This document shows positions 1-64,000 of a DNA stretch of 64,000 nucleotides, piece after piece; the stretch's first letter is position 1, and each line of letters opens with the position of its first letter. The stretch lies in assembly GCA_946497035.1 (NCBI GenBank), contig CAMMIW010000001.1, positions 1 through 64,000 of the forward strand. The letters run 5' to 3'. The notes beneath the pieces were generated by a model. That model saw only the letters and a list, made by a program, of their open reading frames with translations. It was not told where the DNA came from and searched no databases. The DNA comes from an uncultured Eubacteriaceae bacterium (lineage in GTDB: Bacteria > Bacillota > Clostridia > Lachnospirales > CAG-274). A program made the position numbers and the translations under genes.

Positions 1-107
1 AATTTTTCGGGTTGTTTAATTCACTTTATATGATTATTTAGTTTTCAATGTTCAACATTTGTCGCCATATTTTCCATTATTTTTATCTATTCCCTAGCGA
101 CTTGTTT

Positions 108-136
108 ATAATATCATATTCATTTCACAATGTCAA
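108..136 (-). promoter_or_regulatory. Strong leftward sigma-A promoter with rRNA-leader-like transcript
   Basis: On the minus strand TTGACA (136-131) is followed after exactly 17 bases by TATTAT (113-108). The predicted transcript runs out of the window to the left and contains a TTGAAAACTAAATA-like string (about 45-32), which resembles the leader/spacer element commonly found near 16S and 23S genes of Firmicutes. I infer the promoter of an rRNA operon or another highly expressed gene beyond the left edge. No gene is visible for it here. Confidence 0.45.
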
Positions 137-281
137 CACTTTTTTTAAAAAAATTTCTATTTTTTTCTTTTTATAATTTTTCTTCATTAATAATACACAT
201 AAAAATATTTCTTTGTTAATACTATAACTAAATATTTATACCTATTATGAAAAAAAACTATTATTAAATTAATAATTTCTA

Positions 282-310
282 TTTACTAAATATTAGAATC
301 TTGGTATAAT
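282..310 (+). promoter_or_regulatory. Promoter of nifJ (extended -10)
   Basis: TTTACT (282-287), a 17-base spacer and TATAAT (305-310) preceded by TGG, which makes an extended -10. The remainder of 1-406 between this and the leftward promoter is A/T-rich DNA in which I see no gene. The nifJ Shine-Dalgarno AAAAGGAGG lies at 391-399. Confidence 0.5.
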
Positions 311-406
311 AATTATATAGTGATAATACTATAATCTTATTTAATCACTTTTTAATATTATAAATTATTTATAAATTAAGCTTTAATTATAAAAGGAGGA
401 CTGTAA

Positions 407-3400
407 ATGTCTAAAATTATGAAAACTATGGACGGTAATCAAGCTGCTGCTGAGGTATCTTACCAATTTTCAGAAGTAGCTAATATCTTCCCTATTACAC
501 CATCATCTCCTATGGCTGAGCATGTTGATGAATGGGCTGCAAAAGGCAAAAAAAATATGTTTGGTCAAACTGTAAAGGTTGTAGAGATGCAATCTGAAGG
601 TGGTGCTGCTGGTGCTTTACACGGTGCTTTAGCTGCTGGTGCTTTAGCTACTACATATACGGCTTCTCAAGGTTTACTTCTTATGATCCCTAATATGTAT
701 AAAATAGCAGGTGAGCTTTTACCTTGTGTAATCCATGTTAGCGCGCGTACTATTGCTGCCCACGCTCTTAGTATCTTTGGCGATCATTCTGACGTAATGG
801 CTTGTCGTCAAACTGGTTTTGCTATGCTTGCATCTTCTAACGTTCAAGAGGTTATGGATTTATCAGCTGTTTCTCACTTATCTACATTAAAATCTAGAGT
901 ACCTTTCTTAAACTTTTTTGATGGTTTTAGAACTTCTCATGAAATTCAAAAAATCGAAGTTTTAGATTTTGACAAAGTTAAAGAGCTCGTTGATATGGAC
1001 GCTATCAAACGTTTTAAAAGTAACGCTCTTAACCCTCAAAATCCTGTTACTAGAGGTACTGCTCAAAACCCTGATATATTCTTCCAAGCTAAAGAAGCTT
1101 CTAATCCTTTTTATAATAATGTTCCTGCTATTGTAGAAGAATATTTAGGCGAAATTAATAAATTAACTGGTAGAGACTATAAATTATTTAATTATTATGG
1201 TGATCCTGAAGCTGAAAAAGTTATCGTTGCCATTGGTTCTGTATGTGATACAATATCAGAAACAATAGACTTTTTAAGAGCTAAAGGCGAAAAAGTTGGT
1301 TTAGTAAATGTTCATTTATTTAGACCTTTTGTTCAAGAAAAATTATTAGAAGCTATCCCTACTACTGCTAAAAAAATAGCTGTATTAGATAGAACTAAAG
1401 AACCAGGTGCTCTTGGTGAACCTTTATATCAAGATGTATGTACTGCATTCTTTAACGCAGATAGAAAAGCTACTATCGTTGGCGGTAGATATGGTTTAAG
1501 CTCAAAAGATACTACGCCTGCTCAAATTATAGCAGTTTATGAAAATCTTAATTTAGACAACCCTAAAAATGGCTTTACTATTGGTATTAATGATGATGTT
1601 ACTAACCTTTCATTACCAGTTGGTAAAGAAGTTGACGTTACAGATGATAGCACTATTAGCTGCAAATTCTGGGGCTTAGGTGCTGATGGTACTGTTGGTG
1701 CTAACAAAAACTCTATTAAAATTATCGGTGATCATACAGATATGTATGCTCAAGCATACTTTGCTTATGACTCTAAAAAATCTGGTGGTTTAACAACTTC
1801 TCATTTACGTTTTGGTAAAAAATTAATTCGTGCACCTTATCTTGTTACTACTGCTGATTTTATAGCTTGTCATCAACCATCTTACCTTGATAAATATGAC
1901 ATTTTAGAAGGTTTAAAAGAAGGTGGTAACTTCTTATTAAACTGTAAATGGACAGATGCCGAATTAGACGAACATTTACCAGCTAATGTAAAAAGATATA
2001 TTGCAGAAAATAAAATTAACTTATACACAATAGATGCTGTTGCTATCGCTAAAGAAATCGGCCTTGGTAAACGTTTTAACGCTGTTTTACAATCTGCTTT
2101 CTTTAAAATTGCAAATATTATCCCTGCTGAAGAAGCTATCAAATATATGAAAGAAGCTATCGTTAAAGCTTATGGCAAAAAAGGTGAAAAAGTTGTCGCT
2201 ATGAACCAACAAGCAGTAGAAAAAGGTATGGAGCTTGTTAAAAAAGTTGAAGTTCCTGCTAACTGGGCTAATGCAGAAGATACTGCTAAATTTGAAACTA
2301 GCATAGATAAACCAGAGTTTATCACAAGAATATTAGAACCTATAAATGCTATGCAAGGTGATAAATTACCTGTTTCTGCTTTTGTAGGCTATGAAGATGG
2401 TACATTTGAAAATGGTACTGCTGCTTTTGAAAAACGCGGTGTTGCTATCGAAGTTCCAGAGTGGAATATTGATAACTGTATCCAATGTAACCAATGTTCT
2501 TATGTTTGTCCTCATGCAGTTATTAGACCATTCTTATTAAATGAAGAAGAAGCTAACAATGCACCTGAAGGTTTTGAAACTAAAAAAGCTATAGGTAAAG
2601 GCTTTGAAGATTATACTTATAGAATTCAAGTTTCTGTTTTAGACTGTACAGGTTGTGGAAACTGTGTTGAAATTTGTCCTGCTAAGCAAAAAGCTATCGT
2701 TATGAAACCTTTAGATACTCAAATGAACGAAGTACCTAATTGGGAATATGCTGTAGCTCTTTCTCCAAAAGAAAACCCTATGGACAAAAAATCTATTAAA
2801 GGTAGCCAATTTGAACAACCATTATTCGAATTTTCAGGCGCTTGTCCTGGTTGTGGTGAAACACCTTATGCAAAACTTATCACTCAATTATTTGGCGATA
2901 GAATGTATATAGCTAATGCTACTGGTTGTTCTTCTATTTGGGGTGGTTCTGCACCTAGTACACCTTATACTAAAAACCACAACGGCCACGGTCCTGCTTG
3001 GGCAAACTCTTTATTTGAAGATAATGCCGAATTTGGTTTAGGTATGGCTATAAGTGTTTCTAAACAAAGAACTACTTTAAAAGAAAAAGCAGAAGCTATC
3101 ATTGCTAATACTTCTAACCAACAATTAAAAGATACTTTACAAGCTTGGATTGACACTATGTATAAAGGTGAAGAGTCTAAAGCTACATCTAAAGCAGTTG
3201 TAGAAGCTCTTCAAGGTGAAACTAGCGAAGAAGCTAAATATATTTTAGAAAATCAAAGACATCTTGTTAAAAACTCTCAATGGATATTTGGTGGAGACGG
3301 TTGGGCTTATGATATTGGTTATGGCGGTTTAGATCACGCTCTTGCGTCTGGCGAAGATATTAACGTATTTGTATTTGATACAGAAATATATTCTAACACA

Positions 3401-3913
3401 GGTGGCCAAGCATCTAAAGCTACTCCTACTGCTGCTATAGCTAAATTTGCTGCTTCTGGTAAAAGAGTTCGTAAAAAAGATCTTGGTATGATGGCTATGA
3501 GCTATGGTTATGTATATGTTGCTCAAGTATCTATGGGTGCAGATAAAAACCAAGTTTTAAAAGCTATCGTTGAGGCAGAAAGCTATCCAGGTCCATCATT
3601 AATTATCGCTTATGCTCCTTGTATAAGCCACGGTATTAATATGACTTACTCTTTAGAAGAAGCTAAAAAAGCTGTAGATTGTGGCTATTGGCAACTATAT
3701 AGATTTAACCCTGCTCTTGAAGAAGAAGGTAAAAATCCATTTATATTAGATTCTAAAGAACCAACTACTTCATTTAAAGATTTCTTAGCTGGTGAAGTTC
3801 GTTACACATCTTTACAAAGAGCTTTCCCAGAGCTTGCAGAACAGTTATTTGATTTATGCGAAAAAGATGCTAAAAAACGTCTTGAAACTTACAAAAAACT
3901 TGCAGATGCTTAA
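407..3913 (+). CDS. nifJ: Pyruvate:ferredoxin (flavodoxin) oxidoreductase
   Basis: Homodimeric-type enzyme of 1168 aa, the usual full length, converting pyruvate plus CoA to acetyl-CoA and CO2 while reducing ferredoxin; it is central to clostridial fermentation. Two [4Fe-4S] ferredoxin-like motifs are visible (CIQCNQCSYVCP near residue 690 and CTGCGNCVEICP near 745). The CPGCGETPY segment near 812 belongs to the TPP/third-cluster region, and GDGWAYDIGYGG near 963 and NTGGQASK near 1000 to the thiamine-diphosphate site. The ATG follows AAAGGAGG by 7 bases. Codon choice is richer in GC-ending codons than in neighbours, typical of high expression. It is transcribed alone, with a strong terminator directly downstream. 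The call is secure. Confidence 0.98.
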   Translation: MSKIMKTMDGNQAAAEVSYQFSEVANIFPITPSSPMAEHVDEWAAKGKKNMFGQTVKVVEMQSEGGAAGALHGALAAGALATTYTASQGLLLMIPNMYKIAGELLPCVIHVSARTIAAHALSIFGDHSDVMACRQTGFAMLASSNVQEVMDLSAVSHLSTLKSRVPFLNFFDGFRTSHEIQKIEVLDFDKVKELVDMDAIKRFKSNALNPQNPVTRGTAQNPDIFFQAKEASNPFYNNVPAIVEEYLGEINKLTGRDYKLFNYYGDPEAEKVIVAIGSVCDTISETIDFLRAKGEKVGLVNVHLFRPFVQEKLLEAIPTTAKKIAVLDRTKEPGALGEPLYQDVCTAFFNADRKATIVGGRYGLSSKDTTPAQIIAVYENLNLDNPKNGFTIGINDDVTNLSLPVGKEVDVTDDSTISCKFWGLGADGTVGANKNSIKIIGDHTDMYAQAYFAYDSKKSGGLTTSHLRFGKKLIRAPYLVTTADFIACHQPSYLDKYDILEGLKEGGNFLLNCKWTDAELDEHLPANVKRYIAENKINLYTIDAVAIAKEIGLGKRFNAVLQSAFFKIANIIPAEEAIKYMKEAIVKAYGKKGEKVVAMNQQAVEKGMELVKKVEVPANWANAEDTAKFETSIDKPEFITRILEPINAMQGDKLPVSAFVGYEDGTFENGTAAFEKRGVAIEVPEWNIDNCIQCNQCSYVCPHAVIRPFLLNEEEANNAPEGFETKKAIGKGFEDYTYRIQVSVLDCTGCGNCVEICPAKQKAIVMKPLDTQMNEVPNWEYAVALSPKENPMDKKSIKGSQFEQPLFEFSGACPGCGETPYAKLITQLFGDRMYIANATGCSSIWGGSAPSTPYTKNHNGHGPAWANSLFEDNAEFGLGMAISVSKQRTTLKEKAEAIIANTSNQQLKDTLQAWIDTMYKGEESKATSKAVVEALQGETSEEAKYILENQRHLVKNSQWIFGGDGWAYDIGYGGLDHALASGEDINVFVFDTEIYSNTGGQASKATPTAAIAKFAASGKRVRKKDLGMMAMSYGYVYVAQVSMGADKNQVLKAIVEAESYPGPSLIIAYAPCISHGINMTYSLEEAKKAVDCGYWQLYRFNPALEEEGKNPFILDSKEPTTSFKDFLAGEVRYTSLQRAFPELAEQLFDLCEKDAKKRLETYKKLADA

Positions 3914-3936
3914 TTATAAATAATAAAATAACAATA

Positions 3937-3967
3937 AAAGAGTGAAGATTTTTTCTTCACTCTTTTT
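3937..3967 (+). terminator. Intrinsic terminator of nifJ
   Basis: A 12-bp perfect stem (3937-3948 with 3954-3965) with a short T loop, followed by a T-run. Confidence 0.85.
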
Positions 3968-4040
3968 AGGTGTAAATGTTTTTAAAATATAAATCTAATT
4001 ACATCTCTCCCCTCTTTTATTTTAAAAAAATATAATAAAA

Positions 4041-4101
4041 GAAAAGAGCATATTTCTTAACCTACAATATTATTTTATCATAGTTTTATTAAATATGCTC
4101 T
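4041..4101 (-). terminator. Terminator of the FNT channel gene
   Basis: Arms 4045-4055 and 4091-4101 are perfectly complementary (11 bp) around a loop of about 35 bases. Reading leftward the stem is followed by TTTTCTTTT. It lies just past the stop of the minus-strand gene. Confidence 0.5.
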
Positions 4102-4122
4102 CTTTTTATTATACTTAGATTA

Positions 4123-4887
4123 TTATTTATCTTTTTTAGATAATACTAAATAAGGTATAGCTAAAAATATTGCACCGCCAATAATATTACCTATAGTAGC
4201 TATAGATATATTATATAAAATACCACTAATAGCAATATCTGAGCCAGGGCTTATTAAACCAATAACTAATAAGCTCATATTAGCAATACTATGCTCAAAA
4301 CCAGCTGTTACAAAAGATAATATACACCAAAAAATCATTATGAGCTTGCCACTTTCTGTTTTACATCTATAACCACACCAAGTAGCAGCACAAACAAGAA
4401 TATTACACATAATAGCTCTTGTAAAAATTTCAATAGGCTCAAGATTTATTTTTGCATTAGCAGAATATACAAAAAACTCTGCTAAAGACTCGCTTTTTAA
4501 AAATCCTGCTAAATAAAATAATAAAACAATTACTAAAGAACCTACTAAATTACCTAAATAACAAGTAACCCATAATTTTATAGCATCTCCCCAAGATATA
4601 GTCTTTTTAGATGCACCAATAGCCATAACAAAATTATTACCTGTAAAAAGCTCAGCACCAGCAAATGCAACTAAGCTTAAGGCCATACCAAAACATATAC
4701 CTATAATAAGCTTATAACCTGCAAAATTGTGAAGCGCAGCACCTACACCAAAAGCAAAAGCAACCCCAAGGGCTACATACATACCTGCAAGAATAGCAGC
4801 TAAAAAATATCCTATTGTATTGTTTTTTAATAGAGATACTTTTTTATATGCTGATTTTGAAACCTCTTCTATTTCTTCTCTAAACAT
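4123..4887 (-). CDS. Formate/nitrite transporter (FNT) family channel
   Basis: A 254-aa polytopic protein with the FNT signature AGAELFTGNN near residue 77 and about six hydrophobic segments, matching FocA/NirC length and topology. FNT proteins are pentameric channels for formate, nitrite, hydrosulfide or related small anions; the substrate cannot be fixed from sequence. It sits next to nifJ, so export of a fermentation anion such as formate is plausible, but no pyruvate formate-lyase gene is in the window. The start has an AAAGGG Shine-Dalgarno. A TTGATT-17-TAAACT promoter lies at 4963-4935 on the minus strand. Confidence 0.88.
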   Translation of the reverse strand: MFREEIEEVSKSAYKKVSLLKNNTIGYFLAAILAGMYVALGVAFAFGVGAALHNFAGYKLIIGICFGMALSLVAFAGAELFTGNNFVMAIGASKKTISWGDAIKLWVTCYLGNLVGSLVIVLLFYLAGFLKSESLAEFFVYSANAKINLEPIEIFTRAIMCNILVCAATWCGYRCKTESGKLIMIFWCILSFVTAGFEHSIANMSLLVIGLISPGSDIAISGILYNISIATIGNIIGGAIFLAIPYLVLSKKDK

Positions 4888-5192
4888 AAATTTATCCCTT
4901 TCTTAAAATAAAACATTTTTTTACAACGTTAATTAGTTTATCATATTTTACTATTAAAATCAACATTAAGAATATAAGTATTTATTATATAAATTATAAA
5001 AATTACTTATAAGCTAGTATAATATTTGCTTATATTAAATATTTTAAATATTAGCTATAAGTTTATTTAAACCAATTAAATTTTTTATGTAACAAAAATT
5101 TAATCAAAAAACAATATTTTTCTTCTTTTTTATTATGTAAATTCGTGATATAATATATAAAAAAATATTATTACAAAATATGTGAGGTTTTT
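4888..5192. other. Divergent intergenic region
   Basis: It carries the leftward promoter of the FNT gene (4963-4935) and, for the SLH gene, an extended -10 TGATATAAT ending at 5154 with only a poor -35. An imperfect inverted repeat (about 5004-5015 with 5052-5062) lies between them. No coding signal is seen. Confidence 0.35.
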
Positions 5193-8138
5193 ATGAAAAA
5201 GTTTAATTTGTTTTTTTTAATATTTGTAATATGTTTTGTAAACACGGTAAATATATTTGCTATTACAGATAACAATATATTTACAGATCAAGTTTATAAT
5301 ACATATGAAGGCACAACAGAAGCTAAACCATTAATAAACAATTTAAAATTTTCTGATGTTTATAATGGTCATTGGGCTAAAGAAGCCATAACAAAAGCTG
5401 GTGCTTTAGATATGATAAAAGGCTATGAAAAAACTTATAGGCCTAATAACTATGTTTCTAACCAAGAGGCATTAGCCTTTGTTTTAAGGGTTAGCGGGCT
5501 AGAAAAAGATGCTCAAGCAGAGGGTGAAAGGCTTAAAGCTCAAGCTCCATCACAAAATAGCCCTTTAGCTATATGGTCTATAGGTTATTTAAGCTTAGCG
5601 AGAAACAAAGGCCTAATAACAACGGCACAATACGATCAAGCTATAAGCTTAAACCAAGATGCTCTGCCAGAAGGTGCTTTTAAAAGAGATGGAAATGCTA
5701 CAAGAGAACAAGTTGCCGATTGGATTGTTAAATCTTTAAATAGCATAAGACAACAACCTTTAGCATCTAATAGTCAACAAAGTATTTATAATTATTCTGA
5801 TTGGCAAAATACAGATTCGCAATATGTAGAAAATATGGAAATTGCCTTAGATAACGGCATACTAAAAGGAGATAGCAACGGCAACCTTAACCCTAAAGGT
5901 GCTTTAACAAGAGCAGAAATGGCTCAAGTTTTAAGCAATATGGATAGCTTATATAATGAAGCCGTAGGCCTTACTAAAAAAACTGGTACTGTAGGTGGTA
6001 TTAAAGATGAACAAACTACTCAAACAGGACAAGCTAAACTAGATAGAAATATTTATATAAGAACATCAAATGGTACAATAGACGTTATAAAATATACTAT
6101 GGAAAGTAGCTCATCTCCACAATCGGTAAATAAAGATGTTGTTGTTTATAACAATGGAGCAGTTACAGGCCTTGCTAGTGTTAGAGAAGGTAGCCAAGTA
6201 GAATATTTAGTTAACGAAGCAGATAAAACAGTTAAATTTTTAAGTGTTAAAGATAAAACAGTTAACACAACAGAAGCTAACGGTAAGCTTAACAAAATAG
6301 ACTTTAATAATGGCACTATCCAATTAAAAGATAACAATAATAAACTATATAATTATTATGCAGCAGATGGTATAATAGGCTTTGATGATAATGGCAACTA
6401 TCTTCTTATGGAAAATAAAAGAAGAAAAGAAAAAGATTTACCTATAGGTAGTATGGTAAAATTAGAGCTTAAAAATAATATTGTTACTAAAATAACTTAT
6501 GTAGGAGATCCTACATTATCTAAAGAGCTTAGAGGTATTGTAGTTGAAAATAATCCCCAATATGGCTACCTTGTAGTTATTGATAATAACGGAAAACAAG
6601 TTACAAAAAATTATTTTCAAGATGAGGTAGAAGTTGAAAAACAACCATATTATCAAAGCGGAGATGATATCGGCTATTTAGACCAAATGTTCCCACATTT
6701 TGAATATGACCCTAGAGATACAACAATAGATGAAATAGAGCCAGGAGATGTAGTTTTTATAACAAGCAGTAAAGATGATCCTACTTATATAGAAAAAATT
6801 AGTGCATCGCCTAATTATATTATGAAAAAAGGTAAAGTTACACAAATTAATAACAACGTTGACATAATAAAAATGTTAGTCCAATTTGATAATGGTCAAA
6901 GTGGTTGGTATGATATACCTAGTGGTGTTTATACTTCTAAAAGTGGTAAACCAATACAATTATCAGATATTTCAGCAGGCGATTATGTTAAATTGCTTAT
7001 AAATGAAGCTATTTTATCGCCAGGAGAAACTATGGAATCTGTTAAAGAAGTTGTAGTAGAAGATAGTGGCCATTTAATAGGCGATATATTAAAAGGCCAA
7101 TTAGGCAACATTGATCCTATACAAAAAACTTTATCTTTACAACATTCTTATACTTTTGGTAAATCTGGTTGGGATAATTACCAACAAATAAGAAAGCTTA
7201 ATACATCTAATAAAAATGCTATGTATTATTATAATGGTAAAAGAGTTTCTCAAGATTTTGTAAAATCTAAATTAAAAAGAGCAGATGGAGAAGTTTATGT
7301 AGCTTTAGAAAATGGATATTCTGGAGATACTATTAGCAAAATAACATTTAGAACAGGTAGAGATGAACCTTTAAATCCTGATGTTGTTACTTCTGTAGAC
7401 GGTGTTGGTAATTTTTCTACCGCAGGTAATGGAACTATATCTACAGATGAAGGTACTATCGTTAGAAAAAATGGAAAACTTGTAGATACTACTAATATCG
7501 CTGTTAATGATTATGTTAGAGTATCTTTAAATGGTGATGGCAAAGCTGGTATTGTGGATATTTATGAAGCTCCTGTTTCTAACTCTGTAACTATAGCTAG
7601 AGGTAGAGTAAAACAAATAGAAGATAATAAATCATTTGTTGTTAAATCTATGAGCCAATTAAATGGCGATAAATGGGAATATAGCCCAGTAGAAAGAAAA
7701 TTCACTATAGACGAACAAACTTTATATATTACTAAAGATGGTATTAAAAATATTAAAGAGTTTATCGGATATACACAAAATTCTAGCATAGATAAAGCAT
7801 TTACTATTATATTTAACGGAGATAAAGCAACACATATTATAGATGCACCATATCCAACTAAGCTTGTTTCTGGTATTGTTTATGAGACAGGTAATGAAAT
7901 TAAGCTTAAAGACGGTAAATATATGAAAGATAATAAAACTTGGGATATAGTTAGTGTTAAAGATCCTACAATTAATATAAAAACAGAGCCTAACACTATT
8001 GTTATTAAAAATAATCAGGTAACATCTGTAAGTAGCATACAAAAAAATGACAAATTAAGAATTATGACAGAAAAATTACCAGATAAAGTGGCAAGCGGTA
8101 TGACAATAGATGCAAGAATTATTTTTGTAGAAAACTAA
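5193..8138 (+). CDS. Secreted S-layer-homology (SLH) domain protein, 981 aa
   Basis: Starts with a typical signal peptide (MKK, hydrophobic core, cleavage near NIFA/I at about residue 23). Three SLH-type units follow (about residues 53-95, 120-180 and 200-245, with patterns such as FSDV..GHWAKEAI and NPKGALTRAEMAQVL), which bind pyruvylated secondary wall polymer. The remaining ~700 residues are beta-rich and Tyr/Asn/Gly-rich, with repeated V..I....N..I units and no enzyme motif I recognise. I infer a cell-surface structural or S-layer protein. It precedes a second SLH protein by 76 bases that contain a perfect 17-bp hairpin. The initiation region is ATATGTGAGG then ATG. Confidence 0.85.
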   Translation: MKKFNLFFLIFVICFVNTVNIFAITDNNIFTDQVYNTYEGTTEAKPLINNLKFSDVYNGHWAKEAITKAGALDMIKGYEKTYRPNNYVSNQEALAFVLRVSGLEKDAQAEGERLKAQAPSQNSPLAIWSIGYLSLARNKGLITTAQYDQAISLNQDALPEGAFKRDGNATREQVADWIVKSLNSIRQQPLASNSQQSIYNYSDWQNTDSQYVENMEIALDNGILKGDSNGNLNPKGALTRAEMAQVLSNMDSLYNEAVGLTKKTGTVGGIKDEQTTQTGQAKLDRNIYIRTSNGTIDVIKYTMESSSSPQSVNKDVVVYNNGAVTGLASVREGSQVEYLVNEADKTVKFLSVKDKTVNTTEANGKLNKIDFNNGTIQLKDNNNKLYNYYAADGIIGFDDNGNYLLMENKRRKEKDLPIGSMVKLELKNNIVTKITYVGDPTLSKELRGIVVENNPQYGYLVVIDNNGKQVTKNYFQDEVEVEKQPYYQSGDDIGYLDQMFPHFEYDPRDTTIDEIEPGDVVFITSSKDDPTYIEKISASPNYIMKKGKVTQINNNVDIIKMLVQFDNGQSGWYDIPSGVYTSKSGKPIQLSDISAGDYVKLLINEAILSPGETMESVKEVVVEDSGHLIGDILKGQLGNIDPIQKTLSLQHSYTFGKSGWDNYQQIRKLNTSNKNAMYYYNGKRVSQDFVKSKLKRADGEVYVALENGYSGDTISKITFRTGRDEPLNPDVVTSVDGVGNFSTAGNGTISTDEGTIVRKNGKLVDTTNIAVNDYVRVSLNGDGKAGIVDIYEAPVSNSVTIARGRVKQIEDNKSFVVKSMSQLNGDKWEYSPVERKFTIDEQTLYITKDGIKNIKEFIGYTQNSSIDKAFTIIFNGDKATHIIDAPYPTKLVSGIVYETGNEIKLKDGKYMKDNKTWDIVSVKDPTINIKTEPNTIVIKNNQVTSVSSIQKNDKLRIMTEKLPDKVASGMTIDARIIFVEN

Positions 8139-8145
8139 TTTTTTA

Positions 8146-8183
8146 AGTATATAGCTATTGATAAATATCAATAGCTATATACT
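8146..8183 (+). repeat. Perfect 17-bp inverted repeat between two SLH genes
   Basis: Arms 8146-8162 and 8167-8183 are exact reverse complements around the loop AAAT. No T-run follows, so it is not a canonical terminator. It may be an mRNA processing or stabilising hairpin, or a partial terminator. Confidence 0.75.
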
Positions 8184-8214
8184 ATAATAAATAACTAATT
8201 TTGGAGGAATAAAA

Positions 8215-9726
8215 ATGAAAATATTAAATAGAGCTTTAGGCCTAGCCTTAGGATTATCTATTTTTACAACAAGTGTTTATGCAGAACCTCTAGATTTTGG
8301 TGTTTTTGGTGGTATAACAGAAGGTAGAAAACTACCTAAAACAACAGAACAACTTTTAAGCACAAATAAAAATACAAAAAATGATTTAAAATCTACCTAT
8401 AAGGAAATGATATTTTTAACGGGGCAACCTAAAGAATACACAGGAAATATTACAGTAAGCTCAAAGGCAACAAATTTGACAGATAAAGGAACTTATAAAG
8501 TTAGCTATAAGGTTGAAAATGGCGACACAACACCACAAGGTATGACTATCGCTAGAAATATGGAATATAATGTAAACTATAGAAAAGAAGAAAACCAAAC
8601 TATAAAAGATTATGAAGTTTCTAAATGGACTGAAACAATAACTGTTGATGGAAAAACTTATACTATAGATAATAAGGCTTCAAAATCTTCTATAAGCATT
8701 ATAGAAGATAAAACACCTGGTGTAAATTATTATAAAGGAGATGTTTCTCACAGAGCAGTTTATACATCTGGCGAAGAAAAAATAACTCAAGATATAAGTG
8801 GTGTTATATATGGTTATAATAGTGCTTGGTCTTCTACAGAAACACAAAGATTAAATTGTACTATTTCCACAAAAGACTGGCAAATGGAATATCAAATAAG
8901 GCCTAGTGTATCTGTTAATAAAACCTTAGAATATTCTAAAAATGAGCCTACTGCTATTAGTTTTGAAGGTAACTATAAAGAAGTAATGCAAAATAAAAGT
9001 GGCTTAAACTATAATATTTATGTTTTACCACCTCAATTTACTTATACAACTCCTACAACAGGTAATGTATCTATACCTAGTTTTAATACTTTTGAGCAAC
9101 TTGTAGCACCAGATGTAAGCTATTTAAAAGGCCATTTTGCCGAAGAAGATATTAAAAAAATGTTTAGTATGCAGGTTTTAACGGGGGATCCTAAGTTTTA
9201 TAAGCCTAATGAAGCTATAACAAGAGGACAATTTACACAAATGTTGGTAAAAGCTATTAAGCTCCCAATAGAAGATAATTCAAAGGCTAACAATAAAAAA
9301 GCTCCTGTTGAAATCGTCTTTTCAGATGTTTTACCAGAAAGAGAAGAATATCCATATATTATGGCAGCATATAAAGCAGGTCTTGCTGTAGGTGAAACTA
9401 ACGGTGTATTTGCTATAGATGAGCCTATAGAAAGACAAGAAGCAATAGTTATTCTTTTAAGAGCTTTGGGCCTTGAGCATTTAGGATTAGATCCTACCCC
9501 TATTACTCCTTTTGTAGATGATAGCTATATTGCTAATTGGGCTAAAAGAGAAGTTTATGCCGCTAATAGAATTGGTATAATATCTGGTGATGCAGATGGA
9601 AAGTTTAATCCAAAATCATTTATTAGCAAAGCAGAAGCGGCAGCTATAGTTAATAGATTAATAAACTACATGAGATATGATATGCAGGTAGATTATACAG
9701 AAAATATAGTTAATTTTGCTGATTAA
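8215..9726 (+). CDS. Secreted protein with C-terminal SLH domains, 503 aa
   Basis: Signal peptide at residues 1-23 (cleavage after VYA). An unclassified Thr/Lys/Tyr-rich region of about 270 residues follows. Three C-terminal SLH modules occupy about residues 295-345, 365-415 and 425-480, with recognisable pieces such as YKPNEAITRGQFTQMLVKA and KFNPKSFISKAEAAAIVNR. The SLH end is thus at the opposite terminus from the upstream SLH gene. A strong Shine-Dalgarno (TTGGAGGAAT) precedes the ATG. It probably shares a transcript with the upstream gene and ends at a strong terminator. The function beyond wall anchoring is unknown. Confidence 0.85.
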   Translation: MKILNRALGLALGLSIFTTSVYAEPLDFGVFGGITEGRKLPKTTEQLLSTNKNTKNDLKSTYKEMIFLTGQPKEYTGNITVSSKATNLTDKGTYKVSYKVENGDTTPQGMTIARNMEYNVNYRKEENQTIKDYEVSKWTETITVDGKTYTIDNKASKSSISIIEDKTPGVNYYKGDVSHRAVYTSGEEKITQDISGVIYGYNSAWSSTETQRLNCTISTKDWQMEYQIRPSVSVNKTLEYSKNEPTAISFEGNYKEVMQNKSGLNYNIYVLPPQFTYTTPTTGNVSIPSFNTFEQLVAPDVSYLKGHFAEEDIKKMFSMQVLTGDPKFYKPNEAITRGQFTQMLVKAIKLPIEDNSKANNKKAPVEIVFSDVLPEREEYPYIMAAYKAGLAVGETNGVFAIDEPIERQEAIVILLRALGLEHLGLDPTPITPFVDDSYIANWAKREVYAANRIGIISGDADGKFNPKSFISKAEAAAIVNRLINYMRYDMQVDYTENIVNFAD

Positions 9727-9749
9727 TAAATAGTACATTATTGTGCTAT

Positions 9750-9776
9750 AAGGCTGTAGACTTTGTCTACAGCCTT
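9750..9776 (+). terminator. Terminator after the SLH genes
   Basis: An 11-12 bp perfect stem whose core is GTAGACTTTGTCTAC (9756-9770). The same core, reverse-complemented, occurs in the proS terminator. Confidence 0.8.
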
Positions 9777-9845
9777 TCAAAAAGATATGATTTTTAACAT
9801 TAAACTATATTAAAATTATGGTTAAAACATATTTTACTACATATA

Positions 9846-9874
9846 TTGACAACTAATATTTATAGTAATATAAT
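9846..9874 (+). promoter_or_regulatory. Consensus sigma-A promoter of pyrG-glyQS
   Basis: TTGACA (9846-9851), 17-base spacer, TATAAT (9869-9874). No GGGC start region for CTP-sensing reiterative initiation, as known from Bacillus pyrG, is apparent. Confidence 0.85.
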
Positions 9875-9895
9875 TAATAGGTTATGATAAAGTAA

Positions 9896-11533
<1,638 letters not shown>

Positions 11534-11573
11534 TACATATATTTACAATATTTTAAACTTTGGAGGAAGATAT

Positions 11574-12968
11574 ATGGAAAAAAATATGGAAAAAATAGTT
11601 GCTCTTGCTAAATCTAGAGGTTTTGTTTATGCTGGCTCTGAAATATATGGAGGTCTTGCTAATACTTGGGATTATGGCCCTTTAGGTGTTGAGCTTAAAA
11701 ATAATGTTAAAAAAGCTTGGTGGAGAAAATTTATACAAGAAAGCGAATATAACGTAGGAGTAGATTGTGCTATTCTTATGAACCCTCAAGTTTGGGTTGC
11801 TTCTGGCCACGTTGGTGGATTTAGCGATCCTTTAATGGATTGTAAAGAATGCCACGAACGTTTTAGAGCCGATAAAATAATAGAAGATTATATGGCACAA
11901 AATAATATTAGTGGCAACCCTGATGGTATGAGCCACCAACAAATGAAAGATTTTATAGATGAACATAATATAGGTTGCCCTACTTGTAATGCACATAATT
12001 TTACAGATATTAGAGAATTTAACCTTATGTTTAAAACTCATGCAGGTGTTACAGAAGATAGCAAAAATGTTGTATATCTTAGGCCAGAAACTGCTCAAGG
12101 TATATTTGTAAATTTTAAAAATGTTCAAAGAACTACTAGAAAAAAAATACCTTTTGGTATAGGCCAAATAGGTAAATCTTTTAGAAATGAAATTACACCA
12201 GGTAATTTTACTTTTAGAACAAGAGAATTTGAACAAATGGAGCTTGAGTTTTTCTGCAAACCAGGTACAGAAATGGAATGGTTTAACTATTGGAAAGAAT
12301 ATTGTATGAACTGGTTAAAAGCTCTTAACATTAATGAAGAAAACGTATGGTTTAGAGATCACGACGAAGAAGAGCTATCTCATTATAGCAACGCTACAAC
12401 AGATATTGAATATAAATTTCCTTTTGGCAAAGGCGAGCTTTGGGGTATTGCCTCAAGAACAGATTTTGATTTAAAACAACATAGTGAACATAGTGGCGAA
12501 ACATTAGAATATTTTGATCCTACAACTAATGAAAAATATGTTCCTTATTGTATAGAACCTTCTTTAGGTGCAGATAGAGTTACTCTTGCCTTTTTATGTG
12601 AGGCTTATGATGAAGAAACTCTCACAGATGATAAAGGTAAAGAAGATGTTAGAACAGTTTTACATTTTCACCCTGCTATTGCACCTATAAAAGTTGCTAT
12701 ACTACCATTATCTAAAAAATTAAATGATGAAGCTTTAAAAATTTATCATACATTAAGCAAACATTTTAATTGTGAATATGATGATGCAGGTAGTATTGGT
12801 AAAAGATATAGAAGACAAGATGAAATAGGCACTCCTTTCTGTGTTACTTACGATTTTGATAGCCTAGAAGACGGTTGTATTACTATTCGTCATAGAGATA
12901 GTATGGAACAAGAGCGTATTAAAATAGAAGAATTATTGCAATATGTAAATAAAAGACTTGAATTTTAA
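11574..12968 (+). CDS. glyQS: Glycyl-tRNA synthetase, homodimeric class II type
   Basis: 464 aa. It is the alpha2 single-chain GlyRS, not the alpha2beta2 form. The N-terminal [18 protein letters not shown] block, motif 2 (FRNEITP with [13 protein letters not shown]) and motif 3 ([13 protein letters not shown]) are all present, followed by the anticodon-binding domain ([17 protein letters not shown] onward). It charges tRNA-Gly in the cytosol. There is an excellent TTGGAGGAAG Shine-Dalgarno. No T-box fits in the 40-base gap, so expression depends on the pyrG promoter or readthrough. A strong terminator follows about 80 bases downstream. Confidence 0.97.
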
Positions 12969-13050
12969 CATATTAAAATAATAACCTTCTTTTTAAATTA
13001 TACCCTTCCCTCTTTCATTATTGACTTATTTAAAATTAAAACTATTAATA

Positions 13051-13080
13051 AAAAAGGTATGGTTTTTCCCATACCTTTTT
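13051..13080 (+). terminator. Terminator of pyrG-glyQS
   Basis: A 12-bp stem (13051-13062 with 13069-13080) ending in TTTTT. The other ~200 bases of 12969-13285 hold only A/T-rich DNA and the guaB promoter. Confidence 0.85.
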
Positions 13081-13225
13081 AAAAATAGATATTATTTTCA
13101 ATTACTATACTTTAATATATTTACAAAAAATCTAAAAAAATTATTATAAAAAACTACTAAAAAATTACAATAAAATAAAAAAATATATATTATTTTCATA
13201 AAATTAAAAAAACTTTAAAAATGTA

Positions 13226-13254
13226 TTGCCTTTTTTTATAAAAGCTAGTATAAT
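13226..13254 (+). promoter_or_regulatory. Promoter of guaB
   Basis: TTGCCT (13226-13231), 17-base spacer, TATAAT (13249-13254). It lies 32 bases before the chosen guaB start, which argues against an upstream TTG start at 13226 because that codon is the -35 box. Confidence 0.75.
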
Positions 13255-13285
13255 TTTAAAAAATATTTTTAAGGAGAGAGAAAAA

Positions 13286-14797
13286 ATGGCTTTTTATTAT
13301 GATGAACCTTCAAGAACTTTTAGTGAATATTTATTAGTACCTGGTTATTCTTCTACAGAATGTATACCAGATAATGCAAGCTTAAAAACACCTGTTGTAA
13401 AATATAAAAAAGGACAAGAAGAACCTACCTTAACTATGAATATACCTTTAGTATCTGCTATTATGCAAGCCGTATCTGACGATAAAATGGCTATAGCTCT
13501 TGCTAAAGAAGGTGGCATATCTTTTATATATGGCTCTCAAACTGTTCAAGATCAAGCTGATATGGTAAGACGCGTTAAATCTCATAAAGCAGGTTTTGTG
13601 CCTAGCACATCTAATATTAAACCAGATGATACATTAGAAGATATATTAAAACTTAGAGAAAAAACAGGCCATTCTACTGTTGCTGTAACAGATGATGGCA
13701 CAGCTACAGGCAAGCTTTTAGGTATTGTAACAAGCAGAGATTATAGAGTTAGCCGTATGGATAAATCTACTAAAGTTAAAGAATTTATGACACCTATTGA
13801 AAATATGGTTTATGCAGATGAAACAACTACCCTTAAGGAAGCTAACAATATTATTTGGGATAAAAAAATAAATGCTTTACCTATAGTTAGCAAAGATCAA
13901 AGATTAATAGCTTTTGTATTTAGAAGAGATTACGACTCTCACAAAGAAAACCCTTTAGAACTTTTAGATGCTAACAAAAGCTACATAGTAGGTGCGGGTA
14001 TTAACACTAGAGACTATGCAGAACGTGTTCCTGCTTTAGTAGAAGCTGGTGCAGATGTGTTATGTATAGATTCTTCAGAAGGTTTTAGCGAATGGCAAAG
14101 AATTACTATAAATTGGATTAGAGAAAAATATGGGGATACTGTTAAAGTAGGTGCTGGTAACGTTGTAGATAGAGAAGGCTTTAGATTTTTAGCAGAAGCT
14201 GGTGCAGATTTTATTAAAATTGGTATTGGTGGTGGATCTATTTGTATTACTAGAGAGCAAAAAGGTATAGGTAGAGGCCAAGCTACTTCTGTTATAGAAG
14301 TTGCTAAAGCTAGAGATGAATATTTTAAAGAAACAGGTATATATATACCTATTTGTTCTGATGGTGGTATAGTTCAAGATTATCACATCACATTAGCTCT
14401 TGCTATGGGTTGCGATTTTTGTATGTTAGGTAGATATTTTTCAAGGTTTGAAGAAAGCCCAACTAACAAAGTTATTGTTAATGGTAACTATATGAAAGAA
14501 TATTGGGGCGAAGGCTCTGCTCGTGCTAGAAACTGGCAAAGATATGATATGGGCGGTGAAAGTAAACTTTCTTTTGAAGAAGGTGTAGATTCTTACGTAC
14601 CTTATGCAGGTAAGCTTAAAGATAATTTAGCTTTAACTCTTAGTAAAGTAAAACATACTATGTGTAATTGTGGTGCTTTATCTATAGAAGAATTACAACA
14701 AAAAGCTAAAATAACTTTAGTTTCATCTACAAGTATTATTGAAGGTGGAGCTCACGACGTTGTTTTAAAAGATAAAAATGCAACACCTGTTCAATAG
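13286..14797 (+). CDS. guaB: IMP dehydrogenase, Tritrichomonas-like clade
   Basis: 503 aa from ATG 13286, chosen because AAGGAGAGAG lies 6 bases upstream and a longer reading would start inside the promoter. It oxidises IMP to XMP with NAD+ in GMP synthesis. A (beta/alpha)8 barrel carries the CBS pair (about residues 110-230), the catalytic loop [18 protein letters not shown] with its Cys, and the mobile flap [11 protein letters not shown] with the Arg-Tyr dyad. From memory, the flap, the C-terminal TMCNCGAL segment and EGGAHDV match the Tritrichomonas foetus enzyme much better than typical Bacillus GuaB. The Lys before GIGGGSIC and the Glu in FEEGVDSY suggest mycophenolate resistance (inference). 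Transcribed alone. Confidence 0.96.
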
Positions 14798-14810
14798 TTA
14801 TTAATAGAGA

Positions 14811-14843
14811 AAAAGGATATTGATTTAAAATCAATATCCTTTT
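14811..14843. terminator. Bidirectional terminator, guaB / ABC permease
   Basis: A 16-bp perfect palindromic stem (14811-14826 with 14828-14843) with A/T ends on both sides, between the convergent guaB and ABC permease genes. Confidence 0.85.
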
Positions 14844-14859
14844 AAATTACAATTATTTA

Positions 14860-16833
14860 TTATATTTCTCTACCATATTTTTCTGAAAGTTGTTCATAAA
14901 GCTCTTGGCTTATATAAATATCTACAACTATATCATTTTTAGTAACTAAAGTTAAATCTATAGGTTTCTTATAATTTATAAAACCTAATAAAGATCTACA
15001 TTTATAATCATCTAGTATTTTTTTAATATCTTCTTCTTCTGTTATTTCTACATTTAATTCTCTACTATCAATGTATTTTACGTCTTCTACATTAAAGTTT
15101 TCAGGATATATATCTAAACTAGCTAAATAGCTTAATGTATTTTTATATTTATCTGTTATATAAAAACTAGTATAACCATATTTTTGTCTATATTCAAAAT
15201 AGTCCCAATTAAAGTCTATTGAAAATAAAGTGTTTTCAGATGTACTATATAAGCCATTTTCTTCTATATCTTTTTTAATAGTTTCTATTAATTTTTTATT
15301 GTCTACTTTTTCTATAAAACTTCTTTTATTATTATGAATAGTTACATCTATTGCATTATATGGTACATTTTCCATATATAAAATAGGATTAGCTTTTTCT
15401 ATATATTCTTTATCATTTAATATTTGCTTTATTAAATCTATTTGTTGTGGTAAGCTTTCATTTGTTGGTGTGGTATGTAAAATACCTACATTTCTTGATA
15501 CAACACTTCCATTTTTTAGCTTATAAGTTATACGCATTGTTTGTTCTGTATAAGTTTCTGGTTGTTTTTTTAGCTGATTATTTATTTTATTAAGCTCTGT
15601 AATAGCTTCTATAGAATCTAAATTTTCAATATTTGTAACAAACTCGCTATTATAATATCTACTATTATTAAACCTAATATTTACACTTTCTATTTTTTCT
15701 ACATTAGGTACATAATCTAACCTTTTAAAAATATCAAATTGATATGTTATAACAATAACTATAGATATAATTAAACAAGGTATTATGCTATACCAATTTT
15801 TAAATATAGCCCTAAAGTCAAAATCATATATAATCTCAATGATACAATGTAAAATAATACAACCTATAATAATACCTATATATAATAAAATATCGCTTTC
15901 AGATATCATTTTAAAAACTAAGCCTATCAATATACCGCCAATACATACACCTAAATATTTTAGTATAGTTTTGGCATATTTAAAGGCTATACAACTTGTA
16001 GCATTTTCACTCTTTCTAATTTTAAATAAAAATAAGCTAAAGATAACAATTAATATTGATATAATACTATAAGTTATTATTACATTTAAATTTGAAAAAT
16101 TTATATTTGTTATACTTTCGTAAATAGCATTATTTCTCATATTAAAATAAGCTATTACAGGGTTATATTTTAAAATGTAATCAGATAAATAGCTAATATC
16201 TATATCACCATTAAAAAATGTTACAGTTAATAAAATTATCAAACCTACTATAATAGAATATAAATTAATTAAAATAAAAGATAATATTACACTTATTGTA
16301 GTATTCCCACATAAAATTGTTGCAAAAACAGCAATAGAATATATAGTAATAAAAAATATTGTATCTGCTATTAAAGGCTCTAATATGTCTTTAAAAGATG
16401 CTAAATCACTTCCTAAAAATATTTTAAATATACCATATAACATAAAATGTGTTATTATCATAACAGGTATTACAATAAATATACCTAAAAAATATTTTAT
16501 AAAAAATAATTTTGTTCTATATATAGGTAAAGAATGATAAAAATCTACTTTCCTTTTATCGTGTAAATATGAAAATATAGCTAAAGCTACAACAAGAGCT
16601 AAAATAATAACTATAACTTTATTAAAATAGTTGTTTAATGTTATATATCCATTTAATTGTTTTAATAAATCAAGTTGGCTTTCTTTAGACAGTTCATCTA
16701 CCATATTTATATATCTAGAATAATCTAATAAAGGTATAACAATTTTACTAGACAAAAAAAACAAAATTGTTAAAGCTAAAGCCCATATATATTTTTTAAA
16801 TTCTTCTTTAAATAATAAGCGATTTGATATCAT
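14860..16833 (-). CDS. ABC-2 type transporter permease (YtrC/D-like)
   Basis: 657 aa. The N-terminal half has about seven to ten hydrophobic segments, including the ABC-2 hallmark HDKRKVDFYHSLPIYRTKLF near residue 90 that couples to the ATPase. After a final membrane segment near residue 365, the last ~280 residues are hydrophilic and probably extracytoplasmic. It overlaps the ATPase gene by 26 bases and has its own GGAGG site, so it is translated in the same operon. Regulators of the YtrA type usually control exporters induced by cell-wall antibiotics. The substrate here is unknown, with peptide antibiotic or lipid-linked compound only an inference. Confidence 0.8.
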   Translation of the reverse strand: MISNRLLFKEEFKKYIWALALTILFFLSSKIVIPLLDYSRYINMVDELSKESQLDLLKQLNGYITLNNYFNKVIVIILALVVALAIFSYLHDKRKVDFYHSLPIYRTKLFFIKYFLGIFIVIPVMIITHFMLYGIFKIFLGSDLASFKDILEPLIADTIFFITIYSIAVFATILCGNTTISVILSFILINLYSIIVGLIILLTVTFFNGDIDISYLSDYILKYNPVIAYFNMRNNAIYESITNINFSNLNVIITYSIISILIVIFSLFLFKIRKSENATSCIAFKYAKTILKYLGVCIGGILIGLVFKMISESDILLYIGIIIGCIILHCIIEIIYDFDFRAIFKNWYSIIPCLIISIVIVITYQFDIFKRLDYVPNVEKIESVNIRFNNSRYYNSEFVTNIENLDSIEAITELNKINNQLKKQPETYTEQTMRITYKLKNGSVVSRNVGILHTTPTNESLPQQIDLIKQILNDKEYIEKANPILYMENVPYNAIDVTIHNNKRSFIEKVDNKKLIETIKKDIEENGLYSTSENTLFSIDFNWDYFEYRQKYGYTSFYITDKYKNTLSYLASLDIYPENFNVEDVKYIDSRELNVEITEEEDIKKILDDYKCRSLLGFINYKKPIDLTLVTKNDIVVDIYISQELYEQLSEKYGREI

Positions 16834-17707
16834 ACCCTATTCCCTCCGTTTCTACTATAAATATCTCTTCTAATGATAAAGGCAACATTTCAAAAAATAT
16901 AGGGTTTAAACTAGATAAATAGCTATTTATATGCTCTCTATTACCTTTTATTGTAAATACATTTAAAGAGCCTCTACTATCTGTTTTTATTATATTTAAT
17001 TTTTGAAATATATTTTGTGGAATACCTTCTTTAAAAACAATTTGTACTTTATGAATATCTAATTTTAAATCTTCTAAATCTTTAGATAATATCATACCTC
17101 CTCTATGTAAAAGACCTATATTATCACATATATCTTCAAGCTCTCTAAGATTATGAGATGCTATAATAGGTGTTAAATTTCTATCTTCTATATCTTGAGC
17201 AAAAAGACTTTTTACCGCCTGTCTAACAACAGGGTCTAAACCGTCAAAAGTTTCATCACAAAATAAATAGTCTGTTTTAGCACAAATACCACATATAACA
17301 GAAACTTGTTTCTTCATACCTTTTGAAAAAGTTTTAATTTTTCTTTTTTCATCTAGATTAAAGGAATTCATAAGTTTTTTATATCTATCTATATCGAAAT
17401 TTTTATAAATATTTTTATAATAGTTTTTCATATCTTCTGGTGTACAGTTAGTAAAGAAAAATTGTTCATCAGATATATAAAAAAATTTACTTTTTGCTTC
17501 AATATTTTCAAAAATCTCTTTATCATCTATTTTTATAGAGCCACTATCTGGCTTTAATATACCTGCTGCCATTCTTAAAAATGTAGATTTACCTGCTCCA
17601 TTAGTGCCTATAAGGCCAAAAACATTACCATTTTTTATTGTTGCCGAAATATTATCTACGGCTAATATTTTATCAAACTTTTTTGTTACATTTAAAGCTT
17701 GTATCAT
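16808..17707 (-). CDS. ABC transporter ATP-binding protein (YtrB-like)
   Basis: 299 aa from the ATG at 17707, which has GAAAGGAGAG 5 bases upstream; an in-frame ATG 21 bases earlier lacks a good site. Walker A GTNGAGKST (about residue 37), a divergent signature FSKGMKKQ, Walker B YLFCDETFDGLD and the H-loop (IIASHNLRELED) are all present. It energises the downstream permease. The start overlaps the end of the GntR gene region, placing it second in a GntR-ATPase-permease operon. The product is cytoplasmic and membrane-associated. Confidence 0.92.
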   Translation of the reverse strand: MIQALNVTKKFDKILAVDNISATIKNGNVFGLIGTNGAGKSTFLRMAAGILKPDSGSIKIDDKEIFENIEAKSKFFYISDEQFFFTNCTPEDMKNYYKNIYKNFDIDRYKKLMNSFNLDEKRKIKTFSKGMKKQVSVICGICAKTDYLFCDETFDGLDPVVRQAVKSLFAQDIEDRNLTPIIASHNLRELEDICDNIGLLHRGGMILSKDLEDLKLDIHKVQIVFKEGIPQNIFQKLNIIKTDSRGSLNVFTIKGNREHINSYLSSLNPIFFEMLPLSLEEIFIVETEGIGYDIKSLII

Positions 17708-17720
17708 AAAAACTCTCCTT

Positions 17721-18071
17721 TCATTCAAACCAACTTAAAATCAACTCATCTGTTGCGCCTATATCTTTGGCCTCGTGTATAAGCTTTTTTATTTCATTTT
17801 TTATATTTTTTAGCCTATCATTTATAGCATCTTTACAATTAGGAGATATAAAGCTCCCTCGCCCTTTAACAGAATATGTTATACCTTTACTTTCTAAAGT
17901 TGTATAAGCTCTTTGTATAGTATTAGGATTAATAGATAGCTCCATAGCTAATTGTCTAACACTAGGTAGCTGTTCATCTGGTTTTAAAATTCCTTTAAAG
18001 GCTAATTTTTCTATGCTATCTACTAGTTGTTCATATATAGGTTTAGGATTTCTAAAATCTATATTAAACAT
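17721..18071 (-). CDS. GntR-family (YtrA subfamily) transcriptional regulator
   Basis: 116 aa, the short YtrA type: an N-terminal winged helix (PIYEQLVDSIEKLAFKG, then LPSVRQLAMELSINPNTIQR) and only a ~45-residue C-terminal dimerisation tail. Such regulators repress an adjacent ABC operon. A 13-bp inverted repeat overlapping the -10 box upstream is very probably its own operator. The start has AAAGGAGG 7 bases upstream. It is the first gene of the operon. Confidence 0.93.
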   Translation of the reverse strand: MFNIDFRNPKPIYEQLVDSIEKLAFKGILKPDEQLPSVRQLAMELSINPNTIQRAYTTLESKGITYSVKGRGSFISPNCKDAINDRLKNIKNEIKKLIHEAKDIGATDELILSWFE

Positions 18072-18086
18072 AAAATACCTCCTTTC

Positions 18087-18147
18087 ATAATAAGTGTATT
18101 AGTTATATTCATACACTTATTATAATTAATATAATTTTATTTGTCAA
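18087..18147 (-). promoter_or_regulatory. Promoter and overlapping operator of the ytrA-like operon
   Basis: On the minus strand TTGACA (18147-18142), 17 bases, TATAAT (18124-18119). A perfect 13-bp inverted repeat (arms 18087-18099 and 18111-18123, spacer 11) begins inside the -10 and covers the start site. This geometry fits repression by the YtrA-like dimer. Confidence 0.85.
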
Positions 18148-18295
18148 TACCCCTTGACATAAAATAAAATTTATTATATATTTTTATATGTATTTAAAAG
18201 GGTTTTTAGCCTTTATAAAAGGCTTTAACAAAATTTTTTAAAAGATGTTATTTATCTAAATATAGAACATTTTTTAAGCTTAAAGGAGAGATATT

Positions 18296-19729
18296 ATGTC
18301 TAAGGAAAAATTAGTAAAAGAGATAACATCTATGGAAGAAGATTTTGCTCAGTGGTATACTGATATAGTAAAAAAAGCCGATTTAATTGACTATTCTTCT
18401 GTTAGAGGTTGTATGATTTTAAGACCTTATGGCTTTGCTATATGGGAGCTTATACAAAAAGAACTTGATAAAAAATTTAAAGAAACAGGCCACGAAAATG
18501 TTTGTATGCCTATGTTTATACCAGAAAGTCTTTTACAAAAAGAAAAAGATCATATAGAGGGTTTTGCTCCTGAAGTTGCTTGGGTTACGCACGGTGGTTC
18601 AGAAAAATTAACAGAGCGTCTTTGTGTTAGACCTACATCAGAAACTTTATTTTGTGAGCATTATGCAAATGTTGTAGAATCTTATAGAGATTTACCTATG
18701 CTTTATAACCAATGGTGTTCTGTTGTTAGATGGGAAAAAACAACAAGACCATTTTTAAGAAGCGTTGAATTTTTATGGCAAGAAGGACACACAGTTCACG
18801 CAACAGAAGAAGATGCTCAAGAAGAAACTTTGAGAATGTTAAATATATATGCAGATTTTTGCAAAGATTTTTTAGCTATGCCTGTTATAAAAGGTCAAAA
18901 AACAGATAAAGAAAAATTTGCAGGTGCTAAAGCTACCTATACTATAGAATCTCTTATGCACGACGGTAAAGCACTCCAATCTGGAACATCACATAATTTT
19001 GGAGATGGTTTTGCTAAAGCTTTTGGCATACAATATACAGATAAAGAAAATAAATTACAATATGCACATCAAACTTCTTGGGGTATGTCTACTCGTTTAA
19101 TAGGTGGGCTTATAATGGTTCATAGCGATAATAATGGATTAGTTTTACCGCCTAATATCGCACCTATACAAATAGTTATTTTACCTATAAATATGAAAAA
19201 AGATGGTGTTGTAGAAAAAGCTAATGAGCTTAAAAATTTATTATCTAAAAAATATAGAGTTAAAATAGATTTAACAGATAAATCTGCTGGTTGGAAATAT
19301 AGCGAATATGAAATGAAAGGTGTACCTTTAAGATTAGAAATAGGCCCTCGTGATATAGAAAATAATCAATGCGTTTTAGTTCGCCGTGATAATAGAGAAA
19401 AGATTTTTGTAAATTTAGATAATTTAGAAACTACTATCGAAGAAATGCTTAAATCTTTACAACAAGATTTATACAATAAAGCATTAAACCATAGAAATGA
19501 AAATACATTTGTTGCTACAACTTTAGAGCAATTTGAAAATCAGCTTAAAGAAAAACAAGGTTTTATTAAAGCTATGTGGTGTGGCGATAGAGCTTGTGAA
19601 GATAAAATTAAAGATTTAACAGGTGCTACATCTCGTTGTATGCCTTTTGAACAAGAAAATTTATCAGATAGTTGTATATGTTGCCAAAAACCTGCCAAAA
19701 AAATGGTTTATTGGGCAAAAGCATATTAA
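18296..19729 (+). CDS. proS: Prolyl-tRNA synthetase, short archaeal/eukaryotic-like type
   Basis: 477 aa, the compact ProS type without the editing insertion found in long bacterial ProRS. Class II motif 2 ([21 protein letters not shown]) and motif 3 ([13 protein letters not shown]) are visible, with RPTSETLFC upstream. The C-terminal zinc-binding-like domain has Cys residues in CGDRACE and CICCQKP and ends YWAKAY, the family's typical Tyr end. AAAGGAGAG precedes ATG by 6 bases. The 224-base upstream region holds a small hairpin (AGCCTTT/AAAGGCT, 18208-18224) but nothing large enough for a T-box. Confidence 0.97.
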
Positions 19730-19812
19730 TTATAAAAATTTTTAATTATTAGGGTTTTGATAAAAAGACAATTTTTAATATATCTAATCCTAGCTTGGCC
19801 TCTATTTATTAT

Positions 19813-19841
19813 AAATGGTGTAGACAAAGTCTACACCATTT
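19813..19841. terminator. Bidirectional terminator, proS / TauE-like gene
   Basis: A 13-bp perfect stem (19813-19825 with 19829-19841), loop AAA. It contains GTAGACAAAGTCTAC, the exact reverse complement of the core in the 9750-9776 terminator. Confidence 0.85.
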
Positions 19842-20372
19842 TTATGCTAACGCTTTTTCTAATTTATCTATCTCGTTATATGGAAAAGCTTTTAAAAGCT
19901 CTTTATATTGATATTGAGTTAAACCTTCTGTAGAAATATACATTTCTATTTTTTTATCTGTATCTGCATTAATAAAATCTTCTTTAAACTTTTGAAATTC
20001 CATTAGTTCCATTTTTTTACCCCTTTTCTTTTTAAATATTTCACTTATACCCATAATTAATAAAAACCAACCAAAAATTTTTCTAAGTATTTCCCCTTTT
20101 AAGTTTATAGCAATAAAAGAACCTACTATAGCACCAACTATCCCAAATAATATTATTTTAAAAAGTCCCTTTTTTTCAATAGTTTTATTTTTATTGTGTA
20201 TAAAAATAGCTATAATAGCTGTAGGTATAAAATATAATAAGCTTATATTTTGAGCAGCTTTTTGTTCAAAATCAAAAATAATTGTAAGAGCAGGTATTAA
20301 TATGATACCTCCACCTATACCCATACCACTAATAATACCAGATGCTAAACCTACTAAAAATAGCCATATCAT
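19842..20372 (-). CDS. TauE/SafE-family transporter, second half, with cytoplasmic tail
   Basis: 176 aa from ATG 20372 (GGAGG 9 bases upstream; ATGA overlap with the preceding half-gene). About four membrane segments begin with the family motif GIISGMGIGGGIILIPAL. The sulfite-exporter TauE/SafE family normally has about eight segments made of two such repeats. Here the repeats are on two genes, as is common in Clostridia. The last ~55 residues (from about 120) are charged and helical and unusual for the family; I do not recognise that domain. The substrate may be a small sulfur or carboxylate anion, but this is unproven. Confidence 0.75.
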   Translation of the reverse strand: MIWLFLVGLASGIISGMGIGGGIILIPALTIIFDFEQKAAQNISLLYFIPTAIIAIFIHNKNKTIEKKGLFKIILFGIVGAIVGSFIAINLKGEILRKIFGWFLLIMGISEIFKKKRGKKMELMEFQKFKEDFINADTDKKIEMYISTEGLTQYQYKELLKAFPYNEIDKLEKALA

Positions 20373-20721
20373 AAAATAAGCCTCCAAGCGCCTAATATCA
20401 TAAATATACCGAATATTTTATGAAGCCATTTAGCAGGTATTTTTTTTAAATATTTAGCTCCTATAAAACCTCCTAAAGTGCCTCCCAAAGATATAATTAA
20501 AACTTCTTTAATATTTATATCTATACCGTTAAAATATATAAAAATACTAACTATTGATAAAGGTAAGATAATAGCAATAGTTGTAGAATGTGCCTTATGC
20601 TCTTCCATTTTTAAAAATCTTTCTAGGCTTGGCACCAATATAGTTCCACCGCCAGAGCCTAAAAGTCCATTTAAAAAACCTGCTATTAAACCTATTAGAG
20701 AAACAAAAAATTTTTATTCAA
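20369..20721 (-). CDS. TauE/SafE-family transporter, first half (start separated by a one-base frameshift)
   Basis: The open frame starting at a TTG at 20638 gives only 89 aa and lacks the family's first motif. Continuing upstream in the same frame reads VSLIGLIAGFLNGLLGSG and GGT, the conserved first helix, back to a TAA at 20716-20714 with no start codon. A TTG at 20721 sits 4 bases behind AAGGTGGTGA and would enter this frame if the A5T6 tract (plus-strand 20705-20715) were one base longer, giving about 118 aa. The protein has about four membrane segments and would pair with the following half-gene. Either the assembly lacks a base or the gene is a fresh frameshift. Confidence 0.6.
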
Positions 20722-20770
20722 GCCATCACCACCTTAATTATATTGTTGGCTTAAATAAAAATTTTTATGC

Positions 20771-21424
20771 TTACTTTTTATTTTGTTTTTCTATTTTTTC
20801 ATATTCTTTGCAACAAGATTGAAAAAAACATATAGGGCAATTTGCATTCCTAGCTTTACATATGGCTCTACCGTGAGCTATAACCTGTGTGTTATATCTT
20901 ATCCAATGGTCTTTTGGTAATATTTTCATAAGCTCAAATTCTATTTTTACAGGATCATCATTTTTCACAAGGCCTAATTTTTTAGATATACGTTTAACGT
21001 GGGTATCTACAACTACGCTAGGTAAGTTAAAAATATGGCTTCTTACCACATTTGCCGTTTTTCTGCCAACACCAGCTAGGCTTGTTAAATCCTCTATGCT
21101 AGAAGGTACTTCTCCATTATAAACTTCTAATAATCTTCTACTAGTTAATATTATATTTTTAGCTTTATTGTGATAAAAACCTGTTGGCTTTACATCTTGC
21201 TCCATTTCTATTAAATCTGCTTGAGCAAAGCTTTCTAATGTAGGATATTTTTTAAAAAGCTTTTCTGTTACAATGTTTACCCTATCATCTGTGCATTGAG
21301 CACTAAGCATAGTAGCTATTAAAAGCTCATAAGGTGTAGAATGGTTTAAATAACATTTATCTTCTGTTTTATAATGTTCGTCTAAAAGCCTTGTAACTTC
21401 TTTAACTCTTTCGCTAAGCCTCAT
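20771..21424 (-). CDS. nth: Endonuclease III (DNA glycosylase/AP lyase)
   Basis: 217 aa, normal length. The helix-hairpin-helix LTSLAGVGRKTANVV carries the catalytic Lys, and VDTHVKR the catalytic Asp. The C-terminal [4Fe-4S] loop has four Cys in CKARNANCPICFFQSCC with spacing 6-2-5. It removes oxidised pyrimidines in base-excision repair. The start overlaps the upstream radical SAM gene by 11 bases, suggesting translational coupling in one operon with it and the TauE-like genes. Confidence 0.96.
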   Translation of the reverse strand: MRLSERVKEVTRLLDEHYKTEDKCYLNHSTPYELLIATMLSAQCTDDRVNIVTEKLFKKYPTLESFAQADLIEMEQDVKPTGFYHNKAKNIILTSRRLLEVYNGEVPSSIEDLTSLAGVGRKTANVVRSHIFNLPSVVVDTHVKRISKKLGLVKNDDPVKIEFELMKILPKDHWIRYNTQVIAHGRAICKARNANCPICFFQSCCKEYEKIEKQNKK

Positions 21425-23195
21425 TAAAACAACCTCTTTCCAAATAATGATATTTAACTTTATATATTAAATCATTTTTTGTATAATAATCAAATAATAT
21501 ATAAGTTTCTTCTTCCCTTATTACATTAAAATTAGTTTCTATCATATTTTTTATATTAATATTAAATCTTTCAAAATAACACATTCTACTAAGCTGTTTT
21601 GCATCATAATTTTTTAAATGTGGTATATATTTTTCTATATTTTCTTTATTGTTATAAAAAGCTCTTTCTTTTTCTTTAAATTGGCTATTATAGTTAGTTT
21701 CTATCCAATTAGGCAGGCTCTTTATATTATCATTTAATAAAATATCAAATTTTATTATTTCTTTTAATATTTTATCATCTATATTTTTAATATTTTTTAA
21801 AAATGTATAAATAATCTCATATAGCTTCATTTTGCTAGGGCTAATGTTGTTATAATTGTTTTCCTCCCAATATATAGCTAAATTTTCAAAAAAATCAAAA
21901 GGAGAGCTAAAAAATTTTATGCCATATTTTATAGTATTAATAGCTTTACCAGAGTTATAGTAAGTTTCTACCATTTCTTCTATGCTTTTAAGCATATTCA
22001 TTTTATCATAATTTATAAGGCTTGTATAAAGTACCTCATAAGGAGCTTTATCTTTATATACAATGCCATATTTATTTGCATTTATTCTAAGACCTGAACC
22101 TTTTAACAATTTTAAAAATCCTAATTGAAATTGCTCAGGATAAACATTAAAAACATCATTAAAAGACTTTTTAAAAATTTCATAATCTTCAAAAGGTAAA
22201 CCTGCTATTAAATCTAAATGTTGGTGTATATTTTTTAAGTTTTTTATTTTGTCTACCTTATCAAAAAGTTTTTCTAAGTTTGTTTTTCTTTTTATTTCAT
22301 CTAATGTAGCATCATTAGTAGATTGAACACCTATTTCAAATTGAAAAAGCCCAACCCTAGCTCTTTTTAACGTTTGTAACATTTCATCATCTACTATATC
22401 TGCCGATATTTCAAAATGAAAATTTGTAATACCATTATCATTTTCTATTAAATAATTCCATATCATAAGAGCAAATTTTTTGTTACAGTTAAATGTTCTA
22501 TCTACAAATTTAACTTGTTTTACATTATTTTTTAAGAAGAAAGTTAAATCTTCTTTAACTCTTTCTTCATTTAAAAACCTAAGTCCTTTTTCTAAAGATG
22601 ATAAACAATATTGACAACTATAAGGACAACCTCTAGAGGCTTCATAATATAATATTTTATTTTGTGTGTCTTCTAGTCCATTTTTATATACAAAAGGTAT
22701 TTCATTTAAAGATAGTAGCTCCCTATCTTTCGTTTTTATAATTTTATTTTCTAGTTTAAAAGCTATACCATCTACATTTTCAAAAGATAAATCTATACAT
22801 TTTTTGTTATTAAAATTATCAACAAGCTCTTTTACTGTTTTTTCGCCTTCACCTATACAAACTATGTCTACCCCTTTTTCAAATATATATTCATATTCAT
22901 AGCTTACCTCTGGCCCACCTACAAATATTTTAACATTAGGTAAAAGTTTTTTTATTGTAGCTATTATATCTAATATAATATTTATGTTCCATATATAGCA
23001 AGAAAAACCTAAAAAATCAGGTTTTTCTTTATATATTTCGTTTATAATTGTATCTTCATCATTATTTATTGTAAATTCTTTGGTACTAACATTTGTATTA
23101 TTTTCTTTACAATACATAGCAATGCTTCTTACCGCTAAAGATGTATGTATATATTTAGCATTTACTGCAACTAATAAAGTTTTTATTTTAATCAC
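21414..23195 (-). CDS. B12-binding-domain radical SAM protein (DUF4080-type)
   Basis: 593 aa. The N-terminal cobalamin-binding-like Rossmann domain (about residues 1-150, LLVAVNAKYIHTSLAVRS at the start, IFVGGPEVSYE, GEGE) is followed by the radical SAM core with CPYSCQYC near residue 190 and a C-terminal DUF4080-like region. The reaction is unknown; related proteins are annotated only by domain. The GTG at 23195 overlaps the likely Shine-Dalgarno AGAGGTGA. The first residue conserved in relatives would fit an ATA codon 9 bases further on (23186), so the start is uncertain. It lies 3 bases after the deacetylase gene and overlaps nth. Confidence 0.88.
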   Translation of the reverse strand: MIKIKTLLVAVNAKYIHTSLAVRSIAMYCKENNTNVSTKEFTINNDEDTIINEIYKEKPDFLGFSCYIWNINIILDIIATIKKLLPNVKIFVGGPEVSYEYEYIFEKGVDIVCIGEGEKTVKELVDNFNNKKCIDLSFENVDGIAFKLENKIIKTKDRELLSLNEIPFVYKNGLEDTQNKILYYEASRGCPYSCQYCLSSLEKGLRFLNEERVKEDLTFFLKNNVKQVKFVDRTFNCNKKFALMIWNYLIENDNGITNFHFEISADIVDDEMLQTLKRARVGLFQFEIGVQSTNDATLDEIKRKTNLEKLFDKVDKIKNLKNIHQHLDLIAGLPFEDYEIFKKSFNDVFNVYPEQFQLGFLKLLKGSGLRINANKYGIVYKDKAPYEVLYTSLINYDKMNMLKSIEEMVETYYNSGKAINTIKYGIKFFSSPFDFFENLAIYWEENNYNNISPSKMKLYEIIYTFLKNIKNIDDKILKEIIKFDILLNDNIKSLPNWIETNYNSQFKEKERAFYNNKENIEKYIPHLKNYDAKQLSRMCYFERFNINIKNMIETNFNVIREEETYILFDYYTKNDLIYKVKYHYLERGCFNEA

Positions 23196-23198
23196 CTC

Positions 23199-24797
23199 TT
23201 ATTTTTTATTTCCGTTAAAATATTTAACTCCATTTTTAACTTCTATACCTTTATAATATAAAAGCTCCTCCACTGTAACAAGCTGATAGCCTTGTTCTAC
23301 AAGCTTTGGTATAATAATCTCACAAGCTTCTGCCGTTGTGCCATATAAATCGTGCATTAATATAATGTCCCCATCTTTTACCTTACCTAAAACTTCTTTC
23401 ACTATCGCTTGTGTATTTCTGCTCTTCCAATCTTTTGTATCAACATTCCACATAACGATAGGAGAATTTACAGCTTGTTTTACGTTATCGTTAGTAGCAC
23501 CATATGGCACTCTAACCATACTTGCCTCTTTACCTATTGCATCTTTTAGCTTTTTATTAACAATATCTACCTCAGATTTAACTTGCTCTGTAGATATTTT
23601 TGTTAAATCTTTATGATTAGCTGTATGGTTGCCTATTTGGTTGCCAAGTTTATCCATTCTTTTTAAAACCTCTGCATCTTTTTCTATTCTTCTAGACACG
23701 ATAAAAAATGTAGCAACAGAATTGTTTTTTTCCAATACGTCTAAAATTTTGTTAGTTACTGCACCATTAGGCCCATCATCAAAAGTTAACGCTATCATAG
23801 GCTTATTTTTATCTATTTTTCTTTTACTAGATAATTGGTTTGTTGTTGCTTCTGTAGTTGTATCTGTAGTAGTTATAGTTTGTGTCGTTGTTTCTGTAGT
23901 TGTAGCTGTAGTAGTTATAGTTTGTGTTGTTGTTTCTGTAGTTGTTTCTTTAAAGGTTGTAGCTTGTGTCGTTGTTTCTCTAGTTGTTTCTGTAATTGTT
24001 GTTGTTTGTAAATATTCTTCTTTTACATATGGTAACAATTTTTCTAAAGGTATTTTTGTAAATGTTTCTTGTTGTTTTTTATAGTCATAAAAAAATACAT
24101 AAACATATTTATCATCTAAAAATATTTTTTTATATACGTCTTGTGTTGGTTTTATATCATTATAATTTTCACTTTGTTTTGTTATATTAATACCATAGTT
24201 ATTGAAAAAATATTCTTTAACATAAATATAAAATAAATCTATATAGTTTTTATTTAAAATATCGCTAGTATTTACAAAATTTTCAGATTTTAAATCTATA
24301 ATAAATGTTTCATAAAATTTAACAGGATTTGGATATGTGTTATAATTTCTTTCTACATTAAATTTTACAAATAAAAGATTATCTTTTAAATTATATATTT
24401 CTGTATTTAAAATAAATAGTAACTTTTCGTCATCTATAATAGGCTCATATTGTGAAAACTCATTTTTAAAATCTTTAGCAAGATTATATATTTGGTTATT
24501 AATTTTTTCTTCAATATTTTTGTTATTAAAGACAGGATATTTTATTTTATATACAAGGGGCTTTTCATATTTTTCTATTTGTTTAAATTCAAATTTAATG
24601 TTATCTTTTTTAGATAAACTATTTTCTTTTATATTTTTTTCATCAACATTATTTTTATTATTTATGTTAACACTAGCTTGTACAATTTCTATTTTTTCTT
24701 GATTATTTTTATTAATATCACCTATAGAGGTTACAGGTATTATATATATAACCCCAACTATTACAATTATAAATGTTAAAAACTTAAATTTTTTCAT
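23199..24797 (-). CDS. Secreted polysaccharide deacetylase, PdaC-like (DUF3298/4163 plus NodB)
   Basis: 532 aa. An N-terminal signal-anchor (residues 4-25) is followed by a domain resembling DUF4163/DUF3298 (about 70-270, as in PdaC). Next comes a Thr/Glu-rich linker of about 60 residues made of repeated TTTET-like units (about 275-330), then a NodB deacetylase domain. TFDDGP gives the catalytic Asp and metal Asp, HTANHKDLT the metal His pair, and VPYGATND and MHDLYGTT the later motifs. It probably N-deacetylates peptidoglycan at the cell surface, which lowers lysozyme sensitivity. It follows a two-component system by 97 bases that contain TGCTATAAT (24857-24849, minus), so it may have its own promoter. 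Confidence 0.88.
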   Translation of the reverse strand: MKKFKFLTFIIVIVGVIYIIPVTSIGDINKNNQEKIEIVQASVNINNKNNVDEKNIKENSLSKKDNIKFEFKQIEKYEKPLVYKIKYPVFNNKNIEEKINNQIYNLAKDFKNEFSQYEPIIDDEKLLFILNTEIYNLKDNLLFVKFNVERNYNTYPNPVKFYETFIIDLKSENFVNTSDILNKNYIDLFYIYVKEYFFNNYGINITKQSENYNDIKPTQDVYKKIFLDDKYVYVFFYDYKKQQETFTKIPLEKLLPYVKEEYLQTTTITETTRETTTQATTFKETTTETTTQTITTTATTTETTTQTITTTDTTTEATTNQLSSKRKIDKNKPMIALTFDDGPNGAVTNKILDVLEKNNSVATFFIVSRRIEKDAEVLKRMDKLGNQIGNHTANHKDLTKISTEQVKSEVDIVNKKLKDAIGKEASMVRVPYGATNDNVKQAVNSPIVMWNVDTKDWKSRNTQAIVKEVLGKVKDGDIILMHDLYGTTAEACEIIIPKLVEQGYQLVTVEELLYYKGIEVKNGVKYFNGNKK

Positions 24798-24894
24798 ATT
24801 TTATCCCTCTAACTCTCATTATTAATCAAAATTATTTTAATATTTATAATTATAGCACATATATATACATTTTTCTATTAAATTTTACATAATT

Positions 24895-26562
24895 TTATTT
24901 AATGTTTGGTATTTTTATAATAAATTCACTTCCAAAACCTTCTGTGCTTTTTACCTTAATTTTTCCATTATAATATTTTACAATATGTTTTACGATAGAT
25001 AAGCCAAGTCCTGTACCTCCTAAAGATTTGCTCCTGCCTTTTTCAACACGATAAAATCTTTCAAAAATACGGTTTCTATCTACAAGAGGTATACCTATTC
25101 CACAATCTTTTATAATTATATTTATATTTTTTTCATCTTTAAAACAGTTTATTTCTACATAGCCATTATCCTTATTATATTTTATAGCATTAACTATAAG
25201 GTTATTAAATAGTTGATGTATTTTTTTATAATCTGCCACCATCACAATATCTTCACATTTATTTATAATTTGTATGTTTCTTTCTAAACACATAGGCTTA
25301 GTAGAGTTTATTATTTCTTCAACAATAGTTTTTATTTTTATATCAGATTTATTTATTTCTATTTCTTTGTTTTCTAATTTAGATATTGTTAAAATATTAT
25401 TTATAAGATTTGTTATATTGCTACTTTCTTTTTGTATAATTTTTAAAAATTCTTTTTCTTGCTCTTTATCTATGGCAAAATCATTATATAAAAGCTCTGC
25501 ATAACCTTGTATAGAAGTTATAGGTGTTTTTAGCTCATGAGAAACATTAGAAAAAAACTCTTGTTTTAGCTTTTCGCTTTCTCTTTCTGCAGTAACATCT
25601 ATCATAAGCATTATTATACCACCGCTACCTTTTTTAAATATTCCCTTTTGAATTTTACTAATATGTATACAATATGTCTTGTTATCTTCTGTTTTTATAT
25701 CAAATATATTTCTTTGGTTAGTAGATAATACTTTATCTATATTTTCTAATAATTTTATATTTTGGGTATAATATAAAATATTTTCTCCTAAATTATTTTT
25801 ATTATAATTAAGTATTTTTTTTGCCATTTTATTTATAGCAAAAACATTTTTATTTTTATCTAATAAAACAAAACCTTCTGTCATATTATCTAAAATATAA
25901 TCTATTTTATTTTGCTCTATTTTCAACATATCTCCCATATTTTCTAAATCATTTTGTATTTTTATAACCTCTTTACATATAGCGTTAATCTCTTCAAATT
26001 TATAGTCTTTAAAGGCAATTCTATCGTTTTTATTTTTCAATTTTGGTATTTCTTTAGATATTTGTTGTAATGGTAAAATTATATTTTTGTTTAAATAATT
26101 TTTTAATATTATATAAATTATAAATGATACTATAGATATACCTAATAAACATATAATAGCATCTCTTATTAATATTTCATACATATTAAAGGTTTTATAT
26201 ATAATTATAATATTTTTATCATATTGCTTTATATAATATAAAATTTTATTTTTATAAAGAAATTTTATACCATAATTTTCTATTTGATTATTTTTTATAT
26301 AGCTAATAATATTTTTATCTTTAATATTTTCACTATTTTTATAAATATTTTCTATTTTTAAATCAAATTCTCGTAAAATATTTTGTAAATATTTTTCATC
26401 TACATTTCCATATAAATTTTCTAACGTATTTAAAACATTTGAAATATTTTCTTTTTCACTTTTTATCAAATCATTAACATTAAAAGATATTAAAATAATC
26501 GTAGCTAACATTAATATTAATAATGTTATAACTATATATACTTTAATAACAAATTTTCTCAA
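24895..26562 (-). CDS. Sensor histidine kinase (PhoR/WalK-like)
   Basis: 555 aa beginning at a TTG 9 bases after AGGTGA. Membrane segments lie at about residues 6-28 and 130-152, bounding a ~100-residue external sensor. A PAS-like domain (about 215-330) precedes the H-box SNVSHELKTPITS near residue 345. The ATPase domain has the N-box NLIVNAIKYN, G1 DCGIGIP, F-box FYRVEKGRS and G2 GGTGLGLSIV. It would phosphorylate the response regulator whose gene ends 10 bases upstream. The signal is unknown; a cell-envelope or phosphate role is possible by family. Confidence 0.93.
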   Translation of the reverse strand: MRKFVIKVYIVITLLILMLATIILISFNVNDLIKSEKENISNVLNTLENLYGNVDEKYLQNILREFDLKIENIYKNSENIKDKNIISYIKNNQIENYGIKFLYKNKILYYIKQYDKNIIIIYKTFNMYEILIRDAIICLLGISIVSFIIYIILKNYLNKNIILPLQQISKEIPKLKNKNDRIAFKDYKFEEINAICKEVIKIQNDLENMGDMLKIEQNKIDYILDNMTEGFVLLDKNKNVFAINKMAKKILNYNKNNLGENILYYTQNIKLLENIDKVLSTNQRNIFDIKTEDNKTYCIHISKIQKGIFKKGSGGIIMLMIDVTAERESEKLKQEFFSNVSHELKTPITSIQGYAELLYNDFAIDKEQEKEFLKIIQKESSNITNLINNILTISKLENKEIEINKSDIKIKTIVEEIINSTKPMCLERNIQIINKCEDIVMVADYKKIHQLFNNLIVNAIKYNKDNGYVEINCFKDEKNINIIIKDCGIGIPLVDRNRIFERFYRVEKGRSKSLGGTGLGLSIVKHIVKYYNGKIKVKSTEGFGSEFIIKIPNIK

Positions 26563-26572
26563 TATATATCAC

Positions 26573-27268
26573 CTATTTTTCACTTATTTTATATCCTATG
26601 CCTCTTACCGTTTTTATATAATCTTCAGCAACTAAAAGTTTTTTTCTTATAGTTTTTATATGTATATCAACTGTTCTTGTTTCTCCTAAATAATCATATC
26701 CCCATACATTATTTAATATTTCCTCTCTAGACAAAGGCTTGTTTTTATTTTTTATAAGATAATTTAAAAGCTCATATTCTTTAAATGTAAGCTCTATCAT
26801 TTCATCTTCTACAAAAACTTCTCTTAAGGTTTTATTTATTTTTATAATACCTAATGTCATTTCTTCTTTATCTTCTTTTAAATCTATTTTAAACTGTTCC
26901 ATTTTTCTAAATTGTGCTCTTATTCTTGCCATAACTTCCATAACACTAAAAGGTTTTGTAATATAATCATCTGCGCCACTATCTAACCCTTTTATTTTAT
27001 CTAGTTCGCTATCTTTAGCAGTAAGCATCATTATAGGTATTTTTTTAAATATATTATTTTTTCTTATAATAGAAACTGCCTCTATGCCATCTATACCAGG
27101 TAACATAATATCACATAATATTAAATCTGGCTTATTTTTATTTAAGTTTTTTATAGCATTTTCGGCACTATCAAATAAAAAAACATTATAACCATAGGTT
27201 TTTAAAGCAATTTCTAAAAGCTCTGCTATGTTTTTATCATCTTCTATTACATATATACAATAAGACAT
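26573..27268 (-). CDS. OmpR/PhoB-family response regulator
   Basis: 231 aa. The receiver domain has the acidic pair EDD, the phospho-acceptor Asp in LILCDIMLPG and the conserved Lys in DDYITKPFS. The C-terminal winged helix (about 135-231) ends KTIRKKLLVAEDYIKTVRGI and is typical of PhoP/PhoB. AAGGAGGTTAAATT precedes ATG. It is the first gene of the two-component operon, and its partner kinase follows directly. It may also regulate the adjacent deacetylase (inference from position). Confidence 0.94.
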   Translation of the reverse strand: MSYCIYVIEDDKNIAELLEIALKTYGYNVFLFDSAENAIKNLNKNKPDLILCDIMLPGIDGIEAVSIIRKNNIFKKIPIMMLTAKDSELDKIKGLDSGADDYITKPFSVMEVMARIRAQFRKMEQFKIDLKEDKEEMTLGIIKINKTLREVFVEDEMIELTFKEYELLNYLIKNKNKPLSREEILNNVWGYDYLGETRTVDIHIKTIRKKLLVAEDYIKTVRGIGYKISEK

Positions 27269-27306
27269 AATTTAACCTCCTTATCTTTTTATTTATACTC
27301 CATAAT

Positions 27307-27403
27307 AAAAACAATTAAAATTTAATTAATTTTAAGACAAACAGGTATGACTTTTTCATATCATACCTGTTAAAATTTATTATATAAAATTTTAATTGTT
27401 TTT
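27307..27403. repeat. Nested inverted repeats downstream of lysS
   Basis: An outer perfect 17-bp inverted repeat (27307-27323 with 27387-27403) encloses an 11-bp hairpin (27340-27350 with 27361-27371). The inner hairpin probably terminates lysS on the minus strand. The outer arms are pure A/T plus one C/G and may simply extend the structure. Confidence 0.6.
27340..27371 (-). terminator. Probable terminator of greA-lysS
   Basis: An 11-bp stem AACAGGTATGA / TCATACCTGTT with a 10-base loop, 61 bases past the lysS stop. The following T-tract is weak. Confidence 0.55.
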
Positions 27404-27432
27404 ATACTTATATTTTAATATGTTAAAATAAC

Positions 27433-28932
27433 TTAGTTATTTAATGGTTTCATTGTAGGGAATAACAATACATCTCTAATAGATGATGAATCTGTTAAAA
27501 GCATAACAAGTCTATCTATACCCATACCTAAACCACCTGTTGGAGGCATACCATATTCTAATGCTAATAAGAAATCGTCATCAAGCATAGTTGCTTCGTC
27601 ATTACCTTCTGAGCGAAGCTTTTCTTGTGCTTCAAATCTTTCTCTTTGATCTATAGGATCGTTAAGCTCAGAATATGCATTTGCAAACTCTCTACCTACG
27701 ATAAATAGCTCAAATCTTTCTGTATATTCTGGATCTTCTGGCTTTCTTTTTGAAAGTGGAGAAATATCTACAGGGTGCTCTGTTATAAATGTAGGTTGTA
27801 CGAGATTGTGCTCTACAAATTCATCAAAGAAAAGGCTTAATATATCGCCTATTTGATGATGGTTTTCAAAGCTTATATTATGTTTTTTAGCTATTTCTCT
27901 AGCTTCTTCAATAGTTTTTATCTCTCTAAAGTCTACATTTGAATATTTTTTAACTGCATCTATCATAGATATTTTTTCAAAAGGCTTAGATAAGTCTAAT
28001 TCTGTACCTTGATATGTTATTTTTAAAGTACCTAATACATCTTGTGTAACTGCTTTAATTAAGCCTTCTGTTAAGTCCATCATATCGTTATAATCGGCAT
28101 ATGCTTGGTAAAGCTCCATTAATGTAAATTCTGGATTATGCTTAATGCTCATACCTTCATTTCTAAATACACGGCCTATTTCATAAACATTTTCAAAACC
28201 ACCAACTATAAGACGTTTTAATGGTAACTCTAAAGCTATACGCATATATAAATCTAAATTTAATGTATTATGATGTGTAACAAAAGGCCTAGCATGAGCA
28301 CCACCATATATGCTTTGTAAAATAGGTGTTTCCACCTCTAAAAAGTTTCTATTATCAAGGTAATTTCTCATACTTTTAATAATTTGAGAACGCTTAAAGA
28401 AAGCATCTTTAACCTCTGGATTAACTATTAAATCTACATAACGTTGACGATATCTAAGGTCTTGATCTTTAAGGCCGTGAAATTTTTCAGGTAAAATTTG
28501 TAAGCTTTTTGAAAGTAATGTAACTTTGTGTGCTTTAATAGAAATTTCTTCTTTTTGAGTTTTAAATACAATACCTTTTATAGCTATTATATCACCAATA
28601 TCAAATTTTTTAAATTCGGCATAGTCTTCTTCGCCTATTTCATTTTTACTTACATAGCTTTGTATTCTACCATCTCTATCTTGTATATCACAAAAAGATG
28701 CCTTACCCATAACCCTCTTGCTCATTATACGACCTGCTACAGAAACCTCTTTTTGATCAAAATCTTCAAAATTATCTTTAATCTCTTTGCTATGGTTTGT
28801 AACTTCTGCTTTTGTTATTTGAAAGGGATCTTTTCCTTTTTCTCTAAGCTCTTTTAATTTATCGTGTCTTATTTGTAAAAGTTCGTTTAATTGTTGTGGA
28901 TTTTCAATTTGATTTTCGTTTGTATTTTCCAT
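27433..28932 (-). CDS. lysS: Lysyl-tRNA synthetase, class II
   Basis: 499 aa. The N-terminal OB-fold anticodon-binding domain ([20 protein letters not shown]) is followed by class II motif 2 ([12 protein letters not shown] then [11 protein letters not shown]) and motif 3 ([15 protein letters not shown]). It charges tRNA-Lys. TAGGAGAG precedes ATG by 8 bases. The gene lies 12 bases after greA in the same orientation, the common Firmicutes order greA-lysS. Confidence 0.98.
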
Positions 28933-28944
28933 ATAAAAACTCTC

Positions 28945-29418
28945 CTAGTGTATCTCTAATATTTTTAAACTAATAATACCATCTGGTGTATCAACTTCTA
29001 CTGTATCTCCAACTTTATGTCCTATAATAGCAGCACCTATAGGAGATTCATTAGATATTTTGCCATTAAATGGATCTGCTTCGGCAGAGCCTACAAGAGT
29101 ATATTCTATCTCTTCTTGAAACTCTGAGTCAAAAAGTTTAATCGTATTACCAATGCTAACTGTATCTGTAACATTACCAGAATCTATAACCTCTGCGTTT
29201 CTTAACATATTTTCTATAGTTATAATTCTAGCTTCTATCTCTGCTTGTTCTTCTTTAGCAGCATCATATTCTGCATTTTCTGAAAGATCTCCTTGCCCTC
29301 TAGCTTCTTTAATTTTAGCGGCAACATCTTTTCTACGAACAACCTTTAGCTCTTGTAGCTCTTGCTCTAAATTTTCAAGCCCTTCGTGAGTTAAAATTAT
29401 TTTTTTTCCTTCATTCAT
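28945..29418 (-). CDS. greA: Transcription elongation factor GreA
   Basis: 157 aa. The N-terminal coiled coil (residues 10-75) carries the acidic tip near [20 protein letters not shown], and the FKBP-like C-terminal domain contains [14 protein letters not shown]. It rescues backtracked RNA polymerase by stimulating transcript cleavage. AAGGAGTGTCG precedes ATG. First gene of the greA-lysS operon with a consensus promoter. Confidence 0.97.
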
Positions 29419-29481
29419 TTAACGACACTCCTTAATAAATTTATATAAATATATTTTATAATTACCTAGTATATCCTTAAA

Positions 29482-29510
29482 ATTATAAAACAACTAAAAA
29501 ATATTGTCAA
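29482..29510 (-). promoter_or_regulatory. Consensus promoter of greA-lysS
   Basis: Minus strand: TTGACA (29510-29505), 17-base spacer, TATAAT (29487-29482). Confidence 0.88.
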
Positions 29511-29602
29511 GAATTTTAGCACAAAATATTTTATATTATAAAAATACTATATTAAACTAAAATATATAATTTTAATTTTTATATTTATTGTAAAAATTTT
29601 TA

Positions 29603-29631
29603 TTTACACTTTATTTTAATTATTTTATAAT
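29603..29631 (+). promoter_or_regulatory. Promoter of manA
   Basis: TTTACA (29603-29608), 17-base spacer, TATAAT (29626-29631), 31 bases before the start codon. Confidence 0.75.
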
Positions 29632-29662
29632 AAACATATAAAATAAATTTAGAGGTGATAAA

Positions 29663-30613
29663 ATGTTTAAATTACAACCAAGCTTTAAAGATTATCTTTG
29701 GGGAGGAACTAAACTAAGAACAGATTTTGGCAAAGATTGCTCTTTAGATAAAGTGGCAGAAAGTTGGGAGCTTTCTACGCATAAAGATGGCCTCACTATT
29801 ATTGGTAGTGGCGACTATAAAGGTGAAACTTTGCTATCTTATGTAGAAAAATATGGTAAAGAGGTTTTAGGCACTAAATGTAGCTTAGAAAAAGATATAC
29901 CTATTTTAATTAAATTTATAGATGCTAAAGAGGCTTTATCTATTCAAGTGCACCCAGATAACGAATATGCCCTTAAAAATGAAAATGACTTCGGTAAAAC
30001 TGAAATGTGGTACGTTATAGATGCGGAGCCAGATGCAAAGCTAATATATGGCTTTAAAGAAGATATTACTAAAGAACAATTTAAAAATGCAATAGAAACA
30101 AATACTTTGGAAAAATTAGTTAATGAAGTTGACGTTAAAGCGGGAGATGTTTTCTTTATAACTCCAGGAACAATGCACGCTATAGGTAAAGGTATTGTTA
30201 TTGCAGAAATACAACAACGCTCTAATGTTACTTATAGAATATATGATTTTGGGCGTGTTGGTGCAGATGGTAAAACTAGAGAATTACATATAGATAAAGC
30301 TTTAGATGTTACAAAATTAGAATGTACTAAAAATGCTAAAAAACAATATACATTAAATAAATTTGAAGGTTATGAAAGAGGAACCCTTGCTACTTGTGAA
30401 TATTTTAATGTAGATTTATTAAATATTAATGATAATATAACATTAAACTGTGATGAAACTAGCTTTAATTGTATTACTATTTTAGAAGGTAAATGCATTA
30501 TAAGTGGTAAAGAAAGCTTAGAAGCTAAAAAAGGAGAATCTATATTTATACCTGCTAGCTACGGCCAATATACTATAAATGGTAAATGTAAAATTATTTT
30601 ATCTACTTTATAA
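29663..30613 (+). CDS. manA: Mannose-6-phosphate isomerase, class I
   Basis: 316 aa, typical of the short Firmicutes enzyme. The N-terminal cupin has LQPSFKDYLWGGTKLR and the metal-binding SIQVHPDNEYAL with KTEMWYV. The second set of ligands lies in PGTMHAIGKG, and the active-site block QQRSNVTYRIYDFGR. It interconverts mannose-6-phosphate and fructose-6-phosphate with zinc. It is transcribed alone from its own promoter, divergent from greA. Confidence 0.95.
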   Translation: MFKLQPSFKDYLWGGTKLRTDFGKDCSLDKVAESWELSTHKDGLTIIGSGDYKGETLLSYVEKYGKEVLGTKCSLEKDIPILIKFIDAKEALSIQVHPDNEYALKNENDFGKTEMWYVIDAEPDAKLIYGFKEDITKEQFKNAIETNTLEKLVNEVDVKAGDVFFITPGTMHAIGKGIVIAEIQQRSNVTYRIYDFGRVGADGKTRELHIDKALDVTKLECTKNAKKQYTLNKFEGYERGTLATCEYFNVDLLNINDNITLNCDETSFNCITILEGKCIISGKESLEAKKGESIFIPASYGQYTINGKCKIILSTL

Positions 30614-30645
30614 AAAAATTTAATTTTAAAAATTAATAAAAAGTA

Positions 30646-30674
30646 TTGACATAGGTATTAAAATATGATAGTAT
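30646..30674 (+). promoter_or_regulatory. Promoter of infC-rpmI-rplT
   Basis: TTGACA (30646-30651), 17-base spacer, TAGTAT (30669-30674). The transcript would start near 30682. Confidence 0.8.
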
Positions 30675-30683
30675 ATTCAAGAA

Positions 30684-30830
30684 TAAAGAAGAAGCTCTAC
30701 TTCTCACCTTACGGTATATGGCTTTAAGGTTATCAAAATTTCATATTTTAATGCCTATTGTTTTTTGTTATAGGTATTTTATGATTTTTTAAGTAGGAGC
30801 ATTTTAATTGCTCTTTTTTTATTTTTCAAT
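30684..30830 (+). ncRNA. L20-type ribosomal protein leader with attenuator
   Basis: The 5' UTR of about 160 bases contains GAAGAAG/CTTCTC, then CACCTTA...TAAGGTT (30707-30735), the hairpin AATGCCTAT/ATAGGTATT (about 30750-30777), and a terminator-like stem GGAGCA/TGCTCT followed by seven or more T (about 30796-30825). This order matches the infC-operon leader at which L20 represses its operon by premature termination in Bacillus. I infer the same here. Confidence 0.7.
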
Positions 30831-30848
30831 TTTTAGGAGGTGCTCGCA

Positions 30849-31355
30849 ATTAACGAGTTAATGATTAACGAACAAATTAAAGACAAGGAAGTTAGAGTTA
30901 TAGGTGATGACGGCGAACAATTAGGTATTATGTCATCTAGAGAGGCTCAAGCTTTGGCAGATGATAGAAACTTAGATTTAGTTAAAATTTCACCTACGGC
31001 TAAACCGCCTGTTTGTAGAATAATGGACTATAGCAAATTTAAGTTCGACAAAGCTAAAAAAGAAAAGGAAGCTCGTAAAAAGCAAAAGGTAGTTTCTATT
31101 AAAGAGCTACGTTTATCCCCTAATATCGATAAGCACGATGTGCAAGTTAAAGTAAAAAAAGCAATAGAGTTCCTTAAAAATGGTGACAAAGTTAAAATTA
31201 GTATAAAATTTAGAGGTAGAGAACTTGGCCATACAGACATTGCTACTGACATTATGAATGACTTTGCAGAGCAAGTTAGCGAATATGGTGTTATAGAAAA
31301 AGCTCCTAAAATGGAAGCTAAATCTATGGCAATGTTTTTATCGCCTAAAGCATAA
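30849..31355 (+). CDS. infC: Translation initiation factor IF-3, probable AUU start
   Basis: 168 aa from ATT at 30849. The in-frame GTG at 30840 cannot be the start because its G is the last base of AGGAGG (835-840). The ATT lies 8 bases past that site, as expected. IF-3 genes of enteric and bacillary species also use AUU, which lets IF-3 repress its own translation. The N-domain has INEQIKDKEVRVIGDDG, GIMS and PPVCRIMDY, and the C-domain GRELGH and PKMEAKSMAMFL. It binds the 30S subunit and checks the initiator codon. First gene of infC-rpmI-rplT. Confidence 0.93.
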   Translation: MNELMINEQIKDKEVRVIGDDGEQLGIMSSREAQALADDRNLDLVKISPTAKPPVCRIMDYSKFKFDKAKKEKEARKKQKVVSIKELRLSPNIDKHDVQVKVKKAIEFLKNGDKVKISIKFRGRELGHTDIATDIMNDFAEQVSEYGVIEKAPKMEAKSMAMFLSPKA

Positions 31356-31379
31356 ATCTTACAAGGGAGGACATTTAAA

Positions 31380-31577
31380 ATGCCTAAATTAAAAACAAAA
31401 AAAGCAGTTTCTAAAAGAGTTTCTGTTACAGGTACTGGTAAATTAAAGAAAACTAAAGCTAATAAACAACACATACTTACTAAAAAATCTACTAAAAGAA
31501 AAAGAGGCTTAAGAAAAGCTAACTTAGTAGACAAATCTAATATGAAACAAATGAAAAAAGTATTACCTTACATCTAA
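31380..31577 (+). CDS. rpmI: 50S ribosomal protein L35
   Basis: 65 aa, basic, starting [20 protein letters not shown] with the typical KRKRGLRKA stretch near residue 41. Standard length. AGGGAGGACATTTAAA precedes ATG. It lies 24 bases after infC and 28 before rplT, the universal order. Confidence 0.98.
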
Positions 31578-31605
31578 TTGATAACTCATAGGGAGGAAAT
31601 TTATA

Positions 31606-31962
31606 ATGGCTAGAATTAAAGGTGCTATGAATGCACGTAAAAAACATAAAAAAGTTTTAAAAATGGCTAAAGGTTTTGTTGGCGCTAGAAGCAAACAATA
31701 TAGAGTAGCTAAACAATCTGTTATGCGTGCTATGGCTCACGCTTTTGCAGGTAGAAAACAAACTAAAAGAGAATACAGAAGACTTTGGATTACAAGAATT
31801 AATGCTGCTGCTAGAATAAATGGCTTATCTTATAGCAAATTTATGAACGGTATTAAAAATGCTGGTATCAATATTAATAGAAAGATGCTTGCAGAAATGG
31901 CTGTTAATGATGCAAACGCTTTTGCTAAACTTGTAGAAACAGCTAAAGCTAACCTTAAATAA
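31606..31962 (+). CDS. rplT: 50S ribosomal protein L20
   Basis: 118 aa, starting [19 protein letters not shown], with [20 protein letters not shown] and [13 protein letters not shown]. It is an early assembly protein of the 50S subunit and, in relatives, the repressor of its own operon through the leader upstream of infC. AGGGAGGAAATTTATA precedes ATG. A terminator follows about 20 bases after the stop. Confidence 0.98.
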
Positions 31963-31981
31963 TTATTATTTTTTAAATATC

Positions 31982-32016
31982 AAAAATAGATATGGTATAA
32001 AACTGTATCTATTTTT
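31982..32016 (+). terminator. Terminator of infC-rpmI-rplT
   Basis: An 11-bp stem (31982-31992 with 32006-32016) followed by T-rich sequence. Confidence 0.8.
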
Positions 32017-32116
32017 TTATTATGTTCTTTTTCAATTATTACAGTTTAAATTACCCACTGCCCCTTTTAATAAGGCTACCTTCTTATCAATCTAATTATA
32101 AAATCTTTTCATCTAC

Positions 32117-32147
32117 AAAAGGATATAGACAATGTCTATATCCTTTT
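32117..32147. terminator. Terminator of the beta-glucoside PTS operon
   Basis: A 14-bp perfect stem (32117-32130 with 32134-32147), loop AAT. The core TATAGACAATGTCTATA resembles the TAGAC/GTCTA cores of the 9750 and 19813 terminators. Confidence 0.8.
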
Positions 32148-32175
32148 ATATAATAATATAAATTGATAAATAATA

Positions 32176-33564
32176 TTAATGGATATTTATAAATTGTTTT
32201 ATCCAATTTCCAGATTTTTTAATAGTTCTTTTTTGGGTTTCTAAATCTACAGATATATATCCATATCTATTTTTATAAGCATTACACCAAGACCAACAAT
32301 CTATTGGTGTCCAACAATGAAAACCAAAACAGTTTGAGCCATCTTTTATGCCATCACTTAAAAATTTTAAATGTTCTTCATAAAATTCTATACGATAGTC
32401 ATCTTGTATAATTCCATTTTCATCTAGAAATCTTTCTTCATTTTCAACGCCCATTCCATTTTCTGATATGTACCAAGGGATATTGTTATAATTTTCTTTT
32501 ATATTTATAGCTATATCATAAATAGCTTTAGGGTATATTTCCCAGCCACGATATGGGTTCATTCTCTTATTTGGCATATCATAATAATCAACGTGATTAT
32601 CTGGCAACCATTGTTCATTTTCTATTGGTGTTTCTTTAGCTTTTATTCTTCGTGGAAAATAATAATTTATACCTAAAAAGTCTACTGTATTTTCTTTTAA
32701 TAATTCATCATCTCCACTTTCCGAATCCCAAAAAACATTATTTTCTTTCAATAAATCTATTAAAGATTTAGTAAATTTACCTTTAGTAGCTGGCTCTAAA
32801 AAGGATTTATTAAAAATATCATCTGCTATATTAGATGCTTTTATATCTTCTTCTGAATTACTTCTAGAATAAGTTGGCGTAAGGTTTAATATTATACCTA
32901 TTTTACCACCATTTTTAAAACAATCTGATTTTTTAAATTGTTTTATAGCTTTAGCAGATGCTATATTTAAATTATATAAAACTTGCATAGCTCTTTTGCC
33001 ATCTACAACACAAGGATAATGAAATTTATATAAATACTGCCCTTCAACAACAACAATAGGCTCATTAAAAGTAGTCCAATATTTTACTTTATCTCCATAA
33101 AGCTCAAAACATTTTTTAGCAAAAGTTTCAAACATATCTAAAACTTTTCTACTTTCCCAACCATTATATTTTTCATATAATTCTACTGGTAAATCAAAAT
33201 GATGTAAATTTATTATAGGTATCATATCATTTTTTATTATTTCATCTATAACATCACTATAAAATTTAGCATTTTTTTCATCCACTTCGCCTGTTTCAAA
33301 GTTTTTAATTAATCTACTCCATTGTATAGACGTTCTAAAGCTATTAAGCCCTATATTTTTAATTAGTTTTAAGTCTTCTTTAAAATTGTGGTAAAAATCT
33401 GAAGTAACATTAGGGCCAACTTTATTAAAAAATTTATCTGGCTCTATCTCATACCAATAATCAAAAACATTTTTATGCGGCTTTTCAAAACTACCTTCAA
33501 TTTGTGGTCCAGATGTTGCACCACCCCATAAAAAATTTTTAGGAAAATACATTTTCTCTTTCAT
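32176..33564 (-). CDS. Glycoside hydrolase family 1, probable 6-phospho-beta-glucosidase
   Basis: 462 aa from ATG 33564, chosen because GGAGG lies 5 bases upstream; an in-frame upstream ATG has no such site. N-terminal GH1 signature FPKNFLWGGATSGPQIEGS, acid/base Glu in TTFNEPIV, nucleophile Glu in YISENGMG. The C-terminal sugar-phosphate region reads CWSWCNAYKNRYG, keeping the Ser and Tyr of LacG-type phospho-glycosidases but with Asn where the usual Lys would be. It is the last gene of the PTS operon, so phosphorylated cellobiose/gentiobiose-like disaccharides are the likely substrate. Cytoplasmic. Confidence 0.88.
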   Translation of the reverse strand: MKEKMYFPKNFLWGGATSGPQIEGSFEKPHKNVFDYWYEIEPDKFFNKVGPNVTSDFYHNFKEDLKLIKNIGLNSFRTSIQWSRLIKNFETGEVDEKNAKFYSDVIDEIIKNDMIPIINLHHFDLPVELYEKYNGWESRKVLDMFETFAKKCFELYGDKVKYWTTFNEPIVVVEGQYLYKFHYPCVVDGKRAMQVLYNLNIASAKAIKQFKKSDCFKNGGKIGIILNLTPTYSRSNSEEDIKASNIADDIFNKSFLEPATKGKFTKSLIDLLKENNVFWDSESGDDELLKENTVDFLGINYYFPRRIKAKETPIENEQWLPDNHVDYYDMPNKRMNPYRGWEIYPKAIYDIAINIKENYNNIPWYISENGMGVENEERFLDENGIIQDDYRIEFYEEHLKFLSDGIKDGSNCFGFHCWTPIDCWSWCNAYKNRYGYISVDLETQKRTIKKSGNWIKQFINIH

Positions 33565-33583
33565 AATATCCTCCATATATTTA

Positions 33584-34876
33584 TTAGCTATTGCTAGTTT
33601 CATTTTCTCTTTGTAAGTTCATCATATCAACTTTTTTAATAAACGGTAAATATACAAAAAATGATACAACTAATATAACAATTTGTAATAATGCTGTTCT
33701 AAATCCTCCTACGATAAAACCTGATATAACAGGTGGTGTAGTCCAAGGAAGTATAACAGAGTCAAATAAAGGAACTAATCCAAAATATTGAGCAAAATAT
33801 AACATTAAGCCAGATATTATTGGCATAATTAAAAATGGTATAGCTAATATAGGGTTCATAACGATAGGTATACCAAATAATATTGGCTCGTTTATATTAA
33901 ATAAGCTAGGTATAAAAGCTAATTTTCCCATTTCTCTACATTGTTTTGATTTAGAAAAAGCTACTAAATACATTACTAAACCTAAAGTTATCCCTGTACC
34001 ACTTAAATTTATAAATAAATCATAAAATTGTGGTGTAACTATACGTCCACCGTTTTCTACTGTAAGCTCAATACCTTGTTGTACTAATTTACTGTTAGAA
34101 TCTGCATTTGCTAATAATATAGGATTCATAACGCTAGAAACTATCGTTGCACCGTGAACACCAAATAACCATAAAAATGGAACTGTAAATGCAATAACAA
34201 TAACTCCACCTAAAGAGTCTGTTATACTTTGCAATGGTGTTTGTATAACTTTATAAATCCATTCTAACATTGTTGTTTTAAATACCTTGTCAAATATAGC
34301 ATATATTACTAAACCAATAATAATTATTATAGCTGATGGAACTAAAGATGCAAAAGATTTAGAAACACCTTCAGGAACTCCTTCAGGCATTTTTATAGCT
34401 ATACCTTTTTTTAATAAAAATGAGTAAAATTTACCTACAAATAAACCAATTATAATGGCAGAGATCATCCCTTTAGCTGATGTCCATTCTTTTGATATAA
34501 CATCTGTTACAGTAGTTTCATCTAACTTAATAGAGTTGCTCATTAAAAGAATAAATAATACTAAAGCTATTATTCCTGCACCTAAACCTTCTTGGCCTTC
34601 TATTTTAGCATAATTATATGCTATACCTATTACAGCAACCATTGCTAATATAGCAAAAGTTGCATAATATCCTTGTAAAAATATATCTTTTAAACCACTA
34701 TCTGCTATAAAATTTCTAGCACCTTCTATTGGTAAATTACATAATAAAAGTAATATAGAACCAACTATAGTTAATGGTAATGTGGCCAAAACCCCACTTT
34801 TTAAAGCTTGTACACTATTTAGGTTAACAAATTTAAATATGTTTGGCAAAAGTTTTTCATTAATAAATTTATTCAT
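33584..34876 (-). CDS. PTS cellobiose/lichenan-type EIIC permease
   Basis: 430 aa from ATG 34876 with GAGGAG 7 bases upstream. About ten membrane segments; the family traits FINEKLLPNIFKFVNLNSVQALK at the start, WLFGVHGATIVSSVMNP near residue 225 and NINEPILFGIPIVMNP near 310 identify the Lac/Cel EIIC (CelB/LicC) family. It moves the beta-glucoside across the membrane while the EIIB partner phosphorylates it. It lies between EIIB and the GH1 gene. Confidence 0.94.
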   Translation of the reverse strand: MNKFINEKLLPNIFKFVNLNSVQALKSGVLATLPLTIVGSILLLLCNLPIEGARNFIADSGLKDIFLQGYYATFAILAMVAVIGIAYNYAKIEGQEGLGAGIIALVLFILLMSNSIKLDETTVTDVISKEWTSAKGMISAIIIGLFVGKFYSFLLKKGIAIKMPEGVPEGVSKSFASLVPSAIIIIIGLVIYAIFDKVFKTTMLEWIYKVIQTPLQSITDSLGGVIVIAFTVPFLWLFGVHGATIVSSVMNPILLANADSNSKLVQQGIELTVENGGRIVTPQFYDLFINLSGTGITLGLVMYLVAFSKSKQCREMGKLAFIPSLFNINEPILFGIPIVMNPILAIPFLIMPIISGLMLYFAQYFGLVPLFDSVILPWTTPPVISGFIVGGFRTALLQIVILVVSFFVYLPFIKKVDMMNLQRENETSNS

Positions 34877-34904
34877 TTGTATTCTCCTCAATCATACAAA
34901 GTAA

Positions 34905-35210
34905 TTATTTTTTTAAATTTATAGCAAAATCTAACACTTTTTCACCATTCATCATTCCATAATCTTGCATAGGTATAACCTCTACAGGTATATTAAGAGG
35001 CTCAAAAATCTTTTTAGCTTCACTAATTTTATAAGCTATTTGCGGTCCAAGAAGCGCTACATCTATACCCTCTGCTTGTGATATCATTTGAGTTTCCGAA
35101 TGAGCAGAAATTTCTACCTCTAAGCCTCTGTTTTTAGCTGCATCTCTCATTTTATTAACTAATATACTTGTAGACATACCTGCAGAACAAAATAATTTAA
35201 TTTTTAACAT
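34905..35210 (-). CDS. PTS cellobiose/lichenan-type EIIB
   Basis: 101 aa. The phospho-accepting Cys sits at residue 8 in the loop LFCSAGMSTSILV. The rest follows the EIIB-Cel fold (EISAHSETQM, VALLGPQI, VIPMQDYGMMNG). It takes phosphate from EIIA and gives it to the incoming sugar. AGGAGATG precedes the start. Confidence 0.95.
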   Translation of the reverse strand: MLKIKLFCSAGMSTSILVNKMRDAAKNRGLEVEISAHSETQMISQAEGIDVALLGPQIAYKISEAKKIFEPLNIPVEVIPMQDYGMMNGEKVLDFAINLKK

Positions 35211-35231
35211 AATAAAACATCTCCTTTATAA

Positions 35232-36586
35232 TTAATATTTATTTTTTATTTTCTCAATTATTTCTTTAAATTGTGGTAAATATTTTTCATTTGCCACTAA
35301 CATTTCATCTAACATTTCTTTACAAGAATTACCACTTGTAATAAGCGGGTTCATAATAAATGCTTGTAAAAGTTTATTATAATCACCCTTTATGGCTGCC
35401 TCTACAACACATTCTTCCATAGATTTCATAAGTTGTAATAAACCACGAATACTTGGTGAAAATTTACCCCAGTTTAAAGGCTCTGCACCGTGGCTTGTTA
35501 TTATGCTAGATATTTCTACAACGCTATCATAAGGTAAATCTGCAATAGCACCGTTATTTAATGTGCAAACTACCATTTGCTTTCTTTTATCATTTTCTAT
35601 ACTAGCAATAGTTTCACAAGCTACATCACTATAATATGCACCTCCTCTTTTTTCAAGCTGCTCTGGCTTATGATCAAGGTTTTCATCTTTATATAGTTCA
35701 AAAAGCTCTGCTTCTGTTTTTTTTACGCTTTCTGCCCTTGTAGTATCCTTTTTAAATTCTTGAAGCTCATCATTAAGCATTTGCTCTGTTATATAATAAT
35801 ATCTATGGTAAGAGCAAGGCAAAGCTTGTAAATCTTTTATTTGCTCATAAAAATATGGATATTCTTTAATATTTTTTACCCCTTTTAATTTAACTTGAGC
35901 ATCTGGGTGATAGATTTTTTCAATTAAATAATCTGTTATTTGATTACCTTGTTTATCCCAAACTTTGTGATAATTAAAATGATTTAAACCAGCAAATTTA
36001 AAAAATAATTCTTCTGAAAATTTATCAAGCCCCATCACACCATTAATATCTGTTGTAATACTAATAGGAATATTGCAAAGGCCTAAAGTTTTTTCCAATT
36101 ACCAAATTTAATTGCTGCTTCTGTTACCATATTAGCAGGATTTGTAAAGTTTATAAGCCAAGCATTAGGACATAGCTCTTTCATACCTTCTATAATAGAT
36201 AATATAACAGGTATTGTTCTTAAAGCTTTGAAAATACCTCCTGCTCCGTTTGTTTCTTGCCCTATCATACCATATTTTAAAGGTATTCTTTCATCTAATA
36301 TACGAGAATCTAGTTGTCCTACTCTAAGTTGTGTGGTTACATAGTCGGCATCTTTTAAAGCTTCTCTTCTATTTGTAGTGTAAAATATTTTCCAATCTAA
36401 GCCAGCGGCTTCTACCATACGTTTAGCCATTTTAGAAACAATTTCTAATTTTTCTTTGCCTTCTTCTACATCTACAAAAAATATTTCACCAATATTAAGC
36501 TCTTTAGAACGTTTTATAAAACCTTCTACTAGCTCTGGTGTATAGCTACTTCCACCACCAATAGTAACTATTTTTATTTTTCTCAT
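35232..36586 (-). pseudogene. Family 4 6-phospho-beta-glucosidase (LicH/CelF type), split by a one-base frameshift
   Basis: Two overlapping pieces, 36083-36586 (167 aa) and 35232-36098 (288 aa), together make one GH4 enzyme of about 440 aa. The N-terminal piece has the NAD-binding KIVTIGGGSSYTPELVEG and INFTNPANMVTEA, then reads FGNWKKL and stops. The other frame resumes KTLGLCNIPIS with the metal-binding Cys, and GLNHF with the metal His. One extra T in the T6 run at 36089-36094 (plus strand) joins them as FGNWKKTLGLCN. GH4 enzymes use NAD+ and Mn2+ in an elimination mechanism. The gene lies between EIIA and EIIB. It is a sequencing deletion or a recent mutation, since the rest is intact. 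Confidence 0.85.
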
Positions 36587-36620
36587 TATATACCCCCTTT
36601 TTATATATTATAATAAATTT

Positions 36621-36944
36621 TTATTTATTTTTTAATGCATATAACTCTTTATGTATATTTATCATTTCTTTAGCTAAGTCTTTAACTGTCATTGCATTCA
36701 TTAAATGATCTTGTCCGTGAACTATTAATAAAGAAAATTGTACATCTGATTCTCCAGCTGCTTCTTTTTGTAATAATTCTGTTTGGAAATTGTGAGCTTT
36801 ACAAATTGCCTCTTCAGCTTCTTTCATATATTTTTCTGCTAAATCAAAATCACCTTTTTGTGCCGAAGTGATGGCTAGCATAGATTTACTTTTACCTTCA
36901 CCACCATTTAAAACTAAATTTGTAATAATTTCTTCAAGATTCAT
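36621..36944 (-). CDS. PTS lactose/cellobiose-type EIIA
   Basis: 107 aa, helical EIIA-Lac family. It starts NLEEIITNLVLNGGEGKSK and carries the phosphorylated His in FSLLIVHGQDHLMNAM near residue 76. It receives phosphate from HPr and passes it to EIIB. GGAGGG lies 7 bases before ATG. It is the first structural gene after the operon promoter. Confidence 0.95.
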   Translation of the reverse strand: MNLEEIITNLVLNGGEGKSKSMLAITSAQKGDFDLAEKYMKEAEEAICKAHNFQTELLQKEAAGESDVQFSLLIVHGQDHLMNAMTVKDLAKEMINIHKELYALKNK

Positions 36945-36985
36945 TTTTTGCCCTCCATATAAATAAAAAATTAAATTATGTGTTG

Positions 36986-37015
36986 ATTATAGCATTTTTA
37001 TAAAAATAACTCCAA
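36986..37015 (-). promoter_or_regulatory. Promoter of the beta-glucoside PTS operon
   Basis: Minus strand: TTGGAG (37015-37010), 18-base spacer, TATAAT (36991-36986) with TGC before it, an extended -10. The weak -35 directly abuts a 36-bp palindrome, as expected of an activated promoter. Confidence 0.75.
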
Positions 37016-37098
37016 CACCAAAATTACCTTTTTAAAAAGGTAATTTTGGTGCCAAAAAAAGGTAAGTTTTTTAATACAATATGATTAAACCTACCTTT
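37016..37098. promoter_or_regulatory. Tandem palindromic operator of the PTS operon
   Basis: 37016-37051 is a perfect palindrome with two 18-base arms and no spacer, containing ATTACC and GGTAAT. A second, imperfect inverted repeat (37058-37074 with 37084-37098) repeats the AAAGGTA / TACCTTT half-sites. I infer binding sites for the PRD activator encoded just upstream. No T-run follows the palindrome, so a terminator is less likely. Confidence 0.65.
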
Positions 37099-37210
37099 AA
37101 ATATATAAAATAATATAACATTATATATTTTTCACAATAATTTAAAATAACCTAAATAACAGTTTTATAATAAATATTAGTATAATATTATACATATAAT
37201 AAATTAATAA

Positions 37211-39100
37211 TTAAGATGTTAAAAGCAAATATAAAGTTTCAAAAGATGGGTTTTGCTTTAAAATGTTAATTTTTTCTTTGTTTAATAATAATGCTGATGT
37301 CATATCGTAAAATTTTTCTAAATATTCATTATCTCCAATAGCTATGGATATTAAAAAAACAATTGTTACATTTTTTCTCCCCCACCAAACAGACTTTTCT
37401 AATATACCAACAGAAACAAAGCTATATTCAAAAATAGACTTATGTGGGTGTAATATAGCTATATCTTCTAAAAAATCTGTTGTTCCTAGCTCTTCTCTTT
37501 TTAATACAGAATTATAAAATCTTTCATCTATATTATAATATTTTTTACAATTATCAAATAAAACTTTTAATATTTTTTCTTTTTCTGTTTCTTTTACATT
37601 ATTAATAAAAAGATGCTTTTTATAATATTTATTTAACATAACTTCCTCATCATTTTTAAATAGTTTTTCAATTTTTAATATATCTTGACTTTCTAATAAT
37701 ATATTTATGTCAAAAACAGGCTTAGGAAAATCTATATTTATTTTAGATGTTATAAAAATATAATCTATTTTATTAAAATCAAAATCTCCTATTTCATTTA
37801 TATTATATTCATAAATATTATCTATATATTTTTCAAAGCTAGATTTATATTTATAAAGAAAAAGTTTTGATAAAGACTTACCAGATGTATTTATTATAAG
37901 TATATTTTTTTTATCTACAATTTTTTCTTTCATCTCTTTTGCACAAGCAAATAACATTGTAAAATAGCCTATTTCATCTTCTGGAATTTCTTTTTTATAA
38001 TATTTTTTTAATACGCTACAAGCATAGCTTGCTATCATATGACAATCTGTATATTCGGTTTTCATAGTATCTAATAATGGATTTTTAATTTTTATATTGT
38101 ATGAAAGCCTGTTATGTAATGGAACTATATGTTGCATAAATAAGGTTCTTATTTCACTATTTTTATTATAATCTACCTGAAAAGCATTCAAAACCACATC
38201 AAACATTTCATCAAGAATATTTTTTAAGTTTTTTTCTAAATCTAAATTTAATTTTATCATTTTATGGGTAGATGAAGATAGCTGTGTATTTAAATATATT
38301 GCTAAAAAAAATATTTCTTGGTTATCAAAAATTATATTAAAATTATTTTCTATAAAATTTGATATTTCAAAACAAGTATTTTTTATAACTATATCTACAT
38401 CTATATCTTTAGTTATATATTCTATATTATCTATATAAAAATTATGTTTTATTCTTTCAATGGCAGTAGCAATATATATAGTTAAATTTTCAAAACATAG
38501 GTTTGAAACTAAAATATTATTTTTATTTAATATTTGTAATAAAAAATTTGAAATATCGTCTAAATAACCATTTATTTTATAATCTCTCTTTTTTTTATTA
38601 ATATCTAGTATAAGCATTCTCTTCCTAAATTCTTCACCTAATATATTAATACCATAGTTTGGTCTTCTATCTAATTTTAAGCTAAAACTTTTTAAAGCTT
38701 TTTCTATATATTTTAGCTCTTTAGTTACACTATTTCTTGAGATATACATTATATCTATAAGCTCTTCTATTTTTACATAATCATTTTCCCATAATAAAAA
38801 TAACAACAAATCTAAATTATAATCAAAAACTTTATTAGCAAAATCATTAAAAAAACTATTATATTTTTCTTCATCATAAATTTTTATTATATAGCCTATT
38901 CCTTTTTTAGATTGTATATTAGCACCATTTTCTTTTATAATTTCAGATAATTGATTTAATTTAACTCTTGCTGTTTTTTCACTAATTTTTAAAATTTCTG
39001 ATATTTTTTTAGATGTTATATATTCATCACTAGAAAGAAGCTCTAAAATTTTAGGAAAATGTTTATCAATACTCATGATTTTACCTTTATTAATATTCAT
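37211..39100 (-). CDS. PRD-containing PTS-regulated transcriptional activator (LicR/MtlR type)
   Basis: 629 aa. Two N-terminal helix-turn-helix units (about 10-60 and 85-140), two PTS regulation domains (about 180-280 and 290-400, with conserved His in the second), an EIIB-like domain (about 400-480) and a C-terminal EIIA-like domain with the phospho-His in IAILHPHKSIFEY. The EIIB-like loop reads NTSGKS, lacking the usual Cys. Such proteins activate sugar operons when their EII partners are dephosphorylated by transport. The start was chosen for AAGGAG 8 bases upstream. It immediately precedes the operon it should control. Confidence 0.9.
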   Translation of the reverse strand: MNINKGKIMSIDKHFPKILELLSSDEYITSKKISEILKISEKTARVKLNQLSEIIKENGANIQSKKGIGYIIKIYDEEKYNSFFNDFANKVFDYNLDLLLFLLWENDYVKIEELIDIMYISRNSVTKELKYIEKALKSFSLKLDRRPNYGINILGEEFRKRMLILDINKKKRDYKINGYLDDISNFLLQILNKNNILVSNLCFENLTIYIATAIERIKHNFYIDNIEYITKDIDVDIVIKNTCFEISNFIENNFNIIFDNQEIFFLAIYLNTQLSSSTHKMIKLNLDLEKNLKNILDEMFDVVLNAFQVDYNKNSEIRTLFMQHIVPLHNRLSYNIKIKNPLLDTMKTEYTDCHMIASYACSVLKKYYKKEIPEDEIGYFTMLFACAKEMKEKIVDKKNILIINTSGKSLSKLFLYKYKSSFEKYIDNIYEYNINEIGDFDFNKIDYIFITSKINIDFPKPVFDINILLESQDILKIEKLFKNDEEVMLNKYYKKHLFINNVKETEKEKILKVLFDNCKKYYNIDERFYNSVLKREELGTTDFLEDIAILHPHKSIFEYSFVSVGILEKSVWWGRKNVTIVFLISIAIGDNEYLEKFYDMTSALLLNKEKINILKQNPSFETLYLLLTS

Positions 39101-39341
39101 ATTATTTCTCCTTATAAAATAACTTTTTTAGGTTATATAATAAATTAAAAAATCTAATATTTTTTAAACCATATAGGTACAATGAATAAAACTACAAAAA
39201 TAGAAACATATTTATAATATATCCAAAATTTTATAAATTTACAATATGTTTTTATAACAAAAAATAAACTATTTAATTTTAAGCTATTTTAGTTTAAATA
39301 AAAATCTAATAAGAAATATTTATCTTTTAACAATTGAAAAA
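39101..39341. other. Intergenic region upstream of the PRD regulator
   Basis: Holds a likely leftward promoter TTGTAC-17-TATTAG (near 39165-39137, minus strand) for the regulator and otherwise A/T-rich sequence without coding signal. Confidence 0.3.
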
Positions 39342-39371
39342 GAGGTATTGGGCAAAAAAGCCCTTTACCCC
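39342..39371 (-). terminator. Terminator of the GGDEF gene
   Basis: A 12-bp stem with two internal mismatches (39342-39353 with 39360-39371) containing GGGC/GCCC. Reading leftward it is followed by TTTTTC. Confidence 0.65.
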
Positions 39372-39402
39372 AAAATAATTAAAAATAACCTATAATAAAA
39401 AT

Positions 39403-40498
39403 TTAACCATTGTATATTCTTACTTGGTTTTTACCATTTTTCTTAACCTCATACATTGCTTGATCTGCCTCTTTATACAATTTTTCATATAGATCTTCAT
39501 TTTCTATGCTTGTTTCACAAAAAGTAATACCTATGCTACAGCCTATTTCAACTATATTTCCTTTATCTTCATAAGCTAAAGGAAATATATTTAAAGTCTG
39601 GTTAGCTTTGTTTATTACATACTTTTTATTTAAAATATTTGGTAAAAAATCATAAATTCATCTCCACCTAACCTAGATATACATTCATTATGACGAAATA
39701 AGCTTTTTAATTTATTTGAAATTTCTATTAATGCTTCATCACCTTTCATATGCCCTAAAGTATCATTAAGTTGCTTAAAATTGTCAAAATCAATAATAAA
39801 CATTGCCAATAATTCTTTAGATTTTGAATATTTTTCTATAAATTTTTCAGCAGCATTTCTGTTTAATAAACCAGTTAGGCTATCATTTTCACTTAAATAT
39901 AATAACTCGTGTTTTAGTTTAAAATCTTTATATTTTAACATATAAAAACAAATATGTATCCCTATAGCAAACATAACTATAAATACATTATCCATAATAA
40001 ATAAATTCATATCACGAACAGATAGATTTTTACCTATTCTTAGACCTATAAGAGTATCTGCAAGAAATATTAGAAATATACAAGAAAAATATCCAAAACC
40101 TACCCCAATAACAGTTAAAGCAGTTGCCATTATAACGCAGCTTATCATCATATAAGAAACAAAGTAGCTATATAAAAAAACTGAATTTCTAAAAAAACTA
40201 TAATTTGAGTAACATTCAAATAAGCTGCCAATATAGCATATTTTCTATTTTTTACAAAATAATATTTGAAAGCTAAATAGCTTATTAAAGATAATATACA
40301 TTGTAGAATACAAATCCAAGTTGTAGGATTATATGAACCGTTATCTATATACTCTATAATATTTATTACTGGTATATAAAGTATAAAAAATAAAAAAAGT
40401 GATATTGATAATATTCTCTGGGCTATAATTGTATGATCTTGAACCTCTTCATAATAATTTTTATAGTTCAAAATTAATTCTTTAAAAAATACCTTCAT
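39403..40498 (-). pseudogene. Membrane diguanylate cyclase (GGDEF), interrupted by two one-base frameshifts
   Basis: Three frames join into one protein of about 364 aa. 40148-40498 encodes four membrane segments. 39630-40151 encodes two more and the GGDEF core: LLYLSENDSLTGLLNRN, FIIDFDNFKQLNDTLGH and RLGGDEFMIF. The C-terminal third is a third frame down to the stop at 39403 (SIGITFCE, KEADQAMYEVKKNGKN). Adding one base to the A7 run at 40174-40180 and one to the A6 run at 39644-39649 restores a continuous frame. Intact, it would make c-di-GMP from GTP under control of its membrane domain. Its Shine-Dalgarno (AGAGGTGG) is unusually far, about 14 bases, from the ATG. Confidence 0.8.
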
Positions 40499-40524
40499 CT
40501 TTGTTTTTTATTCCACCTCTCTAT

Positions 40525-40701
40525 TTAATTTTTTAGTTTAAAATATAAATCTATAAAATTTTTAATATCTTTTTCTTTTTTAACTTCATCTGCTATGATA
40601 CCTGAATATGACACCGCTGTCAATTTTCTACGCATATCCACAATATTCTTTGTTATTTCCATACCACAGTCTATGTCCAAATTATTAGATTTTCGCCTCA
40701 T
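40525..40701 (-). CDS. Small protein upstream of the GGDEF gene, possibly a longer membrane protein
   Basis: 58 aa from ATG 40701 (starting MRRKSNNLDIDCG), ending 26 bases before the GGDEF start. The frame stays open upstream and reads a hydrophobic stretch (LLVFLSVLVLSIDSF) without a start codon. A one-base addition at the A7 run 40751-40757 would join it to a Lys-rich N-terminus, giving a one-helix membrane protein of about 90 aa. Lower-scoring plus-strand reading frames here look like shadows. I do not recognise a family. Confidence 0.35.
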   Translation of the reverse strand: MRRKSNNLDIDCGMEITKNIVDMRRKLTAVSYSGIIADEVKKEKDIKNFIDLYFKLKN

Positions 40702-41437
40702 AATATGTATTATTTGTATAAAACTGTCAATACTTAATACTAATACTGATAAAAAAACTAATAAAAATTTTATCTTTAATTTTAAATTTTTTTAATATGT
40801 GATAAAATTAATCCTTCCTAGTAAATTAAAAAATAAATCTTAAAATAAACAACAATAAAAATAAACTAACTTTATAAAATAAAAATTTTTAAGCTAGCTC
40901 GTATATTTGATTTATACATTTTAACCTCTACTAGTAGTAGTGTTTAATACATTATTATCCTTTCTATATACTTAAAGTATTATCATAATATATCATTTTT
41001 ATATTATTTATTAAATTCATTTTTTTACCTCCTTATATTTTTTAGTAATATATCAACTAAAATCTACATTTATAGCCAAATATCATTATAGAACAGTTTA
41101 CTAAAAAAAACTCATATTGTCAATATATTAGTAACTAATTTAAACTTTTACATTAAAATAAACTATATTTTTTAGTATAATTTGTATAAAACGCTTAAAT
41201 AAAACTATTTTTAAGCTTATTTATTGTATAAATATTATGTATAATAAATTTACTTAACTTATTTACATTAAATATTTATATAGTTTATTATACATATTAA
41301 TATTTTTATATATAATACTACACTATAATATATTATATAAAATATTTAGATAATTTTATATAAACATTATTATAAAAATAATTAATGAAAAATCTTTAGT
41401 CTACCTTAAACCTTGACTTTTTGCATAAAAAATAAAA
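40528..41437. other. Long low-coding region with micro-ORFs
   Basis: Upstream of the small protein above, this stretch is A/T-rich. On the minus strand it has an 18-aa ORF at 41020-40964 with a full AAGGAGGT site, an ATG-TAT-TAA mini-ORF after AAAGGATAATA, and a 15-aa ORF at 40919-40872 after AGAGGT. TTAGTAA/TTACTAA motifs recur near 41045, 41098 and 41127. The 41130-41437 part shows nothing I can interpret. Confidence 0.4.
40964..41020 (-). CDS. 18-aa micro-ORF with perfect ribosome binding site
   Basis: Encodes MNLINNIKMIYYDNTLSI after AAGGAGGTAAAAAA. The complete anti-16S match is stronger than that of most long genes in the window, so translation is plausible. It could be a leader peptide, signalling peptide or toxin-sized peptide; nothing in the sequence decides. 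It starts the series leading to the GGDEF gene. Confidence 0.35.
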   Translation of the reverse strand: MNLINNIKMIYYDNTLSI

Positions 41438-41480
41438 AAATAAAGATAAGATAATTTTATATTTTATCTTACCTTTATTT
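41438..41480 (-). terminator. Terminator of the GH63 gene
   Basis: 17-base arms (41438-41454 with 41464-41480) pair completely if one G-U is allowed on the minus-strand RNA; T-rich sequence follows. Confidence 0.65.
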
Positions 41481-41492
41481 TTTAATATTATG

Positions 41493-43832
<2,340 letters not shown>

Positions 43833-44031
43833 TTATATTTTATATAAAACAGTACTTTTAGGATTGTAAAAATTTATACCCCTCTAAAAAATAAAGTTTT
43901 ATCTTCTTTATTTTATTATAATTACCTTTATATTACAATAACTAATTAATAAAAGTTTTTATACAAAAATTGTATATATTTAACAATTTCTTTCAAACTT
44001 TGTCAAAATACTATATTTACATATATAAAAT

Positions 44032-44775
44032 CTACTCCTTAAAATGTGCTAGTTCATAAGGATAATAATCACACTCTTTCAATATTTCATCATCTAAGTT
44101 ATACATCTTTACTAATGCTGCCGCCTCTATACACCAATATCCAACATAATAATCTCTTAAATGGGCATTTTTATCTAATATACATTGATCATCTTGCATA
44201 TTTAACCATTGTTTCGTTATATATTTTTTTAATAGCTTTGTTGCTTCTTGTTTTTTCCCCTCTTTTGCTAAATCTACTATTTCCATTACTGTTTTTTCTC
44301 TCTTTTTAAATAATATCTCTTTTGCTTTTATTTCTTCTATTTCGTCTATGTAATTTATTAAACTGTCTATATATCTATCTTTTAGCCCTTTTTCTCTTAT
44401 TAGCTTTATAAATTTTTCTACATACTCTGTTTTTATATTTAATATTATTATAAATATTAATGCTACTCTTATATCTTCAAAGCAACCTGTATCCCATTTA
44501 AAATTTTTATATAAACCATATAATAATCCTTCTCCTATTGGCTTTAGCTCTTTTATATCTATTCCTAAAGAATAGCCTGAATAAAATACTTTAAATCCTG
44601 ATAAAAATATTCCATAATAATATCCAGACAATGCATCTTCTATTGCATCATAAGGGTACTTATCCTTTAATTCTTCAATTTCTTTTTTTATTGTCTCAAA
44701 CCTTGTTTTATAACTGTTTAAATAAAACTTATAATTTTCCTCTAAATATTCTCTATCTTTTATTTTATCTCTCAT
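44032..44775 (-). CDS. PoNi-type immunity protein (DUF1910/DUF1911-like)
   Basis: 247 aa, helical and soluble. The N-terminal part (REYLEENYKFYLNSYKTRF) and the SGYYYGIFLSGFKVFYSGY block, the paired DDQCILDKNAHLRDYYVGYWC segment and the EAAALVKMY stretch near the end are those of the PoNi family, which protects against PoNe DNase toxins. It lies 21 bases after the toxin gene and has its own AAAGGAG site. No signal peptide, so it acts in the cytoplasm, consistent with binding a DNase there. Confidence 0.8.
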   Translation of the reverse strand: MRDKIKDREYLEENYKFYLNSYKTRFETIKKEIEELKDKYPYDAIEDALSGYYYGIFLSGFKVFYSGYSLGIDIKELKPIGEGLLYGLYKNFKWDTGCFEDIRVALIFIIILNIKTEYVEKFIKLIREKGLKDRYIDSLINYIDEIEEIKAKEILFKKREKTVMEIVDLAKEGKKQEATKLLKKYITKQWLNMQDDQCILDKNAHLRDYYVGYWCIEAAALVKMYNLDDEILKECDYYPYELAHFKE

Positions 44776-44796
44776 ATGTTTTCTCCTTTTATCTTA

Positions 44797-46515
44797 TTAT
44801 TTTAATATTTGTTCTATATCTATTTTACTTAATTCTCTTAATGTTTCACCATTTCTGCCTATTTCAAAATATCTTACATTGCCTGTTTGATCTATTAAAG
44901 ATACTAATTTTAGTACATTTACTGTACTTGTATTTCCGTTAAGTTTATAGTTTCCTTTATCTTGATCTAAAAGTTTTATTATTTCATCTGATTTTTCTTT
45001 TCCTAAAGCCTTTTCTAAGTTCTTTTCAATCCATTTATCATCCATTTGAATTTTCCATTCATCTTGGGTGCTTTTACTTTTATTTTTTGTTAAAGGTGCT
45101 TCATTCAGTGGCTTTTTATTTTCAGCTTGAGTTTTGAATTTACTTTCTACAATAACTATTTCTGGAGGTGGAGTGTTATTTTTAAATATCAAGTCTATTC
45201 CTTGATGGGTAGAGTCATTTATAGTTTTTAATTTTACGTTATCTAACATTATATTTTCTAAGTCGCCCATTTCATACATTTCTAACTCTGTTAAAAATTC
45301 TCCATAGTTTCCTTTTTGTATTCTTGTAGCTTTTTTAGGGTCAAAATCTTTTATTTGAGCATTTATTTCTTTTTTTCTTGAACCATTAGGTATTATTTTG
45401 CTTATGTTTCCAGGCTCAACTTCTTCTATAACTATATTAACCCCTCTACCTTTACCTTTATTTGGCAACATATCTGTTGCTCTAGATATATCTGCCCCCT
45501 TTCCTACCAACTTATTCATATCGCTAGTTTTATCTACAATAGATACCCCTTTTAAAGCCCCTTTGCTACCTCCAGTTGGTATAGATGTAGCTATATCAAA
45601 TATTAATTTTGAGCTAGCTCTAAATTTTTCTTCTATTGTAGCATTTTCCCAAAATTCTTTAGCATAATTATTTATAGCTACAATATTTTCATCAAAATTA
45701 AATAAAAAATTTCCTAAATCTTCTATAACACCTTTTGGATTTGTAATTGTTGAATATACACCCTCTATACTTTCTCCAACACTTTCAATAATACCTCCTG
45801 TAACTGCACCTGCATTTGTTAAAAATCCACTATCTTCTTTATCTACCTCTAAATTAAATAAACCTGCTGTAAATTTTGATATTATTTTTATATCTTTATC
45901 ATATAGATTTTTAGCGTTATTTTTAAGATTTTTCTTAGATACTTCTATATCTTTTTTAATATCATCTTTTATTTTTTCTAAAGATACGCTTTCAATATTT
46001 CTTTTAGAATTTTCAAAGCTTTTAGACATATTTTCTTCTAATATTTGATCTAGTGTTTTTTTATTAGGTACGTTGTTTTTTATGCTATATTGTCTTTTAA
46101 AACTTTCAATAGTTTTTTCAAAATAATTGTTTCCACCATTTGTAGTAATGCCCTTTTTATATTTATCTCCATAAATAGTATTATACCATTGTTTATAAAA
46201 AGATACTATATGTTTATTAGAAGTTTCTTCTGTGTCCTTATTAAATTTATTATTTTTTATATTTTTATCAATAGTGTTGTTATAACCATTTTTAGCATTT
46301 ATAGTGTTTGGTATAAGCCCAAATAAAGTATCTTCAACCGACTTGTTATTTGTGTTTTTTACATTTTTAACATCAATTTTTTTAGGTACAATAGTATTTA
46401 TATTTATTTTATGTCTTTTATTATTTAAGTTTTTTTCTTTTTTATTATAACCAACTTTTAATGCACTAGGTACAGACCTTGTACTATTTTTTATTACACC
46501 ACCTTTAGAAAACAA
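44797..46515 (-). CDS. Polymorphic toxin with C-terminal PoNe-type DNase domain
   Basis: 572 aa from a TTG with GAGGAG 9 bases upstream. Residues 1-150 are Asn/Lys-rich and unclassified. About 150-290 is helical (long Lys/Glu helices then GFLTNAGAVTGGIIESVGES, a glycine-rich hydrophobic patch). About 290-380 resembles a pretoxin segment (IATSIPTGGSKGALKG). The C-terminal ~175 residues carry a PD-(D/E)xK core: NYGEFLTELE (Glu ~406), QGIDLIF (Asp ~441) and VIVESKFK (Glu ~457, Lys ~459), matching PoNe DNases. No LXG, WXG100, PAAR or signal peptide is visible, so the export route is unclear. It is flanked by a DcrB/Eag-like gene and an immunity gene. Confidence 0.8.
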   Translation of the reverse strand: MFSKGGVIKNSTRSVPSALKVGYNKKEKNLNNKRHKININTIVPKKIDVKNVKNTNNKSVEDTLFGLIPNTINAKNGYNNTIDKNIKNNKFNKDTEETSNKHIVSFYKQWYNTIYGDKYKKGITTNGGNNYFEKTIESFKRQYSIKNNVPNKKTLDQILEENMSKSFENSKRNIESVSLEKIKDDIKKDIEVSKKNLKNNAKNLYDKDIKIISKFTAGLFNLEVDKEDSGFLTNAGAVTGGIIESVGESIEGVYSTITNPKGVIEDLGNFLFNFDENIVAINNYAKEFWENATIEEKFRASSKLIFDIATSIPTGGSKGALKGVSIVDKTSDMNKLVGKGADISRATDMLPNKGKGRGVNIVIEEVEPGNISKIIPNGSRKKEINAQIKDFDPKKATRIQKGNYGEFLTELEMYEMGDLENIMLDNVKLKTINDSTHQGIDLIFKNNTPPPEIVIVESKFKTQAENKKPLNEAPLTKNKSKSTQDEWKIQMDDKWIEKNLEKALGKEKSDEIIKLLDQDKGNYKLNGNTSTVNVLKLVSLIDQTGNVRYFEIGRNGETLRELSKIDIEQILK

Positions 46516-46540
46516 TAAATAAATCTCCTCTCACATATAA

Positions 46541-47059
46541 TTAAATATCTTCTTTAATAGTTAATATAATATCATTTAAAATAGCTCTCCATTCTTTCTT
46601 CTGAAATACATCACAATTAAAAGATACTATTAATAACCCTATTTTAATTGGTACAAAATAAATTTTATTAAATATATATCCATCTAATACAGGGATTGTA
46701 AATGAAAATGTTCCTATTTTCTTTTCTTCTGTTTGTAAAATTTCTATATCCTCCATCTTACTAGAAGGATACATTCTTGAAAATTGTTTTAAAATTATAC
46801 CTCTTATCTCTTCTATATCCTCATTTAAAATATTTCCTTCTTCTAAATTAAAATTAAAGTTTATAGTTGTATCTTCACTTGTATATACATAATCTGGGTG
46901 AATATATAATGAATATTTTTTATGTAATAAATCCTCTTCCATTATATTAAAACTTTTGGGCAAGATTATTTTTATTTTACCATCATATAGCTCCTTTTCT
47001 TCTAATAGTAGCTTTTCATATCTCGCTATTATATATCCTCTTTTTATATCATTTTCCAC
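46541..47059 (-). CDS. DcrB/DUF1795 (Eag-like) protein preceding the PoNe toxin
   Basis: 172 aa from GTG 47059, but the frame continues upstream with protein-like sequence (ELINIGYQENLIRDLIKLRE) to about 47200. AAGGAG at 47146-47141 is followed 9 bases later by an in-frame ATA (47131), giving 196 aa. Alternatively one base added to the T6 run at 47191-47196 would open it to a GTG at 47211. The core (KIKIILPKSFNIMEE, a P-D-hydrophobic strand, GTFSFTIPVLDGYIFNKIYF, GLLIVSFNC, EWRAILNDIILTIKE) has the DcrB/Mog1/PsbP-like pattern shared by Eag chaperones of type VI effectors. It lies 25 bases before the toxin gene, so a chaperone or loading role is inferred. Confidence 0.65.
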   Translation of the reverse strand: MENDIKRGYIIARYEKLLLEEKELYDGKIKIILPKSFNIMEEDLLHKKYSLYIHPDYVYTSEDTTINFNFNLEEGNILNEDIEEIRGIILKQFSRMYPSSKMEDIEILQTEEKKIGTFSFTIPVLDGYIFNKIYFVPIKIGLLIVSFNCDVFQKKEWRAILNDIILTIKEDI

Positions 47060-47302
47060 ATTAAAATAATTTATTTTCTCTTCTTCTCTTAATTTTATTA
47101 AATCTCTTATTAAGTTTTCTTGATAACCTATATTAATAAGCTCCTTATAAAATATAATTATTTCTACTAGGTTATTGTAGTATATTAAAATTTTTTGTAA
47201 TTTTTATTCACAATGAATTCTAACTTATTTTGTATTATCTTTCAATATAACAAGGATAAAATGTCAATTTTAAATGACAAAATGTAATTTTTTAGTATAA
47301 AT

Positions 47303-47342
47303 AAAAGGCTTAATTAAAATTCAAAATTTAATTAAACCTTTT
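47303..47342 (-). terminator. Terminator of sipL
   Basis: 16-base arms (47303-47318 with 47327-47342), one G-U pair on the minus-strand RNA, then a T-rich tract. Confidence 0.75.
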
Positions 47343-47362
47343 ATAATATAAAATATAAATTT

Positions 47363-48928
47363 TTAACAAACTTTTTTAAGTATTAATAACTTTTGCCCTG
47401 GATATATTAAATCTGGATTTTCAATTTCATTAAGCTCTACTATATCATCTACTGTTGTGTTAAATTTTTTAGCTAAATCCCAAAGTGTATCACCAGGTTG
47501 TACTACATAAATAATCATACTAGCAATACTATTTAAAAAGCTTTCATCTAGCTCTTCAAAAATAACATCTGTAATAAAAGAAAGCTGCTTATCTTTAGTA
47601 ACACAAGTGTCAAAATTTACCGCACATCTAATTTCAACATCTTTATCAGACATCATATTAACACCAATATGCTCAAGATAAGAGCTAATATCAACTTTAG
47701 CAATTTCAGAGTTAGCCCCTTTAGCATCTATAGCTTGGCTATAAGGTATAATAGTATTAAAACAATACATAGGATAATCATCATTATTAGTAATATAAAG
47801 TATTTTACAATCTATAATACCCTCTGCTAATATTTTATCTTCTAATATTTCTATATTATCTAATATAGGCTTGCCAGAAACTTTTAAAACTTGTAAAATA
47901 GGCGGACATTCTTCATCTAATTTTACAATTTCTTTAATAGATGCTTGGTTTTTATTTTTACATATTAACATAGGATAGCTTTGCATATTCTTTTCAATAT
48001 TAATTTTTTTATCTAAAGCATAAGCATCTTCTAAAATATTCATTTCATCTTCATAGCTAACTTTAATATTACAACCTACATAAATATCTATACCTATAAG
48101 TCTTGGTTCTACGTCTACATCTTCTAATATTTGAACGTTTTTTTCTTGTATATCAAGATAAACATCACCTATCATATTATCTGTAGCACCTTCAACCTCT
48201 ATCACACCATTAAAAGGTATATCTTGTTCAAAATATGTAATAATACTATCTTCTTCATCACTTTTATAAAGAATACAAGCTCTAACATCTCCAGATATGC
48301 TTATTTTTTCATTTTGGGCTCTCACATCTTTATTAGCAATGTTAAAAGTAATATCTAAAATTTCTTTTATATTAGGCCTACCGCTAGATATTTCTATATC
48401 ATCTTTTATATTAAAACGGTCAAATTTGCTACAAGCTATTTTATTTACATTTATATTAGTAACCTTCATTTGTTTTTCATCAAGGCCATCTATTGTAGAT
48501 ACTGCCTCTATATTTTCTTTAGCCAAAACCTCTGATGCTACCTCTAAAATAGCTCTAAAGCTTACTTTTCTATCATTTATAAGCTTATAATCTAAATTTG
48601 TAATATTGCAGGCGGTAAAAACAGTCATCGTTTTATCTATACCTTCCATATTTATAAAATCGTTAATAGGATATGTAGATTGCATATTATATATAGGCTT
48701 ATTTTCTCCTTTTGCTACAAATAAAACATTTATATCTAAATTTCCTTTAAAAGTAATTCTATCGTTAACTATGTCTTTACTATCTATATATGCAGTTGCG
48801 TTAGCCTCTAAAACCATGTCTATATCTGGTTTAGTATCTGGAACAATAATATCGCCTTCTACTAAAACTTGGCTTGTTTCTTTCCCTATTTTTTTATCTA
48901 TCGTTATATCTTTCTTCAAAATTTCCAT
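47363..48928 (-). CDS. sipL: Spore morphogenesis protein SipL (SPOCS/DUF3794 plus LysM)
   Basis: 521 aa. Repeated DUF3794/SPOCS modules (first one about 10-150: ILKKDITIDKKIG, GDIIVPDTKPDIDMVLE; later copies near 165-300 and 315-455) and a C-terminal LysM (about 470-517, VVQPGDTLWDLAKKFNTT) reproduce SipL of Clostridioides difficile, which binds the coat ATPase SpoIVA through its LysM and anchors the coat. It acts in the mother cell around the forespore. The GTAGGAGGT Shine-Dalgarno is buried in a 15-bp stem that also looks like the terminator of the upstream gene. Confidence 0.9.
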   Translation of the reverse strand: MEILKKDITIDKKIGKETSQVLVEGDIIVPDTKPDIDMVLEANATAYIDSKDIVNDRITFKGNLDINVLFVAKGENKPIYNMQSTYPINDFINMEGIDKTMTVFTACNITNLDYKLINDRKVSFRAILEVASEVLAKENIEAVSTIDGLDEKQMKVTNINVNKIACSKFDRFNIKDDIEISSGRPNIKEILDITFNIANKDVRAQNEKISISGDVRACILYKSDEEDSIITYFEQDIPFNGVIEVEGATDNMIGDVYLDIQEKNVQILEDVDVEPRLIGIDIYVGCNIKVSYEDEMNILEDAYALDKKINIEKNMQSYPMLICKNKNQASIKEIVKLDEECPPILQVLKVSGKPILDNIEILEDKILAEGIIDCKILYITNNDDYPMYCFNTIIPYSQAIDAKGANSEIAKVDISSYLEHIGVNMMSDKDVEIRCAVNFDTCVTKDKQLSFITDVIFEELDESFLNSIASMIIYVVQPGDTLWDLAKKFNTTVDDIVELNEIENPDLIYPGQKLLILKKVC

Positions 48929-48980
48929 AAAAAAAGACCTCCTACATATTATTTTTTATAAAAATATATGTAAAAAGTCT
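48929..48980 (-). terminator. Terminator-like stem containing the sipL Shine-Dalgarno
   Basis: Arms 48980-48966 and 48949-48935 pair over 15 positions (three or four G-U) on the minus-strand RNA, followed by a run of U (48934-48929) and then the sipL ATG. It can terminate the topoisomerase transcript, and in read-through RNA it hides GGAGG. Confidence 0.7.
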
Positions 48981-48992
48981 ATTTTTTATAAC

Positions 48993-51164
48993 TTATTTTA
49001 AAAACTGGTTTTTATTTTTATCTTTATCTAATATAAAATGTCCATTAGATGGTAAATCTTTAGCACGATAATATTCTATATCATCACATATAAAATCATC
49101 TTTTTCTAAACAATGAGTAATTTTGTTAGATTTTTTTACATTTAAAATAGTAACACCTATTGAAGATTTAGTGGATTTTTCTTCTATTTGGCTGCTATTT
49201 AAAAGAATAGCCTTTTCTTTATCTCTAATTAAAAATATATCCGTATCGTTTAAAATAAATTTAATATTTACTAATTTATGTTTATCATTATAAGCATTTA
49301 CAAGTTTTTTTCTATTAACTTTAGTTTTATAAGCATCTAAAGGTATTTTAGCTATTTTGCCATTTTCAAAGGTAAATAACATATGTCCTTCAAAATCTGT
49401 TGTTATAACAAAATATAAAATATTTTCATTTTCTTCCATACCTAAAAGATTAGGTAAATAATGACCTATATTACTAACTTTAACTTCTGGTATGTCATAT
49501 GCTTTCATTTTATAAACATTACATTTATCAGAGAAAAATATTATTTCAGATTTATTGTTAGCCTCTATTTCTTGTATAATAAAATCTTCTTCTTTTAATT
49601 TATGTTCACCAGAGGATCGTAACGATATTAAAGTAACCTTTTTAAAATAGTTTTCTTTTGTTAAGAAAAATCTAGCAGTATAATCTTCTATAAGCTCGTG
49701 ATCTTCTATTTCTTTAACCTCTTCATGATATATTATTTCTGTTTTTCTAGGTTTTCCATATTTTTTAGATATTTCTTTAAGCTCTGTGCATATAATATTT
49801 TTAATAAGATCTTCACTTTCATAAATTTCTTTTAGGTTTTTCATATCTTTTTCTAATTGTTCACGCTCTTCTATACGTTTAGAAAGATATTGTTTATTAA
49901 GGTTTCTAAGTTTTATTTCTGCTATATATTCTGCTTGTTCTTTATCTATATTAAATCCATCTATAAGATTAGGTATAACCATACTATCTTCTTCTGTATC
50001 TCTAATAATATTAATAGCTTTATCTATATCTAATAATATTTTAGCAAGACCACATAAAAGATGATGCTTAGCTTGTTTTTTCTCTAAATCATAAATAGTT
50101 TGTCTTTTTATACATTGTATTCTAAATTTAAGCCAATTTGTAAGTATTTCTTTTATACCCATAGTTTTAGGTATAGCATCAACTAAAACGTTAAAATTAC
50201 AACTAAAGCTATCACTAAGGGTTGTCATAGAATAAAGCTTATGCATAAGTAGCTCAGGATTAGCGCTTTTTTTAATATCAATAGCTATTTTTAAGCCATT
50301 TTTATCTGTTTCGTTTCTAACATCATTTATTTCTTTAATTTTATTATTTTTAACAAGGCTAATAATTTTATCTATAATAGCTTCTATCGTTGTTGTATAA
50401 GGTATCTCATAAATTTCTATAAGGCTATTTTTTTTATCAAACCTATATTTTCCTCTAAGTTTAAAGCTACCTCTACCTGTTTCATATATATTATTTATTT
50501 CTTTTTCATTATAAATAAGCTCTCCACCGCTAGGAAAATCTGGTGCTTTTAAATATTTTTTTAAATCTATATTTTGATTTTTAATAAATTTTATAGTAGT
50601 TTCACAAACTTCTTTAAGATTAAAGCTACAAATAGAGCTAGCCATACTAACAGCTATACCTTGATTATTAGTAACTAATATATTAGGAAAGGTAGTAGGA
50701 AAAAGCACAGGTTCTTTCATTTTTCCATCATAATTATCTATAAAATCTACTGTATTTTTATCTATGTTTTTAAAAATTTCTTCGCATATGCCATCTAGCT
50801 TAACCTCTGTATATCTAGATGCGGCAAAAGCCATATCTCTAGAAAATTGCTTACCAAAGTTTCCTTTAGAATCTATAAAAGGTGTGAGCAAAGCCTCGTT
50901 ACCTCTTGTAAGCCTTACTAAAGTTTCATATATAGCCATATCTCCGTGAGGGTTAAGCTTCATTGTTTGGCCAACAACATTTGTAGATTTTGTTCTATCA
51001 CCTTTTAAAAGCCCCATTAAATACATTGTATATAAAAGCTTTCTATGTGATGGTTTAAATCCATCTATCTCTGGTATAGCTCTAGATATAATAACGCTCA
51101 TAGCATATGGCATATAGTTTAGTTCTAATGTTTTTGTAATTGGTTGTTCTATATAATTATTCAT
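48993..51164 (-). CDS. Type IIA topoisomerase subunit A, divergent ParC/GyrA-like
   Basis: 723 aa. The breakage-reunion domain has YAMSVIISRAIPEIDGFKPSHRKLLYTM, GDMAIYETLVRLTR and the catalytic Tyr in AASRYTEVKLD (about residue 118), with the Ile-containing FPNILVTNNQGIAVSMAS. The C-terminal beta-pinwheel region (about 490-700) is short and divergent. It cuts and rejoins DNA together with the subunit B encoded 21 bases upstream. It differs enough from canonical GyrA/ParC (shorter, few conserved pinwheel boxes) that I call it topoisomerase IV-like without a symbol. AAGGAG precedes ATG. Confidence 0.88.
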   Translation of the reverse strand: MNNYIEQPITKTLELNYMPYAMSVIISRAIPEIDGFKPSHRKLLYTMYLMGLLKGDRTKSTNVVGQTMKLNPHGDMAIYETLVRLTRGNEALLTPFIDSKGNFGKQFSRDMAFAASRYTEVKLDGICEEIFKNIDKNTVDFIDNYDGKMKEPVLFPTTFPNILVTNNQGIAVSMASSICSFNLKEVCETTIKFIKNQNIDLKKYLKAPDFPSGGELIYNEKEINNIYETGRGSFKLRGKYRFDKKNSLIEIYEIPYTTTIEAIIDKIISLVKNNKIKEINDVRNETDKNGLKIAIDIKKSANPELLMHKLYSMTTLSDSFSCNFNVLVDAIPKTMGIKEILTNWLKFRIQCIKRQTIYDLEKKQAKHHLLCGLAKILLDIDKAINIIRDTEEDSMVIPNLIDGFNIDKEQAEYIAEIKLRNLNKQYLSKRIEEREQLEKDMKNLKEIYESEDLIKNIICTELKEISKKYGKPRKTEIIYHEEVKEIEDHELIEDYTARFFLTKENYFKKVTLISLRSSGEHKLKEEDFIIQEIEANNKSEIIFFSDKCNVYKMKAYDIPEVKVSNIGHYLPNLLGMEENENILYFVITTDFEGHMLFTFENGKIAKIPLDAYKTKVNRKKLVNAYNDKHKLVNIKFILNDTDIFLIRDKEKAILLNSSQIEEKSTKSSIGVTILNVKKSNKITHCLEKDDFICDDIEYYRAKDLPSNGHFILDKDKNKNQFLK

Positions 51165-51185
51165 AAAAACTCCTTATTATATATT

Positions 51186-53165
51186 TTAAACATCTGTAAG
51201 ATCTATATATTTATATCCATTTTGCTCAATATATTCTTTTCTGCCTTTTAGATTATCACCTAGCAACATTTCAAACATTTCTTTTGTTTTTTCTACATCT
51301 TCAGGCAAAACTTGAACAAGCTTTCTAGTTTTTGGATTCATAGTAGTTTGCCACATCATTTCAGGTTCATTTTCACCAAGCCCTTTAGAGCGTTGTATAT
51401 TATATTTGCCTTTAATTTTGCTTATTATATCTGCTTTTTCTTTTTCAGAATAAGCAAAATAAGTTTTTTTGCCTGATGTAATTTCATATAAAGGAGATTC
51501 GGCTATAAAAACCTTTTTTTCTTCTATTAAAGTAGGCACTAGCCTATAAAGCATAGTAAGTATAAGTGTTCTTATTTGAAATCCATCTACATCGGCATCT
51601 GTACATATTATAATTTTATCCCATCTAAGTTGGCTTAAATCAAAGCTATTAAGTTCTTTGTTATGTTTTGTTTTTAGCTCAACACCACAACCTAAAACTT
51701 TTAATAAATCTGTTATAATATCGCTATTAAATATTTTATCATAATTAGCCTTTAAACAATTTAATATTTTACCTCTAACAGGCATAATACCTTGAAATTC
51801 TGCATCACGACCTTGCATACAAGCACCAAGAGCCGAATCACCTTCAACTATATAAATTTCTCTTTTTGTAACGTCTTTACTTCTACAATTTACAAATTTT
51901 TCTACACGGTTATTCATATCTAAAGAGCCTGTAAGCTTCTTTTTAATATTTATCCTAGTTTTTTCTGCCGTTTCTCTGCTTCTTTTATTTATTAAAACTT
52001 GGTTAGCTATTTTATCGGCATCTGCCTTATTTTCTATAAAGTAAACTTCAAGACGTTCTTTTAAAAAATCTGTCATAGCCTCTTGTATAAATTTATTTGT
52101 TATAGCCTTTTTAGTTTGATTTTCATAGCTTGTTTGAGTAGAAAAAGAATTTATAACTATAATTAAGCTATCTTCTACATCAGAATAAACTATTTTCTTT
52201 TCATCTTTTTTATATAAATTGTTAGCTTTTATATATTTATCAATAGCAAATACAAAAGCAGATTTAACAGCTTTATCAGGAGAACCACCATATTCTAAAA
52301 AACTAGAATTATGATAGTATTCTACTATATTTATTTCATTGTTAAAAGTAAAAGCTATTTCAAATTTTAGCTTATATTCTTCTTTATCTTCTCTATCTTT
52401 ACCTTTTGTTTCGTGGCTATAATAAACAGGCTCTATAAAGCTTTTATCTCCTGCTATTTCTTTTATATAATCTTTTATACCTTCTTCGTAACAAAAATAA
52501 AATGTTTCATCTGTTTCTTCATCATAAAGCTCAAATTTAAGCCCACTATTTACAACACATTGTCTTTTTAAAATTTCTTTAAAATAGTCTATTTCTATAT
52601 TTATATCTGTAAAAACATCTGTATCAGGACGCCAATGTATTTTGCTACCTGTTGTTTTTATATTAGTTTTTTCTTTTTTTAGCCCGCCTACATTTTCCCC
52701 TTTTTCAAAATGTAAATTATATTTAAAGCCATCTCTTATTATTTCTACGTCCATATATTCTGAGCTATATTGTGTAGAACAAAGACCAAGGCCATTAAGC
52801 CCTAAGCTAAATTCATAGTTTTCACCACTATTATTAACATATTTACCACCGGCATAAAGCTCACAAAATAAAAGCTCCCAGTTGTATCGTTCTTCTTTTT
52901 GGTTATAATCTACAGGTATGCCTCTTCCGTTATCTTCTATACATATAGATTTATCTTTAAAATATGATATTTTTATTAAATTTCCAAAACCTTCTCTAGC
53001 TTCATCTATAGAATTTGATAATATTTCAAAAATGGAATGTTTACACCCTAAAATGCCGTCAGAGCCGAAAATTACGGCAGGCCTTAATCTTACCCTATCT
53101 GCACCTTTTAAAGATGTAATGCTTTCATTTCCATATTCAAGTTTTTTTGTATCTTTTTTTGCCAT
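51186..53165 (-). CDS. Type IIA topoisomerase subunit B, divergent ParE/GyrB-like
   Basis: 659 aa. GHKL ATPase motifs: EILSNSIDEAREG (Glu/Asn), DNGRGIPVDY, and a glycine loop LGLNGLGLCSTQYSS where most GyrB/ParE have a GLHGVGASVVNALS-like form. The transducer domain is followed by TOPRIM residues IVEGDSALGACMQGRD and TDADVDGFQIRTL (DxD). RSKGLGENEPE is the conserved C-terminal block. With subunit A it should form an ATP-driven topoisomerase. GTAGGAG precedes ATG. It is the first gene of the pair. Confidence 0.88.
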   Translation of the reverse strand: MAKKDTKKLEYGNESITSLKGADRVRLRPAVIFGSDGILGCKHSIFEILSNSIDEAREGFGNLIKISYFKDKSICIEDNGRGIPVDYNQKEERYNWELLFCELYAGGKYVNNSGENYEFSLGLNGLGLCSTQYSSEYMDVEIIRDGFKYNLHFEKGENVGGLKKEKTNIKTTGSKIHWRPDTDVFTDINIEIDYFKEILKRQCVVNSGLKFELYDEETDETFYFCYEEGIKDYIKEIAGDKSFIEPVYYSHETKGKDREDKEEYKLKFEIAFTFNNEINIVEYYHNSSFLEYGGSPDKAVKSAFVFAIDKYIKANNLYKKDEKKIVYSDVEDSLIIVINSFSTQTSYENQTKKAITNKFIQEAMTDFLKERLEVYFIENKADADKIANQVLINKRSRETAEKTRINIKKKLTGSLDMNNRVEKFVNCRSKDVTKREIYIVEGDSALGACMQGRDAEFQGIMPVRGKILNCLKANYDKIFNSDIITDLLKVLGCGVELKTKHNKELNSFDLSQLRWDKIIICTDADVDGFQIRTLILTMLYRLVPTLIEEKKVFIAESPLYEITSGKKTYFAYSEKEKADIISKIKGKYNIQRSKGLGENEPEMMWQTTMNPKTRKLVQVLPEDVEKTKEMFEMLLGDNLKGRKEYIEQNGYKYIDLTDV

Positions 53166-53368
53166 AAAGCTCCTACCTCTTTATATTAATATTTTATTTT
53201 AATATTATAATAAACATTCTGTTTTTTAGATTAACAAAAAAATCTAGTTATTGTCAATAGTTTTCTTGCAAATATATTTTAAATTTAATATAATTTTATA
53301 TGATAACACATTTTTTTAATTTTATTAAAACATAACTATTATATTATTATAAATTAGAAAGGTATTTT

Positions 53369-54310
53369 ATGTATAAAGAATATTCAAAATATTTAAAAGA
53401 AAAATATGGTGAAAAGGTTTATAAGCTACCTATATCACTAAAAGAAACAAATTGCCCCAATAGAGATGGAAATTTAGGGTTTGGTGGTTGTACTTATTGT
53501 GGAGATGAAGGTGTAGGTTTTGAAAATCTATCTGCAAATTTATCTGTTAAAGAGCAACTTTTAAAAAATAAAGAACATATAGCAAAAAAATATAAAGCCA
53601 AAAAATTTATTGCTTATTTTCAAAGCTATTCAAATACATATATTCCTATTAATCTGTTTGAAAAATATGTAAATGAAGCAATAATAGAAGATATTGTAGA
53701 TATATCTATATCTACAAGGCCAGATTGTATAGACATACAATATTTAGAAATATTAAAAAATATAAAAAATAAACATAATATTGATATAACTATAGAGCTA
53801 GGGCTACAAACGGCAAACTATAAAACTTTACAAAAAATAAATAGAGGCCACACGTTAGCCGAATATATACAAGCAGCTAATCTTATAAAATGTTATGGAT
53901 TTAACTTATGCACACATATTATATTAAATTTACCTTGGGATACAATAGAAGATACGATAGAAACAGCTAAAATAATATCTGTTTTAAATACAGATTTTGT
54001 TAAGCTCCACGCATTATACATAGAAAAAAATACAATACTTGCCAAACAATATTTAAACAATGAATTTACTATGCTACCTGTTGAAGATTATATAGAAAAA
54101 GCTATCACATTTTTAGAATATTTGTCTCCTAATATAGCTATCCAACGTATTATAGGTAGAGCTCCAGAACAATTTACATTATTTTCAAACTGGGGTATGA
54201 GCTGGTGGAAAATAAAAGAAGCTATAGAAGAAAAAATGGCTAAAGAAAATAGATTTCAAGGTAGGCTTTTTAATTATTGTAGCAATAAAGCTCTTAAAAA
54301 GTTTGACTAA
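53369..54310 (+). CDS. YtqA-like radical SAM protein (TIGR01212 type)
   Basis: 313 aa. The cluster-binding Cys lie in NCPNRDGNLGFGGCTYCGD, with the long spacing characteristic of YtqA rather than CxxxCxxC. ISTRPDCID and ELGLQTAN, GHTLAEY and NLCTHIILNLPWDT follow the Elp3-like core order. The substrate is unresolved to me; tRNA-related and other roles have been suggested for relatives. Divergent from the topoisomerase genes. AGAAAGG precedes the ATG. Confidence 0.88.
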   Translation: MYKEYSKYLKEKYGEKVYKLPISLKETNCPNRDGNLGFGGCTYCGDEGVGFENLSANLSVKEQLLKNKEHIAKKYKAKKFIAYFQSYSNTYIPINLFEKYVNEAIIEDIVDISISTRPDCIDIQYLEILKNIKNKHNIDITIELGLQTANYKTLQKINRGHTLAEYIQAANLIKCYGFNLCTHIILNLPWDTIEDTIETAKIISVLNTDFVKLHALYIEKNTILAKQYLNNEFTMLPVEDYIEKAITFLEYLSPNIAIQRIIGRAPEQFTLFSNWGMSWWKIKEAIEEKMAKENRFQGRLFNYCSNKALKKFD

Positions 54311-54360
54311 TTTCTATTTACATAGTATATTTATATTATAATAATTTTGGAGGTTTATTA

Positions 54361-55302
54361 ATGAGATATATATCAGATTTAAAAATAGATGAAACGGTAG
54401 TTGAACATTATCTTTGCAAAAAAAAGCAAACTTTAAAATCTCGCGCTGGTAAAAACTATCTTTCTTTGCTTCTTCAAGATAAAACAGGCACTATAAATGC
54501 AAAAGTTTGGGAGCTTAATAACCAAATACAAAGCTTTGAAGAAAACGATTTTATAAAAATAGACGGTACGGTTTTATCATATCAAAATGAACCACAACTA
54601 ACAATAAGAAAAATAAGACGTAGCCAAGAAGGAGAATATAACCCTATGGATTATATACCTTCTACAGATAAAAATATAGAAGAGCTTTACAACAAAATAA
54701 CAAAAATTATATATAGCTTAGAAAATGTTTATATAAAAACTCTTTTAGAAAATATTTATATAAAAAATGACGAGCTAAGAGAAAGATTTAAAATACACTC
54801 TGCCGCAAAAACTATGCATCATAGCTATATGGGTGGTCTTTTAGAACATAGCTTATCTATATGCGAAATATGTGATTTTTTATCTAAACATTATGAATAT
54901 GTAAATAGAGATTTACTTTTAGCCTCTGCTCTTTTACACGATGTTGGCAAAATGTTTGAGCTATCTCCTTTCCCAGATAACGATTATACAGATGACGGCC
55001 AGCTTTTAGGGCATATAATAATTGGCACAGAGCTTATAACAAGAGAAAGTAACAAAATAGAAAATTTTCCTCATCAGCTACAATCTCTTTTAAAACATAG
55101 TGTGCTTTCTCATCACGGTGAATACGAATTTGGCTCTCCTAAAAGACCAAAAACAATAGAAGCTTTTATCTTACATTGTGCAGATGAACTAGATGCAAAA
55201 ATAAAAATGTATGAAGATGCTATTTTTTCTGATAATACAACAGGTAACTGGGTTGGTTATCATAAAATGTTAGCTAGAAATATTAGAAAGTCTAATTTTT
55301 AA
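54361..55302 (+). CDS. yhaM: 3'-5' exoribonuclease YhaM (OB fold plus HD domain)
   Basis: 313 aa. The N-terminal OB fold (about 15-95, with KNYLSLLLQDKTGTINAKVW) is followed by an HD domain with HHSYMGGLLEHSLSI, LLHDVGK and LSHHGEYEFGSP, the metal ligands of YhaM. It degrades RNA and single-stranded DNA from the 3' end. AATTTTGGAGG precedes ATG. The stop overlaps the next start (TAATG), so the membrane nuclease gene is coupled to it. Confidence 0.92.
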   Translation: MRYISDLKIDETVVEHYLCKKKQTLKSRAGKNYLSLLLQDKTGTINAKVWELNNQIQSFEENDFIKIDGTVLSYQNEPQLTIRKIRRSQEGEYNPMDYIPSTDKNIEELYNKITKIIYSLENVYIKTLLENIYIKNDELRERFKIHSAAKTMHHSYMGGLLEHSLSICEICDFLSKHYEYVNRDLLLASALLHDVGKMFELSPFPDNDYTDDGQLLGHIIIGTELITRESNKIENFPHQLQSLLKHSVLSHHGEYEFGSPKRPKTIEAFILHCADELDAKIKMYEDAIFSDNTTGNWVGYHKMLARNIRKSNF

Positions 55303-55676
55303 TGTATAATAAAGATGAAAAAATATCTGCTAGTGAGATAAACAAATATTGCTATTGTCAATATAGCTGGTATTATGAAAGGCTATATGGTAAAAAACAC
55401 ATTAGAGAAAGCTACAAAAATCCTGAAAAATTTAAATATAAAACCAATAAATCTAAAGCTAAAAAAACAAACAATAAAACTACAAATGCTAAAAATAATA
55501 AAGACGACTTTAAATATAAAACTATAGATAATTTTAAAAGAGGCGTAAAATTTCACGACGATTTTTTAGAGCAACGAAGAAAAAGATTAATTATTAAATT
55601 TATAATATTATTTATAATATTATCATTTCTTACTATTTTATTTTTATGGGTATTAAAATTATGCAATATATTATAA
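55302..55676 (+). CDS. Cas4/RecB-like membrane nuclease, N-terminal part
   Basis: 124 aa. The start ISASEINKYCYCQYSWYYERLYG matches the first helix of Cas4/PD-(D/E)xK nucleases, including an iron-sulfur Cys. A Lys/Asn-rich linker follows (about 45-75). Then GVKFHDDF near residue 82 corresponds to the motif with the active-site His, and a membrane helix occupies about 96-118. It lacks the catalytic Asp, Glu and Lys, which are all in the next ORF. The ATG overlaps the yhaM stop and has no Shine-Dalgarno. Either it works as a two-subunit nuclease with the next gene, or both are one gene broken at the T5 run 55641-55645. Confidence 0.65.
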   Translation: MYNKDEKISASEINKYCYCQYSWYYERLYGKKHIRESYKNPEKFKYKTNKSKAKKTNNKTTNAKNNKDDFKYKTIDNFKRGVKFHDDFLEQRRKRLIIKFIILFIILSFLTILFLWVLKLCNIL

Positions 55677-56215
55677 CATTATTAATAATATTTTTTGTTT
55701 TATTATTTTTAGTTATTATAAACCGTAAACCTATAAAAAAGCTAAAATCTAAAAGTTTAGCTCCTTTTGGTTATAGGCTTTTTTATACCGATCAAAATAC
55801 AAGAACTAAAAGAAACAACGTTATATATAAAAGAATACTTTATTCTCAAAAATATAATATACAAGGCAAGCCCGATTTTATATATAAAAAATTTAAAACT
55901 TGCTATATTATAGAACTTAAAAGTGGATCTATAAAAGATGATCCTATGCCTCATACAGGAGATTTAATGCAACTTGTAGCTTATTTTCTCATAATTGAAG
56001 ATTTATTTGGATATAAAGTAAAAAAAGGAAAGCTTATATATAGCGATTATTGTTTTGTTGTTAGAAACACTAGGCGTTTAAGAAAAACCGTTTTATCTAT
56101 ATTAGAAGATATGCGTTATATGTTAAAAACTGGTAAAGGAGAAGCAAATTGTAGTTTTGTTCATTGCAGATATTGTATGTGTAAAAACACAGTTTGTGAA
56201 TTTTATAATATTTAA
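55646..56215 (+). CDS. Cas4/RecB-like membrane nuclease, catalytic part
   Basis: 189 aa. A membrane helix (about 5-26) precedes a RecB/Cas4 core: IQGKPDFIYK (Asp), CYIIELKSGS (Glu-x-Lys), the QLVAYFLIIE motif (Gln...Tyr), and a C-terminal Cys cluster CSFVHCRYCMCKNTVC that could hold the other ligands of a [4Fe-4S] cluster. Together with the preceding protein this covers the full Cas4 motif order His-Asp-ExK-QxxxY-Cys3, with two membrane helices between His and Asp. No cas1, cas2 or CRISPR array is nearby. The start overlaps the previous ORF by 31 bases and could be at either of two ATG codons (55646, 55661). Confidence 0.7.
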   Translation: MGIKIMQYIITLLIIFFVLLFLVIINRKPIKKLKSKSLAPFGYRLFYTDQNTRTKRNNVIYKRILYSQKYNIQGKPDFIYKKFKTCYIIELKSGSIKDDPMPHTGDLMQLVAYFLIIEDLFGYKVKKGKLIYSDYCFVVRNTRRLRKTVLSILEDMRYMLKTGKGEANCSFVHCRYCMCKNTVCEFYNI

Positions 56216-56226
56216 GGTGATCTTTT

Positions 56227-56373
56227 ATGGATAATAAAAATAAAAATTTTGATAAAAAAAATATAGAAAAAGTTTTAAACATAACAAATGAAAAGCTTTT
56301 AGCTAAAGCTTTGCAACAATATTTAAAATCAGATAAAAATTATATAAAAAAAGGTAACAAAAATGATGATTAA
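56227..56373 (+). CDS. Small acidic-basic protein, 48 aa
   Basis: An ORF with a good site (AAGGTGATCTTTT then ATG) between the nuclease and rlmD. It overlaps rlmD by a few bases. The product begins MDNKNKNFDKKNIEKVLNIT and is predicted helical (NEKLLAKALQQYLKS). No family recognised. The tight spacing on both sides suggests it is translated as part of the operon. Confidence 0.55.
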   Translation: MDNKNKNFDKKNIEKVLNITNEKLLAKALQQYLKSDKNYIKKGNKNDD

Positions 56374-57715
56374 AAAAAATGATTATTTTGATATAAATAT
56401 AACCGATATAGGTGTAAATGGCGAAGGTATTGGCAAAATAGATAATTTTACTATTTTTGTTGAAGGAGCTTTACCTAACGAAAAGGTAAATATAAAAATT
56501 ATAAAAGTTAAAAAAAATTATGGTTATGGTAAACTTATAAAAGTCTTAATACCTTCTCCTTATAGAAAAGAGCCTATTTGCAAATATTTTAATAAATGTG
56601 GTGGTTGTAACCTACTTCATTTAGATTATAATCAACAACTTAATATAAAATCAAAATTTATACAATCTAATTTAAAAAAAATAGCTAAAATAGAAGATAT
56701 AAAAGTGCCTGTTGCTATTGGAATGGATAATCCTTTTAATTATAGGAATAAAGCTAGCTTTCCTATAAATTTTACAGATAAAATTAATATAGGCTTTTAT
56801 AAACCTAGATCTCATAATATAATAAATATAGATAATTGTATTATACAAAATCCGATAAATAATATAATTATAGAAAAAACAAGAGAATTTATAAAAGAAA
56901 GTAACATTTCTATATATGATGAAAATAGCGGTAAAGGCGATTTAAGACATATTGTAACAAGGGTAGCTAATAAAACTAATGAAATTTTAATATGCTTAGT
57001 TATAAATAATAATAAATTTTTATATAAAGATTTGCTCATAAAAAAATTTAAAAATATACCTAATTTAGATAGCATTGTTATAAACTATAACACAAATAAA
57101 AACAACGTTATTTTAGGAGATAAAATAGAAAATATTTTTGGTAAAGGATATATTATAGATTATATTAAAGACTTAAAGTTTAATATTTCACCCTTATCTT
57201 TTTATCAAGTTAACCCTATTCAAACAGAGCTTTTATATGAAAAAGCCTTACAATTTTGTAATTTAACAGGTGATGAAATAGTTTTTGATGCTTATTGTGG
57301 TATAGGCACTATATCTTTATTTTTAGCTAAAAATTGTAAAAAAGTATATGGTATAGAAATTGTGCCAGATGCTATAAAAAATGCTAAAGAAAATGCTAAA
57401 ATTAACAATATAACAAATGCTCAATTTTTTGTAGGTAAATCTGAAGATGTTATACCAAAACTTATTTTTGAAGAAAATATATATCCAGATGTTATCGTGG
57501 TAGACCCACCTAGAAAAGGCTGTGATATAGCTCTTTTAGATGCCATAGCTAAAACAAATATAAAAAAATTAGTATATGTATCTTGTGATAATGCCACATT
57601 AGCTAGAGATATAAACTATTTATCTAATTTTGGCTTTAAATTAGATAAAATACAACCTGTTGATATGTTTTGTATGACAACACATATAGAATGTGTAGCA
57701 TTAATAACTAAATAA
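56363..57715 (+). CDS. rlmD: 23S rRNA (uracil-C5)-methyltransferase, RlmD/RumA type
   Basis: 450 aa. N-terminal TRAM domain (about 5-60), a Cys set for a [4Fe-4S] cluster (CKYFNKCGGCNLLHLDY), then the SAM domain: FDAYCGIGTISLFLA, VDPPRKGCD and the catalytic-Cys motif VYVSCDNATLARD, ending HIECVALI. Family members methylate U1939 or U747 of 23S rRNA; which one is not decidable by eye. It starts ATGATG just inside the end of the small ORF. Confidence 0.9.
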   Translation: MMIKKNDYFDINITDIGVNGEGIGKIDNFTIFVEGALPNEKVNIKIIKVKKNYGYGKLIKVLIPSPYRKEPICKYFNKCGGCNLLHLDYNQQLNIKSKFIQSNLKKIAKIEDIKVPVAIGMDNPFNYRNKASFPINFTDKINIGFYKPRSHNIINIDNCIIQNPINNIIIEKTREFIKESNISIYDENSGKGDLRHIVTRVANKTNEILICLVINNNKFLYKDLLIKKFKNIPNLDSIVINYNTNKNNVILGDKIENIFGKGYIIDYIKDLKFNISPLSFYQVNPIQTELLYEKALQFCNLTGDEIVFDAYCGIGTISLFLAKNCKKVYGIEIVPDAIKNAKENAKINNITNAQFFVGKSEDVIPKLIFEENIYPDVIVVDPPRKGCDIALLDAIAKTNIKKLVYVSCDNATLARDINYLSNFGFKLDKIQPVDMFCMTTHIECVALITK

Positions 57716-57736
57716 TATGGAAAGGAATGGCTATTT

Positions 57737-58291
57737 ATGAATAATAAAGTAAAAAATACTTTAAAAAATATAGGTGTTAATTTTCCTATAGATTATAATG
57801 TTACAAACTTAGTTGATATTTTAATATGTGATAATATAAAAAAATATAAAAAAGGGCTAAAAACTAGTTTAAATATATATAAAAATTTTAAATTTGATAC
57901 ACTAATATTTAAAATAGATTTTGATTATAATCAAACAGAGGAAGAAAATTTAGAAAATACTATAAATATTTTAAATAGATTTATAGATATATGTAAACTT
58001 AAAAAACCTACTTTTATGAAATATACAAATTATGATAATACAATAGAAGGTATATTATTTTGTTGGGATTTGTCTAAAGAAAAAATTAAAATAAAAAATC
58101 TTATAAAAGAAATTTTATTTTTAAATAATGATGGCTTTATTGAGCTATTTTCATCCGTATTTTTTTTAGATACTAACAAACATATTTTGTTTAATTTTTA
58201 TAGTGATAAAATAATAAAGATTTTATATACCAATAATAAAGATTTAAACAAAATTTATAAAAAATATAAAAAAATAATTATAACAACATAG
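57737..58291 (+). CDS. DUF3885-like hypothetical protein
   Basis: 184 aa, soluble, Lys/Asn/Ile-rich. The C-terminal stretch (HILFNFYSDKIIKILY, then LNKIYKKYKKIII) resembles the end of DUF3885 proteins, where an aspartate-rich strand is followed by a Tyr-Lys-Tyr helix; the match is by eye and weak. AAAGGAATGGC lies upstream. It sits 21 bases after rlmD and 11 before the TtcA-like gene, within one operon. Function unknown. Confidence 0.5.
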   Translation: MNNKVKNTLKNIGVNFPIDYNVTNLVDILICDNIKKYKKGLKTSLNIYKNFKFDTLIFKIDFDYNQTEEENLENTINILNRFIDICKLKKPTFMKYTNYDNTIEGILFCWDLSKEKIKIKNLIKEILFLNNDGFIELFSSVFFLDTNKHILFNFYSDKIIKILYTNNKDLNKIYKKYKKIIITT

Positions 58292-58302
58292 GAGGAAAAT
58301 CT

Positions 58303-59160
58303 TTGGAAAGAGAAAGACTTATCGAAATAGAAAGAAGCATTATAAAAAAATATAGAAAAACTATATGGCGTGGCTTTATAAAAGGTATACAAAAATATGA
58401 CCTTATTAAAGAAAACGATAAAATAGCCGTTTGCATATCTGGTGGTAAAGATTCTATGCTACTTGCAAAGCTTATGCAAGAGCTACAAAAACACGGAAAA
58501 TTTCATTTTGAATTAAAATTTATAGTTATGAATCCTGGCTATAATGAAGAAAACTTACAAGGTATTATAGATAATGCAAAGCTTTTAAACATCCCTATTA
58601 ATGTTTTTGATACAGATATATTTGACATAGTTGTAGATATAGAAGAAAACCCTTGTTATCTTTGTGCTAGAATGCGTAGAGGACATTTATATAGCAAAGC
58701 AAAAGAGTTAGGCTGCAACAAAATAGCTTTAGGCCATCATTTCGATGATGTTATAGAAACAATTCTTATGGGTATGATATATGGTGGGCAGATCCAAACT
58801 ATGATGCCAAAATTACATAGCCTTAATTTTGAAGGTATGGAGCTCATAAGACCTATGTATATGGTTAGAGAAGAAGATATTATAGCTTGGGCTAAATATC
58901 ATAATTTAAACTTTTTAAGATGTGGCTGTAGATTTACAGAAAATATAGACTATACAAACAAAGATGAAAGTGGCTCTACAAGGCAAAATATTAAAAACCT
59001 TATAAGAAAGCTTAGACAAGAAAACCCTAATATAGAAAAAAATATTTTTAATAGTGTAGAAAATGTAAATTTAAGCACAATTATTGGCTATCATAAAGAT
59101 GGTGTGTCTTACAATTTTTTAGATGATTATGATGAACGAGGCAAAAAGAAGAGCTTATAG
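58303..59160 (+). CDS. TtcA-like PP-loop tRNA thiolation-type protein
   Basis: 285 aa beginning at TTG (AGGAGG 7 bases upstream). The PP-loop AVCISGGKDSMLLAK (about residue 47) binds ATP. CYLCARMRRG holds the CxxC, and LGHHFDDVIETILM and RCGCRF are later TtcA/TtuA motifs. Relatives use an iron-sulfur cluster to make 2-thiocytidine-32 in tRNA. It ends in a terminator that overlaps its stop codon. Confidence 0.82.
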   Translation: MERERLIEIERSIIKKYRKTIWRGFIKGIQKYDLIKENDKIAVCISGGKDSMLLAKLMQELQKHGKFHFELKFIVMNPGYNEENLQGIIDNAKLLNIPINVFDTDIFDIVVDIEENPCYLCARMRRGHLYSKAKELGCNKIALGHHFDDVIETILMGMIYGGQIQTMMPKLHSLNFEGMELIRPMYMVREEDIIAWAKYHNLNFLRCGCRFTENIDYTNKDESGSTRQNIKNLIRKLRQENPNIEKNIFNSVENVNLSTIIGYHKDGVSYNFLDDYDERGKKKSL

Positions 59161-59172
59161 CTCTTTTTTTTT
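59149..59172 (+). terminator. Terminator of the yhaM-ttcA-like operon
   Basis: A 7-bp stem AAGAGCT/AGCTCTT (59149-59155 with 59159-59165) followed by seven T, overlapping the stop codon of the TtcA-like gene. Confidence 0.8.
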
Positions 59173-59179
59173 ATGTAAA

Positions 59180-59245
59180 TGTCGAGCTATTTTTATATAT
59201 ACAAAACAAATTTTAGCAAATTTTTCTCATATAAGTATATATAAT
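59180..59245 (+). promoter_or_regulatory. Candidate Spo0A-controlled promoter of spoIIGA-sigE
   Basis: TGTCGAG (59180-59186) is one base off the 0A box TGTCGAA. TATAAT lies at 59240-59245, with no good -35 at 17 bases, as in Bacillus spoIIG, whose promoter depends on Spo0A. The box would be near -70. Confidence 0.45.
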
Positions 59246-59278
59246 TTTATTTGTAAAAGCTTTTATTGGAGGGATTTA

Positions 59279-60166
59279 ATGCATATAGAGATTTATGTAG
59301 ATGTTTTATTTTTAATAAACTTTTTTATGATATATTTTATATTTTTTATAGTTAATAAGCTTATTAAAAATAAAATTACTTTAAAAAGAATAGCTTTTAG
59401 TTCTTTTTTTGCAACGCTCCTTTATATTTTAACTATTATTTTTATACCATATAACAAAATATTAAGTATAATTTTAATATCTTTTATATTTATTGTATCT
59501 ATATTTATTGGTTTTAAGCCTAAAAATATTAAAGATTTTTTTAAAATATTTTTATTAGTAAACATAGTAGCATTTTGCGTTGGTGGTGGAAGCATTGCCC
59601 TATTTTACTATACAAACTTTAATTATTTTTTAAATGTTACTTTAGAAAATTTTCCTTTAAAATTTTTAGTTATATCTATTATTTTAACGTACATAATAAT
59701 TAAATTATTTTTAAGCTGGTATAAAAGAATATTTATAAAAAAACAAAGCTTTTATAACATTACCCTTTATAAAGATAATATAAATGTAACATTAAATGCA
59801 CTTTTAGATACAGGTAATAGCTTAAAAGAGCCTATAACAAAAAAGCCCGTTATGATAGCCGAATTTATAGCTATAAAAGCCATATTGCCAGAAAAACTAA
59901 AATTAATATTTTATGAAAAACAAGAAGATAATTTAACAAAGCTTTTAGAGCTAGGACATACAGCAGATATACGCCTTATACCTTTTAAAAGTGTAGGAAA
60001 AGAAAATGGCCTTTTGATAGGTACTAAAATAGATAAATTAGAAATACATACAGAAAATAAAATTATATTAAAAGATGTTATAGTAGCTATATCAAATTTT
60101 AGTTTATCAAACGATAATTTTTATAATGCCCTTTTAAACCCTGAACTAATAAACTGTTTTAATTAA
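59279..60166 (+). CDS. spoIIGA: Sporulation sigma-E factor processing peptidase SpoIIGA
   Basis: 295 aa from ATG 59279, chosen because TTGGAGGG lies just upstream. Five N-terminal membrane helices (starting MHIEIYVDVLFLINFFMIYF, the family signature). The C-terminal aspartic protease domain has the catalytic Asp in LLDTGNSLKEPITKKPV and later VGKENGLLIG. It cleaves the pro-sequence of sigma-E in the mother cell in response to the forespore signal SpoIIR. sigE follows after 21 bases. Confidence 0.95.
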   Translation: MHIEIYVDVLFLINFFMIYFIFFIVNKLIKNKITLKRIAFSSFFATLLYILTIIFIPYNKILSIILISFIFIVSIFIGFKPKNIKDFFKIFLLVNIVAFCVGGGSIALFYYTNFNYFLNVTLENFPLKFLVISIILTYIIIKLFLSWYKRIFIKKQSFYNITLYKDNINVTLNALLDTGNSLKEPITKKPVMIAEFIAIKAILPEKLKLIFYEKQEDNLTKLLELGHTADIRLIPFKSVGKENGLLIGTKIDKLEIHTENKIILKDVIVAISNFSLSNDNFYNALLNPELINCFN

Positions 60167-60187
60167 GCATAAAATGGAGGTAATGCT

Positions 60188-60904
60188 ATGCTTATTATGA
60201 AAAATCTACTAAAAAATATTATAAACATATTTAAAGAGCAAGAAGATGACAGCATATTTTATATAGGAGGTACAGATGTTTTACCTGCACCTTTAACTAA
60301 TGAAGAAGAGGCAGAAATAATAGCTCTTTTAGGCACAGATGAAGACGAAATGGCAAAAGCTAAGCTTATAGAACGCAACTTAAGGCTTGTTGTATATATA
60401 GCAAGAAAATTTGAAAATACTGGTGTAAATGTAGAAGATTTAATATCTATAGGTAGCATAGGTCTTATTAAAGCTATAAATACTTTTAGATGTGATAAAA
60501 ATATAAAATTAGCTACATATGCAACAAGATGTATAGAAAATGAAATTCTTATGTATCTTAGAAGAAATACAAAAACTAAAACAGAAATATCTATAGATGA
60601 GCCTTTAAATGTAGATTGGGAAGGCAATGAGCTATTATTATCTGATATATTAGGCACAGATGTTGATATTATATATAAAAATTTAGAAGAAGAGGTTGAC
60701 AGAGAACTTTTAAAAAAAGCTATAAAAAGATTAGATAAAAGAGAACGTATTATAATAGAGCTTAGATATGGCATTTTTTCTGATGGTATAGAAAAAACAC
60801 AAAAAGAGGTAGCTGATATGCTTGGTATATCTCAATCATATATATCCAGGTTAGAAAAAAGAATTATAAATAGGTTAAAAAAAGAATTTATAAAAATGAT
60901 GTAA
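60188..60904 (+). CDS. sigE: Sporulation RNA polymerase sigma-E factor
   Basis: 238 aa. The N-terminal pro-peptide (about 1-27, hydrophobic/charged, before [14 protein letters not shown]) is followed by region 2 ([51 protein letters not shown]) and region 4 ([21 protein letters not shown]). It directs early mother-cell gene expression, probably including sipL in this window. GGAGGTAATGCT precedes ATG. In many spore-formers sigG follows; here it does not. Confidence 0.96.
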
Positions 60905-60909
60905 AATTA

Positions 60910-60938
60910 TTGCTTTTATTATTCTTATATGATATAAT
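60910..60938 (+). promoter_or_regulatory. Promoter of the riboswitch-queL-yhhQ transcript
   Basis: TTGCTT (60910-60915), 17-base spacer, TATAAT (60933-60938) with TGA in front (extended -10). Confidence 0.75.
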
Positions 60939-60973
60939 TTTAACGACAATTTAATGTTGTTTTAAAATTACAT

Positions 60974-61016
60974 ACAGACAGTTCGAAACCCTCCTGTCTT
61001 TAAACAAAACTAGGTC
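60974..61016 (+). ncRNA. preQ1-I riboswitch (Thermoanaerobacter-like form)
   Basis: Stem P1 AGACAG (60976-60981) with CTGTCT (60994-60999), loop TTCGAAACCCTC, then an A-rich tail TTTAAACAAAACTAGG whose AGG (61012-61014) can pair with CCT (60990-60992) in the loop to form the H-type pseudoknot. The loop AACCC and tail AACAAAAC...GG match the tte-type preQ1-I aptamer as I recall it. A terminator lies 49 bases further, and the genes downstream are queuosine-related, which supports the call. Confidence 0.8.
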
Positions 61017-61062
61017 AAATTAAACATTGTGTCAGCTTTTTTATGCTAATTATATTATATTT

Positions 61063-61092
61063 GAGCTATAGTTTTTATAGCTCTTTATTTTT
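61063..61092 (+). terminator. Terminator downstream of the preQ1 riboswitch
   Basis: An 8-bp stem GAGCTATA/TATAGCTC (61063-61070 with 61076-61083) followed by TTTATTTTT. It is likely the expression platform. Confidence 0.7.
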
Positions 61093-61428
61093 AGGTTATT
61101 TTTATGTTTTTAATTGTTAATATTTAATAAAAAAGGGAAAGGTTTAACCACCTACCGCTCCTTTTTATAATAACATAGTTATAACCCCTACTCTTTTAAT
61201 ACTACAAAAGATAAAAAATAATAATTGGTTCTATAATAAATGTTAGGCTAAAATTATAGATTAATAAGACAATAGTCTTATCAATCTATAAAATGTTCGG
61301 GATTATACATATCTTAAACTTTACCTTTCTATTAAACCCTAATAATTGAAAAATAGCCTAATAATCTTCTATTTTTAATTTGACATTAGTTTTTTGGTTT
61401 TGTCTGTCTAAAAATGGAGGATTTTTTT

Positions 61429-62151
61429 ATGCAAAATTTAATTAGATATTCTGTAATAGAAGAAAAAAACAAACGCGAATTTTTACTATTAATAGGTAGT
61501 GGCTGTAAATGGAAAAAATGTAGCTTTTGTGATTATCATACAGATTTTAATAAAAACCCTGAAGCCTGCTTTAAAATAAATGAAAAAGAGCTTAATAAAG
61601 TTACTGGTAAATACAATGTTTTAGAAATAGTAAACTCTGGTAGCTTTGTAGATTTAGATGAAAAAACTATGCAAAAAATAGAAGATGTATGTATAAATAA
61701 AAATATTAATACATTACATTTTGAGTGTCATTGGGCACATAAAGATAATATAGAAAAATTAAAAAAACATTTTAAAAGCTTAGGTATAACAGTAAAAACA
61801 AAAATAGGCATAGAAACTTTCGATTATTATTATAGAGAAAGCTTTTTAAACAAAGGTATAGAAGAAAAAGACGTTAACATTATAAAAAAATATTTTGATG
61901 AAGTTTGTTTATTACAAGGTTTAGCAGGACAAAGTGTAGATTTTATGTTAAAAGATATAGCTATAGGCCTTGAAAATTTTGAAAGAATATGTATAAACAT
62001 AATGGTTGAAAATAAAACAAAAATAAAACCAGATCCAAACACTATACAAAACTTTATTAAATATATTTACCCTATATATAAAAATAACAATAGAGTTGAT
62101 ATATTATTAAATAATACAGATTTTGGTGTGGGAGGTATTAAAAATGATTAG
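61429..62151 (+). CDS. Radical SAM protein, QueL-like (queuine lyase) candidate
   Basis: 240 aa from ATG 61429; an earlier ATG at 61414 overlaps the Shine-Dalgarno GGAGG. The cluster Cys are in CKWKKCSFCDYH near residue 24, which spaces them 4-2. The body has HFECHWAHKDN, KIGIETFD and GLAGQSVDFM. QueL of C. difficile is a radical SAM enzyme that cleaves queuine for salvage and is grouped with a YhhQ transporter under preQ1 control. The context here (riboswitch upstream, YhhQ downstream, 8-base overlap) supports that reading more than the sequence alone does. Confidence 0.7.
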   Translation: MQNLIRYSVIEEKNKREFLLLIGSGCKWKKCSFCDYHTDFNKNPEACFKINEKELNKVTGKYNVLEIVNSGSFVDLDEKTMQKIEDVCINKNINTLHFECHWAHKDNIEKLKKHFKSLGITVKTKIGIETFDYYYRESFLNKGIEEKDVNIIKKYFDEVCLLQGLAGQSVDFMLKDIAIGLENFERICINIMVENKTKIKPDPNTIQNFIKYIYPIYKNNNRVDILLNNTDFGVGGIKND

Positions 62152-62845
62152 CAACGAAATACTTTTAATATTATCTATATTCTTCATTTATGGCCTTGTT
62201 TTATTATGGTTTTATTTATTTAATGAAAAAGGCCTTTTATGTTTTACTGTTTTTGCAACTATTACCGCTAATATAGAAGTTTTACTTGTTATAAAAGCCT
62301 TTTCTTTAGAGCAAACTCTTGGTAATGTTTTATTTGGAGCCAGCTTTTTAGCAACAGATATGTTAAGTGAATTTTATGGCAAAAAAAGCTCTAAAAAAGC
62401 CGTTTTAGTAGGTTTATTAACATCTATATCTTTTGTTATTTTATCTCAAAGCTGGCTATTATATGATGTTATAAATGATTTAGATGCGCCTTTTAAAATG
62501 ATTTTTTCTAATACACCTAGAGTTATGATATCTAGTTTATTAGTATATGCTATAAGCCAATTTTTTGATGTTTGGATATATCATAAATGGTGGGATTTTA
62601 CAAAAAAAATAAGTGGTGATAAAAGAAAATATTTGTGGCTTAGAAATAACGCCTCCACTTTAACATCTCAATTTATAAATTCTCTTTTATTCACCTTTTT
62701 AGCTTTTTATGGTTTATATGACATAAAAACTTTAATTAATATTTTTATATCTAGTTATATTATATTTATTATAACTAGTATTTTAGATACACCTGTAATA
62801 TATATATCTAGATATTTATATGAAAACAAATTTGTTAAAAATTAG
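62144..62845 (+). CDS. Queuosine precursor transporter, YhhQ/VUT family
   Basis: 233 aa from ATG 62144 (GGGAGG 9 bases upstream, overlapping the end of the radical SAM gene). About six membrane helices with family landmarks VFATITANIEVLLVIKAF, ATDMLSEFYGKKSSKKAV and SQFFDVWIYHKWW, and LWLRNNASTLTSQFINS near residue 170. It imports queuine, queuosine or preQ precursors. It forms the salvage pair with the upstream gene. Confidence 0.9.
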   Translation: MISNEILLILSIFFIYGLVLLWFYLFNEKGLLCFTVFATITANIEVLLVIKAFSLEQTLGNVLFGASFLATDMLSEFYGKKSSKKAVLVGLLTSISFVILSQSWLLYDVINDLDAPFKMIFSNTPRVMISSLLVYAISQFFDVWIYHKWWDFTKKISGDKRKYLWLRNNASTLTSQFINSLLFTFLAFYGLYDIKTLINIFISSYIIFIITSILDTPVIYISRYLYENKFVKN

Positions 62846-62885
62846 GTTATATTCATATTTTTTATAAAATATTGTTTTATTTTAC

Positions 62886-62914
62886 TTGAAATATAGCGTT
62901 TTTTGTCGTATAAT
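62886..62914 (+). promoter_or_regulatory. Promoter of the chemoreceptor gene
   Basis: TTGAAA (62886-62891), 17-base spacer, TATAAT (62909-62914); AGGAGG follows at 62941. Confidence 0.75.
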
Positions 62915-62953
62915 ATATATAGAAAATAAAATTATATCATAGGAGGACATAAT

Positions 62954-64000
62954 ATGAAATCTATTTCAAATTTGACAATAAAAGCTAAGCTATTAATTGC
63001 TTTTATTGCACTTATTGTTTCTATATTAGTAACTAATGTTTTTGGATTAGCATTATTAAAAAATATAGATGCAAAATATACTTATCTTCTACATTTAGAA
63101 GAGTCTATTAATAAAAACTCTAATACTATTATTAGTGAATTATTACCTTTATCTTCAAATATAACTTTATATTATCAATTAATTACTAATGAAAATATGG
63201 ATCAAGTTAAAAATAGTGTATTACCTCATATTGATAATATAAATAAACAAATTGAAAATTATACTAATGTTATAAATGAATATAACCAAAACCCTATTAA
63301 AGGTATTGATTTTTCTGAATCAGAAAGCATGATAACATCTTTTAAAACGTCTTTAAATGAATTTGTAGATATATTTAATAAATACGTTGATTATAATGCT
63401 GCTAACGGTAATAATGCAGAGTCTGAATCTTTATTTAAACAAGTAGATAACAAAAGAAGCGAATTTACAAGTATATTCTATGATTTATCTACTTCTATAT
63501 CAAAAACTGCTAACAACGCTTCTACTGCGTTGTCTAATAACGTTGTTTTTAGCATAGGTGCTTTAGCTACTGTTTCAATAATAATAATGGCTATTTCTAT
63601 ATTAATAGCTTCATTAGTTATTAAACAAATAACTTCTGCTATAAATAGATTAAGAACAAACTCTATTATGGTATCTAAAGGTAATTTAGATGTTGATATG
63701 AGAACAAACTCTAGAGATGAGCTTGGCCAATTATCTAACACTGTTGCTGATATGGCAGAAACATTTAAACATATTCTTTCTGATATTAACAGTCTTTCTA
63801 AAAATATGGAAAACGGAAATATGTACTATAGAATAAACTCTGATAGCTATGAAGGAGCTTTTAAAGAAGCTACTGATGCTATAAATGCAGCAACTTCTCA
63901 ATTAGTAGATGACACATTATATATAGTAGATAAAGTTAAAGATTTTGGAAATGGTGTTTTTGATAGTGAAATTAAACATTTTCCAGGTGAAAAAGTTATC
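62954..64000 (+). CDS. Methyl-accepting chemotaxis protein, partial (runs off the window)
   Basis: At least 349 aa are present, with no stop before the edge. N-terminal membrane helix (about 11-33), a helical external sensor (about 34-195, 4HB-like) and a second helix (about 198-222). A HAMP domain follows (about 220-272, NSRDELGQLSNTVADMAE), then a second HAMP-like unit (NMENGNMYYRINSDSY and VKDFGNGVFDSEIKHFPG). The signalling hairpin is beyond the edge. AGGAGG lies 7 bases before ATG. It has its own promoter. Confidence 0.88.
   Translation, partial: MKSISNLTIKAKLLIAFIALIVSILVTNVFGLALLKNIDAKYTYLLHLEESINKNSNTIISELLPLSSNITLYYQLITNENMDQVKNSVLPHIDNINKQIENYTNVINEYNQNPIKGIDFSESESMITSFKTSLNEFVDIFNKYVDYNAANGNNAESESLFKQVDNKRSEFTSIFYDLSTSISKTANNASTALSNNVVFSIGALATVSIIIMAISILIASLVIKQITSAINRLRTNSIMVSKGNLDVDMRTNSRDELGQLSNTVADMAETFKHILSDINSLSKNMENGNMYYRINSDSYEGAFKEATDAINAATSQLVDDTLYIVDKVKDFGNGVFDSEIKHFPGEKVI

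What the first reader, a model, noticed from the sequence alone, without database searches (positions are those of the whole stretch)
44032..47211. Three-gene toxin module: DcrB/Eag-like protein, PoNe-type DNase, PoNi-type immunity
The 572-aa protein ends in a PD-(D/E)xK core (Glu ~406, Asp ~441, ExK ~457-459) matching PoNe DNases, and its downstream neighbour looks like PoNi immunity. The upstream gene has the DcrB/DUF1795 fold pattern shared by Eag chaperones, which load type VI effectors with N-terminal helices. A Gram-positive spore-former with such a loader, but no PAAR, LXG or WXG100 signature on the toxin, suggests an unconventional export route such as a contractile or extracellular injection system, or a novel delivery domain in residues 1-290.
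Basis: partly seen in the sequence, partly recalled or inferred. Interest (0 to 1): 0.75.

Follow-up and report, generated by a model that had tools for sequence, protein, structure and literature searches.

The report
Stranded DNase toxin of injection machine
A spore-forming bacterium carries a DNA-cutting toxin, its antidote and a likely loading helper that appear to have been ammunition for a type-VI-like molecular syringe, a syringe that some relatives keep but that this strain seems to have lost.

Summary
The three genes are real. The toxin's C-terminus is homologous to a Vibrio effector chain, VP14465 (9waq_B, E=9.6e-14), and has PD-(D/E)xK residues E406, D441, E457xK459. Its neighbour is a PoNi immunity protein (PF08929, 73.6 bits, cut-off 25). 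The upstream protein's family profile finds DcrB first among solved structures (E=0.0015): weak but specific support for DcrB/Eag. Relatives show the likely export route. At the same site a sister genome has DUF4280 (PAAR-like), VgrG, VgrG-like, DcrB-like, pentapeptide, PoNe toxin and PoNi; the window keeps the sipL end, DcrB-like gene, toxin end and PoNi (74-88% DNA identity) but not the spike genes. DcrB-like genes co-occur with the ~725-aa candidate-sheath gene of a cluster with TssD/Hcp-like proteins: 15 of 295 genomes have both, 1.2 expected. Elsewhere the window's genome keeps VgrG and DUF4280, but tube and Hsp70-like genes were not found and the candidate sheath gene is a stub. So the module is probably stranded ammunition, perhaps useful as immunity. 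Its promoter resembles agrD promoters. Contraction and agr control are inference.

The parts
44032..44775 (-). PoNi-type immunity protein (247 aa)
   Evidence: PF08929 PoNi_C 73.6 bits, E=2.7e-20; PDB 9waq_A, named DUF1911 domain-containing protein, E=8.8e-4. PoNi_N is below cut-off here (12.5 against 22.4) but above it in the sister fragment (31 bits).
44797..46515 (-). 572-aa polymorphic toxin with a C-terminal PoNe DNase domain; intact frame, TTG start
   Evidence: ORF; 65% identity to the sister toxin over residues 356-572; profile match to VP14465, 9waq_B, E=9.6e-14.
44900..45330 (-). PoNe domain (about residues 396-539) with E406, D441, E457xK459
   Evidence: Stretch aligned to 9waq_B (limits approximate); residue positions.
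46541..47137 (-). DcrB/Eag-like accessory protein (about 198 aa if started at ATT 47137 or 196 aa at ATA 47131; 172 aa if at GTG 47059)
   Evidence: 71% identity to L008:4900-5514; family profile finds DcrB in the PDB; relative's ATG codons read ATT/ATA here.
47194..47304 (-). agrD-type promoter region, 111 bp, 77% identical to the region upstream of agrD/agrB beside a machine cluster of G215
   Evidence: blastn E=1e-16 against the held loci, 80.6 bits; best of 50 Markov-shuffled queries 50.0 bits.
47252..47285 (-). Direct repeat ACATTTTGTCA-N10-ACATTTTATCC (21-bp period), candidate LytTR/AgrA site
   Evidence: Pattern with up to 3 mismatches: once in each of 3 of 8 genus genomes (0, 0 and 3 mismatches; reversed-pattern control 0); the other two lie upstream of agrD.
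47363..48928 (-). sipL (SPOCS + LysM): chromosomal landmark shared with the sister locus
   Evidence: Pfam SipL 4.7e-46, LysM 9.7e-18; window 47341-47509 is 88% identical to L008:64-232.

Best explanation
The cassette is an antibacterial effector-immunity module that evolved as ammunition of a type-VI-like contractile injection system of Clostridia. Shown: the toxin ends in a PoNe-family DNase domain, the next gene is its PoNi-type immunity protein, and the first gene belongs to a family that usually sits beside vgrG in relatives and co-occurs with a marker gene of a T6SS-like cluster. Inferred: the DcrB/Eag-like protein loads the toxin on a VgrG/DUF4280 spike, the machine drives it into a neighbouring cell, PoNe cuts DNA there, and PoNi protects the producer and its kin. 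Also inferred: an agr-type promoter couples the module to cell density. In the window's strain tube and Hsp70-like genes were not found, the candidate sheath gene is a stub and the spike genes are absent from this site, so today the module probably serves mainly as immunity or as a stranded relic.
For: PoNe homology and catalytic residues; PoNi. The sister genome has DUF4280, VgrG, an unknown gene, VgrG-like, DcrB-like (71%), pentapeptide, PoNe toxin and the start of PoNi; DNA alignment shows the same site, with sipL end (88%), DcrB-like gene (79%) and toxin end plus PoNi (74%) shared and the ~4.65 kb with the spike genes missing in the window. DcrB-like and candidate-sheath genes co-occur: 15 genomes of 295 with both against 1.2 expected; without the genus, 12 of 287 against 0.8; at genus level 7 both, 3 and 3 alone, 116 neither. 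A VgrG-like ORF lies within about 1.5 kb of 24 of 30 DcrB loci, 8 of these by construction. Tubes: 10 of 14 match Pfam TssD at a permissive E limit, best 2.4e-4; the only PDB hit of their profile is Hcp1, E=0.033. Toxin swapping: residues 1-331 of the sister toxin are 53% identical to those of a toxin ending in Endonuclea_NS_2. Own-genome decay: sheath-like stub of residues 3-85 behind broken frames resembling the VWA gene, no tube and no Hsp70-like match. Promoter shared with agrD.
Against: The ~725-aa candidate sheath has no credible homology to Pfam, PDB or phage sheaths. The tube match is weak: the printed TssD scores, 14.9-18.1 bits, are under the cut-off of 25.8, and 4 of 14 tubes do not match. 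The window toxin has no PAAR hit, no prePAAR motif and no strong transmembrane segment, unlike classical Eag clients; the toxins' first ~355 residues differ. DcrB-like genes occur without a detected candidate sheath in 5 genomes, and the reverse in 3 (one search scored at most 3 candidates per genome). Against agr control: G251 has a machine cluster but no match to the agr proteins, G215 has several further agr loci, its second machine copy lacks the repeat, and the own genome shows no agrB. The own genome is a draft in 35 contigs and one machine gene is cut by a contig end, so absence rests on a 99.7% complete assembly, not a closed one.
Confidence: 0.7

Rival explanations
1. The module is still fired in this strain: its remaining spike parts (two VgrG-like proteins, DUF4280, three DcrB-like proteins) dock on the tail of the resident contractile prophage-like element or on missed machine genes.
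For: VgrG x2, DUF4280 and DcrB x3 are open frames in the own genome; a phage-type sheath gene occurs in 8 of 8 genus genomes, in the own genome inside a contractile prophage-like block read from translations.
Against: The element appears to bring tail genes of its own, and the candidate-sheath and tube genes of the T6SS-like cluster are separate from it. The own genome lacks detectable tube genes. The window's accessory gene has no standard start codon at the homologous position.
Confidence: 0.15
2. The toxin is exported by a T7SS-like or Sec route, as some other Gram-positive PoNe toxins may be, and the DcrB-like neighbour is incidental.
For: PoNe domains occur with LXG, WXG100 or signal peptides (PMC6688995, passages).
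Against: No LXG or WXG100 family hit in the toxin; no EssC over cut-off in 8 of 8 genus genomes; the DcrB-like gene is beside the PoNe toxin here and one gene away in the sister, where VgrG-like genes precede it.
Confidence: 0.07
3. The pair is kept only as an orphan immunity locus or is drifting to decay, with no toxin use at all. This overlaps with the stranding part of the best explanation.
For: Machine stub, spike genes missing from the site, unusual start codon of the accessory gene, no agrB match in the own genome.
Against: Toxin and PoNi frames are intact and the promoter repeat is preserved.
Confidence: 0.35

Closest known systems
PoNe/PoNi effector-immunity pairs (V12_14465/V12_14460 of Vibrio T6SS1; Bacillus cereus BC3021/BC3020)
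   Same: C-terminal PoNe domain with PD-(D/E)xK residues followed by a DUF1911 immunity gene (PMC6688995 passages). That the PDB chain named VP14465 is this same effector is inferred from its number and its DUF1911 partner chain.
   Different: The window toxin has no PAAR, DUF4280, LXG or WXG100 family hit (FIX not searched for by name), has an unmatched N-terminus, and follows a DcrB-like gene. PoNe fused to DUF4280 is already known.
Eag (DUF1795/DcrB) chaperones of T6SS
   Same: Family profile finds DcrB in the PDB; encoded beside the PoNe toxin here, beside an Rhs piece in the second own module, and mostly near VgrG-like ORFs in relatives.
   Different: No Pfam DcrB match over cut-off; clients without prePAAR; window toxin without a strong transmembrane segment.
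DUF4280 (PAAR_H2) plus Phage_GPD modules of Firmicutes
   Same: The sister module has both, as described in PMC8651086 (passages) and anticipated for DUF4280 in PMC5349215 (whole text).
   Different: The authors of PMC8651086 found no T6SS or eCIS genes nearby and proposed an unknown phage-like system; here a candidate machine gene co-occurs with the DcrB-like family and one G215 contig holds both.
Type VI secretion system
   Same: TssD/Hcp-like tubes (weak), VgrG, PAAR-like tip, Eag-like adaptor, Rhs toxins, FHA, PP2C and a kinase.
   Different: Candidate sheath without detectable homology; no TssJLM or ClpV noticed in the clusters read (no dedicated search); Hsp70-like (weak) and DnaJ proteins present; presumed monoderm host.

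Membership tests
PoNe DNase toxin | Homology to a characterised PoNe domain | tested here: met
   9waq_B VP14465, E=9.6e-14, only hit; identity of this chain with the PoNe effector of PMC6688995 inferred from its name
PoNe DNase toxin | PD-(D/E)xK core residues | tested here: met
   E406, D441, E457xK459, inside the stretch aligned to VP14465
PoNe DNase toxin | Adjacent DUF1911 immunity gene | tested here: met
   PF08929 in the next gene
PoNe DNase toxin | DNA cleavage | not testable with these tools
   Needs an assay
PoNi immunity protein | DUF1911/PoNi_C over the Pfam cut-off | tested here: met
   73.6 against 25 bits
PoNi immunity protein | DUF1910/PoNi_N (often present) | tested here: inconclusive
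   12.5 against 22.4 bits here; sister fragment 31 bits
Eag/DcrB chaperone | DcrB/PsbP fold | tested here: inconclusive
   Profile of 23 relatives: DcrB 0.0015 and 0.0021 as best PDB hits; the narrower 11-row profile found none; AlphaFold model pLDDT 43, not usable
Eag/DcrB chaperone | Pfam DcrB (PF08786) over cut-off | tested here: not met
Eag/DcrB chaperone | Client with prePAAR motif and N-terminal transmembrane segments | tested here: not met
   No AARxxDxxxH in 4 clients; best 19-residue hydropathy 0.82 in the window toxin, 1.53 in the sister toxin
Eag/DcrB chaperone | Gene beside effector and vgrG | tested here: inconclusive
   Beside the toxin but no vgrG in the window; VgrG-like ORF near 24 of 30 relative loci, 8 by construction
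T6SS (cluster in relatives) | Hcp/TssD tube | tested here: inconclusive
   10 of 14 members hit PF17642 at a permissive limit, best 2.4e-4, printed scores under cut-off; PDB Hcp1 E=0.033
T6SS (cluster in relatives) | TssB/TssC sheath | tested here: not met
   No credible Pfam, PDB or phage-sheath similarity of the ~725-aa protein
T6SS (cluster in relatives) | VgrG and PAAR(-like) tip | tested here: met
   Phage_GPD 3.3e-8 and DUF4280 1e-21, both over cut-off; TIGR01646 VgrG 1.4e-6, below its cut-off
T6SS (cluster in relatives) | TssJLM membrane complex and ClpV | not tested
   No dedicated search
T6SS (window's own genome) | Complete tube and sheath set | tested here: not met
   No tube match, candidate-sheath stub only; draft assembly
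T7SS effector | LXG/WXG100 N-terminus and EssC in the genome | tested here: not met
eCIS | Phage-type sheath with eCIS gene set | tested here: inconclusive
   The one phage-type sheath match in the own genome lies in a prophage-like block with terminase-, portal- and capsid-like ORFs read from translations; no dedicated eCIS search

The most novel reading that the evidence does not exclude
Relatives of this bacterium possess a monoderm type VI system that my searches did not find described: Hcp-like tubes, a sheath too divergent to recognise, VgrG/DUF4280 spikes, DcrB-type loaders, Hsp70/DnaJ-like proteins in place of ClpV, FHA/PP2C/kinase control and, in some species, agr quorum sensing. The window shows one of its PoNe payloads left behind after the machine was lost, still wired to an agrD-type promoter. 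This would be the 'unknown phage-like translocation system' proposed for Gram-positive DUF4280 proteins.
Probability: 0.4. Interest if true: 0.85.

Novelty: new variant of a known kind. Interest (0 to 1): 0.6.

Why it matters
PoNe/PoNi pairs are known. What is uncommon here is the link from such a pair in a spore-forming clostridium, through a DcrB-type loader, to VgrG/DUF4280 spikes and a conserved cluster with Hcp-like tubes. A published survey saw the Gram-positive spikes but no machine. A candidate gene set makes the question of a Gram-positive type VI system directly testable, and the agr-type promoter suggests one way it could be switched on.

Tried and rejected
AlphaFold on two-sequence alignments (only window and L008 sequences were eligible) gave unusable models: DcrB-like pLDDT 43, PoNe pLDDT 32. 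Foldseek with the first found nothing at E<=0.001; Salmonella DcrB stood at rank 9, E=0.24, which I do not count. Single-protein Pfam, PHROGs and NCBIfam scans do not recognise the toxin or the accessory protein. The 11-row DcrB profile found no PDB chain; the wider one did. The first tube profile's only PDB hit was a ribosomal protein at E=0.61; the wider one's was Hcp1. The candidate sheath against PDB, Pfam and phage-sheath profiles: nothing credible; the small E-values to designed repeat proteins are sums of weak repeat hits. TIGR03928 matches are far below cut-off. No Rfam RNA over gathering score and no tRNA in the window. Phage records: one weak PoNe-like match. A loose scan for the promoter repeat gave noise-level hits besides the window and the G215 agr promoter.

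Mended on review: two comparisons inside scripts (window cassette against L008, promoter against L035 alone) had silently failed because the named files did not exist. The probability of the novel case was lowered from 0.45 to 0.4 because G251, with a machine cluster, has no agr match.

Counts and dropped rows: one search lists 22 of 295 genomes; four with E from 4.7e-4 to 9.3e-3 (G058, G155, G164, G184) were dropped, leaving 18, one of them the own genome with its stub. All 20 DcrB genomes were used. First looks scored at most 4, 3 and 10 candidates per genome, so misses are possible. One search used the 30 loci issued of 38 matched places; 8 of these loci hold a protein, or a copy of one, used to build its VgrG model; DUF4280-like ORFs were near only 4 of 30.
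Full report
Observation. The toxin (46515-44797, TTG, 572 aa) and the immunity gene (44775-44032) are intact frames. Alignment with its closest relative (71% identity) continues upstream to 47131-47137. There the relative has ATG codons and the window ATT and ATA, behind AAGGAG. Either a rare start is used or expression is impaired.

Toxin and immunity. The C-terminal 228 residues, aligned with one relative, find one PDB chain: VP14465 (9waq_B, E=9.6e-14). I take it as the Vibrio PoNe effector V12_14465 of PMC6688995 from its number and its DUF1911 partner chain; this is inference. E406, D441 and E457xK459 are present. The neighbour is PoNi by Pfam (PF08929, 73.6 bits) and finds 9waq_A, named a DUF1911 protein (8.8e-4). 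PoNe/PoNi pairs are established DNase-immunity pairs, associated with T5SS, T6SS and T7SS, with a tested Bacillus cereus pair (PMC6688995, passages read). No activity was tested here.

Accessory protein. No Pfam family recognises it, and a narrow profile found no PDB chain. A profile of 23 relatives (alignment A8) finds in the PDB, as its three best hits, DcrB (13cz, 0.0015), Salmonella DcrB (6e8a, 0.0021) and a photosynthetic NDH lumenal subunit (9grx, 0.011; PsbP-like by recall). Eag chaperones serve effectors with prePAAR and N-terminal transmembrane segments (PMC7773334, passages). The four clients checked here have no prePAAR motif, and the window toxin has no strong hydrophobic segment. 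It may work like an Eag protein; membership is not shown.

What relatives show. A close toxin relative was found in one other genome, of the same genus (G272; L008, an uncultured Clostridia bacterium). Behind a LysM-ending gene like the window's sipL it has: DUF4280, a VgrG, an unknown gene, a VgrG-like gene, the DcrB-like gene, a pentapeptide protein, the PoNe toxin and the start of PoNi at the contig end. DNA alignment shows that this is the same site: the sipL end (window 47509-47341, 88%), the DcrB-like gene (47153-46547, 79%) and the toxin end with PoNi (45379-44437, 74%, up to the contig end) are shared. Where the sister has about 4.65 kb with the spike genes, the window has 187 bases. 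The two toxins are 65% identical from residue 356 on and unrelated before it. The sister toxin's first 331 residues are instead 53% identical to a toxin of G251 that ends in an Endonuclea_NS_2 domain. This is the swapping expected of polymorphic toxins. Other members of the genus carry VgrG-Rhs fusions and Rhs-type proteins.

A candidate machine. G215 and G251 (same genus) and G292 (another family) have a cluster with two ~140-aa proteins, a ~725-aa protein, VWA, DnaJ, FHA-like and PP2C proteins; an Hsp70-like protein (weak similarity) was seen in the first two, a Ser/Thr kinase in the third. Ten of 14 of the ~140-aa proteins match Pfam TssD at a permissive limit, best 2.4e-4; the printed scores are under its cut-off. 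Their profile's only PDB hit is Hcp1, E=0.033. The ~725-aa protein has no recognisable homology; calling it the sheath is inference from size and its place beside the tube genes. Of 295 genomes of the order, 18 have it (four weak matches dropped) and 20 have the DcrB-like family; 15 have both, 1.2 expected (Fisher 2e-18; genus level 1e-7). DcrB without it: 5 genomes; it without DcrB: 3. These P values ignore kinship beyond the genus collapse. A VgrG-like ORF lies near 24 of 30 DcrB loci, 8 of them by construction of the model.

The window's own genome (2.01 Mb, 35 contigs, 99.7% complete). Present: DUF4280, two VgrG-like genes, three DcrB-like genes, and two machine genes as isolated frames plus a third cut by a contig end. 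Not found: tubes and the Hsp70-like gene. Of the ~725-aa gene only residues 3-85 were found, behind broken frames that resemble the VWA gene. The contig continues into other genes, so this end is not an assembly edge. I conclude that the module is probably stranded. A missed machine in an unassembled gap is not excluded.

Regulation. A 111-bp stretch upstream of the first gene (47304-47194) is 77% identical to the region before agrD/agrB beside a G215 machine cluster (E=1e-16, 80.6 bits; 50 shuffled queries gave at most 50.0 bits). It holds a direct repeat of 21-bp period. The repeat pattern occurs in 3 of 8 genus genomes, once each: upstream of agrD in G215 and G075, and here. The agr genes beside it encode AgrB and a LytTR regulator by Pfam; AgrD and AgrC were read from the sequence. 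Against a general agr link: G251 has a machine cluster but no match to these agr proteins, G215 has further agr loci elsewhere, and its second machine copy, also beside agr genes, lacks the repeat. The own genome has LytTR/AgrC-like genes but no agrB match; the 47-residue agrD is too short for its absence to be safe. So an agr-type promoter is shown by sequence; control by quorum sensing is inferred.

Comparison with print. PMC5349215 (whole text) raised a Gram-positive phage-like system from DUF4280. PMC8651086 (passages) found Firmicutes DUF4280 beside Phage_GPD genes but no T6SS or eCIS genes, and proposed an unknown system. PMC6688995 (passages) already notes PoNe fused to DUF4280. Searches (listings) showed no title or abstract start that describes the cluster found here; PMC12210884 (passages) holds no mention of Firmicutes, Bacillota or Clostridia. 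PMC3482391 (passages) lists firmicutes in its T6SS row. The library lacks preprints and most subscription papers, so novelty in print is provisional.

Verdict. The window holds a new member of a known toxin-immunity kind. The system it came from is, at least, a strongly diverged T6SS-like variant in Clostridia.

Noticed in passing
L029:11919-18920 and L030:316-6092 (G000:C3): Contractile prophage-like block (sheath, tube, baseplate, capsid-, portal- and terminase-like ORFs, read from translations); one or two phage-type sheath genes in each of 8 of 8 genus genomes, so perhaps a domesticated PBSX-like element.
   Followed up: partly
L031:12990-19997 and L038:1509-3117 (G000:C13): Second module of the own genome: DcrB-like gene, a 327-aa Rhs N-terminal piece, a separate 1504-aa Rhs repeat protein, a 152-aa gene and DUF4280; the Rhs protein looks split in two frames.
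   Followed up: partly
L106:9839-16659 (G000:C10): Third module of the own genome: VgrG-like, DcrB-like, pentapeptide-like, an 86-aa leftover resembling the sister toxin's middle region, a SUKH immunity gene and a VgrG.
   Followed up: partly
L034:2352-6740 and L036:2-4762: Large proteins that begin with a VgrG-like region and continue into Rhs repeats (VgrG-Rhs fusions) in G251 and G215.
   Followed up: no
L063:10323-12953: 876-aa protein with weak DnaK/MamK similarity (E about 0.05) in the machine cluster, with a DnaJ-domain gene in the same cluster: a possible substitute for ClpV.
   Followed up: no
L107:10377-11768 and L108:5998-6690 (G000:C14, C16): Machine genes kept as isolated intact frames among unrelated genes in the window's genome.
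   Followed up: partly
L035:9754-12622; L065:9269-12153: agr genes (AgrB by Pfam; AgrC and AgrA beside it) directly beside both machine copies of G215; G215 has further agr loci elsewhere.
   Followed up: partly
L008:733-1026: 97-aa Phage_GPD-like fragment (E=4.7e-4, below cut-off) in front of the sister module, perhaps a remnant of an earlier module at this site.
   Followed up: no
window:39630-40498: Two overlapping short ORFs, the first with a GGDEF-like region and cut short: possibly a broken diguanylate cyclase gene (motif recalled, no family search).
   Followed up: no

Follow-up and report, generated by a model that had tools for sequence, protein, structure and literature searches.

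A Cas4 nuclease that is divided into two chains, held at the membrane and free of CRISPR is well supported by the evidence collected here. It is encoded by two overlapping genes (half A and half B) in the 64,000-nucleotide stretch of DNA that was analysed (the window), and comparative sequence analysis indicates that this two-ORF split is ancient and fixed in a lineage of gut and heat-loving clostridia. We propose that the two products probably form a Fe-S-stapled solo-Cas4 exonuclease of the inner membrane, which would trim or clear ssDNA ends independently of CRISPR.

Table 1. Positions of the two nuclease halves, their predicted functional elements and the adjoining genes in the window.
Feature	Position	Strand	Description	Basis
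Half A (ORF A)	55302..55676	+	124 aa; from N- to C-terminus: Cas4 Cys helix, linker rich in Lys/Asn, motif I (RG..FH), membrane helix	
Half B (ORF B)	55646..56215	+	membrane helix, PD-(D/E)XK core, Cys cluster	
Cys19 of half A	55356..55358	+	predicted first Fe-S ligand	conservation
His85 of half A	55554..55556	+	RecB motif I	conservation
Membrane helix of half A	55596..55664	+	~residues 99-121	hydropathy, charge rule
Membrane helix of half B	55661..55720	+	helix 2-25 in structure model	hydropathy, charge rule
Asp77 of half B	55874..55876	+	GKPD, motif II	conservation
Glu90-x-Lys92 of half B	55913..55921	+	ELKSG, motif III	conservation
Gln109-x3-Tyr113 of half B	55970..55984	+	QxxxY	conservation
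C174-x2-C177-x-C179-x4-C184 of half B	56165..56197	+		conservation
yhaM	54361..55302	+	HD + OB, 3'-5' exoribonuclease family; gene 5' of half A, same operon	
48-aa ORF	56227..56373	+	travels with yhaM-rlmD, not with A/B	
rlmD	56363..57715	+	23S rRNA U1939 methyltransferase; downstream gene	

The original prediction placed a Cas4/RecB-like nuclease in two ORFs, and both were found where it put them, carrying the motifs ascribed to each. Half A starts inside the yhaM stop codon (TAATG). Half B is 189 aa long if read from the ATG at 55646 and 184 aa from the ATG at 55661, giving an overlap with half A of 31 or 16 nt, respectively; the ATG at 55661 is probably the true start, as it aligns with the starts in close relatives. 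In half A, the linker that joins the Cys helix to the His helix (55430-55530) shows a Lys/Asn-rich expansion with repeats of the FKYKT type. This expansion is common to the window and locus L021 (5543-5926), and other members of the genus are without it.

Half B scored 69.8 bits against the TIGR00372 cas4 model (cut-off 65) and 24.3 bits against PDDEXK_1 (cut-off 22), while PF01930 had zero matches anywhere in the genome. On the Cas4d model PDLC02034, half A covers positions 2-49 (a weak match, correctly placed) and half B covers positions 49-178; since they tile a single Cas4d profile, the two together correspond to one Cas4. Cas4d models were also matched by 12 of 17 half A homologues. Profile-profile comparison related half B to unsplit Bacillota Cas4s (E=2e-17) and half A to the N-terminal Cys helix of the same proteins (E=0.0012), the family match of half A spanning only ~45 residues. 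A joint alignment showed that, relative to an ordinary Cas4, the break and both membrane helices lie after the His helix and before the first core strand. In a tree with unsplit Cas4s, the half B sequences formed one group with 100/100 support, set apart by a long branch. The identification as a Cas4/RecB-like nuclease was upheld by the curated score together with invariant motifs and a RecB-like predicted fold.

A practical annotation error arises at this locus. Half B (55646-56215) lies above the 'equivalog' cut-off of TIGR00372, so pipelines can annotate it as a CRISPR-associated Cas4 even where Cas1 is absent, as in this genome, and likewise in other genomes without CRISPR.

The active-site residues are distributed between the two proteins. 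C19 and H85 of half A were invariant in 77 of 77 sequences, and D77, E90, K92, Q109, Y113, C174, C177 and C184 of half B in 79 of 79, a few rows in these counts being one genome fetched twice. The Asp, ExK and Cys residues on which the original prediction relied are thus conserved in relatives. Its C-terminal Cys cluster holds for C174, C177 and C184 but not for C179, which is present in 72 of 79 sequences. Because C179 is not universal, the predicted cluster ligands are C19 of half A and C174, C177 and C184 of half B. The universal cysteines number exactly four, one N-terminal in half A and three C-terminal in half B, which is the Cas4 pattern (PMC3466216, PMC4176176) spread over two proteins. 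Every Cys-to-Ala change in Sso0001 resulted in insoluble protein (PMC3466216). Cleavage by Pcal_0546 was not abolished by loss of the cluster (PMC4176176), so the cluster may be purely structural. An alternative reading is that half B alone is the enzyme and that half A, rather than being a structural half, serves as its accessory anchor or regulator. This would agree with the RecB-like core predicted for half B and with its passing the cas4 cut-off, yet the N-terminal Cys and the motif-I His are missing from half B and invariant in half A, and half A is never missing where half B occurs; we consider this reading improbable.

Structure prediction was performed on the A+B chain of a relative (L061), in which both halves lie in one frame and the single stop was read through. 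The model adopted a confident RecB/Cas4 fold (pLDDT 86.5, pTM 0.81), with type I-C Cas4, MGME1, Dna2, Sso0001 and Pcal_0546 as best PDB matches; the TM-scores of these matches were modest (<=0.5), partly due to the inserted membrane helices. Half B of the window was modelled alone and also showed a RecB-like core, such that the core implied by the original prediction is present in both predicted models. The Cys tail of half B was disordered when modelled alone (pLDDT 47, 38) and reached 72-79 in the A+B model, the two models differing in sequence and in alignment depth (63 versus 12 rows). This ordering of the tail with half A present fits a staple across the chains. In the A+B alignment the cores were placed correctly and the membrane helices were overlaid, making the modelled placement of the helices unreliable.

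Hydropathy analysis identified a hydrophobic C-terminal helix preceded by basic residues in nearly every half A, and a hydrophobic N-terminal helix followed by basic residues in nearly every half B. These observations bear out the two membrane helices that the original prediction put between the His motif and the Asp motif, with one in each protein, and extend the predicted membrane anchoring to nearly all relatives. Half A is predicted to have its N-terminus inside and its C-terminus outside, and half B its N-terminus outside and its core inside; the helices and their flanking basic residues would therefore leave both cores on the cytoplasmic side. At six loci (L059, L064, L065, L074, L076 and L079), mostly from termite-gut Defluviitaleaceae, half A has its helix and half B has none, a natural anchor-loss variant.

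The two halves occur together. Half B was detected in 19 of 61 related genomes and half A in exactly those 19. A scan of named genomes returned 69 loci, several of them on complete chromosomes, with half A followed by half B in all. Carriers include Anaerotignum, Tyzzerella, Defluviitalea, Epulopiscium, Niameybacter, Sporanaerobium, Clostridium sp. ASF356 and others, as well as Thermoanaerobacter and Thermoanaerobacterium. The search for single-ORF orthologues suggested with the original prediction was carried out order-wide in 392 genomes, and among its 66 strong matches (>=183 bits) none was a fused form, the ORFs (172-228 aa) being too short for one. The next matches scored <=34 bits and, a few fragments excepted, resembled ordinary Cas4s.

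In the window the two ORFs overlap in different frames, as would be seen if a single Cas4 gene had become a frameshifted pseudogene, contained a sequencing error or used a programmed frameshift. However, all 69 relatives are split, complete isolate genomes included, and the frames and overlaps vary between species: half B is offset from half A by +1 in 35 loci, by +2 in 29 and by 0 in 5, and the same-frame pairs retain 1-2 stop codons. The varying offset and the retained stops argue against a programmed frameshift. Both halves are also under purifying selection, with dN/dS of ~0.25 and ~0.22 (rough values, as dS is near saturation), and the probability that any of these frameshift explanations applies is negligible. 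Two loci carry a damaged half A, reflecting either draft error or decay: at L078 (5727-5998; a draft of T. saccharolyticum NTOU1) it is broken in two, and at L010 (reverse strand) it is cut short ahead of the helix.

Distances between A/B sequences followed those of yhaM and rlmD; half B correlated with these two genes (Spearman 0.60 and 0.63, respectively) as closely as they did with each other (0.54), which fits vertical descent with loss. The pair thus shows both features by which a solo-Cas4 is recognised, location outside cas loci and mainly vertical inheritance.

The gene order yhaM-nuclease-48-aa ORF-rlmD was examined across the 69 loci. yhaM lies 5' of A/B in 59 and rlmD lies 3' in 53, whereas the 48-aa ORF persists without A/B, so that only part of the predicted order is characteristic of the nuclease. 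Among 14 inspected relatives that lack A/B, rlmD follows directly behind yhaM in most, indicating that half A and half B are gained or lost together. The 48-aa ORF was rejected as a third subunit, since its retention in the A/B-less genome G014 places it outside the module; it ends in a conserved 'LAKAI..LL..DK' helix (56227-56373 in the window; 2461-2617 in L128). A DUF3885 protein (57737-58291; 34.3 bits, cut-off 23) lies right behind rlmD and is kept in 5 of 6 close relatives fetched. The predicted coupling to yhaM holds for Lachnospirales-type relatives but fails in Thermoanaerobacter and Thermoanaerobacterium, where A/B are not at yhaM and adjoin a polysaccharide deacetylase, making yhaM a frequent but not an obligate partner. 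A conserved lipoprotein neighbour in Thermoanaerobacter was considered as a functional clue and proved to be this deacetylase, which is uninformative.

The stable position between yhaM and rlmD, seen in 53 of 69 loci, would suit a nuclease that works on RNA with YhaM and RlmD. This context is nevertheless missing in Thermoanaerobacterales, yhaM-rlmD persists without A/B, and the cited Cas4 enzymes were characterised on DNA; an RNA role is accordingly very unlikely. Work on Bacillus pumilus places YhaM and YhaN in its LexA/SOS list (PMC3896406). Near the operon studied here there was no SOS-box-like site, matches occurring at chance level, and control of this operon through a LexA/SOS box was discarded.

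No Cas1 was found in this genome, in agreement with the absence of CRISPR noted in the original prediction. Among the related genomes, Cas1 was present in 6 of 19 A/B carriers versus 20 of 42 non-carriers (p=0.28), and a link to CRISPR adaptation (CAS-Cas4) was therefore dismissed, there being no Cas1 in the own genome and no association among relatives.

A role in DNA uptake, also raised by the original prediction, found poor support. Action on DNA entering through the competence channel would suit the membrane position, the presence of ComEC in this genome and the natural competence of Thermoanaerobacterium (PMC4518999), which carries the pair at L078 and L085. Against this, ComEC is near-universal and hence uninformative, and the T2SSF pseudopilus protein had no match in this 99.7% complete genome and is missing in 6 other A/B carriers. 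T2SSF showed no association with the pair (12 of 19 carriers versus 30 of 42 non-carriers, p=0.56). The competence link was rejected on these grounds and is, in our judgement, quite unlikely. Compensation of A/B loss by AddB was likewise set aside, AddB being near-universal and uninformative.

The main rival is a two-chain nuclease for defence, which would sit at the membrane and cut entering phage or plasmid DNA. Membrane anchoring and a patchy presence with clean absence are consistent with such a role, and Hudaiberdiev et al. (PMC5704561) suggested that solo-Cas4 may have uncharacterised functions in defence or repair. However, no defence genes adjoin the pair, which resides in a housekeeping operon and is inherited vertically. 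Phage and viral collections contained no A/B relatives, and those on plasmids were remote (on B. subtilis plasmids, only a Cas4 of 28% identity), findings that also led us to reject a mobile-element origin. Defence is thus a possibility that we rate as rather unlikely. The housekeeping operon, vertical descent and the listing of yhaM/yhaN under LexA/SOS in B. pumilus favour DNA-end processing or clearance, and the most likely cellular role would be the CRISPR-independent trimming or clearing of ssDNA ends at the membrane. Two observations weaken the case for a repair role: Thermoanaerobacterales do not have yhaM next to A/B, and the surroundings of the operon lack an SOS-box-like site.

Taken together, these results suggest a model in which half A and half B are subunits of one Cas4/RecB-type nuclease on the cytoplasmic side of the cell membrane. 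Half A would provide the motif-I His, one N-terminal Cys and the anchor at its C-terminus; half B would supply the catalytic Asp/Glu/Lys and QxxxY, three further Cys and the anchor at its N-terminus. Once brought together, the two proteins would share one Fe-S cluster bound by all four Cys, which would staple half A to half B and complete the active site. Neither chain alone would be stable and active, and the enzyme would work only once both have met at the membrane. By analogy with characterised Cas4 proteins, we infer physical pairing of half A with half B around a Fe-S cluster, and a metal-dependent ssDNA exonuclease activity would be expected. The nuclease would serve a dispensable genome-maintenance function, vertically inherited and occasionally lost. 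More tentatively, the pair could be an obligate Cas4 heterodimer that shares its Fe-S cluster across two membrane proteins and acts as an assembly-gated, CRISPR-independent device for DNA surveillance or clearance. If true, this would be a rare case of a Fe-S cluster and a nuclease active site common to two membrane proteins and naturally switched by their assembly. The defined A/B clade offers a handle on solo-Cas4 function, consisting of two genes, two anchors and the residues that each chain would have to lend the other, and genetically tractable carriers exist (Thermoanaerobacterium).

The pair resembles CRISPR Cas4 (TIGR00372; Pcal_0546, 4r5q; Sso0001, 4ic1; type I-C, 8d3l) in its RecB fold, H-D-ExK-QxxxY residues and four Cys. 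Whereas CRISPR Cas4 is a single soluble chain encoded with cas1/cas2, A/B are two membrane-anchored chains without cas genes, and so depart from a single soluble polypeptide that is usual for Cas4 but not strictly defining. The AddB, Dna2, MGME1 and ACE1 nucleases, neighbours in fold searches, share the PD-(D/E)XK fold, several with a Fe-S staple; unlike A/B, they are single chains or helicase fusions without a break at motif I. A split or membrane-anchored Cas4 did not turn up in text searches of a library with few subscription papers. The closest known system is the solo-Cas4 of Thermoanaerobacterales, a CRISPR-independent Cas4 as here, which is monophyletic and present in most members of that order (Hudaiberdiev et al. 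2017, PMC5704561); the Thermoanaerobacter and Thermoanaerobacterium A/B pairs would probably belong to this published group. The main text of that study describes neither a split nor membrane helices, whereas here the nuclease is an anchored gene pair whose range extends to Lachnospirales-type clostridia. Solo-Cas4 in Thermoanaerobacterales was therefore already known, and, within the literature searched, it is the two-protein split and the membrane anchors that appear to be new.
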